From IMG/VR virus record IMGVR_UViG_3300042922_000811, positions 1 through 38,414 of that record: DNA of 38,414 nt; one strand, written 5' to 3'. The position numbers were made by a program, and so were the translations under genes. This document shows positions 1 through 38,414 of this stretch, in pieces. This DNA is from a virus. Every line of letters starts with the position of its first letter. Position 1 is the first letter of the stretch. A model generated the notes under the pieces. It was not told the DNA's origin. It made no database searches and saw nothing but the letters and a program-made list of their open reading frames with translations.

Positions 1-32
1 CCCCCGGTGGGACTCGAACCCACACTGAAGCG
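1..32. repeat. attL: attL: left copy of 32-bp prophage attachment core (tRNA 3' fragment)
   Basis: An exact 32-bp direct repeat of 38383-38414. On the minus strand it reads as a tRNA T-arm (stem GTGGG/CCCAC around loop TTCGAGT) and most of the acceptor 3' strand. The bases to its right do not continue a plausible tRNA, so this copy is the displaced 3' fragment. The intact gene should be restored at the other end, where the copy runs out of the window. Placement at a tRNA 3' end is standard for tyrosine integrases. Confidence 0.93.
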
Positions 33-153
33 TTATGGGGCACAATTTACGCCGGTCTCCCTTTATTTACCTGATCAGGCGGAAATGAGATTCAGGTAGT
101 TTGGAGTAAACCCAAGGAATTTGAGCAAAAGGGCGAGTTGATCGCGAGCAACC
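33..153. other. AT-rich non-coding segment next to attL
   Basis: No convincing gene here. Bases 40-115 are clearly more AT-rich than the rest of the prophage. They contain the 10-bp palindrome CCTGATCAGG (70-79) and an inverted pair ACCTGA (69-74) / TCAGGT (92-97). A position beside the core att site fits arm-type binding sites for integrase or excisionase, but that is inference. Confidence 0.35.
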
Positions 154-360
154 TCATGCCGCTCGAGCATCTCTCCTGAGGAGACGTCGGCAGAGGATCG
201 GGTCGAGCCGCACACCCTCGAGCGACCCCGCAGCGTGCAGCAAGAGTTGGTAGTACCTCGCCGGTTTCAGCCCGAGCTCGCGGAGCATGAGCGCCTCCTT
301 GCTCGACGTGTGGCGCGGGTGAGCATTCTCGAAAACGCATAGGTCGGCGACTGTGGGCAT
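154..360 (-). CDS. DUF3263-like small protein
   Basis: Small 68-aa protein. The central pattern (an FENAHPRHT segment, then KPARYYQLL, then a C-terminal RLDPILCRRL) matches my memory of the actinobacterial DUF3263 family, helix-rich small proteins of unknown function. The start is uncertain: ATG at 360 gives the length usual for the family, while in-frame ATGs at 369 and 372 are alternatives. It faces the attL end and diverges from the gene at 426. It may be a lysogenic-conversion gene expressed from the prophage, or host DNA picked up at excision. The function is unknown. Confidence 0.6.
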   Translation of the reverse strand: MPTVADLCVFENAHPRHTSSKEALMLRELGLKPARYYQLLLHAAGSLEGVRLDPILCRRLLRRDARAA

Positions 361-425
361 GCCACCCATCATCCGTGGGGGTTCCGACTTCTCCGCCGCG
401 CGCACTCGATAGGTAGCCTGGGCCG

Positions 426-683
426 ATGAGCACCACACCGGCACCCGTCAGCAACCGCGCGATCACCGCCCTCGTGCTCGGCGCGGTTGGCCTTCTGATA
501 GTCATCGCACTCTTCGGGGTGTTCAAATTCGTTGGGCTGGCGTTGGCGATCGCGGCACTCATCGTCGGCGGCTTCGCAGGCCGGCGCGGTGAGGAAGGGC
601 GCGCGTATGCGCTCATCGGCGCGGGGCTAGGCGCGGCGACGGTTGCCTGGTTCGTCGTGTGGGCTGTCACCTCGAGCCGATAA
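426..683 (+). CDS. small two- to three-helix membrane protein
   Basis: An 85-aa protein with an 11-residue polar N-terminus, then hydrophobic segments at about 12-33, 35-49 and 60-81, separated by a short Gly-Arg-Arg-Gly-Glu loop. The pattern recalls DUF4190-like small membrane proteins, but no catalytic motif is visible. It starts at ATG 426 with only a weak upstream SD. It lies in the accessory left end of the prophage, divergent from 154-360, and is transcribed against the late operon. That fits expression in the lysogen. Its function is unknown; a role in the cell envelope or in superinfection exclusion is conceivable. Confidence 0.6.
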   Translation: MSTTPAPVSNRAITALVLGAVGLLIVIALFGVFKFVGLALAIAALIVGGFAGRRGEEGRAYALIGAGLGAATVAWFVVWAVTSSR

Positions 684-750
684 CTGCCGGTGTCGGCGGG
701 ATGACGTAGCCTGATCACCTCTCGGCCGGGGAAAGGACACCCGGGCACCC

Positions 751-1065
751 GTGGGAACGAACAGACGCTACGCACACGTCGTCGACCGGCGCATGGACGA
801 GAAAGTTCTCCTCACCGTGTCGCGCGGCGGACCACTGCAGTCGCTCACCGCGGCGGAGCTTCGTCTGAACGAGGTACCACTGACGATCGACCCGCGGCCA
901 CGCCGCAAGGTCAAGGCGTGGGTGCGGTTCGGCGACACCCCTGTCCGCATCGACGCCGTCGCCGCGCGGTGGACCCAGGATGCCGTCGGCATCGTCTTCC
1001 GCGTCGCGGAGGTCGAGCACCGCTGCTGGGTGTGGGCCGGCGCCGTCGATGACGTCAGCTCATGA
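751..1065 (+). CDS. conserved actinophage hypothetical protein
   Basis: A 104-aa protein starting at GTG 751 with an AAAGGA SD about 13 bases upstream. It begins MGTNRRYAHVVDRRMDEKVL and ends in a Trp-rich segment (HRCWVWAGAVDDV). I recognise this pattern as a recurrent hypothetical protein near the ends of actinobacterial prophages. It looks soluble and beta-rich after an N-terminal basic helix. It follows 426-683 in the same direction and may share its transcript. The reading frame is well supported by composition; the function is not known. Confidence 0.65.
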   Translation: MGTNRRYAHVVDRRMDEKVLLTVSRGGPLQSLTAAELRLNEVPLTIDPRPRRKVKAWVRFGDTPVRIDAVAARWTQDAVGIVFRVAEVEHRCWVWAGAVDDVSS

Positions 1066-1083
1066 ACAAGACACCGGTCGCTT

Positions 1084-1440
1084 TCAACCTTGCTCGCGTG
1101 TGAGCCTCTCGACGTCCTCGGCGTAGCCGACCACGAAGGCCTTCGGATCGATGCCCGAGACCTTGCACAGTTCAATGAGGATCGCCCCGCTCATGCGAGC
1201 CAGGGCAGCCACGACGTTTTCTGCCGTCGCGTACGGTACCTCGAGCGCCTCTCGCGCGCGGTCCCAGAGGTACACGGTCGACTCCTCGTGACGGAAGGAA
1301 CCAGCCTCATCGGTGATCTGAGCAACGGCGTCGATGAGGAGGCGCGTCAGCACCGCGTTCATCTCATCGGTGGAGAGCTTCGCCAAACGCTGGACGTCAG
1401 CCGCGCTCAACGACGGGGCGCCTTCGGAATCTTCAGTCAT
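1084..1440 (-). CDS. helical hypothetical protein
   Basis: A 118-aa mostly alpha-helical acidic protein. It has no signal peptide, membrane segment or recognisable catalytic motif. It starts at ATG 1440. Upstream of that start lies the terminator that closes the late operon, so it probably has its own promoter or depends on read-through. It converges with 751-1065, leaving 18 bases between the stops. I do not recognise the family. Normal amino-acid composition and a frame free of Arg/Pro skew support a real gene. Confidence 0.55.
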   Translation of the reverse strand: MTEDSEGAPSLSAADVQRLAKLSTDEMNAVLTRLLIDAVAQITDEAGSFRHEESTVYLWDRAREALEVPYATAENVVAALARMSGAILIELCKVSGIDPKAFVVGYAEDVERLTREQG

Positions 1441-1519
1441 CGCACCATCGTGGCCCAGGCTCCCGCGCTGTGTCTACGCGTCCCATGACTGTCATGGTGC
1501 TGGCCGCAACGACGAAAGA

Positions 1520-1555
1520 CCCCCGGCGTCACCTCTCGAGGAGGGACGCCGGGGG
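1520..1555 (-). terminator. terminator at the end of the late operon
   Basis: Perfect 11-bp stem: CCCCCGGCGTC (1520-1530) pairs with GACGCCGGGGG (1545-1555) around a 14-base loop. On the minus strand the stem is followed by TCTTTCG, a modest U-run. It lies just past the last tail gene (stop at 1612), so it should end late transcription. Confidence 0.8.
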
Positions 1556-1611
1556 CGTTGCCATGCGGCGAGTGTGGTTCCGTAGCGATTGGCGAGCCAC
1601 CGGGCGACCGC

Positions 1612-2805
1612 TCAGGCGGCCCCGCTGACGGGAACGCCGTAGCGGTTAGCCAGCCACCGCATGACGGCGCGCTGGGTCGTCGAGCTGTGCTCTCGCTGGT
1701 AGAACAGGGCGCGGGTGAGTCGACGTCGGGGAGACGTCGGGCCGTTGCTGCTGTTGTAGGTGAGAAGGCTCAACGGCATCCCGCCTGACTGGAACTGGGC
1801 CGACGTAGCTGTCGACACGGGGGTAGCCACGGAGTCGATCAGGTAGCGGTAGCTCGCGAAGCCGTCAGCGATCACCACGGACCCCGCGTGCATCCCGATG
1901 ATGGGCGCTGAAATCAGGTTCCCTGCACCGTAGGTCGCTCCTCCGGAGGCGATGCGTAGGTTGATGTTCGGCGTGGTGTTGAGGTTGTCCTGGCGAGGGA
2001 GGAACGTACCCGCGTTATCGTCCTGGCCCACGGCGTTTCCGTACTTCAGGAAGGGGTTCCCGTCTGCGACCTGAACGACGACCTCAGGCACGATGTAGAA
2101 CGACCGCCCCTGCAGCGCCGGGACCGACGGAAGTTCGACCGTGACTGATTTCGATGGGTCGCTCAGGTCGTAGTCCGGCTTTCCAGCGATGCTGTCGAGG
2201 GTGTACGGCCATCCGATCGCCGGCGACAGGCCCACGGTGCCCAGCCACTTCCAGCCGGGGGTGTTCCCGTCGCAGTGCACGTCGGGGAGCGGCTGGTTGA
2301 TGGTCACCATGTGCGCCTCGAGCTTGATCGAAGTGCCCGACGTGGCCGCCGACGAGATGAAGCCCGTCGTCCGCAGAGCCACGAGGTCGACGGACGCAGG
2401 CTTCGGAGCGACCGCCATACCCGTGACCCGCGTCCGAACGTTGGCCGGGACGGTGATCGTTCCCGCGGCGAAGCCTCCGCCCGCGTACGTGGCACCCGGG
2501 CCGGTGTACTCGATGTAGGGGCTGATGCTCATCGAGACCGACGTCGTGATCCAGAAGGCGAAGCGCACGACGTCGCCAACCGAGAGCGGGTTGTTGTGGT
2601 TCCATCGGCGGCCCATCGCGCCGTCGGCCGTCGAGGTGTACGTCACCGCGCGCGCAGGTGCCGGCAGGAAGCTCGAGGAGAACGCCGTCGTCACCGGCGT
2701 GCTGGCGCCCAGTGGGCCGATGTTGACGTCGGTGATCTGAAGGGCCGGGTTGGGTGAGTGATTCTTGACCGGCTGCGCGCGCCGATCGAGCAGGACCGCG
2801 CGCAT
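1612..2805 (-). CDS. minor tail protein (distal)
   Basis: Last gene of the late operon, 397 aa, Gly/Ser/Thr-rich and beta-rich throughout, as in phage tail-tip or receptor-binding proteins. The middle (PYIEYTGPGATYAGG region) looks like a concanavalin/carbohydrate-binding-type fold. The C-terminus (STTQRAVMRWLANRYGVPV) recalls the ends of tail proteins with lectin-like modules. The start was placed at ATG 2805 because it forms a TGATG overlap with the preceding gene's stop; an in-frame start at 2838 exists. It probably contacts the host surface; the ligand is unknown. Confidence 0.7.
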   Translation of the reverse strand: MRAVLLDRRAQPVKNHSPNPALQITDVNIGPLGASTPVTTAFSSSFLPAPARAVTYTSTADGAMGRRWNHNNPLSVGDVVRFAFWITTSVSMSISPYIEYTGPGATYAGGGFAAGTITVPANVRTRVTGMAVAPKPASVDLVALRTTGFISSAATSGTSIKLEAHMVTINQPLPDVHCDGNTPGWKWLGTVGLSPAIGWPYTLDSIAGKPDYDLSDPSKSVTVELPSVPALQGRSFYIVPEVVVQVADGNPFLKYGNAVGQDDNAGTFLPRQDNLNTTPNINLRIASGGATYGAGNLISAPIIGMHAGSVVIADGFASYRYLIDSVATPVSTATSAQFQSGGMPLSLLTYNSSNGPTSPRRRLTRALFYQREHSSTTQRAVMRWLANRYGVPVSGAA

Positions 2806-4001
2806 CACGCGCCCCGCTGAGCCGGGACCATCGACCACCAGCGGATGCCGTCGTGAAGCAGGCCGATCATGTCGACGGAGTTCGGCAGGGTCGAGAGGGT
2901 CGGGTCCATGCCCTCGTGACCGAAGATCGCGGCGGGGGTCGTGAGCGTGCGCCCGCCCGTCGCGTCCTGCGTCAGCACGAGCGTGATCATCTGCCCCGGG
3001 GTCGGCGTCGTCGGGAGGGTGATTCCGGTGATGTTCCCGATGAGGCGGCGGTGGATGAGCGCGTTCGTCTTCACGTCGGCGAGGTTCAGGGTGCCGGCAG
3101 GCTGGTCGCCCTGCTGCACGAACAGGAACGTCGCGGTCTGCACGACCTTCTCGACGTCGCCCTTCAGCTTCTCCGTGTCGGTCTTGGCCTTGCCCGCATC
3201 AGTCGCGGAGCCCGCGGCCAAGCGCGCCGACTCCACCGTCTCGGACGCTGACGTTTCCGCGTTGCGCTCGGACGCCGCGGCGTTCGACTCGGACGTGCCC
3301 GCGGCCGTCGCCGACAGGCCGGACTTCCGATCGCTCTCAGCAGCGGCCTTGGCGGAGTTGTCTGCGTCGGTCGCGCGACGGTCGGCCGCCTCGGCGAAAC
3401 CAGACGCATCGCTCGCACTGTCACCGGCGGTGGTGGCGTGTCGCCCTGCGGTGTCGGCGAATCGGGATGCATCCCGCGAGCTCGCGCCAGCGGCTTCCGC
3501 GGATCGCCCTGCGTTCCCGGCCGACACGTCCGCCGCTCCCGCGTAACGGTCAGCGTCACGCGCGTAACCCTCGGCCACCTCCGCCGCCTTGACGGAGGCG
3601 AGCCGATCCGCCTCGGTCGCAGCGCGGACGGTGTCCCACGCGGCGAGCACGTCAGGCGTCGGCTGGAACGTCTTTTCGTCGACCCTGGGGAGCGCCGAGA
3701 ACAGCACCTCATCATCGACGTCGGGCACCGACGTGAACCGCACAAGCTTGTACGTCCGCGACCAGATCGACACCTCCCACCGGTAGCAGAAGCTCCCGTC
3801 GGTCGGCGCCAACGGAACGACAACCTCCACGGCCTCCGATCCGGGCTCGACGGTGATCAGCACACCGAAGACCACCCCTCCCCCGCGGACGTCGGCGAGC
3901 GGACCGTTCGCATCCCATGCCTGGACTTTCACGGTCGCCCGGATCGGCACCGGAGACTGGGCGAGATCGAGCGCCTGCGCCGTCACCTTAATTCGAGGCA
4001 T
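2805..4001 (-). CDS. tail fibre-like protein with long Ala/Ser-rich helical repeats
   Basis: A 398-aa protein in three parts. The N-terminal beta domain (about 1-110) probably attaches to the tail. The middle (about 115-285) is a run of Ala/Ser/Asp/Glu/Arg repeats (such as SAEAAGASSRDASRFA) typical of trimeric coiled-coil fibre shafts like those in Stf-type side-tail fibres. The C-terminal beta domain (about 300-398) resembles fibre tips, with a TLTTPAAIFGHEGM segment and a GIRWWSMV end. The ATG at 4001 follows a GAAGGAA-type SD. It acts in adsorption, upstream of and coupled to the minor tail gene at 2805. Confidence 0.75.
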   Translation of the reverse strand: MPRIKVTAQALDLAQSPVPIRATVKVQAWDANGPLADVRGGGVVFGVLITVEPGSEAVEVVVPLAPTDGSFCYRWEVSIWSRTYKLVRFTSVPDVDDEVLFSALPRVDEKTFQPTPDVLAAWDTVRAATEADRLASVKAAEVAEGYARDADRYAGAADVSAGNAGRSAEAAGASSRDASRFADTAGRHATTAGDSASDASGFAEAADRRATDADNSAKAAAESDRKSGLSATAAGTSESNAAASERNAETSASETVESARLAAGSATDAGKAKTDTEKLKGDVEKVVQTATFLFVQQGDQPAGTLNLADVKTNALIHRRLIGNITGITLPTTPTPGQMITLVLTQDATGGRTLTTPAAIFGHEGMDPTLSTLPNSVDMIGLLHDGIRWWSMVPAQRGA

Positions 4002-4025
4002 TTCATTCCTTCTCGCTGCAGAGGA

Positions 4026-4064
4026 AACGCCCCGGCATCCGATAGGTACGGGTGCCGGGGCGTT
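4026..4064 (-). terminator. hairpin inside the tail-fibre operon (likely attenuating terminator)
   Basis: Perfect 12-bp stem: AACGCCCCGGCA (4026-4037) pairs with TGCCGGGGCGTT (4053-4064). On the minus strand it is followed by TCCTCTGC, so the U-run is weak. It lies in the 69-base gap between the small gene at 4071 and the fibre gene at 4001. It may reduce expression of the last two tail genes or protect the mRNA. Confidence 0.65.
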
Positions 4065-4070
4065 CGAGGT

Positions 4071-4223
4071 TCAGTGCTTGGAGCCGTCGAAGACGGTTTT
4101 GCCGGTGGCGTCGTCGACGACGGTGCCGCCGATGCCGATTGCCAGCATCTTGGTCGCCTCGTCATTGGCGTCGAGATCGGCGGCAACCACGTTGCCGCTC
4201 CCGTCCACGATTCGATAGGTCAT
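4071..4223 (-). CDS. small tail-module protein
   Basis: A 50-aa protein starting at ATG 4223, chosen because GGAGG lies 7 bases upstream and it begins 1 base past the stop of the previous gene. The sequence (MTYRIVDGSGNVVAADLDAN start) is a compact beta-type fold with an acidic middle. Small proteins of this type sit among the minor tail genes of many actinophages, but I cannot assign a structural role. A longer in-frame start at 4262 would overlap the upstream gene and has no SD. Confidence 0.65.
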   Translation of the reverse strand: MTYRIVDGSGNVVAADLDANDEATKMLAIGIGGTVVDDATGKTVFDGSKH

Positions 4224-4224
4224 G

Positions 4225-4920
4225 TCACACCTCCGCCCAGGAGCCGAGGCGGGACACCGCAACGTCGTCGAAGAGGGTCAACGGAGTTGCTGTCGTGCCG
4301 GCCGGGAGAGTCTGAACGATGCCGACTCTCGTCGCGGTCGCGAATTCCGTGATCGTCTGCGTTGGCATCGACACGCCGTTCACGCGCGGGGTGACGGACG
4401 TGCCGTTGCCCAGCATGTCGACGACGTCCCCGTCCGAGGCGAAGAACGAGTTGCTCGGGACGTAGACCTGTACGCCGCTCCCGTCGACACGCTTGTAGAG
4501 CGCCCACTTGTTCGAGATGACCGTCATGAATAGGTAGTTGTTCATGTCGAGGAGCCGGAATGCGATCCCGACGGTGGTGTCCTTCACACCCGATACGAGC
4601 CGGATCTGAAAGCGCGCGTCGGATATGCCAGCGTTGAAGTAGGTGGCGATTCGGCGCGACCCGGGCAGCGACTGACCCACGACACCCATGCGGCCGCCGA
4701 CGATCGCACCGCCTGCGGCGTACGAGGGCGACACCCCATCGACGCTCAGATTGAGCCATTGGTACTTCCCCAAGGGCGTCACCCCGAGCTGCCCCGCCGC
4801 GGGAGGAAACGGCGTGTCCCCCCGGTCGAAAGGGTCGCCTGCGTACGGATACTCGGGCGGCGACTTGATGGGGAGCCGGGGGTTGTTGAACAGGGCTCCC
4901 CGCTTCACCTGTGCGGGCAT
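4225..4920 (-). CDS. minor tail protein with lectin-like (concanavalin/LamG-type) fold
   Basis: A 231-aa protein. Pro-rich N-terminus (about 1-50), then a beta-rich domain with the alternation typical of LamG/concanavalin-like domains (ARFQIRLVSGVKDTTVGIAF, then MNNYLFMTVISNKWALYKR). Such domains bind sugars or form tail spikes. ATG 4920 lies 4 bases from the esterase gene stop, within the same operon. Together with the neighbouring esterase and fibre it likely forms the adsorption apparatus. The fold call rests on pattern only. Confidence 0.68.
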   Translation of the reverse strand: MPAQVKRGALFNNPRLPIKSPPEYPYAGDPFDRGDTPFPPAAGQLGVTPLGKYQWLNLSVDGVSPSYAAGGAIVGGRMGVVGQSLPGSRRIATYFNAGISDARFQIRLVSGVKDTTVGIAFRLLDMNNYLFMTVISNKWALYKRVDGSGVQVYVPSNSFFASDGDVVDMLGNGTSVTPRVNGVSMPTQTITEFATATRVGIVQTLPAGTTATPLTLFDDVAVSRLGSWAEV

Positions 4921-4924
4921 ATCG

Positions 4925-6502
4925 TCACACTCCTACTGCGTAGATGGGGATGGTCGGTTCGCTTGTGAGCGAGGCGTTCACGGTGGATACGCGCACCTGC
5001 AGCGCCGTGGTGGGCACGCCGGCGACTGTTTCCTCGCAGCGCGTGGCGGCCGCGGTCCGAGGCGCCGTTGTCCAGGCGGCCCCGTCGGAGCTGTACTCGA
5101 CGACGAAGTCCGTGAACCGCGTCTCCGGTTCGGACCACCGCACGCGTAGCTGGTTGCCAATGCGCTGCGCGGATACGTCGAGCGGCTTGTGCGGGACCGA
5201 GCTGGCGGTCGAGGTGACTGCTCGCACAAGGCCGCCGTACATCGCACGGCCGAGGCGTTCCATCGCTGCGCGCCCGTAGTGGACTCGGTCGCTGACGGTC
5301 TGCGAGCCTCCACCGTTCGGCACGCCGTCGACGTACGCGAGGTACTCGTTCCGGACCTGGCTAAGTGCGAGCTGGTCGCGGATGGCACGAGCGCCGGACG
5401 AGGGCGCGACCCACTCCGGAACGGGACCGCCGACCGCGATCGGCACGGTCGGCGAGCCGAGGTGTGCGCGGACACCCGAGAAGATCGCATCGAGTTTGGC
5501 AGCGTAGGCCGCGGGGTCGGAGCCCGAGTCTGCTTCGCCCTGGTGCCAGACGATCCAGTATCGGATCGTCGCCCCGGGGAACTGTGCCCGGATGGACGCG
5601 ATCGTCTTCGTAATGGCGGCCAGCCAGATCGAGTAGAGGCGGGGGTTCGTTCCGGTGTAATCGGGCGACCAGTTTCCCTGCGACGGATCGGCGATCACAC
5701 CAGATCCGCCGGCCGCGCCATTGAGCTTGACAACCCGGTGCCGATCATCGGTGCGACTCAGGATCTCGCGCCCGATGACGTCGAGCATCGGGAGCCCGAC
5801 CATCTGCTGCTGCGAGGAGAGCGGGACGGTTGCCTCGGCGATGCCGTCGACGGTCGGGTTCAGCGGGAAGGTGCCGCCGCCGTTCTTGTTCCACACCGCC
5901 ATCCAGGCGCGGTAGTGCGGAGTGTCGTACAGGGCCGAGATCGGCAGAGCCCGGGACTCACCGTTGGACTGCCCGCCCTGAATGAGGAGGTCGACCGTCT
6001 CGACGGCCCGCTGAGCGGGCGTCGACAGCACGAGATCGTAGATGTAGAAGCGTCCCCGCGCGTCGATCTCCCACGACGTCGCCCCGCTCTCGTCCATGTA
6101 CGCGAAGCCGCCATCGTTCGTCGGCACGAGGCGGAAGTCGGTCATCGAGATTCGGTTCGTGAACAGGTCGTAGAGGGAGCTGAGGCCGCTTTCCCCTCCG
6201 AGCTCGGCGGAGACCGCGCCCGACTGATCCAAGACGAGGAACGGCTCAGCGACCGGCTTGAGCATCCACGGCGCTTTTCCGCTCACCAGATCCTCGGCAG
6301 CGACGCGCTCTTGGACGAGCGCCGCGGCAACCTCCGTCAGGTTGGCAGAGAGGGTGGGGTCGGCTTGCAGCGCAGCGCTGAGGATGGTCCCGGCGATCGA
6401 CTGGAACGCCGCGCGCGTCTCGCTGTCCGGGTCGAGCGCGAGCGACGCCGTGATCAGGTCGTTCGCGAAAGCGATCTCGGCCTTTGCAATCCAGCGGCCC
6501 AT
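4925..6502 (-). CDS. tail-associated SGNH / sialate O-acetylesterase-type hydrolase with FN3-like C-terminus
   Basis: A 525-aa protein. Residues 1-165 form a helical then beta N-terminal region, probably the virion anchor. Residues about 168-430 carry the SASA/SGNH hydrolase signature: GQSN at 177-180 (nucleophile Ser179), the WHQGEAD block at 319-325, and Asp405 with His408 in SDRVHYGRAAMERLG. Residues about 436-525 look like one fibronectin type III domain. By family the enzyme removes O-acetyl groups from carbohydrates; in a virion it would deacetylate cell-wall or capsule glycans during adsorption. The start at ATG 6502 has GGGGAGA upstream; the longer ATG at 6517 overlaps the previous gene. 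Confidence 0.85.
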   Translation of the reverse strand: MGRWIAKAEIAFANDLITASLALDPDSETRAAFQSIAGTILSAALQADPTLSANLTEVAAALVQERVAAEDLVSGKAPWMLKPVAEPFLVLDQSGAVSAELGGESGLSSLYDLFTNRISMTDFRLVPTNDGGFAYMDESGATSWEIDARGRFYIYDLVLSTPAQRAVETVDLLIQGGQSNGESRALPISALYDTPHYRAWMAVWNKNGGGTFPLNPTVDGIAEATVPLSSQQQMVGLPMLDVIGREILSRTDDRHRVVKLNGAAGGSGVIADPSQGNWSPDYTGTNPRLYSIWLAAITKTIASIRAQFPGATIRYWIVWHQGEADSGSDPAAYAAKLDAIFSGVRAHLGSPTVPIAVGGPVPEWVAPSSGARAIRDQLALSQVRNEYLAYVDGVPNGGGSQTVSDRVHYGRAAMERLGRAMYGGLVRAVTSTASSVPHKPLDVSAQRIGNQLRVRWSEPETRFTDFVVEYSSDGAAWTTAPRTAAATRCEETVAGVPTTALQVRVSTVNASLTSEPTIPIYAVGV

Positions 6503-6504
6503 TG

Positions 6505-7038
6505 TCAGTCTCCCCACTCGAAGTAGCTCTTGTTGCCCGGAATAGGCAGGGTGTTCGTGCGGTACCAGCCGGTGTATGTCGACGACTGGAGCACCTGCAG
6601 CGGCTCGTCCTCGTTAGATCCGGGGTTGCGTCCCGGCCCGACGAAGACCTGCGCCGGGTTGGTGGGGGCGCGCACGAGCGCGGAAAGATCTCCCCCGCCC
6701 TTGGGCACGCGCAGCTCCCACCCGGGGAAGTCCCAGGGGCGGTAGTCGGCGATGGCCTGACCGCCGAATGCGGTCGTGTAGGTGCCGGCGAACCGCTCGA
6801 CGCGGACGTCGTACCAGACGTCGTTTCCTGTGATGTGCCACAGGGAGTCGGTCGATTCGAGCTCGACCTCGCCCTTGCCGTTCGAGTCGAACTGGTCGAC
6901 GACGACGGGCGCGCTGAAGAACAGAGTCGATCCTCCGACGGCCGCGCCGCTCGGAACGAACAAAACGCGCAGATTCAGCTCCGGGCGTGCTTTCCCCCCG
7001 AAGTCGCTGAGGCGGAACGTGACCTTTTCCAGCGCCAT
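6505..7038 (-). CDS. minor tail / baseplate-type beta protein
   Basis: A 177-aa soluble beta-rich protein (start MALEKVTFRLSDFGG). The N-terminal half has the look of an Ig-like domain; the C-terminal part holds a Trp/Tyr-rich tail. GAGAGGAG lies upstream of ATG 7038. Its stop overlaps the region of the esterase start, so the two are translationally coupled. It is the first gene of the post-lysis tail block, and proteins in this position often join fibres to the tail tip. Role by context only. Confidence 0.6.
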   Translation of the reverse strand: MALEKVTFRLSDFGGKARPELNLRVLFVPSGAAVGGSTLFFSAPVVVDQFDSNGKGEVELESTDSLWHITGNDVWYDVRVERFAGTYTTAFGGQAIADYRPWDFPGWELRVPKGGGDLSALVRAPTNPAQVFVGPGRNPGSNEDEPLQVLQSSTYTGWYRTNTLPIPGNKSYFEWGD

Positions 7039-7121
7039 GCGTGCGGGCTCCTCTCAGCCGCTACCCGGGGGTGACGGCGAACGGGTGATGGCGTGGATGA
7101 CGCCAGGGTGAAGAGGGTGAC

Positions 7122-7149
7122 GCGGCGGCCCCCGGACTAGGGCCGCCGC
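7122..7149 (-). terminator. terminator after the lysis cassette
   Basis: Perfect 10-bp GC stem: GCGGCGGCCC (7122-7131) with GGGCCGCCGC (7140-7149) and an 8-base loop. It lies in the 127-base gap (7039-7165) between the last lysis gene and the second tail block. The U-run is poor (GTCACCCTCTTC on the minus strand), so termination may be partial. Confidence 0.6.
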
Positions 7150-7165
7150 TCTCACCCGGCGCCGG

Positions 7166-7705
7166 TCAGGGCTGGTTGTGAGCACCCGGGTCACGGAAAT
7201 GTGCCGGGTTGTGCGGGTCGACCGTGGCCGGGATCTCCGCAGGGGCCGAGAGCGTCGTGATACTCGCGACGGTGCCGGCGGTGGCGGTGCCAGCGTCGAT
7301 CGGGACGCGCGTGGGGTCGGCGGGCAGCGTGGCGAGGATGAGGCGCACGAACGAGCCCAGAGCGGCGATGAGAGCCGCCTGCAGCACGAACGCCCAGTCG
7401 ACGTCGGTGATGAGCGTCGCACCGACGAAGCCCGCGGCGAGCGACTGCGCGAACGTCTTCACGACACGCTCGACGGCAGCGAGCCACCACGGCAGGTCCA
7501 CGCCCTCCACCTCGGGAAGGCCAGCGAGGCTGGTGACGATCGACGCGACGAACGCGAGCGCCGAGGTCAGCAGCACTGTCACCCAGGGGATGTCGGCGAG
7601 CAGCGATGCGCCGAGGTACGGCACGGCGACGACGAGGGCGGTGTACGCGGCGCGCTTGCCGGCGTCCGCCCACCATGTCGGGTTGGTCAGGTTGGAGAGC
7701 TTCAC
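7166..7705 (-). CDS. holin-like membrane protein with duplicated r1t-type holin module
   Basis: A 179-aa protein with two similar halves. Each begins with a Pro-x-Trp-Trp box, then an amphipathic Ala-rich helix, a membrane segment, an (I/V)-(P/D)-W-(V/A) box and a second membrane segment (about 5-62 and 71-128). This pattern matches phage r1t-type holins. The C-terminal 50 residues are a polar Thr/Ala/Pro tail. It starts at GTG 7705 with GGAAGGAA upstream. As a holin it would form inner-membrane lesions that release the endolysin. A terminator separates it from the other lysis genes. Confidence 0.75.
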   Translation of the reverse strand: MKLSNLTNPTWWADAGKRAAYTALVVAVPYLGASLLADIPWVTVLLTSALAFVASIVTSLAGLPEVEGVDLPWWLAAVERVVKTFAQSLAAGFVGATLITDVDWAFVLQAALIAALGSFVRLILATLPADPTRVPIDAGTATAGTVASITTLSAPAEIPATVDPHNPAHFRDPGAHNQP

Positions 7706-7729
7706 GATGGTTCCTTCCGGGAACGAAAA

Positions 7730-7752
7730 GACCCCGACGAGGTGTCGGGGTC
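7730..7752 (-). terminator. strong intrinsic terminator within the lysis cassette
   Basis: Perfect 9-bp stem GACCCCGAC (7730-7738) / GTCGGGGTC (7744-7752), 5-base loop, followed on the minus strand by TTTTCGTTCC. The stem overlaps the stop codon of the 7751-8059 gene. This is the most classical terminator in the late region. Confidence 0.85.
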
Positions 7753-8059
7753 AGTTGGTGAGTCCTTCGGGCCACGGCGGCGACGGGGGTTTCTTCCCCT
7801 GGTCGATGTGGTCGCGGAGGGTGTGGATGTAGTCGTCACGGATGCGCTCGCGCCGCAGGCTTGCGTCGAGGCGCGCGTCCGTGGCCGCGGCGCGCTTGAG
7901 CGCCGTCTCCACCTGCTCTTGGAGCTGGTCGATGAGCGCGTTCTCGCGAGCGCCGCCGCGGTTGAGGATTGCGACGGCGATGCCGGCCACTCCGGCGATG
8001 AGGGCGACGACGATGGTCGGCATGGATGAGGTCAGCGCCGCCCACGCCTCAGGCGGCAC
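7751..8059 (-). CDS. single-span membrane protein with coiled coil (holin-like)
   Basis: A 102-aa protein with one membrane helix near the N-terminus (about 13-32) followed by a charged helical region (about 35-85) likely to form a coiled coil, and a Pro-rich end. It starts at GTG 8059, overlapping the upstream membrane gene by 11 bases. Small proteins with this plan are common in actinophage lysis cassettes and are called holin or lysis-accessory proteins. It could be an antiholin or a spanin-like helper. Position beside the endolysin is the main support. Confidence 0.65.
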   Translation of the reverse strand: MPPEAWAALTSSMPTIVVALIAGVAGIAVAILNRGGARENALIDQLQEQVETALKRAAATDARLDASLRRERIRDDYIHTLRDHIDQGKKPPSPPWPEGLTN

Positions 8060-8462
8060 GACTTCTCCGCGTGTGCCAGATCGACAGGATGCCGATCATC
8101 GCGGCCGGACCGAGGTAGGTCGTGGCGGTCAGCCACTCCCGCGACTCGATGCCGAGCACGAGCGCCTCGATCCACCCGTAGAGGTACGCCGCGCCCCACG
8201 CCGTCATCATGAAGGTCAGCGCCCCCCAGCCGACGGCGTCCTGAAGCCGGAACGCCATCACGACGCAGACCACGCCGGCGATGAGCCAGAGCACCGCCCA
8301 CGCTTCGAGCGTGACGGGCGGGTTCGCGATGAGCTCGAGCCCTCGTGGGAGAGCGTCAGGGCGCGTGCCGAGGGGGAGGTAGGCGACGCCGCGTGCGGCG
8401 CAGTAAGCACCGGCCACCAGCAGCGCCGCCCCCCGCGCCCCGTTCAGCCGGGGCGATCGCAT
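8049..8462 (-). CDS. four-helix membrane protein of the lysis cassette
   Basis: A 137-aa protein, strongly hydrophobic, with about four membrane segments (roughly 11-28, 46-64, 71-90 and 112-128). It starts at ATG 8462, which forms a TGATG overlap with the endolysin stop; longer in-frame starts run into Arg-rich out-of-frame sequence. Position directly after the endolysin suggests a holin or lysis regulator. I do not recognise a named family. Confidence 0.68.
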   Translation of the reverse strand: MRSPRLNGARGAALLVAGAYCAARGVAYLPLGTRPDALPRGLELIANPPVTLEAWAVLWLIAGVVCVVMAFRLQDAVGWGALTFMMTAWGAAYLYGWIEALVLGIESREWLTATTYLGPAAMIGILSIWHTRRSRAA

Positions 8463-8785
8463 CAGCCGATGCCGGCGGCGGCGTCGTGGATCTTCTGCAG
8501 CTTCTCGCAGTAGCGGTACTCGTCTCCCGACGGGAGGCGGCTGAGGTCGGCGGAGACCCACTTGAGGTCGTGCAGGCTGAGGAACCACGCGAGGTTTTCG
8601 TCGTTGAACTGACGCTCACCGGCGGCCTCGCGCTGGGCGGGGCTGGCTCCCGCGGGGAACCACTGTCCCGTGTTTCCGTAGTTCGTCAGTCGGGCACCGT
8701 GCTCGTTGACGTGCGCGGTGATTCCATACCCCGGCGTAAGGGTGTAGCTGACGCCGGTGGACTCGCGGCGAAGGTTGATCGACAT
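8462..8785 (-). CDS. putative internally translated C-terminal endolysin fragment
   Basis: In frame within the endolysin, ATG 8785 (codon 157) is preceded by GAGGAGG at 8800-8794 with 8 bases between: a near-ideal SD, stronger than that of the full-length gene. It would give a separate 107-aa protein starting MSINLRREST and equal to the domain after the linker. Some endolysins (for example enterococcal Lys170 and clostridial CTP1L/CD27L) are known to make their wall-binding domain from such internal starts and assemble with the full enzyme. Whether that happens here is inference. Confidence 0.5.
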   Translation of the reverse strand: MSINLRRESTGVSYTLTPGYGITAHVNEHGARLTNYGNTGQWFPAGASPAQREAAGERQFNDENLAWFLSLHDLKWVSADLSRLPSGDEYRYCEKLQKIHDAAAGIG

Positions 8786-9253
8786 GTTCTGGTCCTCCTC
8801 GGACTGGTTGGGGGTCGTGCCGGGAGTGGCTGAGGCGGGTGCCTCGCCACCGATCGCGTCCTCGAAGTCGAGGGTCTGCGAGTAGGAAAGCCCCTGGCGG
8901 GCGCGACGGGTGACGTGCAGGTGCGCGCCGTAGTACCAGTCCTCGCCGAAGCCAGATGCTCCGGAGCGGGCGATGCCGGTTTGCCCGGGGCTGACGCGCG
9001 CGCCGACTCCGACGCTGATGCTCGACAGGTGAATCCAGTCGATGACCTCGCCGTTGTCCATGAGGAACGTCAGTCGGCGGCCCTCCGCTCCGTCGTTCGA
9101 GTGGTCGACGCCGATCACACGCCCGGCGCCAGGCGCGCGCAGATCGGTTCCGTAGGCGGTCTTGTAGTCGGTGCCGGGTTCCTTGCTGCCGCGCGCGATG
9201 TGCGCCGCGCGGTCATCCGAGATTCCGACGTCGGCCGGGGTGGTGTAGCCCAT
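8462..9253 (-). CDS. endolysin: M23 (LytM-type) peptidase domain plus C-terminal wall-targeting domain
   Basis: A 263-aa lysis enzyme. The M23 domain spans about 25-125: YGTDLRAPGAGRV (first box), WIHLS with His75, and AHLHV with His111 and His113. M23 enzymes cleave peptide cross-links of peptidoglycan using zinc held by HxxxD and HxH. Here the first histidine position is Ala33, although Asp37 is kept. A Pro/Ser/Thr linker (about 135-156) leads to a 107-residue C-terminal domain with an internal start (see 8462-8785). ATG 9253 has AAAGGA upstream. The gene heads the lysis cassette. It lacks a signal peptide, so export should depend on the holins. Confidence 0.85.
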   Translation of the reverse strand: MGYTTPADVGISDDRAAHIARGSKEPGTDYKTAYGTDLRAPGAGRVIGVDHSNDGAEGRRLTFLMDNGEVIDWIHLSSISVGVGARVSPGQTGIARSGASGFGEDWYYGAHLHVTRRARQGLSYSQTLDFEDAIGGEAPASATPGTTPNQSEEDQNMSINLRRESTGVSYTLTPGYGITAHVNEHGARLTNYGNTGQWFPAGASPAQREAAGERQFNDENLAWFLSLHDLKWVSADLSRLPSGDEYRYCEKLQKIHDAAAGIG

Positions 9254-9272
9254 GCGGGCACGTCCTTTCCTC

Positions 9273-9301
9273 TTGTGGTGTATTACGTTTCGTATTACGC
9301 T
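9273..9301 (+). promoter_or_regulatory. candidate promoter and repeat operator of the lipoprotein moron
   Basis: TTGTGG (9273-9278), a 17-base spacer and TACGCT (9296-9301) give a TTGnnn-17-TAnnnT promoter whose start point would fall at about the ATG 9309. The spacer region holds two 8-bp direct repeats GTATTACG (9280-9287 and 9292-9299), 12 bases apart, suited to binding of a ribbon-helix-helix dimer pair. Confidence 0.4.
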
Positions 9302-9308
9302 CGTGGGC

Positions 9309-9467
9309 ATGGCAAGAGAAGCAAAGCCCGTCCGGTCGATCCGGGTCGGCAGCATCTGGGAGACTGCGAAGGCGATCGCCGAGCAGAACGGCGAGAACTT
9401 CGCCGACGACGTCGTGACGCCCGCGCTCGAGCGGTACGTCGCCCGCAACAGGAAGAACCAACGATGA
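9309..9467 (+). CDS. small ribbon-helix-helix-like protein (moron)
   Basis: A 52-aa basic protein. A short beta-like segment (SIRVGSIWETAKAIAEQ) is followed by two helices ending in ALERYVARNRK, the general plan of Arc/CopG/MetJ-type ribbon-helix-helix DNA-binding proteins. ATG 9309 is preferred over 9252 because the extra residues overlap the divergent endolysin start. No clear SD, so the mRNA may be leaderless. Its stop overlaps the lipoprotein start (ATGA), so the two are co-translated. Likely an autoregulator of this cassette; the family call is tentative. Confidence 0.6.
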   Translation: MAREAKPVRSIRVGSIWETAKAIAEQNGENFADDVVTPALERYVARNRKNQR

Positions 9468-9871
9468 AGCGCTTAGCCCCTATCGCCGCCACAGCCGCGG
9501 TCCTGCTCCTGCTCACCGGGTGCTCCGGCGGCACCGATCAGGTGAACACTGCCGTCGACAGCGCCACGCCCGCGGCCGCCGCGACAGAAGATGCAGCAGC
9601 ACCGCTCACCGCCGAAACCGCCACGACGAACGCGGCCCGCGGCGATGCCGTTTTCCTGGAATCGGTTCGCTCCGAGCTGCGCCCTGACAACGTCATCCCG
9701 AACGCCACCGACGAGCAGCTTCTAGAGGCAGGCGAGAAGGCGTGCGAAGGGATCGCTTCGGGCGCTGACACTCTGACGCTGTCGCTCATCGACGGAGAAG
9801 AGCCGGACGCATCGGGCTTCTATCCGGACAGTGGCGTGATCATTCGCGCGGCTCGCGCAGCGCTCTGCTAA
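9464..9871 (+). CDS. lipoprotein, DUF732-like (lysogenic-conversion candidate)
   Basis: A 135-aa protein. Basic start MKRLAP, hydrophobic helix, and lipobox LTGC with lipid-anchored Cys20. An Ala/Thr-rich linker (about 24-62) leads to a domain with conserved-looking FLESVRSEL, then GEKACEGI, and a final Cys. The spacing of the two Cys residues and the helix pattern resemble DUF732 proteins of Actinobacteria. It should be anchored on the outer face of the cytoplasmic membrane. It is transcribed against the late genes and converges with 9868-10578 (stops overlap by 4 bases), the hallmark of a moron expressed from the prophage. Confidence 0.8.
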   Translation: MKRLAPIAATAAVLLLLTGCSGGTDQVNTAVDSATPAAAATEDAAAPLTAETATTNAARGDAVFLESVRSELRPDNVIPNATDEQLLEAGEKACEGIASGADTLTLSLIDGEEPDASGFYPDSGVIIRAARAALC

Positions 9872-10578
9872 TTCACGACCACACGCAGACGGCTTAATCC
9901 GTCTCGATAGATCGACCCGAGGTACGCGCCTTGAGGGGCATCGGCAAGACTGACCGGGATGAGCCCGGGCATGCTCACGCTGCCATCGAAGACCGCGGCC
10001 TGGGTCACGCGGAGCGCGCCAACGATTCGGAACAGCGGCGTCTTGACTGCGATCTCGAGCAGCGAGGTAATGAGCCCCTCGACGGCCCCCGAGATGCGAG
10101 TCGGACCAACCTGAATGTATCCGCCCTCGTCGACTTCGAGCCCGCTGGTCAGGGTGACCTTGCCCGTCGCTCCGTCGATGACGACCTGATTCGCTCCGGT
10201 GCCGGCGTAGATCTTGCCGCCCTCCATGCGGATGTTCCCCATCGTGAGCGTTCCGGTGCCGCCGTCGAGGATGATCCCCACGGGGCCTTGCCCGATCATG
10301 ATGCGGCCGCCCCCGACGGGGCTGATGAGCACGCCGCCGACGCGGATTACTCCGCCGCCGAGCACCTCCCAGTCGCCCGCGATCGAGCCGGGGCCGGTCC
10401 AGTCGAACGTGCCCTCACCCGTCAGGCGAGCCCCTGCTTGCAGCAGCAGCAGGCCCCCGATGAAGCGGACGCGCCCGTCGGTGATCGCCGCAGACTCGAA
10501 CGGGTTCTCGCGGAGCAGCCCCTGCACGGCCTCGATGAGCCACTCGAGCGGAGAATCGTTCACGTTGTAGAGGCCCAC
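9868..10578 (-). CDS. glycine-rich minor tail protein
   Basis: A 236-aa protein. The middle (about 50-165) is made of short Gly-rich beta repeats (GTGTLTMGNIRMEGGKIYAG style), suggesting a beta-helix or stacked beta fold as in tail-tip proteins. The ends are more helical. It follows the Gp37-like gene directly (stop at 10579, start at 10578), so it belongs to the baseplate/tail-tip group. A structural role at the tail tip is likely. Confidence 0.68.
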   Translation of the reverse strand: MGLYNVNDSPLEWLIEAVQGLLRENPFESAAITDGRVRFIGGLLLLQAGARLTGEGTFDWTGPGSIAGDWEVLGGGVIRVGGVLISPVGGGRIMIGQGPVGIILDGGTGTLTMGNIRMEGGKIYAGTGANQVVIDGATGKVTLTSGLEVDEGGYIQVGPTRISGAVEGLITSLLEIAVKTPLFRIVGALRVTQAAVFDGSVSMPGLIPVSLADAPQGAYLGSIYRDGLSRLRVVVN

Positions 10579-11667
10579 TTACTGCACCTCCAAGGTCAGG
10601 GATTGGTCGCGCACCGCGTGCGACAGGGCGATCACTCGCCCGTTGATCCAGCCGGGCGGCTCGAGCTCATCGCCCATGTAGTAGGCCGCGATGTTCGTGC
10701 CGATCTCGGTCCTCGCGTTTAGCTCGGCGTCGGCGATCTGAAGTCGGTACTGCTTCACGGGCTCACGGAAGAGCCGCAGGTGTTCGCCCGCCTGCGAGTC
10801 GGCGACGCTTTGTTCCTGCGTTGCCTTGATGGAGAAGGGCTTGTCGAGGAACGGGATCTCGCTGCCGGCGGTGTTCAGCGCGAGGCCGACTTTCGTGTCT
10901 TGTCCTCGCCCCTGCGCGGTGCCCCAGACTCCGGTGAGCTGGTTCTCGCCGACGAGCTTGTAGCCGAAGCCGGTTACTGGGCTGTGCTCGGCCGAGGCGT
11001 GAACGGTGATGGTGTCTCCCTGCAGCTTCGGGGTGCCGATGCGCAGCACGTCCTCGAGGCCTCCGTCGACGGGTGACCATCGCGGGAAGAAGTGAGCCTC
11101 GGGGCCGCCCTCGCGCGAGTGCAAGTCGCGCAGGAGGCTCTCGAGAGTGTCCAGACGCGATCGACGAATCGACACGTTCTCCGCGCCGGGTTCGAATCGG
11201 TCGGCGGGGTCCACGACGAGGCGAAGCGCCCATCGGTAACCTCCGTCGACGAGGGCGCGCCAGGCGTACTCGCCCATCAGCCCTCGGAGGGATCGGCCTT
11301 CGATGACGATGTCGGGGAGATCGAGCGGTCCCACTCCGAAGAGAGCCCGGCGGGCGGCGACGGACCGGAAGTCGGCGTGGGCGAGGAGCAGGCGTCCCGT
11401 CTTCGCATCCCAGTCGTGACCGAGCACCCACCCGGCGTACTTCGGCAGCCCGTTCCACTCGGCGACGAATCGCATGCGCCAAGGCTGCAGGATGCGTGCC
11501 CACATGTCGCGCGAGATCGGCATCATCCGATCCCGGACCATGAACTCGTGCGTCCGGGCGCCGTCGACACCGTTCACCTTCGACCGCCAGGAGCCGTCAC
11601 TCGGGTAGACCACGAGCTCGCGGCGGCCAGTGAGGGAGTCGACGAAGGAGTAGCGGATTTGCGGCAC
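10579..11667 (-). CDS. baseplate / tail-tip protein, siphovirus Gp37-like (ReqiPepy6 type)
   Basis: A 362-aa protein. An N-terminal beta region with an MWARILQPWRMRFVAEW segment, a central domain, and a C-terminal part with NARTEIGTNIAAYYMGDEL and ending SLTLEVQ. This matches the siphovirus ReqiPepy6 Gp37-like minor tail family, which sits just after Dit and plays the Tal-like role at the tail tip. The gene follows the Dit-like gene by 16 bases in the same operon. Confidence 0.8.
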   Translation of the reverse strand: MPQIRYSFVDSLTGRRELVVYPSDGSWRSKVNGVDGARTHEFMVRDRMMPISRDMWARILQPWRMRFVAEWNGLPKYAGWVLGHDWDAKTGRLLLAHADFRSVAARRALFGVGPLDLPDIVIEGRSLRGLMGEYAWRALVDGGYRWALRLVVDPADRFEPGAENVSIRRSRLDTLESLLRDLHSREGGPEAHFFPRWSPVDGGLEDVLRIGTPKLQGDTITVHASAEHSPVTGFGYKLVGENQLTGVWGTAQGRGQDTKVGLALNTAGSEIPFLDKPFSIKATQEQSVADSQAGEHLRLFREPVKQYRLQIADAELNARTEIGTNIAAYYMGDELEPPGWINGRVIALSHAVRDQSLTLEVQ

Positions 11668-11683
11668 GCGCTCCCCCGTTCGT

Positions 11684-12472
11684 TCAGAAGTAGGCCGGCC
11701 TCAGCGACACCGACATCTCGCCCGTTCCGGTGACCGGCACGAGCTCGAGCGGCGTTCGTCCGGGTGGGATCTCCCAGACGTCGATTCGTGGGCCGTAGAC
11801 GCCGGCTGCGAGGGCACCGTCTCGGGTGAGGAGTCCGGTGCTCAGGTCGATGACGTCTCGGCTCCCGGCGTTGATGCCGGCGGCGACGTCGTACACGCGG
11901 CCCCACGGGCCGCGGATGCTGTAGCCGTTCGGCATCGACCCCGTGACGGTGATGACCGACGGTGTTGGTGCGCTGCCGCGGTTCTCGACGACGACGTTCG
12001 CGCCGACGACAGGCTCTGCCTGGTCGCCGTACACGCGCTGCGACGGGGCGCGGAACCGATGAAGGAACGTGGCGCGCCGTGGGCTCGGCGAGAGGGTGAA
12101 CTCCCAGCCGCGCCCACGGCGCACGTAGGCACTCAGACGCGTTCCCGTGCGCGTCTTCCAGTGCAGCTCTGCAGCCGATTCGGGCATCGCCAGGAGCGCG
12201 CCCTGCTGCCACTGCATCCGTTCGAGCTCCACCGCGGAGCCCGCGTAGACGATGCCCTTGATCGTGATGATCCGCGGGTCGCGCAGCCGGTTCGGGAGGT
12301 CGTACTGTCCCTCTGCGCGGTCTCGTTCCTGCTCCTGAGGCGCCGCGGAGGCACCGTCGGTGAGACCGCTGATTCCCGTGATGAACCACCCTGTGCGGTA
12401 GTCCAGGCGGCGGCCGGTATAGGCGACGTCGAGGATGCCGCCGGTGAATCCCGGGTCGGGTGCTCGAGTCAT
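11684..12472 (-). CDS. distal tail protein (Dit-like)
   Basis: A 262-aa protein following the tape measure gene, the usual place for Dit. The N-terminal domain includes YDLPNRLRDPRIITIKGIVY, the strand-turn pattern of siphovirus tail-component (Dit) N-terminal domains. The C-terminal half looks like a galectin-type beta domain (residues about 140-262). Dit forms the hexameric hub connecting the tail tube to the tip and fibres. ATG 12472 lies 16 bases past the tape measure stop. Confidence 0.78.
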   Translation of the reverse strand: MTRAPDPGFTGGILDVAYTGRRLDYRTGWFITGISGLTDGASAAPQEQERDRAEGQYDLPNRLRDPRIITIKGIVYAGSAVELERMQWQQGALLAMPESAAELHWKTRTGTRLSAYVRRGRGWEFTLSPSPRRATFLHRFRAPSQRVYGDQAEPVVGANVVVENRGSAPTPSVITVTGSMPNGYSIRGPWGRVYDVAAGINAGSRDVIDLSTGLLTRDGALAAGVYGPRIDVWEIPPGRTPLELVPVTGTGEMSVSLRPAYF

Positions 12473-12490
12473 CGGCAGTGCCCTCTCTGG

Positions 12491-15238
12491 TCAGTAGGTC
12501 GTGCTCGGCAACGCGTCGCGTACGGCCACCTCGACCGCGCGCTGGATGAGCGCGAGGGTCTCGGCGTCGACGGCCCCGGTGACGGTGATGCCGCCGAGGT
12601 TCACCTGCGCTCCGACGGGCGCGCCGGCGGGCTGGCGAGCGTTGAGCTCTCGTTGGATCGCGATCGAGCGCGGCGAGTTGTCCATCGGCACGAACGCCTC
12701 CGGGACGTCCATCCGATCCCCGACCACGCGCCATGTCCCGGGAGGGACGACGGCCGCGGTCGACGACATGGGTGTCAGGTCCGGGATGCCGCCTGCGGCC
12801 ATGAAGTCGACGATGCCGCCGCGATACCCGGCGCGGATGGAGGTCGGATCGAGAGAGTCGGTCGCGACGTTCAGCCGCACGGTCGCACCGTTGAAGGTGG
12901 TCAGCAACCGGTTGAGGTCGTTCTCGGCTGCCGAGGTGTTGGCGGTGACGGCGGTCGAGACCATCTGCGGGAAACTCGCGTACGACTGGATGAGCTGGTC
13001 GGCCTGCTCTTTCGTGAGGCCCATCTGCTGCAACTGTTCAGACAGTGCCCCCGTTGTTGCACCGAACCGTTCGCGAAGCTGGTCCTGTGTCTCGCGCGCG
13101 TCGTGTGCGGCGGTGATCTGCTCCTGCAGCGCACCGGCTGCGCCCCGCACCTGTTCCTCGAGCTTCGCTCCGGAGTCCGACGCGGAGAGGTTCGCGAGGT
13201 CGACCCCTGCCAGTTCGAGGCGAGCGCCGCCGCCGGCGTCGCCGACCTGATCGAGCGCGTCCGCCAGTCGCAGGGAGGCGTCGTTGAGAAACCCCATCGC
13301 GACGGCGCCCTCGCCGAACTCGTTGACCTTGCCGCGCGCCTCCTCGATGCCGCCGATGAGCTGGCTCCGAAGGGTGTCGGCTGTGGCGCGGGTTGTGTCG
13401 TCGAACAGGCGCATGCCGTCGCGGAGCCCTTCGAGCTCCGACGTGTCGGCGAACGGATTGAGTGCCTTCTGCAGCCCGATGAGCATGTCGATCATGTCGG
13501 CGCCTGGCCCGGCGACGAACTCCGAGAACGCGATCGAACCGTCGGCGGCCGAGTTGACCATCGACTCGCCCCAGTCGAAAGCGCCGTTCACGAGATCGAG
13601 GAAGAACTGCGTCACCGGGCCTCGGTTCGTCGCGATGAACTGCGCGGTCTCCGCGAGAGGTTCGGCGAAGCCGGCCGCGAGGGTGCCTTTGATGCCGTCC
13701 ATCGCGATTTCGATGTTTCGCCCGGCCTGCTCGATCCGTGTTGCGTCGTTGTCCGACAGGGTGTCGAACATGCGCTGGGCGGCGCCTTCCACCTGGCCGA
13801 TTTGGTCGACGGCGGAGGAGAGATCCATGCGGAATAGGGCGTCTCCGAGATCCTCGGCTTGCGTTCCGAAGAGCGCGACCGCGGCGGCGTTGCGCTGCAC
13901 CGGGTCTTCCATCTGACGGAGCTTCTCGAGCACCTCGCCGAGCCCGGCACTGGCTTCCGGGCCACCGCGGGCGATCTTGGCCGTCATCTGCTCGGCGTCG
14001 AGTCCGAGGAGCTTGAATCCCTCGGCGGAGGTCTCGGAGGCGTCCGTGGCGCGGATCTGGAACTCTTTGAGAGCGTCGGCTGCGAGGTCGGCGTTTCGTG
14101 CGCCGCCCGAGAGGGCTTGGCTCATGAGGCCGAGCGCCTGCGGACCGGAGAGCCCGAGGCGGGCGAAGAGCGCGGGGTACTCGGTCAGGGTGTCCAGCAG
14201 ATCACCGGCGCGGTTGAGGCCCTGTCGTTCGCCGGCCGCGATGAGGTCGAATGCCTGTTTTGCGGACCCTGCCAGGCCGGTGCTGAGGAGTGTCGCTGTG
14301 GTCTGCGCGACGGGCTGCACCTCTTCACGCATGATGTCGGCGATGCCGGCGAGACCCTCGATCGTCTCTCGTGCGTCTGCGCTGGCGGCGTTGCCGTCGA
14401 GGAGCTGGAACTGCATCGCGAGGCGGGCGGTGTCCATGTTCGCTTCGACGGAGTCGCCGAACACGTTCGCGTACGCCTCACCGGCGGCGCGGCCGATGCG
14501 CAGCGCGGCGGCCGGGCTGATGCCGGTGAGCGCCTCGAGACGGTCGAATCCGACCTCCTGCTGAAGACCGTCCTGCACGGCGCCCGTCACGGCCTTGCCG
14601 ATCGCGACACCGGCGAGGATGATGCCGCCGGCGACGGGGATTGCGGTCAGCGCGGAGATGAGGGATTCCTCGACACCGGCGCCGACCGCGTCGCCGACCC
14701 GCTGCCCCAAGCCTCGGGTTGCTCCGTCGAGGGTGCGGCCGAGGGATGCTCCGCCCTTGGCCCCGGCGTCGCCGGTGGCGTCTTCGACTTTGTCGGCCAG
14801 TTGCTCGAGCTCCGCCTCGGCCTTGGCGGTGGACGCGTCGACCTCGACCGACGCGCGTAGTCCCCTCAGCCGCTCGGCTTGCTGCTCGAGTCGGGCGAGG
14901 TTGGCCTCGGCGCGCTTGACGTCGGCGGAGACCTCGAACCCGGCCTCGGAGCGGATGGAGAGGTCTTCGACCTTCGCTCGCGCCCGCTCGAGGGCCTTGT
15001 CGGTGCGGGTGACGTCCGCGTCGATCTGCAGAATTGCCCGCTCCGACACGAGCTTCTTGGCTTCGGTCTCGACGCGATCCATGCCGGCGAGGGCTTCGCT
15101 CGCGTCGGCGTCGACCTTCTGCACGATGGGCTTGCCCTCGATGCGTGCCGCGGACTCTTTGACCGTCTGCTCGCCCTTGGCGACACCTGTTGTGTTCGCG
15201 GTGTACAGCACCTCGAGCTCTGCTGCGCGCAGCCCCAT
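12491..15238 (-). CDS. tape measure protein
   Basis: A 915-aa protein, the longest gene in the window, just after the tail chaperones. The N-terminal half (about 1-150) is coiled coil with many Lys/Glu/Ala heptads. A hydrophobic segment (about 190-220, IPVAGGIILAGVAIGKAV) follows, then a long helical phage-tail-minor-protein region (240-520) with NRAGDLLDTLTEYPALFARL, and a C-terminal tail with a Pro/Gly-rich end. It sets tail length and is injected or ejected on infection. At about 0.15 nm per residue the tail would be near 137 nm. ATG 15238 lies 4 bases after the chaperone fusion stop. Confidence 0.92.
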   Translation of the reverse strand: MGLRAAELEVLYTANTTGVAKGEQTVKESAARIEGKPIVQKVDADASEALAGMDRVETEAKKLVSERAILQIDADVTRTDKALERARAKVEDLSIRSEAGFEVSADVKRAEANLARLEQQAERLRGLRASVEVDASTAKAEAELEQLADKVEDATGDAGAKGGASLGRTLDGATRGLGQRVGDAVGAGVEESLISALTAIPVAGGIILAGVAIGKAVTGAVQDGLQQEVGFDRLEALTGISPAAALRIGRAAGEAYANVFGDSVEANMDTARLAMQFQLLDGNAASADARETIEGLAGIADIMREEVQPVAQTTATLLSTGLAGSAKQAFDLIAAGERQGLNRAGDLLDTLTEYPALFARLGLSGPQALGLMSQALSGGARNADLAADALKEFQIRATDASETSAEGFKLLGLDAEQMTAKIARGGPEASAGLGEVLEKLRQMEDPVQRNAAAVALFGTQAEDLGDALFRMDLSSAVDQIGQVEGAAQRMFDTLSDNDATRIEQAGRNIEIAMDGIKGTLAAGFAEPLAETAQFIATNRGPVTQFFLDLVNGAFDWGESMVNSAADGSIAFSEFVAGPGADMIDMLIGLQKALNPFADTSELEGLRDGMRLFDDTTRATADTLRSQLIGGIEEARGKVNEFGEGAVAMGFLNDASLRLADALDQVGDAGGGARLELAGVDLANLSASDSGAKLEEQVRGAAGALQEQITAAHDARETQDQLRERFGATTGALSEQLQQMGLTKEQADQLIQSYASFPQMVSTAVTANTSAAENDLNRLLTTFNGATVRLNVATDSLDPTSIRAGYRGGIVDFMAAGGIPDLTPMSSTAAVVPPGTWRVVGDRMDVPEAFVPMDNSPRSIAIQRELNARQPAGAPVGAQVNLGGITVTGAVDAETLALIQRAVEVAVRDALPSTTY

Positions 15239-15242
15239 CGAG

Positions 15243-15973
15243 TCACCTCCGTTTCAAGACCTCACGCAGCCGTGTCGGCGAGTCGAGGAGGTCGAATATT
15301 GCGGCGCGCACGCCGAGCCACGGCCCGGACAGCACCGTCTCGTGATGCAGGTTGATGCCGCGCGCCATCAGCTCGGCGACGACGAGACGCCAGTGCGTGA
15401 CGAGGGCGAGCCAGGAGCCGTCGATGTCCGAGGTGGGGCGGGATGCCTGCTCGAGCTGCGCATCCTGCGCTTCGACGGGAACGCGGTAGTCCTCGTAGAT
15501 GGGAACGTCGTTCTCGTCGTAGTCGATGATCTCGCCGACGCCGTAGAGTCGCGCCCACTCATGCGGGGTGAGCGCGCCTACGCTTTTGGGGCCGGCGCAC
15601 CCGCCTCGCCGCTCACTCGTGGAGCCCAGAGCACCGTCGCGAGAGCGTCGGCGTACTCCTTGCCGCGCGTCCAGTAGAAGACCGCGTAGTACTCCATGCG
15701 GTCGATGGTCTCGATCGCGACGTCGTCATCGGTCATCTGCTGGGCCACCGGGCCGAGGCCGGGGCGCTCGACGCCGCGGATGGTGTCGAGAATTTCGGTG
15801 ATCTCGTCGGGGATCTCTCCTTTGACGATGCCGAGGTTTACCTCGGCGCGCACCGCGGCGGCGATGATCTTGCGGGCGCGCCGCACGCTGGGGGCCGGGA
15901 CCGAGTAGGTCCGGTCCCCCAGCGGCAGCTTCAGGTCGGGCGCGACCCACTCCGAGAAGTCGACCGCGCTCAC
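15243..15973 (-). CDS. tail assembly chaperone fusion made by -1 frameshift (gpGT analogue)
   Basis: The first chaperone frame (GTG 15973) reaches the heptamer C-CCA-AAA at 15590-15584. A -1 slip there continues as AGC GTA GGC GCG CTC ACC, reading S-V-G-A-L-T-P-H-E-W, and stays open to TGA 15245-15243. The predicted fusion is 130 + 113 = 243 aa. The downstream frame has no start of its own, and its protein (YGVGEIIDYDENDVPIYEDY and a Trp/His-rich middle) has normal composition. By analogy with lambda gpG/gpGT, the fusion binds the tape measure and recruits the major tail protein. Confidence 0.85.
15578..15973 (-). CDS. tail assembly chaperone (gpG analogue)
   Basis: A 131-aa helical protein starting at GTG 15973, 2 bases from the major tail protein stop. 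It begins VSAVDFSEW and has the acidic/basic helical pattern of tail assembly chaperones placed between the major tail protein and the tape measure. It ends at TAG 15580-15578, immediately after the slippery heptamer. Most ribosomes should make this short form and a minority the fusion. A longer upstream frame (to 16789) is an out-of-frame shadow of the major tail gene. Confidence 0.85.
   Translation of the reverse strand: MSAVDFSEWVAPDLKLPLGDRTYSVPAPSVRRARKIIAAAVRAEVNLGIVKGEIPDEITEILDTIRGVERPGLGPVAQQMTDDDVAIETIDRMEYYAVFYWTRGKEYADALATVLWAPRVSGEAGAPAPKA
15584..15590 (-). promoter_or_regulatory. -1 ribosomal frameshift site CCCAAAA
   Basis: On the minus strand the heptamer is C CCA AAA in the zero frame, a canonical X-XXY-YYZ slippery site. 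It lies two codons before the gpG stop, and the -1 frame stays open for 113 codons afterwards. I did not identify a certain downstream stimulatory structure. Confidence 0.85.
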
Positions 15974-15975
15974 GG

Positions 15976-16773
15976 TCAGGCGCCTCGGGTGTAGGGCAGG
16001 TCGTTCGACGCGCCGACGGAGTTGGTGACGCGGATGGGCGCCGAACCGGCGGCCCCGGCGGGCATGATCGCGACGATCGTGGTGCCGTTGACGATGGTGT
16101 AGCTGGTGGCGTTGACGCCACCGATCTTCACACCCGCGGCGGTGGTGACGAGGGCGTTCCCGTCGCGGTCGACGAAGCCGGTCCCGCGGATCTGCACCTG
16201 CCCGCCTGCTGCGACGCCGGTCTTGTCGGTGGCGATGAGCAGGGGCACCTCGCCGGGCCATCCCTGGAACGGGTTCTCGATGGGGGTGTAGGCGCCGACA
16301 CCTTCGAGGGTCCAGTTCCAGGTCTCGGTCTGACCATCGGGCGCGGTCTGGCCGCGCTGGTAGGTGACCGTCACGAATCCCTGACCGGCGTCCTTCAGGT
16401 TCGGGGCGCCCTTGGCGGGCTTGTGGAAGAACTGGATCTCGATCTCGGCGTCCTCGTCGATCGAGGTCGGGAGCGTCCGTTGACGCAGCGCTTCGATCTC
16501 GGGGAGGTACTCCCCTGTCGCGCGGGACCGGTTGACGAACGTCGAGAACGAGTGCGAGTGCGACCATGCGTCGACGGCGTTGTTCGCCGAGCCCTGGTCG
16601 TCGTAGCTCATGGCGTTGCTCTTGGTCGGGGTGTGCCCGGGCGCGTAGCCGAACAGTCGACGAATGTCGATGAACTGCGGGGTCTCCCCGCGGCCCGCGA
16701 GGTTCACGCGGACGCCGTACTCGTAGGACTTGCCGCGCACCGTTCCGGCGGGCAGCGGGATCTTGTTGCTCAC
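15976..16773 (-). CDS. major tail protein with C-terminal Ig-like (IPT/TIG) domain
   Basis: A 265-aa protein. Residues about 1-180 form the tail-tube domain (opening MSNKIPLPAGTVRGKSYEYG). Residues about 185-265 form an Ig-like IPT/TIG or BIG domain (AGGQVQIRGTGFVDRDGNAL, then VKIGGVNATSYTIVNGTTIV). Such decorations on major tail proteins point outward from the tube and may bind the cell surface weakly. The gene lies between the tail terminator and the chaperones, as expected. ATG 16773 overlaps the tail-terminator stop. Confidence 0.88.
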   Translation of the reverse strand: MSNKIPLPAGTVRGKSYEYGVRVNLAGRGETPQFIDIRRLFGYAPGHTPTKSNAMSYDDQGSANNAVDAWSHSHSFSTFVNRSRATGEYLPEIEALRQRTLPTSIDEDAEIEIQFFHKPAKGAPNLKDAGQGFVTVTYQRGQTAPDGQTETWNWTLEGVGAYTPIENPFQGWPGEVPLLIATDKTGVAAGGQVQIRGTGFVDRDGNALVTTAAGVKIGGVNATSYTIVNGTTIVAIMPAGAAGSAPIRVTNSVGASNDLPYTRGA

Positions 16774-17189
16774 GACGGAGCCTCCTCATTGTCGAAGATG
16801 ATCAGATAGCTATCGGTGCGCTCTTCGCGCCCGGTCTCGCTCTCCCCGGACGGGGCGAACGAAGTGCGGATGATGGTGCTGACGACGCCCTCTCGCATGA
16901 GGCGTCGAAAGCGTGTGAATGCGGCGTCGGCGAGGGCGTTGGCGCCGAGCGGGTCGCCGTGGTCGCCGCGGAATCGGGCCTGCGCGCGTCGCGTTTTGGT
17001 GCCGGTGACCTCGTCGTCGGTGCCGCCGAAGATTCGGACGCCGACAGCGCGACCGACGTCGGCGGGTATGGCGCCGACGTTCACGCCGACGACGTCGGCC
17101 GGGTATGGCTCGGGCTCGGGCCACCACTGCCAGCCCTCGATCTCGCCGAGCTGCTCGCAGAGCCAGATCGTCAGTGCCGCGTCATCCAC
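16770..17189 (-). CDS. tail terminator protein (gpU-like)
   Basis: A 139-aa protein, start placed at GTG 17189, overlapping the previous gene by 8 bases. A longer frame to 17321 is Arg/Ser-rich shadow sequence. It has an alpha/beta pattern and a strand-rich C-terminal half (GVVSTIIRTSFAPSGESE, then DSYLIIFDNEE). Location just before the major tail protein matches the tail terminator, which caps the tail tube and joins it to the head connector. Confidence 0.75.
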   Translation of the reverse strand: MDDAALTIWLCEQLGEIEGWQWWPEPEPYPADVVGVNVGAIPADVGRAVGVRIFGGTDDEVTGTKTRRAQARFRGDHGDPLGANALADAAFTRFRRLMREGVVSTIIRTSFAPSGESETGREERTDSYLIIFDNEEAPS

Positions 17190-17502
17190 GGAGCTTGTCC
17201 TGTTGGTGCTGCTCGGCGAGGATCGGGCCGATGTCGATCTCGTCGACAGTCGTCTCGGCGAACTTCGCTTGTCCGTTCTCGTGCCGATAGTCGAGGTTCT
17301 CGTTCTGCACCGCTGCGACATGAGAGGTGAACCCGACCTGCAGGGTGAGATCGTCGACGGCCGCGAACCCGGTTTTGTCGGTGGCGCCAGAGTCGGAGGG
17401 GCTGAGCTCTCGCATCCGCTTCAGCATCTTGCGACCGGCCTTGCGCAGCCCTTTCGCGATGGACGCTTCGAGCTGCGTCTGCAACGGGTAGAACTTCGCC
17501 AC
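17182..17502 (-). CDS. HK97 gp10-like head-tail / tail-completion protein
   Basis: A 106-aa protein. The basic helical N-terminus (LEASIAKGLRKAGRKMLKRM) followed by a strand-rich part containing VAAVQNENLDYRHENGQAKF is the HK97 gp10 pattern (minor head-tail joining protein). The gene follows the head-closure gene and overlaps the tail terminator. ATG 17502 has a GGAGG SD. Confidence 0.75.
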   Translation of the reverse strand: MAKFYPLQTQLEASIAKGLRKAGRKMLKRMRELSPSDSGATDKTGFAAVDDLTLQVGFTSHVAAVQNENLDYRHENGQAKFAETTVDEIDIGPILAEQHQQDKLRG

Positions 17503-17511
17503 GGGGCCTCC

Positions 17512-17835
17512 TTACTTGAGCCAGAGGGTCTGGCTCCACGGCAGCGTCGGATGCTGAAATCTGGTGATCTTGACGACGGTCGACGTGCGCTCGATGTCGG
17601 TGCCGGGCCACAGGGTGACGCGGGAGCCGAGCGGGGCGAGCTCGTCGAAGTTGGTGGCGACGTTGGCGCTCGAGACGGTGTCTTTCCCGTCGATGCCGAC
17701 GATCGTCTGCGTCTCATCGGTGACGAAAGAGTCGACGTCGCGGGCGGCCGTGTAGCCGCCGCCGAGACCGCCGCCGGCTCTGAAGGCGGCGACGCGCACC
17801 GTGTGGGGCGTGAAGTGCGGGGCGAGACGGTTCAT
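17512..17835 (-). CDS. head closure / head-tail stopper protein
   Basis: A 107-aa beta-rich small protein starting at ATG 17835, which overlaps the upstream stop as ATGA. The longer frame to 18435 is out-of-frame Arg-rich. The pattern (Gly-rich loop, then TIVGIDGKDTVSSANV, DELAPLGSRVTLWPG) fits the SPP1 gp16 / HK97 gp7 stopper family that seals the connector. Position between adaptor and gp10-like gene supports this. Confidence 0.72.
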   Translation of the reverse strand: MNRLAPHFTPHTVRVAAFRAGGGLGGGYTAARDVDSFVTDETQTIVGIDGKDTVSSANVATNFDELAPLGSRVTLWPGTDIERTSTVVKITRFQHPTLPWSQTLWLK

Positions 17836-18404
17836 CGACTGATCGGGATCCGGTGCGGGTCGAGCCGCTCGAGCTCGTCGCGCACGAACATGGCACCTGC
17901 GGCGAGCCCGCTCGATGTGCGCGAGTAGGTGTACGACTGCCCGACTGCGCTCTCGGCGGCGATGCCGCCCGCGGGGACGAGGGCGCCGCGGGCGACGGAT
18001 GCGGCGATGGCCTGCGCGATGCCGCCGGGTGTTGCGGGGTGGCCGTGGTCGATGGTGACGGCGATGCTGCGGCGGCGAGTGGGCCACGCGTAGCGGCCGT
18101 GAACCTCGAGAACGCCGGTGTGGTCCCAGTCGATATCGTCGGGATCGACGTTCACTCCGCCGACCGTGACGGCCGTGATGTCGTGCATCTTGAGGGTGGG
18201 AAGGAACAGGAGGCGGCTGCCGCGCCGGGGCGTGAGGTGCAGCACTTCGACCTTGCGCTTCGCGATCCGCCACCCGCAGTAGTCGCGGACGGCGCTTGTC
18301 GCGAGGGCGGCGAGGGCGTCTGCCTGCTCGTCTCGCATCTCGCGGTTCGTGATCTCTTGGATCTCGGCGCGGTTGAACAGCAGGTCGGGCTCTTCGGTCG
18401 GCAT
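17832..18404 (-). CDS. head-tail adaptor (HK97 gp6-like)
   Basis: A 190-aa protein, helical N-terminus containing ADALAALATSAVRDYCGWRI, which is the typical adaptor motif for residues packing under the portal (helix ending in YCGWRI). A beta insert and a helical C-terminus follow. It is the first gene after the major capsid protein and its terminator-like hairpin. ATG 18404 has an AGGAGG-type SD. It should form the ring between portal and stopper. Confidence 0.82.
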   Translation of the reverse strand: MPTEEPDLLFNRAEIQEITNREMRDEQADALAALATSAVRDYCGWRIAKRKVEVLHLTPRRGSRLLFLPTLKMHDITAVTVGGVNVDPDDIDWDHTGVLEVHGRYAWPTRRRSIAVTIDHGHPATPGGIAQAIAASVARGALVPAGGIAAESAVGQSYTYSRTSSGLAAGAMFVRDELERLDPHRIPISR

Positions 18405-18420
18405 CGTTCCTCCTGACGTG

Positions 18421-18459
18421 GGCGACGGCCGACACCCGCGTGAGGTGCCGGCCGTCGCC
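18421..18459 (-). terminator. hairpin after the major capsid gene
   Basis: Perfect 11-bp stem GGCGACGGCCG (18421-18431) / CGGCCGTCGCC (18449-18459). It lies in the 68-base gap between capsid stop (18473) and adaptor start (18404). No U-run follows on the minus strand, so it may act as partial terminator or 3' stabiliser that keeps capsid mRNA in excess. Confidence 0.6.
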
Positions 18460-18472
18460 GTGTTGTGCCTGG

Positions 18473-19693
18473 TTAGGCGGTCTTGCTCTTCAGGATGCGC
18501 AGGGCCTCGGGGCGCACGACGTCGCCGCCGACGCGCTTGCGGAACTTGAAGCCGACCATGCCCTCTTCGGCGTACAGCTCGTTCAGACGCTGCACGGTGA
18601 TGCCGAGACGGTCGTACACGCGGTAGCCGCGGGCGAAGTCGCCGAACGCCGCCAGGCTCTTACCGGCGGCGATGCCGTCGATGCTGTCCTGGTTGTGCAG
18701 GGCGTAGCCGAGGAACGTGTTCGGGCGGCCCGCCTGGACGGACGACTGCCAGAGGTACTGGCCGTTCGCGTCCTTCAGGGTGGAGATGAACAGCTCGGTC
18801 GTCGACGGCAGCAGGAACGACCCGTTGGTGCGGTACTGCGCCGGCACCGCGTAGATCAGGCCCTTGAGGTCGTCGAGGATCTGGTTCCGTGCGTTGGCGC
18901 CCGTGTTGCCCGAGTAGTCGGTCGCGCCCGACGTGACGACGGGGACGCCGCCGGCGGTCGAGAACACGCCGACGGGCTTGTTCTGCGTGTGGCCGGTGCC
19001 GAGGGTGAACGCGATGTCTTCGGCGTCGGCTGCGGCGCGCGCGAAGCTGTCGCGCACGAACGCTTCGAGGTTGACGTCGGAGTCGTCGAGCTCGTCCTCA
19101 CCGATCTTGGCGAGACCGTAGAGATCCTCGATGTACGTCCACTCCTGGTCGGGGGTGTCGGGCATCGAGTCGGTGAGCGTCTGCTGCTTCGTCTCGAGCT
19201 TGCCCCATCCGACGGACACCTCGTCGAGCGAGCGGCGGCGCACGCGGTTCGTGGTGACGTTGCGCTGACCGGCGAGCGGGCGCATGACGCTGATGCGGGG
19301 AACCTCGCGGATGATCTCGGTCTCGAGGTCTTCCGGGACGAGGATCTCGCCTGCGGCGTTCTCGACGAGGGCGCGCTGCTCGGGCGCGAGCGAGGCGCCG
19401 CGGATGAACCGGAGGAACGCCGAGCGTCGCTCGGGGTTGCCCGCGGCGTCGCCGCCGGGGGTGCCGGCTCCGGTGCCGCGGATTTCCTGCGCGTCGGCGG
19501 CGGCGCGCTGCTCGGCGGCCTCCTGGCGTTCGATGCGCTCGCTGAGGTCGCGGAACTCGGTCTCGCCGCGGTCGTAGCTGGTGCGCTCGTCCGCGTTGAG
19601 GTTGCGGTTCTGCGCCTCGGCGGCGTCGGTGATCGCTCGCATCGCTTCGACGGTGCGAGCACGCTCCTGACGGAGCTGAACAGAGGTGGGCAT
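18473..19693 (-). CDS. major capsid protein, HK97 fold
   Basis: A 406-aa protein. Residues about 1-110 form a charged helical delta/scaffold domain with coiled-coil pattern (LSERIERQEAAEQRAAADAQ). The rest is the HK97-fold capsid: ISVMRPLAGQRNVTTNRV, GLAKIGEDELDDSDVNLEAF, DFARGYRVYDRLGITVQRL and a C-terminal FKFRKRVGGDVVRPEAL. The N-terminal region is probably removed by the protease encoded just upstream, as in HK97. ATG 19693 lies 7 bases from AAAGGAG; GTG 19699 in frame is too close to it. Confidence 0.93.
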   Translation of the reverse strand: MPTSVQLRQERARTVEAMRAITDAAEAQNRNLNADERTSYDRGETEFRDLSERIERQEAAEQRAAADAQEIRGTGAGTPGGDAAGNPERRSAFLRFIRGASLAPEQRALVENAAGEILVPEDLETEIIREVPRISVMRPLAGQRNVTTNRVRRRSLDEVSVGWGKLETKQQTLTDSMPDTPDQEWTYIEDLYGLAKIGEDELDDSDVNLEAFVRDSFARAAADAEDIAFTLGTGHTQNKPVGVFSTAGGVPVVTSGATDYSGNTGANARNQILDDLKGLIYAVPAQYRTNGSFLLPSTTELFISTLKDANGQYLWQSSVQAGRPNTFLGYALHNQDSIDGIAAGKSLAAFGDFARGYRVYDRLGITVQRLNELYAEEGMVGFKFRKRVGGDVVRPEALRILKSKTA

Positions 19694-19756
19694 TCCCACG
19701 CTCCTTTCGTGTGTTGGGTGGTGTCCCGCACCGTGTGGACGGGCACGAGGGGTGGA

Positions 19757-20362
19757 TCAGAGGGAGTGCTGCATCTCGAGCAGTCGAAGGCGGTCCTTCG
19801 CGCGCTGCAGGGGGTAGCCCGCCTCGGCGGCGACGTGCCGCTCGGCGAGCGAGCGCAGCTCGGCGGAGGTCTGCGGGTACGCGGGATACGTCACGACGGA
19901 GACGTCGCCGCCGTCGAAGTCGAATTCGCGCACCTCGTAGAGCGAGCCGCCGGCCCAGCCGCCTGAGACGACCCAGAACCCGAACGACATCTGCGTCATG
20001 TCGCCACGCTCGAGCGAGACGGCCGCATCGCGGGCGTAGCTCACGTCGGCCATGTCGGCGTCGACGAGCACGCCTGCGTCGTCTTCGCTGAGTCGCAGCG
20101 TGCTCGCGCGGGTGCGGGCGAGCAGGCGGTTCGCGTCGTGGTTGATGAGGAATCGCACGTCGGGCTCTGCGGCGAGGGTGCGTGTCGCCGCGCCGGGGCG
20201 GATGACCTCTTGCCATCCGCCGAGGTCGGCCGAGAGCTGGTCGTACACCACCGCTCGCCCGGTGAAGTGCAGACGCTGCTCGGCGTCGTCGGCCGCGCGG
20301 ATCTGAATGTCGGTCAGGGGGAACACGCGCCGCTCGAACGTGCGCAGTTGCGGATCTGGCAT
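19757..20362 (-). CDS. prohead (capsid maturation) protease, HK97 S78/U35 family
   Basis: A 201-aa protein. Catalytic His75 in LINHDANRLLA and Ser126 in MTQMSFGFWVV match the HK97 prohead protease signature. It cleaves the scaffold domain of the capsid protein before DNA packaging. ATG 20362 has AGGAGG upstream; a much longer frame to 21949 is a shadow of the portal gene. Gene order portal-protease-capsid is standard. Confidence 0.92.
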   Translation of the reverse strand: MPDPQLRTFERRVFPLTDIQIRAADDAEQRLHFTGRAVVYDQLSADLGGWQEVIRPGAATRTLAAEPDVRFLINHDANRLLARTRASTLRLSEDDAGVLVDADMADVSYARDAAVSLERGDMTQMSFGFWVVSGGWAGGSLYEVREFDFDGGDVSVVTYPAYPQTSAELRSLAERHVAAEAGYPLQRAKDRLRLLEMQHSL

Positions 20363-20370
20363 CTCGCCTC

Positions 20371-22269
20371 CTAGTAGTCGAAGTCCAGGCCGCAGCGGCA
20401 GGGCACCACAGCCTCGGTCGCGCCCGCGGCTCGATCGCCGGGCCACATGGTGCCGTTGGAGAACGGCTCGCCGATGGGGACGGTTTCGCCCTGCATCGAC
20501 TCGTGATCGCATTCCGCCTCGGTCGCTGCGATCCATCGCTTCGACTCGGCGCCGGTCTGCGTTGCGCCCTCGTATCGGCCGAACGATCCCGATCGGTTGA
20601 CGATGAGCGCGGCGGATGCCGCGGTGCTCGCGAGCACGTCGTCGAACGCCCGGATGAGCGCGCCTCGTTCGTCGCCGCTGGCGGCGATGACGAGGAACGA
20701 TCGCGAGTTGAACGCGCGGGCCTCGGATGCCGCGACCGCAGCGACCCAGTTGGTCGTCGCCTCGGCGCGGAACACTTCGCCGCGCGTCTCCGCCTGGCGG
20801 GTGCCGAACTCGGTAACGACGCCGGTGAGCGTCGGGACGAGCGACTCGGTGAGCAGCTCGTCCCACACGGTGCGCTCGTCGTCGCTGGGAATGGCGACGA
20901 GTTGGTCTCGGAGGTCGCGGACGTACTCGGCGAGCACGGCGTCGACGCGGGTGACCCACGCGGGCGCGTCGTCCGCGGCCGCGCGACGCCTCGGTGTCAG
21001 CGCCCGGAACGATGCCGGCAGGAGCTGCGGGACGTCGACCGTCCCACCGCTCGAGCGCTGCACGGGTGCGGAGCCGGCGGGAATCATGTTGACCGGCTCG
21101 AGGTAGACGTCGCCGCCCTCGATGGGCGCGTCGTCCTCGTCGGCGCGAATGTCGTTCGCGGAGAGGTAGCCCCACTGTCGGCCGGCTGCGTATGCCGCGG
21201 TCTGGGCTGCGGTGTCGCCGCGCATGCGCCCCTTGGGGTTGAACTTCAGCCGCATCTCGGGGTCGTCGAACAGTTGCTGCGTGACCTTCTCGAGCCGGGT
21301 GATCGGGGGCAGGAGCGCGTCCTGCACGAACTCGATGCCGAGGTGCTCGACGTTGGAGAACGTGGCCCGGTCGAGGTCGCCGATCTTGTGCGGCGGGACG
21401 CCGTACATCGACGCGATCTTGCCCTCGGTCAGCTTGTAGATCGCGAGGAACTGCGCGTCGGCGGGTGAGAGTGAGACGCGCTCGATCTTGGCGCCGCCCT
21501 CGAAGATCGCCATCTGGTGCGAGTTGCCGACGCCCTGGTGCCGATCCTCGAGCTGCTGCACGAGGCGGTTGTACTGCGCGTCGGTGAGGTTCTTCTCGAG
21601 GGTGAGCACGGTCTCGGGGGTCGCGTCGCGCTCGAAGAATCCGCCGATGTACGACGTCGCCGCGACGGAGATTCCGACCTGCTGTCGCGCGACGCCGATC
21701 GGCGACAGCCCCTCGGGTCCGGTGCCGAACCACCGGTAGTGCAGCATTTCGAACGGGGCCGCGACGTAGCCGGGCTGCACCGGCAGCCAGGTTTCGGACA
21801 TGTCGTGGCTGAGCTTGTAGAACAGCTCGCCGGTGGTCTTGTTGCGCAGGATCTTGACGTCGGTCGGCGGCACGGGCCAGAGCCCGACGATCTCGCCGGC
21901 GCCGTTTCGGCTGACGTAGACGTACGCGTTCCCGCGGATGAGCATCCACGTCACGACGACGCGCCAGAATTCGGCGGCGTCCATGTCGCTGTTCGGTCGC
22001 ACGGTCAGCAGCCGCACGAGCTCGTCGTACTTCGCCGCGGGTCGGATGCGGTCGCGCCCGCGGCGGACGATGACCGACACCGGCAGCGAGGCGATGGCCT
22101 CGCTCACGAGGCGAACTGACGTGAGTACGGCCATGACCTGCAGCGACTGCTCGGGCGTGACGTGCACACCCGCGGAGGTGCCACTGCCGCGCAGCGACGG
22201 CAGCCGCGTCGACGCGCGCGTCACGAGCGAGCGGAACGCGCTCGCGACGCGTTGGGTGAAGCTAGCCAC
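20371..22269 (-). CDS. portal protein fused to a MuF-like C-terminal domain
   Basis: A 632-aa protein. Residues about 30-400 are an HK97-type portal (LTSVRLVSEAIASLPVSVIV, then KNLTDAQYNRL, EGKIASMYGVPPHKIGDLDR). Residues about 430-632 resemble the Mu gpF minor head protein: a helical region and a C-terminal block with ESMQGETVPIGEPFSNG, then MWPGDRAAGATEAVVPCRC. Portal is normally about 400-450 aa and MuF a separate gene, so this is a fusion. The portal forms the DNA entry ring; MuF proteins are internal head proteins. ATG 22269 overlaps the large terminase stop. Confidence 0.88.
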   Translation of the reverse strand: MASFTQRVASAFRSLVTRASTRLPSLRGSGTSAGVHVTPEQSLQVMAVLTSVRLVSEAIASLPVSVIVRRGRDRIRPAAKYDELVRLLTVRPNSDMDAAEFWRVVVTWMLIRGNAYVYVSRNGAGEIVGLWPVPPTDVKILRNKTTGELFYKLSHDMSETWLPVQPGYVAAPFEMLHYRWFGTGPEGLSPIGVARQQVGISVAATSYIGGFFERDATPETVLTLEKNLTDAQYNRLVQQLEDRHQGVGNSHQMAIFEGGAKIERVSLSPADAQFLAIYKLTEGKIASMYGVPPHKIGDLDRATFSNVEHLGIEFVQDALLPPITRLEKVTQQLFDDPEMRLKFNPKGRMRGDTAAQTAAYAAGRQWGYLSANDIRADEDDAPIEGGDVYLEPVNMIPAGSAPVQRSSGGTVDVPQLLPASFRALTPRRRAAADDAPAWVTRVDAVLAEYVRDLRDQLVAIPSDDERTVWDELLTESLVPTLTGVVTEFGTRQAETRGEVFRAEATTNWVAAVAASEARAFNSRSFLVIAASGDERGALIRAFDDVLASTAASAALIVNRSGSFGRYEGATQTGAESKRWIAATEAECDHESMQGETVPIGEPFSNGTMWPGDRAAGATEAVVPCRCGLDFDY

Positions 22270-23815
22270 GGGGCCTCCTCGGGATGGTGCGGATGCCGGG
22301 CACGGCTTCTTCGGGCGGGTTCTTCAGCAGCCAGTAGGCGCCGGCTACGGCCCACAGCGGGGAGGCGTCACCGGGCGAATTCCTCGCGTCGATGACGTAT
22401 CCACCGCCGAGGGCTTTCATCACGGCGTTGCCGGCGGGCACGTCGAGCACGGGCTGCGAACGGTGGAAGATCCGGCCGAGGTTGACGCCGTCGAGGATCA
22501 GACCGGTCGCGCGGCCGAGGTCGGGGCCGCCCCACTCGGTTACCTCGATACCGGCGTCCTCGAACTCGCGGACGAGGGACGACACCGCGGCGCCGCGGGT
22601 TTGGAAGGTCACGGCCGCGGGGGTGAACGTGCGCTCGTCGGAGGTCAGCCAGGGCACGAGCCAGTCGGTGCCGGGGCGGCTCGCCATGATGCCGACGTGC
22701 ACGTTCCCGTCGTCGCGGTATGCCGCGAACGCGATGTGCGCCCACGAGCGATCGTGGGACACCTCGACGCACAGATACAGGTCGGCACCGTCACGGCGCT
22801 TCGACAGTCGGTCGAACCCGGCCATCCATCGGCCGGGCTGGAAGGGCCCTCCCGTCGATGAGTCGACGAAGACGTTCCCGACCTCGGAGGCGAACACGGG
22901 TGCGGGGTCCGAAGCCCAGTACGCGTAGAGGTTCTCTTGCGGGAGGTTGTAGTTCATCGAGGGGTTGGAGTACGCCCACGCCTCGGGACCGTCGAGCGGC
23001 ATCCCCGGCGGCGGCGACCACCAGAACAGCCCGATCGTCGTGTCGACGTCGCCCGCCTCGATCGCGTCGATCGCCATCTTGTGCAGGTGCCGTTGCACGA
23101 TCGCTTCCATGTCGCCGGTGTTGGAGGCGGCGAGGAGTTGCGAGCGGCGGCGGGCGGCGGTGGTCTTCGACAGGGCCGACCACGCCTTGAACGTCTTGTG
23201 CTTCAGGATCTCGTCGACGAACACGAGATCGAACGTGAGCCCGCGGCCGCCGTTATCGGCCGAGTCGACCCAGTACCGCTGACCGCCGGTGAGCTCGAAC
23301 CACAGCTCGCCGTTGATGTTGTTCTCTTTGCCGCGCTCGGCCTTCAGCCGCGGGACGGCGTCGATGATCGACTGCGCGTGCTCCCACGTTTTCTTGGCGG
23401 TGGCGAGCTTCTGCGCGACGCCGATGATCTGGGCGTCGCCGTCGACGAACATGCGGAACAGGATCAGCAGCGCCGCGATGAAGGTCTTTCCGTTCTGGCG
23501 CGCGACCCACAGCAGCACCGTCTTGAAACGGTAGGAGCCATCGGGGTTCAGCTCGAGCGCGTGGACGAGGAACCACCGCTGCCAGGGGTTGAGCTTGGGA
23601 GCGAGCTCCGCGTGCCGGGTGCCGGCGAGCTCGAGGTGTAGGAACATCGCGAAGTGAATCGCGGCGTAGCCGGCGCTCGTCTGCGGGGTGAGCTTGCGGC
23701 GCGGCGGGGTGTACACGCGCGGCACGGTGTGCCCGAAGACACGCCGTGGCCGCGCGCTACGCCTTCCGTCGGGTTTGGCGGGGCTGCGTCGCTTCCGGGT
23801 CGTCGTCGATGTCAT
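22262..23815 (-). CDS. terL: terminase large subunit
   Basis: A 517-aa motor. The ATPase domain has Walker A WVARQNGKT (GKT near 109-111), Walker B DLVFVDE (about 196-202) and a coupling motif LLAASNTGD. A C-terminal RNase H-like nuclease domain carries acidic residues (VEVSHDRSWAHIAFAAY, then GGPDLGRATGLILDGV). It packages DNA and cuts the concatemer. Start ATG 23815 has GGGGAG 7 bases upstream; the frame open to 23860 has no SD. It overlaps the small subunit gene by 59 bases. Confidence 0.95.
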   Translation of the reverse strand: MTSTTTRKRRSPAKPDGRRSARPRRVFGHTVPRVYTPPRRKLTPQTSAGYAAIHFAMFLHLELAGTRHAELAPKLNPWQRWFLVHALELNPDGSYRFKTVLLWVARQNGKTFIAALLILFRMFVDGDAQIIGVAQKLATAKKTWEHAQSIIDAVPRLKAERGKENNINGELWFELTGGQRYWVDSADNGGRGLTFDLVFVDEILKHKTFKAWSALSKTTAARRRSQLLAASNTGDMEAIVQRHLHKMAIDAIEAGDVDTTIGLFWWSPPPGMPLDGPEAWAYSNPSMNYNLPQENLYAYWASDPAPVFASEVGNVFVDSSTGGPFQPGRWMAGFDRLSKRRDGADLYLCVEVSHDRSWAHIAFAAYRDDGNVHVGIMASRPGTDWLVPWLTSDERTFTPAAVTFQTRGAAVSSLVREFEDAGIEVTEWGGPDLGRATGLILDGVNLGRIFHRSQPVLDVPAGNAVMKALGGGYVIDARNSPGDASPLWAVAGAYWLLKNPPEEAVPGIRTIPRRPRG

Positions 23816-24242
23816 CCACGCTCCCCGTGTAGAACTTGAACCGGAGATCATCGAGGGCATCGCGCTCGCGCGGCTTCGCGGCTGCGACGAGGGCCTCGAG
23901 CTGAACGGCGTACCGGTCAGCCAGACTCGCTCGCTGCGGCACGGCGCCGGGCGAGTCGAGGTCGAGGGCCAGGCGGAGCACGAGGGGGATGCGCCAACGC
24001 GCCGACGCGGGCACCTCGAGAGAGGCGATGACCTCGCGGGCTGCCGACACGATGGTCAGGTCGGGGTGCTCGGACTCGGCGCCTGTCCCCTCGGGTGTCC
24101 CACCTTGTGTCCCACCCGATGTCCCACTTCCAGGTCCGATCTGCGGGAGCGCCTCGAGCTTCGGCGCGGCGCGCTTTTGCGCACGCTGTCGGGCCTTTCG
24201 CTCGCGCTCACGCTTGCGGCGCTCCTCATCGCTCAGAGGCAT
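23757..24242 (-). CDS. terminase small subunit
   Basis: A 161-aa protein. A highly basic N-terminal helix (SDEERRKRERERKARQRAQK) is followed by a Gly/Thr-rich linker and a helical domain (about 75-140). It lies directly before the large subunit. Small subunits recognise the packaging site and load the motor. ATG 24242 follows GGAGG with 7 bases between; a longer frame to 24365 lacks an SD. Confidence 0.78.
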   Translation of the reverse strand: MPLSDEERRKRERERKARQRAQKRAAPKLEALPQIGPGSGTSGGTQGGTPEGTGAESEHPDLTIVSAAREVIASLEVPASARWRIPLVLRLALDLDSPGAVPQRASLADRYAVQLEALVAAAKPRERDALDDLRFKFYTGSVDDIDDDPEATQPRQTRRKA

Positions 24243-24319
24243 GGGGCCACCTCCGAGCGGTGGGACAGTGGGACAGGGGCGGGCGGAGGGGGACAGATCA
24301 AACCCGGTGGACTTCGGAG

Positions 24320-24356
24320 CCCCTACCGCTAGGGATCTGACCCCCCTACCCCTAGG
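24320..24356. repeat. paired CCTA-N4-TAGG dyads in the terS/HEPN intergenic region
   Basis: Two 14-bp copies, CCCCTACCGCTAGG (24320-24333) and CCCCTACCCCTAGG (24343-24356), differ at one base and lie 23 bases apart, about two helical turns. Each contains CCTA-N4-TAGG. They sit between the divergent small terminase gene and the plus-strand HEPN-like gene. They could be an operator, a small-terminase/cos recognition element, or part of a late promoter. Confidence 0.55.
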
Positions 24357-24388
24357 AGGGAGCATGACGCGTCAGTACGCTGAGCGCC

Positions 24389-24976
24389 ATGCCCGACACG
24401 CTGCAGACCTTCGACTCCGACGGAGACGACATCCCTCTGATGTTGGCCCGGAGCTGGGCCGACGCGACATTCGAAATGCTCGAGCTCTCGAGGAAGAGAC
24501 GGAGCGACTATCGCTCGATAAGCCGGACGTACGACCGCATGGACGGGGACGCCGTCGACCTCGCCATGCTGCACCGCGCCATCCGCGAGGTATGGAGCAC
24601 CGACTGCCTACTCATTCTCAGCGCGTCCAACCTCGAAGCATGGATACGAAAGCTGTACCGAGCCCGGCGTCGCAAGCTGCCGGAACCGCTCAAGCACCTC
24701 AAGCAATTACGCAATGCGATCGAGCATCTAGACGATGCCAACATCGACGAGGAGACGTGGACAGCAACCGCCCGTCTTCAGCAGTCGAAGAAGAGCGGTA
24801 TCGGCGCACTCCCGAACCAGGAACTCGCGATCGGAATCAGCGGCGACGGATTGCTGTTCGGCATCCTCTCGCACGACGACCTCGAGGGACTCGTGAGGGG
24901 ATTGCTGAGCGAGCTCTCGCAAGAGCTCGACGACTATGCGCAGGACTGGTGGGAGTTTGTGAACTCCGGTCGCTGA
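24389..24976 (+). CDS. HEPN-like protein (single-gene moron, possible RNase effector)
   Basis: A 195-aa mostly helical protein. Residues about 55-120 include the string LKHLKQLRNAIEHLDDANID, where Arg108-N-A-I-E-His113 is an Rx4H motif as in HEPN ribonucleases and HEPN-type RNA-binding domains. A second part (about 125-195) ends in an acidic helix. No partner toxin or antitoxin gene is adjacent. GC is lower than in the late genes (33 of 60 bases in one line I counted). It is transcribed opposite the late operon and converges with the LysM gene. The ATG at 24389 has a weak SD. Confidence 0.7.
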   Translation: MPDTLQTFDSDGDDIPLMLARSWADATFEMLELSRKRRSDYRSISRTYDRMDGDAVDLAMLHRAIREVWSTDCLLILSASNLEAWIRKLYRARRRKLPEPLKHLKQLRNAIEHLDDANIDEETWTATARLQQSKKSGIGALPNQELAIGISGDGLLFGILSHDDLEGLVRGLLSELSQELDDYAQDWWEFVNSGR

Positions 24977-24980
24977 CCGC

Positions 24981-25256
24981 TTAGCGCAGACGCAGTTCCA
25001 TACCGGGCCAGATCAGTTCGGGACGCTTGATCGCGTTCACCCGCTGCAGCTCGGCCGGCGTGGTCTTCAGCTTCTCGGCGATCTTCTCGAGCGTCTCGCC
25101 ATTGGCGACGGTGTGCGTCGGCTCGGGCTCGGGAGCACCCTCGGGACGCTCGGAGCCCGGGGGCGGCGCCTGCTTGGCCGTGGCGGTCTTCGGAGCCGCC
25201 GTCGACGCGGCGGGGGCCTGGTCGGCGGTGGCGGTCTGCTTCGTGCTCTCGGACAT
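24981..25256 (-). CDS. LysM-domain protein
   Basis: A 91-aa protein. The first 46 residues are an Ala/Thr/Pro-rich linker. Residues about 47-91 form one LysM domain (HTVANGETLEKIAEKLKTTP, ending WPGMELRLR), which binds peptidoglycan GlcNAc chains. No signal peptide or catalytic domain. ATG 25256 follows GAGGAG. It lies between HNH and terminase genes in the late operon, so it may be a virion component or head decoration displaying a wall-binding tag. Alternatively it assists lysis. The role is uncertain. Confidence 0.72.
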   Translation of the reverse strand: MSESTKQTATADQAPAASTAAPKTATAKQAPPPGSERPEGAPEPEPTHTVANGETLEKIAEKLKTTPAELQRVNAIKRPELIWPGMELRLR

Positions 25257-25275
25257 CTCGTGTCTCCTCACTCGG

Positions 25276-25572
25276 TTACCAGACCTCGGACGGATCGCCG
25301 AGGCCGGGGCGCGCGTCTCCGCTGCCCTTGTTCTCGTTGCACAGGCGATGGCTCGGCTGCCCGTTCGTCGGGTCGTCGGCCAGCTCGGGATAGGTCTTCG
25401 TCGACTTGATGTGGTCGTACTCGAATGCCTGCGGGTCGCGGTAGTGCAGCGTCGTGTCGATCGCCTGGCCGCAGATCGCGCAGGGCAGATTGTGCTCGGC
25501 CGTCAGCTTTTTGAGTGCGGCGCGATTCGCGCGGTGCGCGGCCGTCGAGCGTCCCGGGATGCCAGCGGCCAT
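25276..25572 (-). CDS. HNH endonuclease (terminase-associated)
   Basis: A 98-aa protein. CAIC (Cys31, Cys34), YDHI (Asp53, His54) and HRLCNENKG (His75, Cys78) form an HNH metal/zinc module. HNH proteins encoded beside the terminase genes in HK97-like phages aid DNA packaging by nicking near cos. ATG 25572 is used. It is the upstream-most gene of the packaging group, before LysM and terS. Confidence 0.88.
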   Translation of the reverse strand: MAAGIPGRSTAAHRANRAALKKLTAEHNLPCAICGQAIDTTLHYRDPQAFEYDHIKSTKTYPELADDPTNGQPSHRLCNENKGSGDARPGLGDPSEVW

Positions 25573-25681
25573 TGCTTAGAACCTGTCTCATAGGGGGCGA
25601 GCAACGGCGTGTCGTCGGTAGCGCAATGTCGCATCCCCCTGGTTTCCTGTGACCACGAAACGAAGAGAGGAGGTGAGAATC

Positions 25682-25921
25682 ATGGCGAACAACAACGACC
25701 GGCACGTCGTGCCGAACCCGAACGGCGGCTGGGATGTCGTGAAGCCGGACGCGCAGCGCGCGTCCTCGCACCACGACACTCAGGCTGAGGCCATCAACCG
25801 CGGGCGCGACATCGTCGGCAACGCGGGCGGTGGCGAGCTGAACATCCACGGTCGCGACGGGGCCATCCGAGCGAAGGACACGATCGCGCCGGGCAACGAT
25901 CCGCGCAACATTCCGGGCTGA
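25682..25921 (+). CDS. DUF2188-like small protein (moron)
   Basis: A 79-aa polar protein (start MANNNDRHVVPNPNGGWDVV, then KPDAQRASSHHDTQAEAINR) with the DUF2188 pattern: a WDVVKPDAQRAS strand-turn, then a helix with AEAINRGRDIV, then GGELNIHGRDGAIR. It has a strong SD (GGAGG, 9 bases) and its own terminator downstream. It is transcribed against the surrounding operon, between HNH and the accessory island. Family function is unknown. Confidence 0.82.
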   Translation: MANNNDRHVVPNPNGGWDVVKPDAQRASSHHDTQAEAINRGRDIVGNAGGGELNIHGRDGAIRAKDTIAPGNDPRNIPG

Positions 25922-25940
25922 GCGAGTCGGCAACGTTAGC

Positions 25941-25981
25941 GGCAGGGCACCCAGGCGCATCGCGCAACCGGGTGCCCTGCC
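25941..25981 (+). terminator. terminator of the DUF2188 gene
   Basis: Perfect 12-bp stem GGCAGGGCACCC (25941-25952) / GGGTGCCCTGCC (25970-25981), followed by TTTCAC. It lies 20 bases after the gene's stop. Confidence 0.8.
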
Positions 25982-26352
25982 CTTTCACATCTGCGCCTCA
26001 CACACCCCGCGAGCGCTCCCTATGCAAGAGGATCAGCGCACCTCGACTCCACCGATCGTCGGTGGCCGGGCGCCGTCATGCTGGAATTGCGAGCGTCGTG
26101 GACGAGTGAGACGAGATTCCCAGCCGGGCACAGGCAGGGAAAGATCGAAGAAGGGGCGCCGACAACCGGTGGCGCACAGCACCGAACCGCGCATCCGACC
26201 CGACGACGAGGTCTTGCCGGCACGACGCCCCCGAGAACGACGAAAGCCCCGCCGAATCGGCAGGGCTTCAGTCATAGTTCTCGTGCAGGGCACAGCCTAT
26301 CACGAGAAGCGGACACGCTGGACACGCTCATCAGATATCCGTCCTCTGCGAT
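25982..26352. other. non-coding gap between DUF2188 gene and accessory island
   Basis: About 370 bases with no frame of convincing composition on either strand. It contains the island terminator (26244-26268) and otherwise nothing I can identify. Base composition shifts to more AT-rich past about 26270, where the island's genes begin. Confidence 0.5.
26244..26268 (-). terminator. terminator of the three-gene accessory operon
   Basis: Stem AAGCCC (26244-26249) / GGGCTT (26263-26268) plus inner GCCG/CGGC with one mismatch, tetraloop-like end. On the minus strand it is followed by TCGTCGTT. It lies about 85 bases after the metallo-beta-lactamase gene stop. Confidence 0.7.
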
Positions 26353-27462
26353 TCAGCTGAGCTCGTACGCGGGAGCCGCCAGTCGCACCCGCCACGTCGT
26401 CTCATTCATCCGCATACGCGCCTGTACCTGCCCAACCGAGCCGTCTCGCTCGCGGATGTTGGTGGCGACTGACTGCAACATTGCGCGCGTTGCCTTGACC
26501 TCCCGAGGCGTCGCGGGTCTCTGCGGTCTGGCAGTGATGAAAGCGCTCCCCGAGGCTTCGACGATACGGTCGATGTCCCGTTGCTTAGGTACTGTGCGCT
26601 CGACTCCGAGACGAAAAGGCGTCATCACCGCCAGTACGTCGCTTTCCAGCAGATCGTTCCACACAGGATCCCAATGGGATTTTTCGGAGCCGTGGTGCGG
26701 CACCTTAATGAGACGCGCTCGGTTTACGGGAGCATGAGTCTCGTGCACGCGACGCCAGCCGCACGCGGTGGGCCCGTTTAGAAGATCTCCTCCGAGCAAG
26801 AGAGCGATGTCTCCCACCTCAACCCACAGCGCGACCGTGTACTCGTTGGGGTCTGGCGCTGCGAGCCGTCTACGTGAGTCTTCTCGAGCAGCGCCCTCCG
26901 CGATTGTTCGTATCGAACGGTTTTGGGCCTCATCCGAAGGCGAAAGAGCTATCACCCTGAAGCCAGGTGTCGACCCCAAAGCCTCAACGCTCAGGAGAAC
27001 CTTCTGTTCGGTCGCCCGCAGGAGGTGCGGTGCCCCGGTTCGTCCCCGGCGGCGAACCTCGTCCAAAACGGTCTTGTACTCGTGACGAACAGACGGGACG
27101 AGCTGGTCTTCGATGCTGACATCCGCCGCAACCGCCGCGAAGAACTCTGAGCTAGTGAATGCCGCCGAGGTGACGAACTTCGCGGACTTCGCGGCTAGGA
27201 AAATGTCGCCGACGCCCGCGGTGTGATCGTCGTGAGCATGGGTCGCCACCACCAGCTTGACCTGTGTGGCTACATCGACGTTCAACCGCTCGAGATACTC
27301 GAGTGCGGGGTGAGCGCCCTCGCGTTCGTCAAAGCACGAGTCAACCGTGATCCACTGACCGCCGCCGACGTGGACGACGATTGCTTCACCGCGACCAGGC
27401 CCAAATATCGAGACCTCGATCTCGTCGGCTGCTGGAGGTGACGCATCAATACCGACTGGCAA
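26353..27462 (-). CDS. metallo-beta-lactamase-fold hydrolase (ComEC C-terminal-like), accessory operon
   Basis: A 369-aa enzyme. Zn-binding THAHDDH (His75, His77, Asp79, His80), the later metal Asp in LLLGGDLLNG (Asp226) and PHHGS (255-259) are all present, so it looks catalytically intact. The order and PHHGS box match MBL proteins related to the ComEC C-terminal domain, a group that includes nucleases and phosphodiesterases. Substrate unknown: DNA, RNA or a nucleotide signal are all possible. Start TTG 27462 lies 3 bases after the upstream stop; no nearby ATG. Third gene of the low-GC operon. Confidence 0.82.
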   Translation of the reverse strand: MPVGIDASPPAADEIEVSIFGPGRGEAIVVHVGGGQWITVDSCFDEREGAHPALEYLERLNVDVATQVKLVVATHAHDDHTAGVGDIFLAAKSAKFVTSAAFTSSEFFAAVAADVSIEDQLVPSVRHEYKTVLDEVRRRGRTGAPHLLRATEQKVLLSVEALGSTPGFRVIALSPSDEAQNRSIRTIAEGAAREDSRRRLAAPDPNEYTVALWVEVGDIALLLGGDLLNGPTACGWRRVHETHAPVNRARLIKVPHHGSEKSHWDPVWNDLLESDVLAVMTPFRLGVERTVPKQRDIDRIVEASGSAFITARPQRPATPREVKATRAMLQSVATNIRERDGSVGQVQARMRMNETTWRVRLAAPAYELS

Positions 27463-27465
27463 AGT

Positions 27466-28050
27466 TCAATCCATGAGCTCTTCGAGGTCAGCAAGCATCT
27501 TCTCGCCTTCCGCCCTAAAGTAAGCGACGTCTGTCCGCGACCACTTTCCAAGACGCCTCAGGCGAACCGCGCTGGTTTGGCGCGGCAAACCCCCATCTAC
27601 CGGCCGAACCGACCGTTTAGTTACGTAGATGACATCGCCTAGACCGATGTCATCCGTCCCTGCTCCCACATCTGATTTCAGGAAGTCGGCCAGCACGGCG
27701 TTGCCCGGCGTGTGTTGGTCCGGCACAAGCTCAGCAGTGAACATGTCCCCATCGAGATCGACGACCCTGCCTGTCCACGTCAACAAGCCCGACACACGGA
27801 ACTCGTTGGGCGCAACACGACGACCGGACTTCGTTGTCGTCGTTGCGCCCGACGGGTTGCCCGGTCGAACGGTTGCGGAGTCAACCGACGGATTTGGGAC
27901 AGTCGCATTTTGGACTCGCGCCGCCGCAGACTTACTCGAAAACTTGGAAGGTGTAACTGTCTGAGCGGACGACTCCGAGGCCGTATCCCGTGAAGTAGGT
28001 GGGGCGTTCCGACCCGGCGCAGCTGTCGGCGAGAGCATAGCTAAGCTCAC
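27466..28050 (-). CDS. uncharacterised protein with beta-rich C-terminal domain, accessory operon
   Basis: A 194-aa protein. Residues about 1-80 are Ser/Thr/Pro/Ala-rich and probably disordered. Residues about 82-175 form a beta-rich domain (FRVSGLLTWTGRVVDLDGDM, then FTAELVPDQHTPGNAVLADF and SAVRLRRLGKWS) suggestive of an OB or SH3-like barrel. I recall similar WxGxVxxxDGDxFTA proteins of unknown function in bacteria. GTG 28050 overlaps the previous stop (GTGA) and has GAGGGAG 7 bases upstream. It lies between its two partners, so a complex is likely. No catalytic residues are recognised. Confidence 0.75.
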   Translation of the reverse strand: MSLAMLSPTAAPGRNAPPTSRDTASESSAQTVTPSKFSSKSAAARVQNATVPNPSVDSATVRPGNPSGATTTTKSGRRVAPNEFRVSGLLTWTGRVVDLDGDMFTAELVPDQHTPGNAVLADFLKSDVGAGTDDIGLGDVIYVTKRSVRPVDGGLPRQTSAVRLRRLGKWSRTDVAYFRAEGEKMLADLEELMD

Positions 28051-28799
28051 TGGTTTTCTCCCTCAGCAAGTGAACTGATCTTGCGCGTGATGGCGAGCCA
28101 GTTGTCGGCGGCATACTGCCACCGATCGGACAGGATCTGGATAGCGGCCAGACGCTTGTCACTGGTCGGTTCCATCCCAGCTTCGCCGTAAGAATATGCG
28201 TCATCGCGGGATGAAGGCAACGCGTCCCGGGTGTTCAGATCAAAATGCTCATTTACGGATATGTAGACGCCTGGCTGGACGATCATCGACGGTTCCACGC
28301 GAACGTTCGTTTGGCCCGACCAGGTGTCCATCCGCGCACCCCACATCACGACCGAACGCATACCCGCGAATTCCAGTACGTCTTCCCATAGCTGCTTCGG
28401 AGCAATGGCGTCGCCCACGCGGTGCAAGGCATCGGGCGATGCATAACGGGTGTGCATGTCACGGTTGATACCCAGGGCATTAGCTGGATAGCCCTCCAGT
28501 GTACGGAGAACGCCGATGGCTGCATCCCTAAGCCGCTGCACCTCCTCGACCGCCGTGGTCTGCAGCTGTATGTGATCCTGGGACGCAGTCACCTCGAGCC
28601 AGGCCACTCGGAACGTCGTGTTGTCAGGCGAGATGATCGTGATCTCCGAGTCCTCAAGTTCATCTGCTCCGATGAGCTCTGCCTCGCGAAACCAGGCAGG
28701 CGTGAACAGCACGGGATTGAAAACGCCCCGCACTACGATGCTGACGCCCTCCAGCGTGACGGGCAGTCCCTGGTCCGACGCGATGCTCTCCAGTGGCAT
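28047..28799 (-). CDS. uncharacterised 250-aa protein, first gene of accessory operon
   Basis: A protein of about 250 aa (253 if GTG 28808 is used). The opening beta segment VRGVFNPVLFTPAWFREAEL is followed by a central NALGINRDMHTRY block and a late RVEPSMIVQPGVYISVNEHF block, ending in a helix (AADNWLAITRKISSLAEG). I recall a bacterial family with FNPxxFxPAWF and GIN motifs, but know no function. No membrane or nuclease motif. Its stop overlaps the next gene (GTGA). Adjacent to a hydrolase it could be a sensor or adaptor. Clear lower GC than flanks (34 of 60 bases in a counted line). Confidence 0.72.
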   Translation of the reverse strand: MPLESIASDQGLPVTLEGVSIVVRGVFNPVLFTPAWFREAELIGADELEDSEITIISPDNTTFRVAWLEVTASQDHIQLQTTAVEEVQRLRDAAIGVLRTLEGYPANALGINRDMHTRYASPDALHRVGDAIAPKQLWEDVLEFAGMRSVVMWGARMDTWSGQTNVRVEPSMIVQPGVYISVNEHFDLNTRDALPSSRDDAYSYGEAGMEPTSDKRLAAIQILSDRWQYAADNWLAITRKISSLAEGENQ

Positions 28800-28877
28800 G
28801 AAGCTCACTATGCCACGTGACCCAACTCGGCGCCGAAGATTACATCGGCAACGAACTGTTGCCCTGCCCCTCGCGAG

Positions 28878-29054
28878 TCATCGCCCCCTGCGCCGACCGC
28901 GGCGCGCGCGCATTCGCTTCTCAGTCTCGATGAGCTCCGCTTCGCTATGAAGGCCGTATCGTTCCTGCAGCTCCCCCGCGGCGACCCAGCGGCGAATCGT
29001 GCGATCCGAAACGCCGGCGCGTTTCGCGGCCTGCGCCTGCGTCAGCCACCGCAT
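28878..29054 (-). CDS. small helix-turn-helix protein (MerR/excisionase-like)
   Basis: A 58-aa protein starting at ATG 29054, overlapping the zinc-finger gene by 13 bases. [20 protein letters not shown] is a classical HTH, followed by a basic C-terminal tail. It looks like a HTH_17/terminase-small or excisionase-type DNA-binding module. It ends the early operon, just before the accessory island, so it could control early-to-late switching. That role is inference. Confidence 0.72.
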   Translation of the reverse strand: MRWLTQAQAAKRAGVSDRTIRRWVAAGELQERYGLHSEAELIETEKRMRARRGRRRGR

Positions 29055-30028
29055 ACGCAGCCCCCGTTCACCGCTCTCTGCGTGAAGCACTCCGGGCACA
29101 CCGCCGACGGCGGGAGCTGAGGCGCGAGCGGTGGGAGCGGCTTCAGCACGACGATCGGGCGCACCGCGGGCGGCACAGCCGCGACGGGTGCAGTCGGCAC
29201 GACGGGGGCGCGCACGACTCCGCCCGGTGCGTCGGCATCCGGGATGAGCTCGGCGAACGCCTCAGCCCAGAACCCGTCGTCGACGCGATCGTCGGACTCC
29301 CAGTCGCACGTCGTGCACCGGTACGACGCCGCGTCGCCCTTCCGGCGAGGCGGGCGCACGCGCACCGTCTTGCAGTCGCACTCGGGGCACGGGTTCTTCG
29401 CCCAGCGGGGCTGATCGTCGAGCGGCCATTTCGACAGCGCGTCGACGACCGACCACCACTCGGGGTCGCCGACGTGACGGTGCACGACGGCGTCGAAGAG
29501 GTCGCGGATCTCGACCCGGTTCGCGAGCGTGTCGAAGTCGGCGAGGATCGCCTGCAGGCAGAGGTCAGCGTCGTCGAATGCCTCGGCCGTCTCGACGCCA
29601 GCGGCGAGGCCGCGGCGCCCGGCGAGACCTTCGTCAACGACGACCGCCCAGTCGCGCAGCATCCGCATGAGATCCTGCGACGCGTCGATGAGATCCGCGG
29701 GCACCGGCGCCGGCAGTTCAGGACGCGACGACGACACCATGACGCGGTCATACACGGCCGCCTTGAGCGGGTCCGCCTGCGAGCGGAGGTGGGCGATCAG
29801 GTCGGCCGTGTCGCCGAGCAGGCGACGCAGCCGCCGGTAGCAGCCCTCGCACAGCATGACGCCCTCGCGAGCGACGCGAGGCGCGCAACCGCCACACGGC
29901 CGCACACCCTGCTTGAGCAGCTCCTCGGCGCGCTCTGAGCCCTCGTCGACCATGAACCAGGGGCACTGAGCGAAGTGCACATCGGGGACCGTGCACCCGC
30001 GGATGCAGCCCTCAGAACGGAGTGTCAT
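29042..30028 (-). CDS. multi-zinc-ribbon protein of the early operon
   Basis: A 328-aa protein with several CxxC pairs: CGGC/CEGC near the N-terminus (about 46-68), CPEC and CTTC in a ribbon (about 215-245), and a C-terminal CPEC/CVCG. The middle is helical with Asp/Glu. This pattern recurs as a hypothetical protein in actinophage early regions. ATG 30028 is preferred because GGGGGAG lies 8 bases upstream; ATG 30034 is too close. It overlaps the SSB gene end. Confidence 0.78.
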
Positions 30029-30491
30029 CGCCATAGCTCCCCCCAGAAGTCCATGCCTGCTCGTTCGACGACGGCGTCGCCCACTGCTCGGCCGTCGGCG
30101 GCTGCGCCTGACGCGGAGCGCCGGTGCTCGCGGCGCGGGTCACCTGCGCCGTTGCGTAGCGGAGCGAGGGGCCAATCTCATCGACCTCGAGCTCGATCAA
30201 CGTGCGGTTGTTGCCCTCTCGGTCCTGGTAACTGCGTTGCTTCAGACGGCCGGTCGCGACGACGCGGGCGCCCTTCGACAGCGACCCCGCGACGTGCTCC
30301 GCGAAGTCGCGCCAGACCGACGCGCGGAGGAACAGCGGCTCGCCGTCCTTCCATTCGTTCGCCTGGCGGTCGAAGGTGCGCGGCGTCGATGCGATCGTGA
30401 AGTTCGCGACCGGGAGGCCGTTCTGTGTATAGCGCAGCTCGGGGTCGGCGGTCAGGTTGCCGACGACGGTGATGACGGTCTCTCCGGTCAC
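30012..30491 (-). CDS. ssb: single-stranded DNA-binding protein
   Basis: A 159-aa protein. An OB-fold (about 1-110) opens with [20 protein letters not shown], a signature of bacterial SSB. A low-complexity linker leads to an acidic tip ending DDTPF, the partner-binding tail that contacts replication and repair enzymes. GTG 30491 overlaps the previous stop as GTGA and has AAGGA upstream. It works with the phage replication and recombination proteins encoded just upstream. Confidence 0.93.
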
Positions 30492-30850
30492 TTCGATTCC
30501 TTCTGGCGGAGGTTCCGCCGGTAGTAGCTCACGGTCTTGAGGTGGCATCCGACGACGGCCGCGATCTCGGGGCCCGTGCGCCCGTCGGCCAACATGCGTC
30601 GGAGGGTGTCCTGTTGCTCCTGCGTCAGCGGCCGGCGCGACTGATACTCGGCTGCTGTGCGCTCGGGCATGACGGCTCGGGCCGGATCACCCTTCGCGGT
30701 GGCGCCGAGCCGGCTCTCGATGAGGTCGGGCACGGTCACCCGGCGGCTCGATGCCTGCGTCGCCCGTTTCGCCGTCGCCTCGAGCACGCGAAACGTCGCC
30801 GCGTCGAGGTGGATCGTCACAGGGATCAGGTACTCAGAACGGTTCGTCAT
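30488..30850 (-). CDS. helix-turn-helix protein, early operon
   Basis: A 120-aa basic protein. A ribbon-helix-helix-like N-terminal part ([20 protein letters not shown]) and a C-terminal HTH resembling Hin/resolvase recombinase HTH ([20 protein letters not shown], then [19 protein letters not shown]). It may bind phage DNA in replication or regulate early genes. It overlaps the next downstream SSB (GTGA) and the upstream replication gene. Confidence 0.75.
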
Positions 30851-31451
30851 CGTCGTGCACCTCCGCGGGGCGCTGCCGGGCGGCGATCTGTTCGTCGTCC
30901 CAGACCTTGCGCTGTAGTCGTGCTCTGCCGCATCCCCTGCAGGGTTCGTCTGTTCCCCCGGTGGAGCGGTGGGCGTGGCAGAAGGGCGAGGGCGGCGAGG
31001 TCGTGTCGCGAGGGGATCGTGCGGGACCGCTCTCGCTCTCGCTCTCCCTCTCTCCCTCTCTCTCGCTCTCCCTCTCCCTCGCCACGAATGGATCGCGAGC
31101 CATTCGCGAATCGTTCGCGAGGGGCGGCGCCGGGAACCGGGACGGCTTCGCTCGGTCGACCGTCGGCCAATCCGTCAGCGCGAAGAACGTCGACCCGTCC
31201 ACATCGAAGAGCACGAGGCATCCGGCATCGTCCAGCGACAGCAGGTGCTCGTCGATCGTCCGCTCGGTCATCTCCTCGTCGAGCGGATAGAAGTTCGCCA
31301 GCATGAGGCGCTGGTTCACCTTCTCCCGCCCGTGATCGTCCGCATACAGGCGCAGCGAGATCTCCGTCAGCCGCACCGCCGGCGGCAGGCTCAGCAGCTC
31401 CTCCCGCGAGTACCCCTCGGGCGTCACCGTTCGTCGTCTTGTCATCGCCAT
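30834..31451 (-). CDS. winged-helix replication protein (replisome-organiser-like) with low-complexity insert
   Basis: A 205-aa protein. Residues about 10-105 match winged-helix domains of phage replication or DnaT/replisome-organiser-like proteins (VRLTEISLRLYADDHGREKV then LPLDEEM-type helices and a WPTVDRAKPSRFP end). Residues about 125-145 are a Glu/Ser/Arg repeat coded by CT-rich DNA. A CxxC pair lies near the end (CRGCG). ATG 31451 or 31445 is the start. A longer open frame to 31748 is shadow. It overlaps in another frame with 30847-31776. Confidence 0.75.
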   Translation of the reverse strand: MAMTRRRTVTPEGYSREELLSLPPAVRLTEISLRLYADDHGREKVNQRLMLANFYPLDEEMTERTIDEHLLSLDDAGCLVLFDVDGSTFFALTDWPTVDRAKPSRFPAPPLANDSRMARDPFVARERESEREGERESESESGPARSPRDTTSPPSPFCHAHRSTGGTDEPCRGCGRARLQRKVWDDEQIAARQRPAEVHDDDEPF

Positions 31452-31776
31452 AGCGGGCGATCCCCTCGTAGATCTGGTCGATCGCGTCCGCGAGATCCGC
31501 GGGGGCGACCGTGAAGCACTCCGTGAAGCCCCGGCCGCGCGGGAGGAGGTGCTCGGAATCGGCGGCGCGCTCGAACGCCGGCGGGAAGTGCTCGTCGAGC
31601 TGCGCGAGCGCGCACAGCTCCCAGCGGGTCGGGACGTCCCGCATGAGGAACACGACCTCGCCGCCGGTGGCGCACAGCTCGCGATAGCGCGACGAGCGCC
31701 AGCAGCGGCCGACTTTGAGCACGCCCTCGGCGGCCCAGTAGACCGCATAGACCGTCGTCCGGTCGGGGCGCATCAT
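30847..31776 (-). CDS. GIY-YIG/T5orf172-like protein, frame running on into the next gene
   Basis: Residues 1-about 110 (VYAVYWAAEGVLKVGRCWRS, then ALAQLDEHFPPAFERAADSE) resemble a GIY-YIG or T5orf172-type domain with VY-VYW and KVGR boxes. ATG 31776 overlaps the previous stop (ATGA). No in-frame stop occurs until 30847, so the formal 309-aa frame overlaps the replication gene for about 200 codons with Arg/Gly-rich out-of-frame sequence. The real gene may end near 31442-31451; a 1-base shift would reach TGA 31444-31442. Either a lost stop or true overlap. Confidence 0.55.
   Translation of the reverse strand: MMRPDRTTVYAVYWAAEGVLKVGRCWRSSRYRELCATGGEVVFLMRDVPTRWELCALAQLDEHFPPAFERAADSEHLLPRGRGFTECFTVAPADLADAIDQIYEGIARYGDDKTTNGDARGVLAGGAAEPAAGGAADGDLAAPVCGRSRAGEGEPAPHAGELLSARRGDDRADDRRAPAVAGRCRMPRALRCGRVDVLRADGLADGRPSEAVPVPGAAPRERFANGSRSIRGEGEGERERGREGERERERSRTIPSRHDLAALALLPRPPLHRGNRRTLQGMRQSTTTAQGLGRRTDRRPAAPRGGARR
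31030..31083. repeat. CT-rich hexanucleotide tandem repeat inside the replication gene
   Basis: A run built from CTCTCG/CTCTCC/CTCTCT units. On the minus strand it codes for the Arg-Glu-Ser-Glu-Arg-Glu-Gly-Glu-Arg-Glu-Ser tract of the 30834-31451 protein. Units of 6 bases can be gained or lost without a frameshift; odd changes would break the frame. Confidence 0.8.
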
Positions 31777-32093
31777 CGCCGCCCCCTCTGTGGGACGGGC
31801 GCCGCCGGCACTGCAGGCAGGCCGAGGCGCACACGGTACGCCTTGTGTGCCTCGTCGATCTTCGAGCACAGCCCGGCGACGTCGAGGCGGAGCGCCGCCT
31901 GCCCGCAGAGCTTGCACTTCGGGTAGTCCGCCTGCATCCGGTCGATCTGCGCGGACTTCTCCCGCCACTCACGCGCGACGTGCTCGCGCCGTCGGTCGTC
32001 GAGCTTCCATCCTTTGTCCGACGTCGTCCACCCGCCGTCGGGCAGTGCGGCGACCTCGGGCGTGCAGCAGCCCAGGCGGCATCCGTCGCTCAC
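31773..32093 (-). CDS. small cysteine-rich (zinc-binding) early protein
   Basis: A 106-aa protein. An N-terminal cluster (CRLGCC) and a C-terminal CKLCG with GLCSKI suggest zinc binding. The middle is helical and basic (RREHVAREWREKSAQIDRM). GTG 32093 overlaps the previous gene's stop (GTGA); GTG 32111 is a possible alternative. It is conserved-looking in actinophage early operons but of unknown function. Confidence 0.68.
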   Translation of the reverse strand: MSDGCRLGCCTPEVAALPDGGWTTSDKGWKLDDRRREHVAREWREKSAQIDRMQADYPKCKLCGQAALRLDVAGLCSKIDEAHKAYRVRLGLPAVPAAPVPQRGRR

Positions 32094-32371
32094 GCTGCAC
32101 CCGCCAGCCACTGCCGCTCGAACGACGAGAACGTCACCCGCGGGTAGCGCTCCCAGTGCTCGAGCAGCTCAGACGAGGCGTAACGGTGTGCTCGGGTCTC
32201 GTTGCCCATGAAGAGCGAGAGCGCGTCGATGCTCTGCGCGCGGCCGTCGGCGTTCAGGAGCGCGCCGTTCGTCTCCTCCTCGGCGCGCTCGTAGGCGGCG
32301 TACAGCAGGTCGTTGTACTCGGCTCGGCACTCGCGCCACTCGGCGAATGCCGCCGTGATGATGGCGCTCAT
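32090..32371 (-). CDS. hypothetical early protein
   Basis: A 93-aa helical protein with Trp/Tyr-rich composition (AAFAEWRECRAEYNDLLYAA, then LLEHWERYPRVTFSSFERQW). It starts at ATG 32371, overlapping the HNH stop (ATGA). A longer frame to 32623 is Arg/Pro-rich shadow. I recognise this pattern as a recurrent actinophage early protein, function unknown. Confidence 0.68.
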   Translation of the reverse strand: MSAIITAAFAEWRECRAEYNDLLYAAYERAEEETNGALLNADGRAQSIDALSLFMGNETRAHRYASSELLEHWERYPRVTFSSFERQWLAGAA

Positions 32372-32685
32372 GCTGCGAGCCCGTATCGGCCGGCGTCGTC
32401 GAGCTTCACACGGCCGAGGAGTCCGTGCTCGATGGCGATCTCGCGGGGGTTCTCGTGGCGCCAGACGATGAACCCGGCCGCGTGGGCGGCTTCGGGGTCG
32501 GCGTGCACGGCGTCGTGGCAGGTGCGGCAGAGGTGCACGAGGTTCGCGGGCGCGTGGTCGCCGTGGCGACGCAGCTTGCGGTGGTGCATGTCGGTCGCCC
32601 GGGCCATGCCGCATCGCTCGCACGCCTCGCGCGACCGTTCGCGGACGACGGGACGCGCCTCCGCCATCGGGTCGGCCGGACTCAC
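32368..32685 (-). CDS. HNH endonuclease (early operon)
   Basis: A 105-aa protein. CERC (Cys22, Cys25), MHHRKLRRHG (His34, His35) and HLCRTCHDAVH (Cys53, Cys56, His57) form a complete HNH module with a zinc site. GTG 32685 overlaps the previous stop (GTGA). It probably acts in phage replication or recombination; in this position such proteins may be homing-type or nicking enzymes. Confidence 0.87.
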   Translation of the reverse strand: MSPADPMAEARPVVRERSREACERCGMARATDMHHRKLRRHGDHAPANLVHLCRTCHDAVHADPEAAHAAGFIVWRHENPREIAIEHGLLGRVKLDDAGRYGLAA

Positions 32686-33146
32686 GGCTGCTCCTCTTTC
32701 ATCTTCTTGGCGATCGACTGCAGCAGCGTCACGTCGGTGGCGACGGCGTCCGCGAAGCCCTTCGCGTACTCGTACTCGAGCCATGCGGTGTCGTAGGCGT
32801 CGGCGGCCGCGATGACGCGGTCGTCGAGCGCGTACGCGAGGTCGCGGAGCTCGGTCATCGTGGGGCGGTTGCCGAACTCCTCGCGCAGACGGTGCACGGC
32901 AAGACCGACGGCGAGGTTCTTCTCGCGCTCGGCCGTGCGCAGCTTGCGACGGAACCCGTCCAGCGCGGCCGGGGCCATGAGGTTTTTGGCTCGGGCCATC
33001 GACAGTGCGCCGATGATCTGCGGGAGGGTCGGCGTCCACTGGATGAGCCAGTGCTCGTCGAGGACGGCGATATTCAGCGGGACGGTGTCGAACCCCTCGG
33101 GAATCGCGACGACCTGCCCGGTCGTGGGGTCGGCGTCATCGGCCAC
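32682..33146 (-). CDS. helical hypothetical early protein
   Basis: A 154-aa protein. The N-terminus is beta-like (VVAIPEGFDTVPLNIAVLDE) and the rest helical, ending in a Lys-rich tail. Start GTG 33146 is in frame and lies near the recombinase stop. No domain is recognised. It is positioned between the RecT-like annealing protein and HNH gene, so a role in recombination or replication is possible. Confidence 0.62.
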   Translation of the reverse strand: MADDADPTTGQVVAIPEGFDTVPLNIAVLDEHWLIQWTPTLPQIIGALSMARAKNLMAPAALDGFRRKLRTAEREKNLAVGLAVHRLREEFGNRPTMTELRDLAYALDDRVIAAADAYDTAWLEYEYAKGFADAVATDVTLLQSIAKKMKEEQP

Positions 33147-33846
33147 GGCGCGCGCCCTTCTTGCGTGCCCGGCGGGCGGCACGGTTGCCGTCAGCGGGCG
33201 CGAGGTAGTCCTGCGGTGCGGGACGCTCAGGCGCGGCGACCTCGACCGGCTCGCGCGGGATCTCGATCGTGTGCGTGTTGGCGACCTGCGACGGTTCCCA
33301 CGCCTGCGAGCGGAGCTCCTCGCGGCGGCGCAGGTAGATGACCTCGAGCTGCGCCGTGCGCGCGTGGGCGGCGCGGGCCTCGCGCCAGGTCGCGTCGATC
33401 GCGTCGGCGGATGCCGCGGTCTCGAGCTCGGATGCCCAGTCGCGCGTCGCGTTGGCGGCTGCGGGCGCGGCGGGTGCTGCGGGGTCGAACTCGTCCTCGT
33501 CGCGGCGGTCACCGACGAGGTCGCGGAACGCGTGCCGGATGGCTGCGCGCTTGGCCGCCGAGCCGAACAGCGTCATCGGCTTGCGCTCCCAGAGCACCCG
33601 CCATTCCTCCGCTGCGGGCAGCGACTCGGCCCAGGCGATGACGGCGACCTGCGGGGCCCGCACGCCCTTGCGGTACACGGTTGCGCGCGCGAACGCGGGG
33701 GCCGATCCGGCGGGCCAGACCTGCGACCAGACGATGCCGTCGTCGGAGAATTCGGGGGCGTCGATGCCGTCCCACTCCCCCGACTTGATGGCGAGGGCTT
33801 CGTACTCGGCGACCGTGTTCGCGAAGTCCTCGATCGTGGCGGTCAT
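33136..33846 (-). CDS. RecT-like single-strand annealing protein
   Basis: A 236-aa protein. A block with ARATVYRKGVRAPQVAVIAW followed by WRVLWERKPMTLFGSAAKRA, then AIRHAFRDL, matches the core of RecT/Bet-family annealases (RKG strand, W-x5-P-M-x-L and A-x2-R-x-AF). ATG 33846 overlaps the exonuclease stop (ATGA). The C-terminal part is Ala/Arg-rich. It likely pairs ssDNA ends made by the upstream YqaJ exonuclease. Confidence 0.75.
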   Translation of the reverse strand: MTATIEDFANTVAEYEALAIKSGEWDGIDAPEFSDDGIVWSQVWPAGSAPAFARATVYRKGVRAPQVAVIAWAESLPAAEEWRVLWERKPMTLFGSAAKRAAIRHAFRDLVGDRRDEDEFDPAAPAAPAAANATRDWASELETAASADAIDATWREARAAHARTAQLEVIYLRRREELRSQAWEPSQVANTHTIEIPREPVEVAAPERPAPQDYLAPADGNRAARRARKKGARRGR

Positions 33847-34817
33847 GCTGCGGCCCCGTTCGGGGTGACGCGGAACGTCGCGGCGACGGGCTTCGGCTTC
33901 GTGTAGAGCTTGGCGGCGGCCGCGCGCTGCGCGTCGGCGCGGGTGACGGTCTCGCGCCACTCGGCGTAAGTCTCGGGTTCGGCGGCTTGCCACGCCTCCT
34001 CGTCGAGCTCGGTCGTGTCGGGCTTCGGCTCGTAGAAGACGCCGGCGCGCGAACCCGACTTGCGCAGCGGGTTGCCTGCAGCGGCGTGGCCGCGCGCCCA
34101 CGACTCAATCCCGGGCCGGGCGCCCTCTTTCATCTTCTTGCCGACGGTCTCGAGCCGCATGCCCTCGGCGTACGTGGCGAGATCCTCGTCGACGTCGTCG
34201 GGGAGGTCGTCGATCTCGGGGGCTCCGGCGGCGCGCCAGGCGATGAAGTCGTCGGCCTGGCGCACGAGGAAGTCGATTCGGCCCTGGTCGCGGGTGATCC
34301 ACTGATGGAAGATGCCGGGCACGCCCTCGATCGCGTAGGCGTAGAGCCAGAGGTCGAGGCCGGTGACGTGCATCCCGAAGTCGCATTGCGCGAGGTGGTC
34401 GGCAGGGATTCGGGCGTCGCGGTCGGCGATCCACTTCGCGTCGTGCCACTTCAGCTCGAGGCCGAACGGGCCGAACGATCCGCGGCCGAACCCGTCGGGG
34501 GTCGCGAGGTGGCGCAGCTCGTCGACGTTCGCGAAGAGAGCGCTCGACAGTGCGGCCGTCTCGACGTGCTCGAGCTTGAGGATCTCGGCCAGGATCTCCG
34601 CCTCGGCCTCGTGTCCGCGCTCGGTGAAGGCGTTGCCGCGGAACGTCGAGCCGTTCAGCATCTCGTCGAGGATGCTGCGCCAGCGCTTGCGCGATCCGCG
34701 GGCGATGGCCCAGATGCGGGAGGCGGTGGGGCCTGCCTCTCGGCCCTCGAGCCATTCCTCTTCGGGGGCTCCGTCGGCGACGGCGATGACGCCCTTCGGC
34801 AGTTCGATCATGTCCAT
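33843..34817 (-). CDS. YqaJ-type viral exonuclease (lambda Exo / RecE-like)
   Basis: A 324-aa protein. EEEWLEGREAGPTASRIWAI, then AFTERGHEAEAEILAEIL, the catalytic ELKW with Asp upstream, and ARIPADHLAQCDFGMHVTGL are all YqaJ/lambda-Exo-type signatures. The family degrades one strand of dsDNA ends. With the RecT-like gene it forms a Red-type pair for phage recombination. ATG 34817 is used; overlaps by 10 bases with 34808-35032. Confidence 0.9.
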   Translation of the reverse strand: MDMIELPKGVIAVADGAPEEEWLEGREAGPTASRIWAIARGSRKRWRSILDEMLNGSTFRGNAFTERGHEAEAEILAEILKLEHVETAALSSALFANVDELRHLATPDGFGRGSFGPFGLELKWHDAKWIADRDARIPADHLAQCDFGMHVTGLDLWLYAYAIEGVPGIFHQWITRDQGRIDFLVRQADDFIAWRAAGAPEIDDLPDDVDEDLATYAEGMRLETVGKKMKEGARPGIESWARGHAAAGNPLRKSGSRAGVFYEPKPDTTELDEEAWQAAEPETYAEWRETVTRADAQRAAAAKLYTKPKPVAATFRVTPNGAAA

Positions 34818-35032
34818 GCGATGTCCAGCTCTCGGGAGACGCCCGACGCGCGGACGGGCTGATGTTCGGGTGTCGGGTGGTCGGTGATGACGTCGAGGTC
34901 GGCGTGCTCAGTGACGACGTCCTCGGCGAAGTGCAGGCGCACGATCGCGTCGAACGTCTCGGCCTGCGCGTCGGTGTCGTCGGCGCGACGAGTAGCGGTG
35001 GCGCCGCAGGGGCACCGGAACGTGGCGGTCAT
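34808..35032 (-). CDS. small hypothetical early protein
   Basis: A 74-aa acidic protein with an N-terminal CPCG pair (CxC), an Asp-rich middle and no membrane helix. ATG 35032 overlaps the previous stop (ATGA). It is translationally coupled to the recombination genes. Function unknown. Confidence 0.6.
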   Translation of the reverse strand: MTATFRCPCGATATRRADDTDAQAETFDAIVRLHFAEDVVTEHADLDVITDHPTPEHQPVRASGVSRELDIAWT

Positions 35033-35283
35033 GCGGCGCGCACCTCGCCGAGCGCGTCGGGAGGAAACCCGATGTAGGCGAGGCGGGAGAGGATCGCCCG
35101 GGTCAGAGCGAGCGCCTCGGCGGCCGTGAGGATGCGGTCGCCGTCGCTCTGCTCGAGGACGACGACGCGATGGCCGTCGATCGTGGAGGTGTCGACCGTG
35201 ATGTCGGTCTGGTCGAGGGAGAGCTCGACGACGAGGGCGACGGGCTGCTCGGTGGTCGGGAGGGGCTGAATGTGATCCGTCAT
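35029..35283 (-). CDS. small hypothetical early protein
   Basis: An 84-aa protein. A beta N-terminus (ALVVELSLDQTDITVDTSTI) and a helical C-terminus with RILTAAEALALTRAILSRLA. ATG 35283. This is the middle of the overlapping early operon. Not recognised. Confidence 0.62.
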   Translation of the reverse strand: MTDHIQPLPTTEQPVALVVELSLDQTDITVDTSTIDGHRVVVLEQSDGDRILTAAEALALTRAILSRLAYIGFPPDALGEVRAA

Positions 35284-35315
35284 GATGTGCCCTTCGGTCG
35301 GGATCGGTGCAGAGG

Positions 35316-35573
35316 TCAGGGGGTCGGCGGTGGGCCGATGCGTTCGCGGTCGAGTGAGCCGAGCGCGTCCGGGTGCGTCTCGGCGATGTCGCCGAACCAG
35401 GGTTCGCGCGGTCGGCGGCGTGGATGCCGCAGCGGCCAGAGGATGCAGAGGAAGACGACGGGCGACGCGATGACGATCGCGTCGGCCGAGTTGAACGCAG
35501 CGTCGGCGGCCGCGACGGGCGCCAGCAGGGCGGCGACGATGACGACGCAGGCGGCGAGCATGAAACGGATCAC
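35316..35573 (-). CDS. small membrane protein, early operon
   Basis: An 85-aa protein with two hydrophobic segments (about 3-26 and 32-48) followed by a basic then acidic soluble tail. The start GTG 35573 overlaps the previous stop (GTGA); ATG 35561 is possible. It could be a superinfection-exclusion or early inner-membrane protein. Function unknown. Confidence 0.65.
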   Translation of the reverse strand: MIRFMLAACVVIVAALLAPVAAADAAFNSADAIVIASPVVFLCILWPLRHPRRRPREPWFGDIAETHPDALGSLDRERIGPPPTP

Positions 35574-35788
35574 TTGGTGGCCGCCGTCTCGCGAGGCGTT
35601 ACGCGGGTCTCGAGCCAGGCATCGAGATCGACCTCGTAGAACGCGTTCAGTCGCCCCTGCTTGTGAGCGTTCGGCCCGGTGCCCGCCGACAGCTCGTTGT
35701 AGAGCGTCTGCACAGCGATGCCGCAGTAGGCGGCTGCGTGCTTCGTCGTCAGGACCGGCCCGCGGCGCTCCCCCGCGGTGACGCTCAC
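35570..35788 (-). CDS. excisionase-like HTH protein
   Basis: A 72-aa protein. VLTTKHAAAYCGIAVQTLYN forms an HTH_17/MerR-like helix-turn-helix, followed by LNAFYEVDLDAWLETRV, the wing typical of AlpA/excisionase proteins. GTG 35788 overlaps the Cro-like stop (GTGA). It probably directs excision with the integrase and is expressed from the lytic promoter. Confidence 0.82.
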   Translation of the reverse strand: MSVTAGERRGPVLTTKHAAAYCGIAVQTLYNELSAGTGPNAHKQGRLNAFYEVDLDAWLETRVTPRETAATK

Positions 35789-36042
35789 GCCGCGCTCCGA
35801 ACAGCCGCGGGAAGTGCGGGTGCCTCGTCGTCGACGATGACGAATACGTCCTCGAACTTCACCGGGAACGTACGCAGCACCGATGAGATGAAGCGCGGCC
35901 CGGGTGCAGCCTTGCCGTTGAGCACACGCGAAGCGGTTCCCTTGTCGACTCCGAGCGCAGTCGCGAGGGATTGGACGGTGTCGAGGCCCTGGTTCTGGCG
36001 GAGGGTCTCGAAGCACTGGACGTCGATGGTCAGAGTTGCCAT
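35785..36042 (-). CDS. Cro-like repressor (HTH XRE)
   Basis: An 85-aa protein. An HTH spans about 22-43 (TVQSLATALGVDKGTASRVL), with a beta end that may form a dimer arm. ATG 36042 has AGGAGG upstream. It is the first gene of the leftward early operon, divergent from the immunity repressor, which is the Cro position. It should bind the shared operators and shut down repressor synthesis after induction. Confidence 0.85.
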   Translation of the reverse strand: MATLTIDVQCFETLRQNQGLDTVQSLATALGVDKGTASRVLNGKAAPGPRFISSVLRTFPVKFEDVFVIVDDEAPALPAAVRSAA

Positions 36043-36076
36043 CTCGCCTCCTTTGGTCTACCTGCTGCAACCGTGA

Positions 36077-36092
36077 GTTGCTGCGGTGCAAC
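36077..36092. promoter_or_regulatory. operator O1 (GTTGC-N6-GCAAC)
   Basis: GTTGC TGCGGT GCAAC, perfect 5-bp arms. It overlaps the likely start site of the leftward promoter (about 36088). Confidence 0.8.
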
Positions 36093-36094
36093 CG

Positions 36095-36123
36095 ATAGTA
36101 GGTCGGTCGTTGCCGTTGTGCAA
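36095..36123 (-). promoter_or_regulatory. leftward early (lytic) promoter
   Basis: On the minus strand, -35 TTGCAC (36123-36118), a 17-base spacer and -10 TACTAT (36100-36095). The start would be about 36088, before the Cro-like gene. O1 and O2 cover it. Confidence 0.75.
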
Positions 36124-36124
36124 C
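36109..36124. promoter_or_regulatory. operator O2 (GTTGC-N6-GCAAC)
   Basis: GTTGC CGTTGT GCAAC, perfect 5-bp arms. It overlaps the -35 box of the leftward promoter, so binding here should block early transcription. Confidence 0.8.
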
Positions 36125-36147
36125 TGCGGATGGGTTGCTGCACTCTC

Positions 36148-36176
36148 TTGCGTTGTTGCGTCGGCGCAACTATGGT
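36148..36176 (+). promoter_or_regulatory. rightward (repressor) promoter
   Basis: -35 TTGCGT (36148-36153), 17-base spacer, -10 TATGGT (36171-36176). The predicted start falls at about 36183-36184, that is at the GTG of the repressor, which would make the mRNA leaderless as for lambda cI. Confidence 0.6.
36155..36170. promoter_or_regulatory. operator O3 (GTTGC-N6-GCAAC)
   Basis: GTTGC GTCGGC GCAAC, perfect 5-bp arms. It lies inside the spacer of the rightward promoter, suited to autorepression. Confidence 0.8.
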
Positions 36177-36183
36177 GAGAGCC

Positions 36184-36627
36184 GTGAATGAAACGCGCTG
36201 GTGGAAGTTCGTACAGTCGGTCGCTGGTGAGGTGCAGGCGAAAGACATCGCCGACCGAGCAGGCATCGACAAGTCGAATGTGACCCGCTGGAAGCAGGGC
36301 AGCCGCCCGGCGGTCGAGTTCGTCCTGAAGTTCGCGCGGGCTTACGACCGCCCCGTCGTGGAGGCTCTCGCGGCGAGTGAGTACATCACCGACACCGAGG
36401 CGAACGTGCGAACGGTGAAGGTGGGGCCCGCTGACCTCTCCGACGTGGAGCTCGCGCGAGAGCTGCTCACCCGCGTCGAGGCGCGGGACCGCGGCAACGT
36501 CGTGACCGGCCGGTTCGGTGTCGGAGGTCGAACGCATACTGACTTGGAGACGGTCGAGCTCGATACCACGAAGCTCGCCGCGACTACGGATAACACGCCG
36601 GTCGATCCCACACGCGGGGAGGCTTGA
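36184..36627 (+). CDS. immunity repressor (HTH XRE, CI-like)
   Basis: A 147-aa protein. HTH at about 18-40 (AKDIADRAGIDKSNVTRWKQ), a middle helix, and a C-terminal half that lacks visible Ser/Lys peptidase motifs, so no RecA-type self-cleavage is expected. GTG 36184 sits at the predicted transcript start; ATG 36172 is the alternative. It should bind the three operators and hold the early promoter off. The following metallopeptidase may inactivate it on induction. Confidence 0.82.
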   Translation: MNETRWWKFVQSVAGEVQAKDIADRAGIDKSNVTRWKQGSRPAVEFVLKFARAYDRPVVEALAASEYITDTEANVRTVKVGPADLSDVELARELLTRVEARDRGNVVTGRFGVGGRTHTDLETVELDTTKLAATTDNTPVDPTRGEA

Positions 36628-36636
36628 GCAACTGGA

Positions 36637-37149
36637 ATGGGGACCACGATGACGAGCGCGTACGACGATTACTGGGATGACATCGAGATCTCCGCAGCAC
36701 CGGAAGCCCACCGAGGCATGCGCCTCATGTACGGCGTCGATCGGGTTGGCGACAGCGCGTGCGTAGCGGACTACGACCCCTGGGCGCACGCCGAGATCCT
36801 CGACCTGCCGATCGTGTTTCGCGACGATCTCCCCGAGAAGGTAGTCGCGGCGTTCTCATCTGAGCACCAGGCGATTTTCGTACGCCCAAACCTTCACGCC
36901 GCCGTCGAACGGTGCGCGCTCGCGCACGAGATCGTTCATTTCGAGCACAACGACGTCGGCACGAACGACCTGCAGGAGGAGCGCGCAGACCGCATCGCCG
37001 CACAACGCCTCATCCGACGCTCCCGCCTCGAATCGTTCTACGGGATCACCGAGGACGCCGGTCTCATCGCGCTCGAGCTGAATGTCACGGAGAAGATCAT
37101 GCGCACATGGATGCGCCTCCACCGCAGCGGACGACTGGCGGCGCGCTGA
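36637..37149 (+). CDS. ImmA/IrrE-family metallopeptidase
   Basis: A 170-aa protein. HEIVHFEH (His97, Glu98, His101) is the zinc HExxH motif, with EERADRIAAQRLI holding the third ligand region. ImmA-type proteins cleave phage-like repressors (ICEBs1 ImmR) or other regulators. Its gene follows the repressor by 9 bases, so it is co-transcribed, and its stop overlaps the integrase start (TGATG). Start ATG 36637 or 36649. Confidence 0.88.
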   Translation: MGTTMTSAYDDYWDDIEISAAPEAHRGMRLMYGVDRVGDSACVADYDPWAHAEILDLPIVFRDDLPEKVVAAFSSEHQAIFVRPNLHAAVERCALAHEIVHFEHNDVGTNDLQEERADRIAAQRLIRRSRLESFYGITEDAGLIALELNVTEKIMRTWMRLHRSGRLAAR

Positions 37150-38312
37150 TGCCTAGACCTCCGCTGCAGCTCGAGACGTGGGGCAAGATCCGCCGCACCG
37201 TCGTCGACGGCAAGCCCGCCGCCGTGGCCCACTATCGCGACTCCGACGGCAAGACTCGCAAGATGCAGCGCCAGGGAAAGACCGGCGCCGAGGCGGAACG
37301 GCTTCTCATCGCGGCAATGAAAGCTCGACTCACGCCCGCCGGCGAAGATCTGACAGCCGACAGCAGCGTTAAGCACGCGGCCGAGAAGTGGCTCGCCGAG
37401 CCTGAGCGCGCCGAGCTCGCGATCTCGACCATCCGTCGCTACACGGACATTCTGGGCACGATCGTGCGTGACGGTTTCGGCAGCGTCCGCCTGGGCGAAG
37501 CCACCGTGCCCCGGGTGGACCGGTTCCTCAAGACCGTCACCACGGACCACGGTCCCGGGACGGCGAAGACGGCGCGCACGCTGTTGCAGCACGTCTTTGC
37601 GCTGGGTGTCCGCCACGGAGCTATTCGTTCCAACCCCGTGCGCGACGTCGGCCGCATCGTCCAGGCACGCAAGCCCGTCACCGCACCCGATGCCCACTCG
37701 ATCCGAGAGATGGCCGCCCTGATGCGCGCCTACGACTCGACACCCGACAAGCGCGGCAACCGTCGGACCGCGGATCTCGGCGACCTTTTCGACATCTTCA
37801 CGGGGACCGGCGCGCGCACAGCCGAGATCCTCGCCCTGCGATGGGCCGACATCGATCTGAGCGCGCTCCCCCGACCTACCCTCAGCATCCGCGGCACCGT
37901 GAGCCTGAACGACGAGGGGAAGGTCTTCGTTCAGCCGTACCCGAAGACCGACGACTCGAACCGTGCGCTCAAGCTGCCCCAGTACGCGGTCGACGTACTT
38001 ACGCGCCGTCGCATCGAGTCCTATTGCGAGTGGATATTCCCCTCTGCGGTCGGCACCCTGCGATGGCCGCACAACCTGCGCCGCAATTGGCGCGAGGCCC
38101 TCGCCGACACCCCGTACGCGGACGTCACGCCCCGGTCGCTCCGAAAGGCCGTCGCGACCCGCATTCGCGACGAGCTCGGCATCGAGACAGCCGGCGCCCA
38201 GCTCGGCCACGCGTCGGGTAGCACGGTCACTCGAAAGCACTACGTGCAGCCGCTGGCGGTCGGTCCCGATGCGACTTCTGCGCTCGACGCGTTCGGCGAA
38301 AACAGCGAGTAA
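37149..38312 (+). CDS. int: tyrosine integrase
   Basis: A 387-aa recombinase. The N-terminal arm-binding domain (about 1-60), a SAM-like core-binding domain (about 70-175), and the catalytic domain: Arg223 in TGARTAEILALRW, Arg332 in RSLRKAVATRI, His354 in LGHASGSTVTRKHY and nucleophile Tyr365. The usual box II histidine is Arg329, which occurs in some relatives. It recombines at the tRNA att site. ATG 37149 overlaps the ImmA stop. It faces attR, the standard layout. Confidence 0.95.
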   Translation: MPRPPLQLETWGKIRRTVVDGKPAAVAHYRDSDGKTRKMQRQGKTGAEAERLLIAAMKARLTPAGEDLTADSSVKHAAEKWLAEPERAELAISTIRRYTDILGTIVRDGFGSVRLGEATVPRVDRFLKTVTTDHGPGTAKTARTLLQHVFALGVRHGAIRSNPVRDVGRIVQARKPVTAPDAHSIREMAALMRAYDSTPDKRGNRRTADLGDLFDIFTGTGARTAEILALRWADIDLSALPRPTLSIRGTVSLNDEGKVFVQPYPKTDDSNRALKLPQYAVDVLTRRRIESYCEWIFPSAVGTLRWPHNLRRNWREALADTPYADVTPRSLRKAVATRIRDELGIETAGAQLGHASGSTVTRKHYVQPLAVGPDATSALDAFGENSE

Positions 38313-38321
38313 ATAGCGAGC

Positions 38322-38351
38322 GACCCCCGCCGACCGAAGTCGACGGGGGTC
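38322..38351 (+). terminator. terminator after the integrase gene
   Basis: Hairpin GACCCCCG (38322-38329) / CGGGGGTC (38344-38351) with inner CGAC/GTCG around CGAA. A C-A mismatch lies between the two stems. It ends the lysogeny operon and also separates it from the tRNA. Confidence 0.75.
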
Positions 38352-38380
38352 TACACGCCTGGAAAGACGGGGCCAGAGCG

Positions 38381-38414
38381 TGCCCCCGGTGGGACTCGAA
38401 CCCACACTGAAGCG
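38381..38414 (-). tRNA. 3' part of a tRNA gene (window-truncated)
   Basis: On the minus strand: T-stem GTGGG, loop TTCGAGT, CCCAC, acceptor CGGGGGC and discriminator A at 38381. The gene should continue past 38414. CCA is not encoded. The isotype cannot be told, because the anticodon lies outside the window. Confidence 0.75.
38383..38414. repeat. attR: attR: right copy of the 32-bp attachment core
   Basis: Exact repeat of 1-32. Here the tRNA 3' end supplied by the phage restores the host gene, whose 5' half lies beyond the window. The integrase gene is 71 bases away. Confidence 0.93.

Follow-up and report, generated by a model that had tools for sequence, protein, structure and literature searches.

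Endolysin genes that yield two polypeptides from a single reading frame are already known, and the best described come from phages of Clostridium and Clostridioides, where CTP1L, CD27L and CS74L each have an internal Shine-Dalgarno sequence (SD) and start codon in the domain linker, the second product being the C-terminal domain (CTD) alone. For these three, two products are reported as proven with SD knock-outs, and the SD, mostly of GGAGG type, is kept in relatives (PMC4777826). Lys170, LysIME-EF1 and LysP7951 similarly combine one catalytic and one binding domain with an internal start between them and a free C-terminal polypeptide; two products are proven for LysP7951 among others, heteromultimers in ratios of 1:3 and 1:5 have been described in this group, and multimerisation is described as not general among two-polypeptide endolysins (PMC9430671). 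The same survey, of 3,780 endolysins with four genes validated, predicts an internal start in 49.1% of 635 non-redundant endolysins and also in 15.2% of portal genes (PMC9430671), so that real endolysin starts are hard to distinguish from chance. In the lactococcal LysP008 and Lysc2 an internal start is present and expression is reported without two polypeptides (PMC9371310). Ms6 LysA, from an Actinobacteria phage, contains an embedded in-frame second lysin (PMC3314691, PMC9430671). For Microbacterium phages, the main text of PMC9430671 does not contain the genus name, the available text of PMC7302621, on these phages, says nothing on internal starts, and among titles and abstract openings we found no publication on internal starts in their endolysins.

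The endolysin gene studied here (W) lies in a 38,414-nucleotide stretch of the IMG/VR virus record IMGVR_UViG_3300042922_000811, which was analysed whole and is called the window below (Table 1). W has the layout of a two-polypeptide gene, namely an in-frame second ORF that shares the stop of the first, with a ribosome-binding site and start between the domains, and it joins this known kind. Like CTP1L, CD27L and CS74L (PMC4777826), and like Lys170, LysIME-EF1 and LysP7951 (PMC9430671), it is one gene with the internal start between its domains; the differences are that the catalytic part is an M23 peptidase in W and an N-terminal glycosyl hydrolase domain in CTP1L, that the CTP1L CTD is a wall-binding domain of solved structure (PMC4777826) whereas a sequence search of the PDB with the W CTD gave nothing below E 1, that heteromultimers are on record in the Lys170 group (PMC9430671) and only predicted for W, and that the internal product of Ms6 LysA, unlike that of W, retains a second catalytic domain (PMC3314691, PMC9430671). 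The original prediction had described a GAGGAGG motif, an 8-nt gap and an in-frame ATG placed after the linker and before the CTD. Direct reading of positions 8800-8783 of the minus strand confirms every element, and the start lies where it was said to, behind both the M23 domain and the linker; the internal SD-ATG site is real.

Table 1. Features of the endolysin gene W and its neighbours in the window, and of two stand-alone CTD proteins in other phages.
Feature	Position	Strand	Evidence
Holin, r1t type	7166..7705	-	PF16945 E 3.8e-12; phrog_443 E 1.3e-22
Small lysis-cassette protein, one hydrophobic segment	7751..8059	-	ORF, PHROG search, hydrophobicity
Next lysis-cassette gene, hydrophobic protein; ATG overlaps endolysin stop (TGATG)	8049..8462	-	phrog_4026 E 2.1e-19
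Endolysin gene W; 263 aa, M23 domain + linker + CTD	8462..9253	-	ORF, ATG at 9253
Predicted second product, free CTD, 107 aa	8462..8785	-	In-frame ORF, stop codon in common with full ORF
Internal start ATG (Met157 of 263)	8783..8785	-	Sequence; in frame
Spacer between internal SD and ATG, 8 nt	8786..8793	-	Sequence
Internal SD, GAGGAGG	8794..8800	-	Sequence; duplex energy -11.6 kcal/mol
Linker, residues 131-156, ending with the acidic, SD-coding SEEDQN	8786..8863	-	Sequence, comparison of relatives
M23 peptidase domain, residues 25-118	8900..9181	-	Peptidase_M23 PF01551, E 2.1e-10
SD region of full-length start, AGGAAAGGA	9263..9271	-	Sequence; duplex energy -13.4 kcal/mol
MementoMori gp79, 132-aa hypothetical protein	L131:48562-48960		
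Cinna gp78, 132-aa hypothetical protein	L132:1375-1773		

The catalytic domain of W scores 41.1 bits against PF01551, for which the curated cut-off is 28.7, as expected of an M23 endolysin. The usual motif with the first zinc ligand of M23 is HxGxD; in W it is replaced by EPGTD (window 9167-9181), and EPGTD or NPGTD occurs at the same position in most of the relatives listed, suggesting either an unusual metal site or a shifted ligand. Downstream, the hydrophobic protein between endolysin and holin falls in a family labelled ‘minor tail protein’ (phrog_4026), a name that may be wrong. Divergently from the endolysin gene, window 9309-9871 (+) holds a short ORF that by eye resembles a ribbon-helix-helix protein and a second ORF with a lipoprotein-like signal, LLTGCSGG, also seen by eye. 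The M23 domain is nearest to those of Microbacterium phages, while the tail genes match phages of Gordonia, Mycobacterium and Streptomyces at 65-70%, these matches covering no more than 6% of the query (best 10 of 24 records); with no close isolate, an attempt to name the host was abandoned.

How strong is the internal SD? Expressed as the energy of the SD:anti-SD duplex (16S tail duplex model, kcal/mol throughout), it is the strongest among the 92 in-frame internal ATGs of the 21 window genes, and its value is reached by 15 of 791 window ATGs when both strands are counted. It also outdoes the SDs of most gene starts in the window, a stronger one preceding 5 of 21 starts as given by the uncurated ORF list. 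As a null, we replaced the eight codons ahead of the ATG by randomly chosen synonymous ones in 25 genes and compared the resulting SDs with those observed. For W (amino acids NQSEEDQN, own codon usage) 70% of random codings match or exceed the SD, and for its relative L007 74% are at least as strong. Because random synonymous codons do as well 70% of the time, the W SD alone is no evidence of selection, and SD strength was rejected as sole proof of a start; the evidence for selection is the comparative data set out below. Over the 25 genes the mean SD is -9.1 against -7.7 for the null (Wilcoxon p 0.007; Fisher-combined per-gene p 0.23), from which codon choice appears to contribute little, so that an acidic hinge could account for part of the SD. 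GC-rich codons for E, D and K yield SD-like runs for free, and a selected acidic hinge could thus mimic part of the signal. In its full form this alternative holds that the acidic linker and its border residue are selected as peptide, that the SD is a by-product of GAG, GAC and AAG codons, and that the ATG is unused; the similar SDs of the null in GC-rich genes and the acidic residues that fill the spacer too are both in its favour. We nonetheless consider it quite unlikely, since it leaves unexplained three features of the relatives: an in-frame Met at the right distance, the missing SD-ATG where the CTD is of a known type, and junction SDs built from other residues.

Those relatives were gathered from several sources. 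The catalytic part of W matches 58 of 50,697 phage records (tblastn), all from Microbacterium phages, and the full protein matches seven loci in IMG/VR: one (L006) has the same CTD, five (L007, L008, L010, L011, L012) have a related M23 domain with different small CTDs, and one (L009) joins a related M23 domain to a PG-binding CTD. Six of the seven, all but L009, place an in-frame ATG at the start of the CTD; the junction SD is -9.2 to -11.6 in L006, L007, L008, L010 and L011 and weak in L012 (-5.1), and the GAGGAGG itself is unchanged in L006 and L007. For a broader survey, 104 endolysins were reduced to 79 representatives by removing near-copies, and 14 of these (Isperia and DizzyRudy among them) were dropped for having no M23 motif or fewer than 40 aa after M23, leaving 65: 26 whose small CTD is an orphan (a count that includes both W and the closely related L006), 26 of PG-binding/LysM type and 13 with SH3 plus amidase. 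The orphan class was assigned by eye and afterwards checked with Pfam and PHROGs, which upheld the split: the 26 orphan regions gave one Pfam match (PepSY_TM_like_2, E 0.0075, in one member), and the 39 others gave PG_binding_1 (24), Amidase_2 (9), LysM (4) and SH3_3 (3).

With the orphan class, junction zone and SD threshold fixed after the pattern had been noticed in the first relatives, an in-frame junction ATG was found in 25 of the 26 orphan-CTD endolysins, and with an SD of -6 or better in 23; the sole member without the ATG (L044) has a GTG with an SD of -11.8, and the SDs of L012 and L039 (-4.3) are weak. Among the relatives with known CTDs the count is 0/39 (0/26 PG-binding/LysM, 0/13 SH3 plus amidase), and in an out-of-frame control on the orphan group an ATG occurs in 18 of 52 frame-zones but with an SD in only one. 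Fisher p values are 1e-14 between groups and 7e-9 for in-frame versus out-of-frame ATGs, both made too small by kinship, although the CTDs collected (35, see below) spread over 17 blastp clusters. Conservation of the SD and Met in homologues, the check that the original prediction had proposed, is thus found, and the SD, whose absence from all close relatives it had named as counting against a second product, is kept. The 26 C-terminal regions are otherwise unalignable, and conservation reaches 90% in a single alignment column, that of the internal Met. The peptides ahead of it vary (SEEDQN, KEYPD, LGSDHE, PEEI, PEGTE, VKDDD, KRDED, RKEDTD) and the purine-rich, SD-like stretch persists despite this; some junctions build it from residues such as LGSD, PEG, VKD and KRD (LGSD in L029, null p 0.012), which a selected acidic peptide would not predict, and we know of no role for a Met in a hinge.

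A second set, classed by eye only, was drawn from 398 genomes belonging to the same family as G001, which carries the Leucobacter locus L118; M23 relatives turned up there at eight loci in seven genomes. Five of six loci with a small orphan CTD have the junction start, with SDs of -10.3 (L123), -5.9 (L125), -10.3 (L126), -12.7 (L128) and -6.6 (L129); no junction start was found in L124, which has an orphan CTD, in L127, which has no CTD, or in L130, which has a long CTD of another type. By these comparisons the internal start is conserved at the same relative place in the relatives of W.

DNA comparisons place the boundaries of exchanged segments at this start. Between W and L007, identity of 94.8% begins at 9270, which is 17 nt ahead of the full-length start, and breaks off at 8792, inside the SD-ATG spacer; past this point no match was found within the CTD. 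W and L006 diverge only in the M23 core (window 8914-9153; 14-22 mismatches per 60 nt), the flanks and CTD being nearly identical, and the catalytic core, too, seems to have been exchanged. In G001, a genome of 1.9 Mb, one CTD family is joined to CHAP and amidase_2 domains in three endolysin genes. Here the CHAP endolysin L118 matches the amidase_2 endolysin L120 (80% DNA identity) and the CHAP-like L122 (72%) starting precisely at the first base of the internal ATG, the match of L120 to L122 begins 14 nt upstream of the ATG and includes the SD-like sequence, and L118 matches L121 in the catalytic part only. This CTD family, A2 (MPKNSG-like), is attached to two sorts of M23, to amidase_2, to CHAP and to a weak VanY match (DizzyRudy; E 0.0012, under the curated cut-off), and in the members scored the ATG is the first residue in 13 of 13 with an SD of -7 or better in 12 (L039 the exception). 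In the relatives the segment from internal start to stop behaves like a small gene nested in a larger one, and it can be transferred as a unit. The survival of a start through replacement of everything downstream is a stronger argument than SD strength.

The CTD of W itself, which the original prediction did not recognise, proved to be an orphan. Its 107 residues match no Pfam family at E<=1, PG_binding_1, LysM and SH3 included, and give one chance-level PHROGs match (E 0.22); no relative was found in the 50,697 phage records (tblastn), in plasmids or in genome contigs, so that the domain is known from W and one near-identical IMG/VR copy, and a search for stand-alone copies in the same data and in IMG/VR found none. 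The AF2 model is of low confidence (pLDDT 65.6) with no structural match above Z 3.7, and a known fold was sought in the PDB by sequence, with Foldseek and with VIA-align and found no reliable match outside the family itself; rows for HIV integrase, MutS and RuvC among the structure matches were counted as unreliable, and the missing fold match shows nothing. Homology to the MPKNSG family was rejected, as hhalign set the first strands in register with a probability of 0.3%, without significance; the element order of the two AF2 models looks alike, the W model being poor. That family occurs in 2 of the 398 bacterial family genomes and therefore represents no common host domain in that sample. 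More widely, 35 collected CTDs fall into 17 blastp clusters; they were gathered partly for having the start and so give no denominator for its frequency. In the PlyC holoenzyme, free binding subunits (the PlyCB ring) stand beside the catalytic chain, and PlyCB is encoded by a separate gene. A model of another CTD family, not that of W, aligns with PlyCB (4f88 chain D; Z 4.2, rmsd 3.5, 58/63 residues), but no better than with unrelated folds listed (Z 4.4), so that this likeness is only a lead.

By Kyte-Doolittle analysis alone, 8 of the 35 collected CTDs have a predicted membrane helix (L036-L040, L046, L060 and L070; at the very C-terminus in six), and from the internal start such genes would make a short protein with a tail anchor. 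The A2 family also exists as an independent protein, as seen in MementoMori gp79 and Cinna gp78, in which a hydrophobic N-terminal helix precedes the A2 CTD alone, encoded about 18 kb from the endolysin gene. The link was made through the A2 model (pLDDT 81), for which Foldseek returned a 132-aa MementoMori protein (E 8.7e-7) that is probably gp79, judging by its length and a profile match (E 2.6e-18). Both proteins have a sigma factor gene one gene away and basic residues after the helix, which would presumably suggest a domain facing the cytoplasm. For W these proteins may serve as an analogy, its CTD having no significant relation to A2.

Two further explanations turn on these observations. 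If the CTD once had a gene to itself, complete with SD and ATG, the internal start could be a relic of fusion, as the stand-alone homologues of one CTD family and the CTD modules that begin at ATG or SD would suggest. A relic should decay, however, yet ATG and SD are kept in 23/26 over very diverged CTDs; all phage tblastn places with the Wyvern and L062 CTDs, both A2, are endolysin genes (10 records each), and the stand-alone A2 versions are membrane-anchored, with no bare CTD gene among them. We therefore regard a relic as very improbable. Alternatively, a second product is indeed made, with the CTD serving not as a wall-binding subunit but as a regulator that sits close to the membrane or binds the endolysin; the free form would then control when or where the enzyme acts. 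The helices of the eight CTDs and of the MementoMori and Cinna proteins point this way and complicate the reading of the internal product as a free binding domain, whereas the W CTD has no such helix, has no significant relation to the family with stand-alone members (the hhalign result above), and occupies the position of the wall-binding CTDs of known two-product endolysins; for W a regulator seems unlikely.

We propose that W is a two-polypeptide endolysin, with a probability of about 0.72 for this explanation as a whole. Translation initiated at 9253 would yield the M23 endopeptidase complete with CTD (263 aa), and initiation on that mRNA at the internal SD-ATG (8785) would yield just the 107-aa CTD. 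The internal start is probably used, because it is kept even where the tail domain was swapped for an unrelated one, and it would be maintained by selection, as relatives preserve it through CTD replacement. Of the original two-product reading, the comparative data bear out a start between the domains that is conserved in close and distant relatives and an orphan CTD; wall binding and hetero-oligomers we infer by analogy, wall binding being the default by position and precedent. The CTD would then be a subunit targeting the cell wall or lysis site, whose free copies may either assemble with the full-length enzyme or act as its competitors, and the ratio of the two products of one gene would set binding strength and lysis timing. 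The stop of W overlaps the next start at window 8460-8464, and coupled translation of the 8049-8462 gene would also profit from internally starting ribosomes.

What appears to be new is a class of orphan CTDs that nearly always carries its own start, with swap boundaries at that start. More tentatively, and with clearly less than even odds, the internal SD-ATG may be a standard socket for orphan CTDs in phages of Microbacteriaceae, with fast-evolving CTDs taken up as complete translation units, from internal start to stop, whether the catalytic part is M23 of either sort, amidase_2, CHAP or the weak VanY match, so that every swap would keep a two-product gene. The CTDs would then be autonomous lysis proteins and no mere binding tails, and the membrane-anchored stand-alone A2 proteins, together with the tail-anchored CTDs, suggest that the free CTD may tune the enzyme at the membrane. 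Those who express or codon-optimise such endolysins should expect two products, or the loss of one, and the internal start marks out a set of orphan lysis domains that is open to tests at the bench.

Follow-up and report, generated by a model that had tools for sequence, protein, structure and literature searches.

The A-B-C operon and its surroundings

The window, which is the whole 38,414-nt stretch of viral DNA analysed here (IMG/VR record IMGVR_UViG_3300042922_000811), carries a three-gene operon, termed A-B-C (Table 1). The genes are as tightly packed as the original prediction had described them. The length of 250 aa given there for the first protein applies from the alternative ATG, and the GTG start adds three residues. 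The GC content of the operon is 60.7% compared with 68.2% in the rest of the window, in agreement with the low GC claimed earlier, and the trough is limited to ~26.0–29.0 kb. Matches to PHROGs place phage replication-initiation, SSB and MerR/excisionase-like genes upstream and HNH and LysM/endolysin-like genes downstream. Portal- and capsid-like genes, which match E. coli prophage proteins, lie farther downstream, so that the proposed position at the boundary between the early and late modules was confirmed. The host of the phage is of Microbacterium type, as Microbacterium phages share ~80–84% identity with it in the SSB region.

A single terminator had been proposed for the operon. A T-run scan found no T-run terminator, and the candidate downstream of C is a strong GC-rich hairpin lacking a T-run. 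This hairpin is common to a sister phage and lies outside the cassette defined below, which assigns it to the phage backbone. Thus, the predicted structure exists, but it is neither a T-run terminator nor part of the cassette. A small protein of PHROG 3220 (function unknown) is encoded near the operon (25649–25921, plus strand). A relative of this protein, 61% identical over 70 residues (L005:5917-6126), neighbors the operon of Jiangella muralis, although differently arranged, and this may be a coincidence.

Table 1. Features of the A-B-C locus (window coordinates).
Feature	Position	Strand	Description
Gene A	28047..28808	-	GTG start, 253 aa; alternative ATG at 28799 gives 250 aa
Gene B	27466..28050	-	194 aa; 4-base overlap with A
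Gene C	26353..27462	-	TTG start, 369 aa; 3 bases after B; ComEC/Rec2-type MBL-fold hydrolase (predicted)
GC-rich hairpin, possible terminator, downstream of C	26242..26268	-	Inside a 76-nt fold (-44 kcal/mol, z=-5.5); without T-run
Swappable cassette	26331..28886		2556 bp, GC 60.6%; from comparison with sister phage

A-B-C is an exchangeable cargo cassette

Comparison with the sister phage IMGVR_UViG_2731957895 (L052) defines the ends of the cassette. The two phages are 96.5% identical over window positions 18810–26330 and 94% identical over 28887–31749. Exactly in place of A-B-C, the sister phage carries 1310 bp (L052 10149–11458) with two genes, encoding proteins of 280 and 138 aa. Repeats at the two ends of the cassette, whether tandem or direct, are weak and do not exceed chance level. 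The alternative cargo of L052 has a GC content of 61% against 69%, and the N-terminus of its 280-aa protein, which is partnered by the 138-aa protein, is glycine-rich and membrane-like; this cargo is possibly another defence module.

A second exchange site was observed in E. coli, in which the operon sits between the antiterminator Q and the holin, on the strand opposite to the late genes. In E. coli ECO20, A-B-C is replaced in the Q-holin slot, with clean junctions, by a different two-gene cargo (L050:8165-9728) that encodes proteins of 343 and 179 aa. The 343-aa protein has only a very weak PtuA-like match (E=0.018). Toxin genes occupy the Q-holin slot in certain strains. The operon moves as a block into the slot between the early/antitermination and the lysis/packaging genes. 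Because of the sister-phage swap at one site and the replaceable Q-holin slot, we regard A-B-C as a mobile prophage cargo cassette, and the accessory nature that had been proposed for the operon is upheld. The GC content of the operon is 3–18 points under that of its flanks in nearly all loci.

The three genes are inherited together across phyla

The original prediction proposed a test, namely whether the three genes co-occur in other genomes, and they do. A search of bacterial genomes with C only yielded 10 loci, and A and B lie directly upstream in all nine actinobacterial ones; at the remaining locus C is matched weakly (E=5e-6), and A and B are missing. The full trio is present on both plasmids that were found, those of Adhaeribacter (Bacteroidota) and Pantoea (Gammaproteobacteria). 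Scanning of viral contigs with a narrow MBL alignment returned 0 loci. The broadened alignment returned 27, all of them with A and B upstream and the gene order kept. The trio is also present in E. coli prophages: one version covering the whole query was found in 14 complete E. coli genomes, with divergent versions in three more records among the matches listed. The operon is rare: among 396 Actinomycetota genomes it was detected in a single one, on which the search itself was centred. No protein match to C, B, the Pantoea MBL or the MBL of locus L013 was found in GenBank phage records; all relatives of the operon came from IMG/VR, plasmids and genomes.

Across 33 distinct copies with a median C identity of 30%, the copy-to-copy distances of A, B and C correlate strongly with one another (r=0.90, 0.91 and 0.93), and none of 5000 permutations gave values as high. 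By this measure A, B and C form one co-inherited unit. The nearest homologue of the operon is found in Microbacterium sp. T32, the C protein of which is 81% identical. The DNA similarity to T32 is confined to window positions 26360–28781, and the phage flanks are absent; by eye, nrdEF-like and nucleoside-hydrolase-like genes neighbor the T32 operon. The comparison of the window with T32 gives a pN of 0.14 (A), 0.23 (B) and 0.13 (C) with pS of 0.73–0.78, and these substitution rates place all three genes under purifying selection.

Proximity to known defence genes was the other point that the original prediction had asked about. By eye, no clear defence genes lie beside the chromosomal copies, and the neighbors are housekeeping genes such as nrdEF, yajQ and rlmN, named by eye from their translations. 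Streptomyces and Kitasatospora copies (L007 and L010) share a neighborhood downstream of C (by eye, a GntR-like regulator, an HD domain, NUDIX and XRE), which suggests insertion into the same region of the chromosome. The strongest new evidence is the exact cargo swap combined with the occurrence of the operon in Actinomycetota, Bacteroidota and Pseudomonadota.

Protein C is a ComEC-type MBL hydrolase

C is barely over the cut-off of Pfam Lactamase_B and matches PHROG 28593 (function unknown) with E=8e-28. The closest solved relatives are the MBL domains of ComEC (9ic4, E=6e-11; 30bt, E=2e-8). The metal residues that had been noted in the sequence (HAHDDH, D226 and PHHGS) are present and are invariant among relatives: H75, H77, D79, H80, D226 and H256/H257 (window numbering), which correspond to HxHxDH, the Asp of LLxxD and the His of HHGS, are kept in 37 of 37 copies. 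Residues D41-S42-C43, E128, N206, G235-W236 and K253 are likewise invariant in these copies. Together with the ComEC match, the motifs assign C to the metal-intact ComEC-type MBL hydrolases. This agrees with the nucleic-acid-type activity suggested earlier, as far as the closest solved relatives can predict it. The original prediction would have failed had C proved to be the orthologue of a housekeeping enzyme, which it is not. The PADLOC profiles LmuA and RTasMBL match C weakly in all 14 members scanned, and weak matches were also obtained to the Avs1a and 6A-MBL defence MBLs.

These profiles bear on two other explanations of the operon. In the first, C is an Apyc1-like cyclic-nucleotide hydrolase that shields the carrier phage from CBASS/Pycsar-type immunity; an Apyc1-like enzyme had been named as an alternative in the original prediction. 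The phage location and the MBL fold fit such a role, and Apyc1 is likewise a phage MBL-fold enzyme. However, the profile of C is far nearer to ComEC than to Apyc1, for which the match is E=0.23. Apyc1 acts alone, whereas C is encoded in a three-gene unit and its close relatives were never seen without A and B. Furthermore, the coliphage copies are opposite in strand to the lytic genes, like cargo expressed in the lysogen. An anti-defence function is therefore quite improbable.

In the second explanation, the operon is a metabolic or DNA-processing accessory, e.g. for competence-like processing or the hydrolysis of modified nucleotides, and has no immune role. ComEC is indeed the closest characterised relative of C, but C does not have a transport domain. 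The exchangeable slot, the sporadic cross-phylum spread on mobile elements and the low GC are typical of defence cargo instead, and we give this explanation little credence.

Structural features of A and B

No family for A was found in the Pfam, NCBIfam and PADLOC scans made. AlphaFold predicts a confident α/β fold (pLDDT 88), and the fold search with this model gave no PDB match with a TM above ~0.35. One viral match, A0A515MGR4, was obtained (TM 0.55/0.66). The best PDB fold matches are to AdoMetDC/prozyme, but at TM≤0.30 they are not interpretable. A suspected relationship to TIGR04255 was rejected after no NCBIfam match appeared in 15 members even at E≤10.

For the window B protein, scans of Pfam, NCBIfam and PADLOC gave no family, PADLOC likewise gave none for 10 members, and scattered single weak matches are all that was seen elsewhere. 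None of the curated families searched holds A or B, in line with the earlier remark that the first two proteins lack a recognised function. In the AlphaFold model of B, ~80 disordered N-terminal residues precede a small β-barrel of five strands, and a helix forms the C-terminus; pLDDT is 75–94 from residue 81. Most of the top fold matches are to OB/S1-type nucleic-acid-binding domains, and they are weak (best E=6.5e-3, low TM), so the predicted barrel may be described, with caution, as OB-like.

A candidate anti-phage module

An identical E. coli A protein, WP_000143147.1 (L046:12260-12976), bears two RefSeq product names. It is a 'hypothetical protein' in NZ_CP151045 and NZ_CP156034 and an 'anti-phage protein' in NZ_CM149554 and NZ_CP104526. 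The origin of the second label was not found by a literature search with the accession, nor in Vassallo 2022 or Rousset 2022, and it is absent from the main text of DefensePredictor. The label, a name rather than a test, suggests that an activity was reported by somebody; it supports an anti-phage reading and at the same time limits its novelty.

We conclude that A-B-C is probably a self-contained anti-phage module that serves temperate phages as exchangeable cargo and also occurs on plasmids and in lone chromosomal cassettes. Such a module would most likely guard the host cell, along with the virus residing in it, against other viruses. The prediction of a prophage-borne defence system is partly supported: the accessory cargo, the obligate trio, the nucleic-acid-type MBL and the probable anti-phage role are retained, and the Apyc1-like alternative is not.

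A toxin-antitoxin-like or superinfection-exclusion module, in which A and B act as antidotes or regulators that hold an MBL toxin, would serve mainly to maintain the carrier and would protect against phages as a by-product. The compact overlapping genes with the enzyme last and the occurrence on phages, on plasmids and as lone cassettes are compatible with this explanation. So is the decayed copy of Curtobacterium sp. Leaf261, in which only the MBL frame was lost, with an in-frame TAG (L004:8139-8141) and with A and B open. On the other hand, it needs two conserved partners of ~200–250 aa rather than one small antitoxin, an addiction module is superfluous for carriers that are integrated phages, and the RefSeq label points elsewhere. 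We consider it unlikely, although less so than the two explanations discussed for C.

Beyond the obligate association of A, B and C and the assignment of C to the ComEC-type hydrolases with intact metal residues, we infer all steps of the anti-phage model. ComEC-like MBL proteins serve as DNase effectors in Hachiman, AVAST and the three-gene Canu system (PMC12799240). C would similarly be a DNase-type effector, which A and B would restrain. A would detect infection, and the OB-like barrel of B would bind nucleic acid or couple C to A. On infection, A and B, the latter via its OB-like domain, would release C. Activated C may then degrade DNA and so halt the incoming phage; the cell would probably be sacrificed, as in Hachiman, AVAST and Canu.

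More tentatively, A-B-C could be a cross-phylum immune module of new architecture, located in a conserved cargo slot of temperate phages, in which a ComEC-type nuclease (C) is gated not by proteolysis but by a sensor of new fold (A) and an OB-fold adaptor (B); we regard this fuller proposal as possible rather than probable. No description of the trio was found in the literature searched. A prophage-borne module with an MBL effector is of a kind already known, and MBL nucleases are emerging as common effectors of bacterial immunity. If true, the proposal would place an MBL effector under two proteins of nameless families in place of a protease, with a range of three phyla or more and a defined cargo slot in phages. 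Through its E. coli copies the module can be tested directly in laboratory strains, and the slot is a practical address for finding more cargo systems.

Comparison with known MBL systems

C shares the HxHxDH motif, the N motif, LLxxD and KVPHHGS with the MBL domain of ComEC/Rec2. It differs from this domain in the absence of the transmembrane channel and the final HP motif, in a segment from HxHxDH to the N motif that is longer by ~50 residues, in the invariant DSC, E128 and GW positions, and in its obligate partners A and B. Like the 6A-MBL system (NF058524), the operon encodes an MBL enzyme (E down to 8e-8), but no ubiquitin-type partners were recognised beside C, and the scores of 22.6–31.8 bits are far below the NCBIfam cut-off of 220. 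The scores for Avs1a of AVAST type 1 are likewise far below the cut-off (15.5–20.7 bits against 420).

There is a likeness in kind to Hachiman (HamM), AVAST (Avs1), Lamassu, DRT and Canu (CanC). As in these systems, C is a predicted ComEC-like MBL effector in a multigene operon and, compared with ComEC, has additional sequence close to the active site. In contrast, A-B-C has no recognised trypsin-like or caspase protease, helicase, STAND or RT partner, and its partners belong to nameless families. Neither A nor B matches a protease family, and no protease is among the PDB matches listed for the A model, which sets the operon apart from the protease-paired MBL systems. In Canu, a protease opens a gated pro-nuclease (PMC12799240). 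Since no protease was recognised in A-B-C, the release of C would not use the known proteolytic cut. C resembles the gated MBL nucleases in kind and in its extra sequence, yet has no recognised protease partner, and we therefore propose that A and B themselves hold C inactive.
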